The translations under genes were made by a program, and so were the position numbers. A stretch of DNA of 9,861 nucleotides from an uncultured Chryseolinea sp. (GTDB lineage Bacteria; Bacteroidota; Bacteroidia; Cytophagales; Cyclobacteriaceae), in assembly GCA_946478915.1 (NCBI GenBank), contig CAMLER010000145.1, positions 1 to 9,861 on the forward strand, read 5' to 3'. The notes under the pieces are model-generated. The model searched no databases. It had not been told where the DNA came from and saw only the letters and a list, made by a program, of their open reading frames with translations. This document shows positions 1 to 9,861 of the stretch, one piece after another. How positions within the stretch are numbered: the stretch's first letter is position 1; each line of letters starts with the position of its first letter.

Positions 1-477
1 TTCATAACCATGGTTATGATAGCAAAACATCAAATTATGATTTTCCTTCAGGAATTTACCCGCCTTACTAAAATCAACTACCGCCTTTTTTATTGTTTCG
101 ATTGTAGCGGGTGGATCATGCGGTATCCATGCAACGCGTATATATGAAGCGCCTAATGTTTTTGCATTTTCAGCAACTTCAGCAGTCTTGTTTACAAGGT
201 CATCGTAACTAACACCAAAAGAGGTACACTTCATACCGCGCTCATCAAGCATTTGCCTGATCTCTTTCGCTGTGCGTTTGAAAAGGTTTGAGAATTCAAT
301 GTTGGTTATACCCATCCGTTTGATTGTATCAAGGGTAGCCGCCACATCTTTGTCAAAACTTTTCCGAAAGGAATACGAAACGATACCGGGAGTGTCTTTT
401 AAAGTCTTGCCAAACGACTGGCTGAAAACGCTGGTGGTAGAGATGACAAGTAGTAATAAGATTGAAATTGACTTCAT
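1..477 (-). CDS. Secreted sugar phosphate isomerase/epimerase-like TIM barrel protein (N-terminal part)
   Basis: I read 159 residues from ATG 477-475 to the left edge with no stop, so the C-terminal half lies outside the window. Residues 1-19 form a type I signal peptide (MKSISILLLLVISTTSVFS) with likely cleavage before Q20, so the product should be periplasmic. The mature part matches the xylose isomerase-like TIM barrel family (AP_endonuc_2 fold): PGIVSYSFRKSF near the start, the IKRMGITNIEF strand (52-62), the LGASYIRVAW strand (108-117) and YHNHGYE (153-159), whose H-N-H-x-x-E is a typical active-site motif of these epimerases. It begins 41 bp after the Gfo/Idh gene on the same strand, so the two are probably co-transcribed; such pairs are common in Bacteroidota sugar catabolism. 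The substrate cannot be told. No strong ribosome binding site is seen. Confidence 0.85.
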   Translation of the reverse strand, partial: MKSISILLLLVISTTSVFSQSFGKTLKDTPGIVSYSFRKSFDKDVAATLDTIKRMGITNIEFSNLFKRTAKEIRQMLDERGMKCTSFGVSYDDLVNKTAEVAENAKTLGASYIRVAWIPHDPPATIETIKKAVVDFSKAGKFLKENHNLMFCYHNHGYE

Positions 478-518
478 GGGTAAAAATAGTTTCTGTTGAT
501 ATCCTGAATGATTAAAAT

Positions 519-1862
519 TTATACGTTAACGTTCCAGCCCTTTTCGTATTCGCGACTCCACAAAGCCATGGCCTCTTTGTCGTTGAGTATGTGTCCGTTA
601 GACGGGTCGCAGTTTAACGTGCGGCCTACACGGTAGGCAATGTTCCCCAGCTGCGGGAGCAACGTTGATTTGTGGCCTTCGAGTATAGGTGCATTCACCT
701 TTTCATTACCGCGAATTGATTCTACAAAGTTAAGCAGATGCGCGTTGTCCAACCTTTCAAATGGGCTTACCTTATTTGTCGGGTCGAACGGAGTGTCGTC
801 TTTTACCTCTTCAATGAGTTTATTCTTGTCATTATCAAAAATCTTATAGCCATTTGCACCCGGATATACGATTGTTCCTTTCTCGCCATAGAAAATCACT
901 CCTCTTCCACTGCCTTCCGAATCAAATCCGTTGCAGCTTCTTCCCTCCCACGTGCACGCTGTGTTATTTGGAAAATTAAAGGTGATAGTCTGCGTATCGG
1001 GAGTTTCCCAATCATCATCAAAATGAAAACGACCTCCAGCAGATACCACTTTTGTTGGGTAATCGACACCCAGTCCCCAACGAATAACATCGAGTTCGTG
1101 GGTGCCATTGTTCAGCGCCTCGCCTGTGCCCCAATGCCAGAACCAGTGCCAGTTATAATGTATCAAATTGCTTTTATAGTCCTGACGGGGTGCAGGACCT
1201 TGCCAAAGATCAAAGTTTAGATTTTCCGGCACTGGCACAACGGTTCCCTTCCCGATAGATTTACGATTATTGACATACCATCCACGCGCAAAGTAAACGC
1301 GCCCAATGGCACCGTTGCGCAGTTTATCAACCATTCCAATAACATTGTTGAACGACCGGCGTTGGCTCCCCATCTGGACTTGCTTCTTATATTTTTGAGC
1401 GGCCTCAACCAACATTTCGCCTTCGCGGGGATTATGGCTGCATGGCTTTTCAACATAAACATTTTTTCCCGATTGCAATGCCATAATTGCAGCGGGCGTA
1501 TGCCAGTGGTCTGGCGCAGCAATGGCAATTCCGTCCAGATCTTTTTTCTCCAGCATCTTGCGTATGTCGGCAAATCCCTCCGGCTTTTTTCCCCGAATGG
1601 ATTCGATCTCTTTTATAGTTTTAGCGAGAACAGTTGCATCGGGATCGCAGATGTAAGCCACGTCTACGTTCGGCAATTTTGCAAAAGCCTTTGCGAGAAA
1701 CATTCCGCGGCTGTTGGTCCCCATAATGCCCAACACTACTTTCGAATTAGGAGCACCATGAAATATTTCAGCACCTTTAGCGAGGTAGGGACTCAATACC
1801 AGGCTGCTGCTGGCAGCCGATACACGGCGGATAAATTCGCCACGGTTGATATTCTTTGACAT
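519..1862 (-). CDS. Gfo/Idh/MocA family oxidoreductase with Tat-like leader
   Basis: This 447-residue protein is a complete NAD(P)-dependent sugar or cyclitol dehydrogenase-type oxidoreductase. The Rossmann nucleotide-binding loop is GIMGTNSRG (45-53), with a conserved acidic strand end AYICDPD (69-75). The family EKP motif is at 138-140 (VYVEKPCSHN), and NNGTHELDVIRW (251-262) carries the catalytic-type H255 and D258. The C-terminal alpha/beta domain ends in ALWSREYEKGW, as in many Bacteroidota homologues. The N-terminus NRGEFIRRVSAASSSLVLSP has the layout of a Tat signal peptide, but Gly8 replaces the second arginine of the expected RR pair, with a second RR at 12-13. Export is therefore likely but not certain. 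It lies 109 bp downstream of the antiporter gene and 41 bp upstream of a secreted isomerase-like gene, so the two products could act in sequence on a periplasmic sugar or glycoside. The substrate is unknown. Confidence 0.92.
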   Translation of the reverse strand: MSKNINRGEFIRRVSAASSSLVLSPYLAKGAEIFHGAPNSKVVLGIMGTNSRGMFLAKAFAKLPNVDVAYICDPDATVLAKTIKEIESIRGKKPEGFADIRKMLEKKDLDGIAIAAPDHWHTPAAIMALQSGKNVYVEKPCSHNPREGEMLVEAAQKYKKQVQMGSQRRSFNNVIGMVDKLRNGAIGRVYFARGWYVNNRKSIGKGTVVPVPENLNFDLWQGPAPRQDYKSNLIHYNWHWFWHWGTGEALNNGTHELDVIRWGLGVDYPTKVVSAGGRFHFDDDWETPDTQTITFNFPNNTACTWEGRSCNGFDSEGSGRGVIFYGEKGTIVYPGANGYKIFDNDKNKLIEEVKDDTPFDPTNKVSPFERLDNAHLLNFVESIRGNEKVNAPILEGHKSTLLPQLGNIAYRVGRTLNCDPSNGHILNDKEAMALWSREYEKGWNVNV

Positions 1863-1971
1863 AAGGTTGGGTCAGGTTAAGAAAAGATATTGTGTAAGGT
1901 AGCTATTTTTCGATTTTGGTATCACAACTTTTACACAAACGCAGTCTCAAGGTACTTTCTGCCCCAAGTTT

Positions 1972-3174
1972 CTATATGATATCTCGTATTTCTTCGCGGG
2001 GAATTTGTTTGTTTAGCAGTAGTCCGACTGTCATCATCAGGCTCGTGAAAACAATAACAAGAAATAATACACCTTCGCTTAGCCCAGCCATCCTTTGCGA
2101 TTCCGGGATGCTGTAAAATAGAAGGACAGTGATCAATCCACGCGGGGCGATTAACATCAGAGGGGTCGAGGTAATCTTTAAAATAAACCGGAAAAAAATT
2201 AATCGCAGGACAACGGTTGTTGCGATTACTGCAAGTCCGATGAGGATAACTTCTGATGTGGCTAGAAGCTCTAAATCAATTGAAAACCCGAAAAGAAGGA
2301 AGAAAAAAGTACGGATAATGAAGGCAGTCTCAGCGGTTATGATCTTCAATTCCTTGGTCACTTCACCTATCCTTTCCGGCGAAAAAAATTTTAGCACGAG
2401 GTGGTGCTTGAAATGGCGAAAGTTTCCCAGTACCAGTCCGAAACACAAGACTACTAAAAGTGATGGAAGGTTCAGGAATTTGGCAAAGGTGTAAATGAGG
2501 ATCAGTATGGCGAACGTGAGGAAAAATCTTACGTGTGCCGTAGTATGATTGAGCAGAAAAACGAGAAATGCAGTACTGATAATAGAAACTACAATGACCA
2601 ATATGATACTCCAGCTGAATGACAAAACAGAGCCCAGTCCCGATTCATGGTCCATCAAAACATAGTTGAAAAGAATGATGCCCACGATATCGGAAAAAGT
2701 GCTTTCATAAACGATGAACTCCCGCTTTTCTTCATCCATATTTTGAACGCTAGGAATAGCAATTGCACTGCTGATAACCGACAGGGGTATTGCATGTAGC
2801 AATGCCTGACGAAAATCTGCACCGAAATAATATGAAAATAACAATGCAACAAATGCGGAAGTAGCGCTCATCAGTCCCAACGCCGACAAAAGAGCCCGAC
2901 TAATAAACTTAAATTTCTTGGGTTGAATCGAGAGGTCCAGCGATGCTTCGAGAACGATAAAAATCAAGCCTGTAATTCCAAGGATCTCCAGTAAAACACG
3001 TGTTTGTGGAAGCTGAAATCCGAAATATTGCGCTCCATAATTTAATCCGATACCGGACCCGAGTAAAAGCAGGACAGATGGTATTCGCAATTTCGTTGAA
3101 AGATAATTAAACAAGTACGACAGCACAACGAGAACACTAAGAATGATCAATATGGAATACGCGTCTATTTTCAT
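1972..3174 (-). CDS. Cation/proton antiporter, CPA1 (NhaP/NHE-like) family
   Basis: The 400-residue protein is almost entirely hydrophobic, with about 11-13 membrane helices and no soluble C-terminal domain, which fits a minimal Na+(K+)/H+ exchanger of the inner membrane. Family marks are the half-broken helix SSAIAIPSVQ (135-144), the helix YESTFSDIVG (156-165), RTFFFLLFGFSIDL (288-301) and APRGLI (343-348). By spacing to archaeal NhaP, E157, S158 and D162 correspond to the conserved Glu, the ion-coordinating Ser and the ion-binding Asp; R345 corresponds to the Arg that pairs with the Glu. The Asn that precedes the Asp in most CPA1 members is Ser161 here, and the TDP-like motif of the preceding helix is degenerate, so ion choice or stoichiometry cannot be predicted. 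It lies 68 bp after the dehydrogenase gene and 109 bp before the Gfo/Idh gene on the same strand. Confidence 0.88.
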   Translation of the reverse strand: MKIDAYSILIILSVLVVLSYLFNYLSTKLRIPSVLLLLGSGIGLNYGAQYFGFQLPQTRVLLEILGITGLIFIVLEASLDLSIQPKKFKFISRALLSALGLMSATSAFVALLFSYYFGADFRQALLHAIPLSVISSAIAIPSVQNMDEEKREFIVYESTFSDIVGIILFNYVLMDHESGLGSVLSFSWSIILVIVVSIISTAFLVFLLNHTTAHVRFFLTFAILILIYTFAKFLNLPSLLVVLCFGLVLGNFRHFKHHLVLKFFSPERIGEVTKELKIITAETAFIIRTFFFLLFGFSIDLELLATSEVILIGLAVIATTVVLRLIFFRFILKITSTPLMLIAPRGLITVLLFYSIPESQRMAGLSEGVLFLVIVFTSLMMTVGLLLNKQIPREEIRDII

Positions 3175-3242
3175 GCAGCAATCAATTCTATTAGCGAGTG
3201 AAATTGCACTTATGGAGCGGTATAGGCAAAGTTTTTTTTATT

Positions 3243-4334
3243 CTATGCACTGAACGGTATTCCGGTCTCTGAAGAAATACTTATAAGGTCGCGCACAACG
3301 CCATGGATAACAGGGATCCCATCCTTAGTTCGTAATAATTCCTGTTGATGTTCCGGATCTCCGGGTATGAGAACAGCGTCAAAACCGGGCGCTGGCTTGG
3401 TTTTTCGAAAGATGTCTATCCAGTGATCGATACGTCTCTTAAACACATCCACTTCTTCAAAGCCATCTATTTCCATTGCCCCAAAAAAATGTCCGATACC
3501 TTTTCCTACGCTCTCTTTTGGAGTTTCTTCAAACAAAGCAAAGGGAGGAGCGAATGGTCCCCAATTGGCTCCACTAAGTACACATGACAATATATCAACC
3601 ATGGCTGAAAGGCAATACCCTTTGTGTCCGCCCAATTCCCGCGTCCCGCCCAATGGAAGCAGCCCCCCTGCATATACATCCTCCGGCGAAGTGGAACTGC
3701 GACCTTCCTGATCAATGATCCAACCTTCTGGCACCGCTTTGTTCTGGCGTTTTGCAATTTCCACTTTTCCAAACGCTACTACGCTGGTGGCGAGATCGAT
3801 CACAATGGGAGGATTAGTATAACCCGGGAAAGCAATAGCGATAGGGTTGGTGCCCAGCCTTCGCTCTGCGCCGAATAACGGTACGACTATCCGCGAAGAG
3901 TTCGTCATCGACCATCCGATCATATCTCGTTCGAGTGCCTTCAGTGAATAATATGAAGCAATGCCATAGTGATTAGTGTTGCATACACTCACCCATCCTG
4001 ATCCATATTGTGCAGCCTTATCCATGGCAATCTCATTGGCTTTCGGCCCAACGACCAATCCAAGTCCACTGTCGCCGTCTACGGTAGCAACACTTTTTTT
4101 TTCTCTTATTATTCGGATGTTCGGGTTTGGATTCAGTCTTCCGATCTTGAACATATCAACATAAGTGCGAAGTCGCGCTACGCCATGAGAATCGATTCCT
4201 CGCAGATCAGCTTTTGATAAAACATCGGCAGCCTGCAATGCATCAGTTTCGCTGACGCCGTAATACATGAATACATTTACAGTAAAATCTTTCAGGTATT
4301 GAGCAGAGAAAGTATGGTAATTGATCGCCGACAT
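3243..4334 (-). CDS. Ldh2-family (malate/lactate-type) NAD(P)-dependent dehydrogenase
   Basis: The 363-residue protein belongs to the type-2 malate/L-lactate dehydrogenase family (Ldh_2 fold; relatives act on malate, L-sulfolactate, ureidoglycolate and 2,3-diketogulonate). It is unrelated to the classical Rossmann LDH/MDH. Motifs in order are RGIDSHGVARL (45-55, with the conserved SHG), VDGDSGLG (85-92), NTNHYGIASYY (119-129), LGTNPIAIAFP (160-170), DLATS (180-184) and GGHKGYCLS (235-243). Length and motif order match a complete family member. A cytosolic enzyme is expected because no signal peptide is seen. The ATG at 4334 gives the normal N-terminus (YHTFSAQYLKDFTVNVF), which the family needs. 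It is the first gene of a four-gene minus-strand run with an antiporter, a Gfo/Idh oxidoreductase and an isomerase-like gene, so a role in sugar-acid or hydroxy-acid use is plausible. The substrate cannot be assigned from sequence alone. Confidence 0.92.
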   Translation of the reverse strand: MSAINYHTFSAQYLKDFTVNVFMYYGVSETDALQAADVLSKADLRGIDSHGVARLRTYVDMFKIGRLNPNPNIRIIREKKSVATVDGDSGLGLVVGPKANEIAMDKAAQYGSGWVSVCNTNHYGIASYYSLKALERDMIGWSMTNSSRIVVPLFGAERRLGTNPIAIAFPGYTNPPIVIDLATSVVAFGKVEIAKRQNKAVPEGWIIDQEGRSSTSPEDVYAGGLLPLGGTRELGGHKGYCLSAMVDILSCVLSGANWGPFAPPFALFEETPKESVGKGIGHFFGAMEIDGFEEVDVFKRRIDHWIDIFRKTKPAPGFDAVLIPGDPEHQQELLRTKDGIPVIHGVVRDLISISSETGIPFSA

Positions 4335-4594
4335 GGTGAAGCAGGTATTTGGAGAGATTCAATATCGGATACTGCAATGAATGAAGCAATCAGTAGCCCG
4401 AATTGTTGAACACGCAGGTTTTCAAAAGAACGCTGTTTACTGACTGTTCAAAGGTTCAATTCTTCCGGATACGCTGTAAAAACCTACCGGGATTCTCCAA
4501 ATCTGAAAGTCATGGCAAACCAATGGTGCAAATGATATCCCTGGTAATTCGGGGAACGTCATTGCAACTTGTGATATTGTGGTCTGGTATGTAG

Positions 4595-4750
4595 CTAGCG
4601 GAATACAATTGATAACGCCCAGACTATGCTAAGGCCCAGGGCGCAATAAAAAATGATGGTTAATACGTGGACCGTTGCACCTTCGCTTGAAACCTTTCGC
4701 CTCTGCTTAATGCTATTTTCATTCCTCAATTCGTCAACACCCGTCATCAT
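4595..4750 (-). CDS. Possible 51-residue single-pass membrane protein
   Basis: A short ORF starts at ATG 4750-4748 (a second in-frame ATG follows directly) and ends at TAG 4597-4595. The first 27 residues are hydrophilic and charged (including DELRNENSIKQRRKVSSE). Residues 28-50 form one clear hydrophobic helix (HVLTIIFYCALGLSIVWALS and following), ending in Arg51. By the positive-inside rule, the RRK patch before the helix suggests a cytoplasmic N-terminus. No family was recognised. In its favour are the membrane-protein layout, the start coupled by an ATGA overlap to a 22-codon ORF, and a TATCTTTG promoter element about 70 bp upstream. Against it are its small size and the lack of a clear ribosome binding site. 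It points towards the dehydrogenase gene, 260 bp away. The function is unknown. Confidence 0.4.
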   Translation of the reverse strand: MMTGVDELRNENSIKQRRKVSSEGATVHVLTIIFYCALGLSIVWALSIVFR

Positions 4751-4815
4751 AAAACAATCATTTCGTTTAACATTTTAGCCCTCATTTCCGGTTGTTCACA
4801 GCCGATTTTGAGCAT
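4747..4815 (-). CDS. Possible 22-residue leader ORF overlapping the small membrane ORF
   Basis: The ORF begins at ATG 4815-4813 and reads MLKIGCEQPEMRAKMLNEMI then VL, ending at TGA 4749-4747. Internal in-frame ATGs at codons 11, 15 and 19 are alternative starts. Its stop overlaps the start of the 51-residue ORF as ATGA (4750-4747), an arrangement typical of translational coupling. The first ATG lies only 4 bases past the -7 element, so a transcript from that promoter would probably start near or just after it, and an internal ATG is then more likely to be used. No homology was recognised, and it may not be translated at all. Confidence 0.2.
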   Translation of the reverse strand: MLKIGCEQPEMRAKMLNEMIVL

Positions 4816-4818
4816 ATA

Positions 4819-4826
4819 CAAAGATA
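4819..4826 (-). promoter_or_regulatory. Bacteroidota-type -7 promoter element (TATCTTTG), minus strand
   Basis: The minus strand reads TATCTTTG, an exact match to the Bacteroidota sigma-A -7 consensus TAnnTTTG. The expected TTG-like -33 element about 19-21 bases upstream is not clear (only a TTTAC-like stretch). The same octamer stands in front of the tRNA gene in this window. If active, it would transcribe the two short ORFs at 4595-4815 and could read on towards the dehydrogenase operon. Confidence 0.45.
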
Positions 4827-4874
4827 ATGATCGTTCACCTGCAGTAAATCAGGATCTAACGGATTTTAGAATTT

Positions 4875-4907
4875 CAGGGAAACCCTGAGAAGTAAGGGTT
4901 TTCCCTG
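4875..4907. repeat. Inverted repeat with 12-bp arms (possible terminator or regulatory hairpin)
   Basis: The arms are CAGGGAAACCCT (4875-4886) and AGGGTTTTCCCTG (4895-4907). They pair perfectly apart from one extra T in the right arm, around an 8-base loop. No run of T follows directly on either strand (a TTTTCTT tract starts about 10 bases after the hairpin on the plus strand), so it is not a textbook intrinsic terminator. It lies between the minus-strand promoter-like element and the divergent lipoprotein gene. Confidence 0.6.
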
Positions 4908-5047
4908 ACAGGGGCTGTTTTCTTGCTAAAAGCAGCATTGTGCTATTCACACAGTCATGCACATCCAATAATATGGAGCATCATTCTGATAAATTCAAAC
5001 GCAACCTCGTGAGCAGTTTTACAGTTTAAGTCCATAAATTTTGTGAC

Positions 5048-5857
5048 TTGAAAACGCTGTTTTACCTCCTTGCACTTAGTATTGTTTTGGCTGGTTGCGA
5101 CGACGATGATGAAACCATTGGTCATACAGAGACCAAATTGCATTACTATACGGAGTCATTCAAGATTGATGGTTTTGACTATGACCCCCAGTACACGGTG
5201 ATGTACTATTACGATAAATCCGGTAAGCTCGAGAAGTATACCTTTTACAGTTACCAGCCCGCTTCAGACCAATTGAAGGAGGAACGCACTTTTAATTTTA
5301 CCTATTTGAATGGTCGGGTTGATCAAATCGAAGGCATTCTTGTCAATAGTACATCTCCATACATCCGTTATTCATACGAATACCTTCCTGATGCAAAGGT
5401 CTCCAAAATTAAAGAGGTCAATACCGCAGCAGGCATCAATTCGGAGGCGATTTTTGATTACCAGGCTGACGACGTTATTAAAGTAGACTATCATTATTCC
5501 AATGGAAATAGCTTCCAATACGAGTTCCATTATGGCAATAACAATATACTGACCGACAAAACAACCAGAGGTACGCAATTGTGCAGCGATGGACACTACA
5601 GCTATGATGACAATAAAAGTCCGTTTCAAACACTGGGGTATGTGGACTATTTGTTATTCAATTTATCGGTGAATAACAAGCTGACTGAAAGCGTAAATTA
5701 TGTTGGTTGTGCCTTTCCAACACTGCTTCCCGAGTCATACGAATACGAGTATGGTAATCATGGATTCCCGACAGTGGCGATTACAAAGTACAAGTCAGGC
5801 GGCGCCATCAAACAATCGAGGAAGAATTTCTATTACAAGCAGGTAAGGGTGGACTAG
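5048..5857 (+). CDS. Hypothetical lipoprotein with Asp-rich export-like signal (YD-type beta-rich protein)
   Basis: The gene uses TTG (5048-5050) as start. An in-frame TAA lies at 5027-5029 and no ATG or GTG falls between, and this start alone gives a complete lipoprotein signal peptide: MKTLFYLLALSIVLAG then Cys17 (lipobox LAGC, 14-17). The run DDDDE directly after the cysteine resembles the acidic lipoprotein export signal that sends Bacteroidota lipoproteins to the cell surface. The 253-residue mature part is rich in Tyr, Asp and Asn in alternating beta-strand patterns (YYYDKSGKLEKYTFYSY, FNFTYLNGRVDQI, YEYEYGNHGF). These resemble the YD/RHS-like repeats of many uncharacterised Bacteroidota lipoproteins. 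C179 and C221 could form a disulfide. No catalytic motif is seen. It stands alone between a divergent gene set and a tRNA; its role is unknown. Confidence 0.75.
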   Translation: MKTLFYLLALSIVLAGCDDDDETIGHTETKLHYYTESFKIDGFDYDPQYTVMYYYDKSGKLEKYTFYSYQPASDQLKEERTFNFTYLNGRVDQIEGILVNSTSPYIRYSYEYLPDAKVSKIKEVNTAAGINSEAIFDYQADDVIKVDYHYSNGNSFQYEFHYGNNNILTDKTTRGTQLCSDGHYSYDDNKSPFQTLGYVDYLLFNLSVNNKLTESVNYVGCAFPTLLPESYEYEYGNHGFPTVAITKYKSGGAIKQSRKNFYYKQVRVD

Positions 5858-5912
5858 CCCCCCTTTTGGCCTCAAATCCCTTTAGACAGGTCGAGAATCC
5901 TGGATCACAGCG

Positions 5913-5951
5913 TAAAATGCATGGAACCTATGTAACTGGGTATGCATTTTA
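5913..5951. repeat. Perfect 10-bp inverted repeat upstream of tRNA-Arg
   Basis: TAAAATGCAT (5913-5922) and ATGCATTTTA (5942-5951) are exact reverse complements around a 19-base spacer. G-T pairs extend the stem by one pair at each end, and ACCT/GGGT inside the loop can add more pairs. The right arm covers the place where the -33 element of the tRNA promoter would lie. It could be an operator, or a terminator for the upstream lipoprotein gene whose stop is 55 bp before it. No T-run follows, so the operator reading is slightly favoured. Confidence 0.6.
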
Positions 5952-5962
5952 TCCATTATTTA

Positions 5963-5970
5963 TATCTTTG
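5963..5970 (+). promoter_or_regulatory. Bacteroidota-type -7 promoter element of the tRNA-Arg gene
   Basis: TATCTTTG is an exact TAnnTTTG match that ends 25 bases before the first base of the tRNA, so a transcript would carry a leader of about 20 bases for RNase P to remove. No obvious TTG -33 box lies 19-21 bases upstream; the right arm of the 10-bp inverted repeat occupies that region. Confidence 0.6.
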
Positions 5971-5995
5971 CGACCGTTTATTTGCAGATTGGACT

Positions 5996-6067
5996 GGTCC
6001 CGTAGTTCAATGGATAGAATAGGAGTTTCCTAAACTTTTGATGCAGGTTCGATTCCTGTCGGGACTA
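5996..6067 (+). tRNA. tRNA-Arg (anticodon CCU)
   Basis: A 72-base cloverleaf folds cleanly. The acceptor stem is GGTCCCG/CGGGACT (5996-6002 with 6060-6066, one G-T pair), the D-stem GTTC/GAAT, and the anticodon stem GGAGT/ACTTT around loop TTCCTAA with anticodon CCT. The variable loop has 4 bases, and the T-stem GCAGG/CCTGT encloses TTCGATT. The discriminator base is A6067 and CCA is not encoded (CGA follows). This tRNA reads AGG codons. A TATCTTTG promoter element stands 26 bases upstream and a hairpin terminator begins 3 bases after the 3' end. The last 9 bases of the gene (6059-6067) are the start of a 77-bp sequence repeated at 6611. Confidence 0.95.
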
Positions 6068-6135
6068 CGAAAAACAGAGTGAGGGTGAGAGCGAGAGCGA
6101 ACAAACGAACTCTGTTTTTTCTTCGCTCTCACACT
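6059..6135 (+). repeat. 77-bp direct repeat, copy A (tRNA tail plus terminator)
   Basis: This stretch is identical over 77 bases to 6611-6687. It begins with TCGGGACTACGA, of which the first 9 bases are the end of tRNA-Arg, and continues through the whole terminator hairpin. Beyond it, 9 of the next 12 bases still match (6136-6147 with 6688-6699). The base just before the repeat differs (G6058, C6610), so the left boundary is sharp. Confidence 0.95.
6070..6120 (+). terminator. Terminator of tRNA-Arg (bidirectional hairpin)
   Basis: AAAAACAGAGT (6070-6080) pairs over 11 bases with ACTCTGTTTTT (6109-6119), and T6120 completes a run of six T. The loop is unusually long (28 bases) and purine-rich. 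Because the stem begins with five A, the opposite strand also ends in a T-run, so it can stop transcription from both sides. It begins 3 bases after the tRNA. Confidence 0.7.
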
Positions 6136-6146
6136 CACACTGACTC
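6077..6146 (+). repeat. Long imperfect hairpin (25-bp stem) overlapping the terminator
   Basis: The purine-rich arm 6077-6101 (GAGTGAGGGTGAGAGCG and following) pairs with the pyrimidine-rich arm 6122-6146 at 21 of 25 positions around a 20-base loop. It shares its left arm and loop with the terminator stem, so the two structures exclude each other. The GAG/GTG repetition makes the arms low in complexity, which may explain part of the match. A similar structure forms in copy B (6628-6653 with 6674-6699, 21 of 26 paired). Confidence 0.5.
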
Positions 6147-6184
6147 TGCTCCCGTTGTTTTGCAAATAACCTCACAATACCGTT

Positions 6185-6529
6185 ATGTTCGATTTTGAAA
6201 AACTCGATGTTTACAAAAAAGCAAAGGCCTTCAATTCTGGTGTTAGGACTTTCATCAAGGACACCAAACTGGACAATACCACAAGAGACCAGCTCAGAAG
6301 AGCGTCTTTTAGCATTGTTTTGAACTTGGCTGAAGGATCCGGAAGGTTTTCTCACGCAGATCGGAAAAATTTCTATATCATTTCCAGGAGTTCCATTTTT
6401 GAATGTATTGCCATCCTGGATGTATTGAAAGACGAATCGATCATCGACGAAAATTCATTTCGTGGATTTTACAATCAGGGCGAAGAACTCTCAAAAATAT
6501 TGTTTGCAATGATTAAGAACTTACAATAA
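6185..6529 (+). CDS. Four-helix-bundle protein of the S23 / 23S rRNA intervening-sequence (IVP) family
   Basis: The 114-residue protein matches the S23/IVP family (about 115-125 residues, a four-helix bundle). The N-terminal helix is FEKLDVYKKAKAFNSGVRTF. The hallmark NLAEGSGR (47-54) is followed by D59, the FYIISRSS segment (63-70), E73 and the ILDVLKD helix, then a last helix rich in E, L and K. Length and motifs suggest an intact protein. Relatives are encoded in intervening sequences inside 23S rRNA genes of Leptospira and others, or stand alone; Avd of diversity-generating retroelements shares the fold and binds nucleic acid and reverse transcriptase. The biochemical role of stand-alone members is not established. 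The ATG follows the left repeat by only 49 bases, with no TAnnTTTG between, so expression may depend on read-through from the tRNA promoter. It lies between the two 77-bp repeats. Confidence 0.9.
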   Translation: MFDFEKLDVYKKAKAFNSGVRTFIKDTKLDNTTRDQLRRASFSIVLNLAEGSGRFSHADRKNFYIISRSSIFECIAILDVLKDESIIDENSFRGFYNQGEELSKILFAMIKNLQ

Positions 6530-6535
6530 ACCTGG

Positions 6536-6587
6536 CTCGTACCACGGCGAGATCTAGATTTTCGCTGAAATGTTTCAGTGTAGACAC
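6536..6587 (+). repeat. Cluster of short inverted repeats after the S23/IVP-family gene
   Basis: Three small palindromic units lie within 52 bases: CTCG/CGAG (6536-6539 with 6548-6551), CTGAAA-TG-TTTCAG (6565-6578, which extends with a G-T and a C-G pair) and GTGT-AG-ACAC (6578-6587). Each is weak alone. No T-run follows, so this is not a clear terminator. Together with the junction hairpin at 6603-6619 they may mark the right end of the 552-bp unit. Confidence 0.35.
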
Positions 6588-6602
6588 AAATTCGTTCGAT
6601 AT

Positions 6603-6619
6603 TAGTACCCTCGGGACTA
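6603..6619 (+). repeat. Small hairpin across the right repeat junction
   Basis: TAGT-A-CCC-TC-GGG-ACTA is an inverted repeat with one unpaired A. Its right half is the duplicated tRNA tail (GGGACTA) and its left half lies in the unique sequence just before the repeat. The left half thus acts like an acceptor-stem partner for the duplicated tRNA end. Confidence 0.45.
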
Positions 6620-6687
6620 CGAAAAACAGAGTGAGGGTGAGAGCGAGAGCGAACAAACGAACTCTGTTTTTTCTTCGCTCTCACACT
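6611..6687 (+). repeat. 77-bp direct repeat, copy B (tRNA-tail fragment plus terminator)
   Basis: This is an exact copy of 6059-6135, offset by 552 bases. It contains the last 9 bases of tRNA-Arg but no further tRNA sequence upstream (only the CCC of the junction hairpin). It ends 23 bases before the stop codon of the convergent permease gene. Confidence 0.95.
6622..6671 (-). terminator. Terminator of the padR-permease operon (bidirectional, copy B)
   Basis: The same 11-bp AAAAACAGAGT/ACTCTGTTTTT stem as after the tRNA. Read on the minus strand, it begins 39 bases past the permease stop codon and ends in TTTTT, so it is well placed to end the operon. On the plus strand it would end the four-helix-bundle transcript. 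Confidence 0.65.
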
Positions 6688-6710
6688 GACACTCACACTA
6701 ATTTCCCCCC

Positions 6711-9308
6711 TCACTCCTCCTTCAGCGTCTTAGCCGGGTTTGCTAACGCTGCCAGATACGACTTAAAACTTACTGTTAACGTTCCGATTGCGAACGTGAG
6801 AATACCCGCGACCAGGAACAACGCGATGTTCATATCGATGCGGTATGCGAAATCCTCAAGCCAACGCTGCATATAAAAATATGACAATGGTGTTGCAACG
6901 ACGAACGCTATGATCATCAGTATTGCGTACTGCCTCGACAGCAGCAATACCAACGAGCTTACACTTGCGCCGTGAACCTTGCGTATACCGATTTCCTTCG
7001 CGCGCTGATCCGCAGAGAAGGAAGACAACCCTAACAATCCAAGGCATCCGATAAACATGGAAAGTCCGGCAAAAATATTTACAAGCATGCTGACTGTTCT
7101 TTCACCCCGGTACTGCCTTGCAAAGTCCTCATCAAGAAATTCGTAGCGAAAGGGAAACGCCGGATTAATTGCTTTCGTGACGCGCTCAATCGCAAGCAAT
7201 GCGTCATGTGTATCGCCGGAAATGCGGACGAACGCCGTGCCAGCATCGGCGTTGCTGTAGCGAATGATCAGCGGCGCGATCGGATCATACATACTCGCCA
7301 TGTGAAAATTACCAACTACTCCGGCAATCGTGCCTGTGGTTCCCCACATCGTTAACTCCCTTCCAACAGGATCGTCAAACCCCATTATACCTGCAAGCAC
7401 CTCGTTGATGAGGAACCGCGCTGAGTCGCGAACAAAATCGTTGGAGAAATCTTCGCCCTCTACAAGTTTTATTCCCATCGTTTTCAGAAAGTTTTCGTTC
7501 ACGCTGAGCACATTGATCTCTACCACCAGGTCAGGATCTTTGCCTGGCCATTTTGCTCCACCCGTAGACATATCCAGGTTAATTGGGCTCGCACTGCTCA
7601 ATGTTACATCCTTCACCTCCGGGATGCTCCTCAATGAATTCATGTAAACTTCTTTCTTATCGTAGAGGGTACCGGACAAGTCAATGCTCACAATGTTGTC
7701 GCGCTGGATCCCAATGTCTTTGTTTAAAATGTAGGAAAGTTGTTTCGAAATAATAAGGGTACCGCTGATGAGAAAAACGGAGATAGCAAACTGGAATGTA
7801 ACGAGTACATGTCGAAAGTTAGTGCCCCCACCGTGTTTCCATTTGCCCTTGAGCGATCTGGTTACAGAAAACGAAGACAACATAAATGCAGGGTATGCAC
7901 CCGATAACGTGCCGGTTAGAAAGATCATGCCGCCCAACGTGAGCCATACCCGCGGATCCGAAAAGCGGATGAATATCGATTTGCTGGTTAGCGTATTGAA
8001 GAATGGCAGCACTAAGTAGACTATAGACACTGCAAGAACGGTGGATACTATCGCGTACAAGATTGCCTCAGTAAAAAACTGTTGACTTAATGTCATCCGT
8101 TTCGCACCCAATACTTTACGCACGCCGATCTCGCGAGCGCGCAAGCTTGACCTGGCCGTGGCGAGGTTCATGAAATTGATCGAAGCCAATAGCAACAGGA
8201 ATATCGCGATGGCAGATAGTATTTGCACGTATTGAATTCTCCCGCCAACAGGAACACCATCTTGAAATGTACCGTGCAGATAGTTTTCGGAGAAAAGTTG
8301 GATGTACAACGGCTCGTTAGATTCCTTATTAGTATTCCTGATGACCTCCTGCTCTATTCTAGTCCGTACGGTTTCAACGTCGGCTCCGGGTTTTAAAGTA
8401 AAGAACATGCTGAACCCACCGTTGTACCAGCTGTTGGCCCACGATCGACGTTCAAGGAATCCTTGCGCTGCCGCCACCCAATCGAATTGCACGGAAGATT
8501 TTTCTCCGGGAGTTTCGAAAACGCCGGTGACCTCGTAATCGGTTTGATCATTGATTCTGATAGACTGTCCGACGACATTTTCGCGCCAGTCGTTGCCAAA
8601 AAACTTGAGTGCCATTCGATCGGAAATCACTATGGTAGGTCCGCCAACAAGTGCCTTCTTTGAATCGCCTGTGATAAGGCGGTAACTAAAGACATCGAAG
8701 AAACCTGGTGTTGCAAAGCGACCCTTTTCGAAAGATGAAATTTCTCCTGCATGGAACATATAATCCATTTCCCACGTGTACGAGGTCACTGCTTCGACTT
8801 CCGAATATTGTGTGAGCAGCACGTTTTCAAGCGGGAATGGAATCCCTGAGGTCGTATGTACTTCGCCATTGCTCTGGATCAAATTACGCCACACCTGGTA
8901 TAGTCGATTAGACTTTTCATGAAACTTGTCTTTCGATGTTTCATCTGCTATCCAAAGGAGAATGAGCATACATGAAGCAAGCCCCGCTACGAGTCCTGCG
9001 ATATTAATAGTAGTGTGACCTTTGTATTTGCCCGCCTGACGGATGGCAGTCCTTAAGTGATTGAACAGCATATCGACATTGTTTACAGATTTGAGGCTAG
9101 GGAATTTTCGTACGATTCCCGGTCGAAAGAGGAGAAGTACGTCGAGTGCATAAAGAAATTTTGCGCGATATAAACTTTTTGCAGCTCTGGCGCGAAATAA
9201 TTCTGAAAGGTCCCCCTCTACATCTTCCAGCAAATCGGGGTCGCAAAAAAACCGCAGAAACATGAGCGGAAGCTTTGGTGGTTCGATATCACGGAAATGA
9301 TCCTTCAT
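6711..9308 (-). CDS. ABC transporter permease with prefix domain and two FtsX/MacB modules
   Basis: The 865-residue inner-membrane protein has the layout of the large Bacteroidota FtsX-type permeases. Residues 12-75 form a permease prefix domain (FLRFFCDPDLLEDVEGDLSE, 17-36). A first membrane helix follows (about 102-122), then a MacB-like periplasmic domain (about 123-350) and three helices (358-380, 412-436, 453-475). The second module repeats this: helix 500-520, periplasmic domain about 525-735 and helices 740-765, 790-810 and 828-852. Each module has the FtsX coupling motif, REIGVRKVLGAKR (392-404) and KEIGIRKVHGASV (771-783). The protein has no ATPase domain and none is encoded in the window, so a separate MacB-type ATPase is needed. 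Such proteins are mechanotransmission or export permeases; the substrate is unknown. The ATG lies 3 bases after the padR stop, implying co-transcription and control by PadR. Confidence 0.92.
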   Translation of the reverse strand: MKDHFRDIEPPKLPLMFLRFFCDPDLLEDVEGDLSELFRARAAKSLYRAKFLYALDVLLLFRPGIVRKFPSLKSVNNVDMLFNHLRTAIRQAGKYKGHTTINIAGLVAGLASCMLILLWIADETSKDKFHEKSNRLYQVWRNLIQSNGEVHTTSGIPFPLENVLLTQYSEVEAVTSYTWEMDYMFHAGEISSFEKGRFATPGFFDVFSYRLITGDSKKALVGGPTIVISDRMALKFFGNDWRENVVGQSIRINDQTDYEVTGVFETPGEKSSVQFDWVAAAQGFLERRSWANSWYNGGFSMFFTLKPGADVETVRTRIEQEVIRNTNKESNEPLYIQLFSENYLHGTFQDGVPVGGRIQYVQILSAIAIFLLLLASINFMNLATARSSLRAREIGVRKVLGAKRMTLSQQFFTEAILYAIVSTVLAVSIVYLVLPFFNTLTSKSIFIRFSDPRVWLTLGGMIFLTGTLSGAYPAFMLSSFSVTRSLKGKWKHGGGTNFRHVLVTFQFAISVFLISGTLIISKQLSYILNKDIGIQRDNIVSIDLSGTLYDKKEVYMNSLRSIPEVKDVTLSSASPINLDMSTGGAKWPGKDPDLVVEINVLSVNENFLKTMGIKLVEGEDFSNDFVRDSARFLINEVLAGIMGFDDPVGRELTMWGTTGTIAGVVGNFHMASMYDPIAPLIIRYSNADAGTAFVRISGDTHDALLAIERVTKAINPAFPFRYEFLDEDFARQYRGERTVSMLVNIFAGLSMFIGCLGLLGLSSFSADQRAKEIGIRKVHGASVSSLVLLLSRQYAILMIIAFVVATPLSYFYMQRWLEDFAYRIDMNIALFLVAGILTFAIGTLTVSFKSYLAALANPAKTLKEE

Positions 9309-9311
9309 TTT

Positions 9312-9647
9312 CTATTTAAACTGAAATGCGGTAGCCGGTATAGCATCCCAGAGTTTGCGCCGGGAATTCATAACATGGTCGAGAGCCTTTTTACCGAGCG
9401 GTGTCACCTTGTAATACCTTTTGCGTTTACCGCCGCGCACAGCCGTCGCTTCACCGAATTCTGATTCGAGAAACCCTTTTTCTTCGAGTCGTCGAAGCGC
9501 TGTGCGCATCGCACCGACGCTGACATTTCTCTTCAGGCGTCGTTCTATGTCTTCTTTAATGGCAACTCCATATGCGTTACCATAAAGAACTGCCACTGTA
9601 AGGAGGACCACCTCCTCAAATTCTCCCATTGAATATTTTGACGACAT
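9312..9647 (-). CDS. PadR family transcriptional regulator
   Basis: The preferred start is ATG 9647-9645, giving 111 residues (MSSKYSMGEFEEVVLLTVAV). An in-frame ATG at 9677 would add ten residues (MATFRTLILT) encoded by the DNA repeat that looks like the operator, so it is less likely. The protein is a short PadR winged-helix repressor: helix 1 MGEFEEVVLLTVAVL, the segment AYGVAIKEDIERRL (25-38), the recognition helix VSVGAMRTALRRLEEKGFLE (42-61) and the wing GGKRKRYYKVTPLGKKAL (72-89), with only a short C-terminal helix for dimerisation. PadR proteins usually repress their own operon and adjacent transporter genes until a ligand binds. The permease gene follows after 3 bases, so it is the probable target; the ligand is unknown. 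Confidence 0.9.
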   Translation of the reverse strand: MSSKYSMGEFEEVVLLTVAVLYGNAYGVAIKEDIERRLKRNVSVGAMRTALRRLEEKGFLESEFGEATAVRGGKRKRYYKVTPLGKKALDHVMNSRRKLWDAIPATAFQFK

Positions 9648-9653
9648 GGTTAA

Positions 9654-9704
9654 AATTAAAGTCCTAAATGTAGCCAAAACAATGAATTAAAGTCCTGTTT
9701 GTAG
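9654..9704 (-). promoter_or_regulatory. Two 20-bp direct repeats upstream of padR (probable operator)
   Basis: On the plus strand AATTAAAGTCCTAAATGTAG (9654-9673) and AATTAAAGTCCTGTTTGTAG (9685-9704) match at 17 of 20 positions. The 12 bases nearest padR are identical, and the three mismatches are consecutive. The copies are 31 bp apart start to start, close to three helical turns, so two proteins would sit on the same face. The first copy ends 6 bases before the padR start codon. Autoregulation by PadR is the likely purpose. The promoter should lie here too, but only weak -7 candidates (such as TACATTTA on the minus strand inside the first copy) are visible. Confidence 0.55.
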
Positions 9705-9731
9705 TCAATACTTGGGTATTGGACAAAGGTT

Positions 9732-9861
9732 TCAGCGCGGACTAACATTAAAACATTTACCCGACAAACATGTATCTGAAGATAAATTAGGGCTATGCGT
9801 GCCGCGATCTTTGTAAAGATTTAATTTTTTACCGGTCTGCTTTTCATAATCCTGAAGATAA
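9732..9861 (-). CDS. Possible C-terminal fragment of an unidentified protein
   Basis: An open minus-strand frame enters from the right edge and gives 42 residues to TGA 9734-9732, starting YLQDYEKQTGKKLNLYKDRG and ending SPR. The first 25 residues look like ordinary soluble protein; the end is less convincing. The other two minus-strand frames have stops within 15 codons of the edge. No family was recognised and the length is too short to exclude chance. If real, the gene lies upstream of padR in the same direction, and the 84 bp between them hold the padR control region. Confidence 0.3.
   Translation of the reverse strand, partial: YLQDYEKQTGKKLNLYKDRGTHSPNLSSDTCLSGKCFNVSPR

Follow-up and report, generated by a model that had tools for sequence, protein, structure and literature searches.

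A putative family of half-kilobase insertion units carrying an S23/IVP four-helix-bundle gene at the 3' ends of tRNA and tmRNA genes in Bacteroidota

Proteins of the S23/IVP family have been known since the 1990s as products of open reading frames (ORFs) in the intervening sequences (IVSs) of rRNA genes, and the accessible sections of two reports assign them no role (PMC4990558, PMC11270868); the accessible section of a third places S23/IVP ORFs in some cas loci (PMC3936711). In the open-access literature, as far as its accessible sections go, we found no report of IVP genes at the ends of tRNA or tmRNA genes. Several other described systems resemble the locus presented here in one respect or another. 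Integrative elements that target tRNA or tmRNA genes, and CIMEs, leave an intact RNA gene on one side and a copy of its 3' tail on the other, a tail duplication that is classic for tRNA-targeting integrases, and also occur as tandem units. REP/RAYT and IS200/IS605 systems have end hairpins in the same orientation and a short fixed sequence at the insertion point, integron cassette arrays have one palindromic site per unit and tandem units whose cargo varies (the latter matched at a few of the loci presented here), and DGRs, defined by a reverse transcriptase with template and variable repeats, include Avd, a protein with a four-helix-bundle fold.

The locus analysed here lies in a window of 9,861 nucleotides (the whole stretch of DNA that was analysed) and holds a 552-bp unit that fails a defining feature of every nearest class tested, be it the rRNA site, the linked integrase, the adjacent Y1 transposase or the reverse transcriptase. 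Like rRNA IVSs (those of Coxiella and Leptospira, and CPR rRNA insertions), it has a PF05635 protein, an ORF within a stable-RNA transcription unit and stem-forming borders, but it follows a tRNA-Arg gene rather than lying inside 16S or 23S rRNA; a further mark of an rRNA IVS is that RNase III cuts out its RNA and no ligation follows. Units of this kind sit at the exact 3' end of a tRNA or tmRNA, their end repeats are direct rather than inverted, and they have a right-end motif, tandem arrangements and cargo, in contrast to rRNA IVSs. Unlike integron arrays, they are anchored at an RNA gene and the IVP gene is their usual gene; unlike a DGR, a 552-bp unit is too small for a reverse transcriptase, and the IVP gene is the one recognisable gene in it. 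In its workings the unit most resembles a tRNA-targeting element that lacks an integrase and is expressed in the manner of an rRNA IVS, and it looks like a tiny kind of insertion element without earlier description. We consider it rather probable that the window contains a member of a family of insertions of about 0.5 kb at tRNA and tmRNA 3' ends, with the IVP gene expressed by read-through and the units moved by recombination in trans. Insertion and targeting at RNA 3' ends are well supported by the comparative sequence data, and the hosts of the family appear to be Bacteroidota.

In the window, where all features given here lie on the + strand, an intact tRNA-Arg(CCT) gene is the target (5996..6068; ARAGORN and Rfam, with the Rfam model ending it at 6067). 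The sequence-only reading of this DNA had claimed that 6059-6135 and 6611-6687 are identical, and they do form an exact direct repeat of 77 nt, which widens to 89 nt at 97% identity (6059-6147 and 6611-6699, spacing 552); the only other direct repeat of at least 20 nt in the window is one 27-nt pair at 81%. The repeat starts within tRNA-Arg, as had been stated, and the "last 9 bases" given for the overlap hold for the Rfam model, ARAGORN placing 10 tRNA bases in the repeat. Copy 1 (6059..6135) consists of these 10 nt of tRNA tail followed by hairpin sequence, so that most of the repeat lies outside the tRNA; copy 2 is at 6611..6687. We rejected a chance origin, the repeat being exact over 77 nt and the pattern family-wide, and also a simple duplication of a terminator, which leaves the tail copies, the fixed right-end spacing and the target changes described below unexplained.

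The left-end hairpin of unit 1 (6069..6149) begins directly 3' of tRNA position 74 and resembles a terminator, with its T run and an arm of pyrimidines trailing behind. A 94-nt stretch with repeat copy 1 folds better than all 200 shuffled versions (z -5.0), and a covariance model built from 24 hairpins, the window included, matches this hairpin at 89.4 bits and a second hairpin at 6621..6699 at 90.7 bits. Between 5800 and 6800, nothing in Rfam except the tRNA reaches a gathering score, and other RNA families were rejected, the remaining matches being eukaryotic microRNA models far under their gathering scores. The IVP gene (6185..6529) is followed by a right end at 6595..6620 with the motif TTCGATA at a distance of 26 from a terminal TAC, and the final 10 nt of this right end copy the tRNA-Arg tail. 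Since right ends elsewhere join directly to hairpins, and since the right ends of L047 and L076 are followed by other sequence instead of a hairpin, the order of a unit would be hairpin, IVP gene and right end, and we infer a 552-bp insertion unit at 6069..6620. For the second hairpin of the window, the best reading is that another unit begins there, one without an IVP gene, which it may have lost or never had; lone hairpins occur at other loci. Both the right-end motif and this start of an IVP-less unit were missed by the sequence-only reading.

The 6185-6529 product (114 aa) matches PF05635 at 78.8 bits (cut-off 33.8) and TIGR02436 at 75.5 bits (cut-off 24), and these scores above both curated cut-offs, together with a predicted four-helix-bundle fold, place it in the S23/IVP family. 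It is encoded by the sole recognisable gene within the 552-bp unit, in line with the earlier claim that one four-helix-bundle gene fills it. The AlphaFold model (pLDDT 94.7) retrieves the S23 structures 2gsc and 2rld in Foldseek and, more weakly, Avd in the DGR complexes 8ub7 and 4dwl (TM about 0.74-0.82, E 0.04-0.26), with a sequence identity between IVP and Avd of about 8-9% over the structural alignment. The likeness of the model to S23 and Avd structures suggests nucleic-acid binding. dN/dS was 0.04-0.15 in the 18 usable pairs of 21 (pairs that have loci in common), figures that cover relatives and not the window's gene; the L006/L016 pair was discarded, the fetched L016 match starting late, and two pairs, including window/L001, had saturated dS. 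Ratios this low place the IVP protein under purifying selection in those relatives. The IVP gene of L047 (locus L304) has an internal stop. No IVP match was found in phages or, with a single-protein query, in viral contigs, and plasmids gave one match, at 33% in Nostoc. Where homologues are annotated by name, they are called just "four helix bundle protein".

Placement next to RNA genes recurs throughout the relatives. For a scan of species genomes, the window and 26 of at least 120 homologue matches were aligned (27 sequences in all), and the best 80 of the 112 relatives recovered, plus the window, make up a set of 81 loci. Among the 68 evaluable loci, defined as those with at least 600 bp upstream and including the window, 49 have a same-strand tRNA or tmRNA 3' end within 600 bp upstream of the IVP gene, compared with 0.45% (97 of 21,677) of random positions in the same loci away from the IVP gene. 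The proposal that the element inserts at the ends of stable RNA genes is supported by this difference. The other 19 evaluable loci have no same-strand RNA gene within 600 bp upstream, and several of them have tail-like sequence before the hairpin. The targets at all 51 RNA-adjacent loci are Leu (23), tmRNA (13), Arg (8), Phe (4), Lys (1), Glu (1) and Gln (1). A second set of 39 loci came from a search of 395 genomes in the class, with the best 11 candidates at most scored per genome; 19 of its 41 IVP rows have an RNA gene 87-598 bp upstream, and it adds His, Met and Ala as targets, many of its records duplicating the first set or one another. The layout of hairpin and then IVP gene is identical at Leu, Arg, Phe, Gln, His, Ala and tmRNA sites, and one genome (G389, that of L044) carries units at two RNAs, tmRNA (L318) and tRNA-Leu (L319).

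RNA adjacency is not shared by IVP genes at large. It had been suggested that other S23/IVP genes be examined for flanking tRNA or rRNA tails: in 20 carrier genomes, picked for carrying the subfamily, 23 of 117 IVP hits are RNA-adjacent, four of these following tRNA-Ser, whereas 94 have no RNA gene upstream (within 600 bp on the same strand, with less than 600 bp of contig available for a few hits and some being gene pieces). Adjacency as a general IVP trait was rejected on this count, and placement at RNA ends is, judging by these genomes, a property of one IVP subfamily.

The point of insertion is precise. At RNA genes the hairpin starts directly after nucleotide 74, the base following the discriminator. 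There are 138 distinct hairpins whose 5' end is covered. For 55 of them ARAGORN calls an RNA end no more than 8 nt away, and AC precedes all 55, the three bases ahead being TAC in 31, CAC in 23 and AAC in 1. The fold of the hairpin is conserved: in the alignment of 24 hairpins, 93.1% of cells pair and both partners have changed in 11 of the 14 pairs, compared with 32-61% of cells and 1-4 compensated pairs when the partner is slid by 1-3 columns, a comparison that favours the structure to the extent that it was predicted from the same alignment as was scored. A second, tmRNA-rich group of 14 hairpins shows covariation in 6 of 10 pairs.

Away from ARAGORN RNA genes there are 83 distinct hairpins, 57 of them with AC just before, including a few RNA ends that ARAGORN missed at contig edges (L017, L063 and L075 among them). 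Within 60 nt before these 57 hairpins, TTYGAYA or TTGCAAC occurs 17 times; in 15 of these it stands exactly 26 nt from the final C, and the other two are placed differently. With 15 of the 57 showing it, the motif must be decayed, different or missing at many hairpins. A reading of TTCGA as a remnant of the tRNA T-loop was set aside, because the spacing is 26 as against 21 in tRNA and because TTGCAAC stands at the same spacing in other loci. In 17 loci the right-end tail matches the tail of its own RNA over a mean of 6.06 nt, compared with 3.05 in permutations (none of 10,000 reaching it). With L020, L039 and the window left out, the values are 4.29 and 2.94 (24 of 10,000). The effect leans on few loci: the longest matches are 18 nt (L020), 15 nt (L039) and 10 nt (the window and L028), and at 11 of the 17 loci the right tail agrees with its own RNA over 2-5 nt, where 2 nt is the minimum that the anchor imposes. 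An intact RNA gene with a duplicated tail is what is observed, over 10 nt in the window and 2-18 nt at other loci.

The resemblance of the tails, together with the direct end repeats, is best fitted by site-specific recombination through an enzyme acting in trans. A unit would be excised, probably as a circle of DNA, and would move through recombination at the common RNA tail, with the recombinase supplied from elsewhere. Tyrosine recombinases are present in all 18 genomes searched, among which, short of a systematic screen, no parent element whose ends agree with those of the units was identified. At the loci themselves, an HMM grown from one seed, the L001 recombinase, found no tyrosine recombinase in the window or in 77 of the 81 loci, many of which are short contigs on which such a model has limited sensitivity. 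Recombinase ORFs occur in the other four: L001 and L011 have pieces adjoining the IVP gene, and L026 and L058 each have an ORF no more than about 0.6 kb away. The element had been proposed to be recombinase-free, and these counts by the one-seed HMM agree with that. The units might alternatively be CIME-like passive remnants of larger tRNA/tmRNA islands that lost their tyrosine integrase, with the IVP gene, commonly the first cargo gene, left behind between attL and attR. The tail duplication is what tRNA-targeting integrases would leave, and the recombinase ORFs at those four loci fit as well. Two further recombinase matches are in keeping with it: close to the tRNA-Leu of the L015/L179 array there is a short fragment (G019:C14:34825), and three IVP-less hairpins in G015 have an integrase some 3 kb away (G015:C23:4670). 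An island-like junction at L019 that ends in a tmRNA tail and the presence of cargo segments fit too. We nevertheless hold this origin to be rather unlikely: beyond the scarcity of linked recombinases, separate decay of islands would not readily yield one hairpin-IVP layout, of about 0.5 kb and usually with one gene, at many RNAs, and the direct repeat of the window lies mostly outside the tRNA, in contrast to integrative elements and CIMEs.

Two further routes would draw on other enzymes. End hairpins in the same orientation and insertion after a short fixed sequence are also what an unlinked Y1 transposase of the IS200/REP type would produce by single-strand transposition, using the hairpins in the way RAYTs use REPs, and Y1_Tnp exceeds its cut-off in 17 of the 20 carrier genomes. 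However, two draft genomes that carry units (G009 and G012) have no Y1_Tnp match. In the nine genomes scanned for both, no Y1 gene lies near a hairpin or is flanked by the same hairpins, the nearest on one contig being about 81 kb away, and the 1-13 listed hairpins per genome, many of them at RNA-gene ends, are fewer than REPs. We regard Y1 transposition as highly improbable. Insertion through RNA, in which a read-through transcript of hairpin and IVP gene is copied by a reverse transcriptase in trans with IVP as an Avd-like cofactor, would accord with the resemblance of the IVP model to Avd, with a position downstream of stable-RNA promoters and with the IVP relatives in rRNA IVSs. This route is very unlikely in our estimation: RVT_1 exceeds its cut-off in 11 of the 20 carrier genomes, and the nine carriers without it (most genomes being drafts) weaken the case, while a right tail that resembles the target suits site-specific recombination of DNA better.

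The distribution of the units is patchy. Of the 395 genomes of the class, 39 have a match at E <= 1e-33, and two of six and two of nine members carry units in the two genera compared. Crocinitomix catalasitica ATCC 23190 (L021) and Chryseolinea sp. H1M3-3 (L011) are examples of cultured carriers. On a tree of the 81 proteins, 51 of them labelled by target, there are 12 changes of RNA target (minimum 6), compared with a mean of 25 after shuffling, and none of 200 label shuffles was as low; the tree rests on 113 columns, leaves many forks open and retains L077, whose row is out of frame part-way and forms a long branch. With so few changes relative to the shuffles, targets appear to be inherited and yet to switch, and related lineages do have different RNA targets. 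The window protein groups (99/94) with two Chryseolinea proteins whose units stand at tRNA-Arg(CCG) instead of CCT, and those two genomes have other sequence after tRNA-Arg(CCT) (L189, 72 nt covered, and L190).

An empty site at tRNA-Arg(CCT) in relatives had been proposed as a check on insertion, and the presence of both repeat copies in all relatives, with slow divergence and no empty site, as evidence against it. Hairpin-free sites exist: 29 of 30 tRNA-Arg(CCT)-like loci from the family have no hairpin match, the exception (L210) having hairpin repeats, and not all relatives carry the copies. The tRNA-Arg(CCG) site has no hairpin in four of six members of one genus. In the genus Crocinitomix, IVP matches occur in two of nine genomes, both at tmRNA. 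Seven tmRNA sites were found in this genus: two of them are occupied, four have no hairpin, and the remaining one shows a hairpin trace some 400 nt further on. The occupied L263 and the empty L264 are 90.6% identical over 1508 bp upstream and diverge after the tmRNA. The downstream flanks of this best pair do not match, and neither the tmRNA sites nor L047 gave a clean empty site with a matching downstream flank, the flanks being non-syntenic. Neither an excised circle nor a strain polymorphism was seen in these sequences.

The units might also have a non-mobile origin, with a hairpin terminator and an IVP protein that regulates tRNA operons as resident parts of these operons; inheritance, duplication in tandem and homologous recombination at tRNA genes would then account for their spread. 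The tandem copies do resemble the outcome of unequal crossing-over. Moreover, a different IVP gene lies between tRNA-Ser(GCT) and tRNA-Arg(TCT) in six of six genus members, with an intact ORF in five, which indicates that IVP genes can be stable parts of tRNA operons. This origin is distinctly unlikely for the present units, however, given their patchy occurrence in genera, the RNA-target changes on the tree and the right tails that resemble their own RNA.

Expression of the IVP gene by read-through is likely in most loci, to judge from promoter motifs. The Bacteroidota -7 box has the consensus TAnnTTTG. At 35 of 50 RNA-adjacent loci the 100 nt upstream of the RNA gene contain such a box (3.45 in shuffled sequence), whereas between hairpin and IVP start codon it is found at 6 of 50 (1.94 in shuffled sequence). 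A box that is usual before the RNA gene and rare before the IVP gene makes read-through from the RNA promoter likely. In the window, TATCTTTG (5963..5970) fits the consensus and is the presumed promoter of tRNA-Arg; it would also drive the unit by read-through. The IVP start is never closer than 75 nt to the nearest hairpin start, and at 18 of 59 loci the distance is at most 110 nt. A T run closes many of the hairpins, which could therefore replace the terminator displaced by insertion, in which case the hairpin would serve the RNA gene as its new terminator. The IVP protein, like its structural relative Avd, may bind nucleic acid of the hairpin or the tail, and such binding could help the unit to persist or to move.

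A bolder version of this scheme would make IVP and the structured hairpin a self-mobile unit, which targets the T-arm/acceptor end shared by tRNA and tmRNA and inserts after nucleotide 74, with rRNA IVSs as the same parasites in another stable RNA. We think this unlikely. The sequence-only reading had suggested a link of the IVS phenomenon to tRNA loci; that link draws on the common protein family and the setting in a stable-RNA transcription unit, and a common mechanism does not follow from it. What emerges is a defined IVP subfamily tied to a precise site, namely tRNA and tmRNA 3' ends with a conserved hairpin and a right-end motif, and it raises the question of how a half-kilobase unit without a recombinase gets to so many RNA genes. 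The hairpin and right-end sequences can be tested for protein binding, read-through and excision, and in combination with an IVP profile they would let annotators spot units.

Units take several forms across loci: single, tandem (L015/L179, L019 and L026), with cargo, or as a lone hairpin. Between one hairpin and the next, L044 carries HipB/HipA-like genes, L013 an esterase together with a TPR protein, L067 an MBL-fold protein together with a hemerythrin, and L015 and L062 carry AAA ATPases; in L067 and L062 the last cargo segment has an outer hairpin that is a weak match. The four-helix-bundle protein had been taken for the only protein of the element, which holds for the 552-bp unit of the window but not for these units with cargo. 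In a scan of 11 genomes (E <= 0.01, at most the best 150 candidates per genome, double matches on both strands counted), 48 hairpin matches were listed, 1-13 per genome. Occurrence of the repeat at many unrelated loci had been named as grounds for abandoning the insertion reading; the hairpins are low-copy, 26 of the 48 lie at IVP loci, and 5 of the 22 away from IVP genes begin at RNA ends, whereas the remaining 17 are at neither or are unplaced. The five lone hairpins at RNA ends follow tRNA-Asn (L227), tRNA-Arg(TCG) (L230) and tmRNA (L242) and, as weaker matches in G005, tRNA-Asn (L239) and tRNA-Met (L244). L220 and L240 have tail-like sequence ahead of the hairpin.

Sequences resembling parts of the ~0.5-kb unit, in which a conserved hairpin, the gene for an S23/IVP four-helix-bundle protein (IVP) and a right end with a TTCGATA-type motif follow the 3' end of a tRNA or tmRNA gene, may also occur without a gene. 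At locus L072, repeated copies with ~170-bp spacing lie 3' of the IVP gene, each carrying TTCGATA and a CAC/CAT-AAATCAG-like stretch, and the copies resemble right-end/hairpin units lacking genes. At L044, a HipA-like toxin is broken into two ORFs (Couple_hipA and HipA_C; 10884-12328); a HipB-like HTH gene precedes the split ORFs, and two hairpins bracket them.

An extra short insert separates the hairpin from the RNA gene at L014 and L038, and a comparable one is placed to the right of the IVP gene at L020. All three contain a block resembling GAAGTTTATCCCGA...TCGGGGA and also have at their end a copy of the RNA tail, the last bases of the target gene. Possibly, these inserts represent a second type of mini-element using the same sites as the IVP units. 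At two tmRNA sites, L265 and L266, a short insert ~60 nt past the tmRNA terminates in a tail copy (...GGGCTCCAC / ...GGTGCTCCAC), and L266 additionally has a hairpin trace ~400 nt on. Three other loci (L196, L207 and L208) carry an intact tRNA-Arg followed by partial tRNA-Arg-like copies, the pattern left by ordinary tRNA-targeting islands.

A different IVP gene is flanked by tRNA-Ser(GCT) and tRNA-Arg(TCT) in all six Chryseolinea-genus genomes (L251-L256; intact ORF printed for five of the six), separated by a few dozen bases from the former and by a few from the latter. It is a protein gene within a tRNA cluster and has apparently been inherited vertically.

A unit is also present at tRNA-Leu in CP034120.1 (L030), a record titled Glaciecola amylolytica, and its DNA is 81-85% similar to loci from flavobacterial records (L041 and L076), reflecting either cross-phylum transfer or a mislabelled record. 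Within the window, two 27-nt repeats (81%; 9654-9711) lie where a PadR-like regulator gene starts and are a possible operator.
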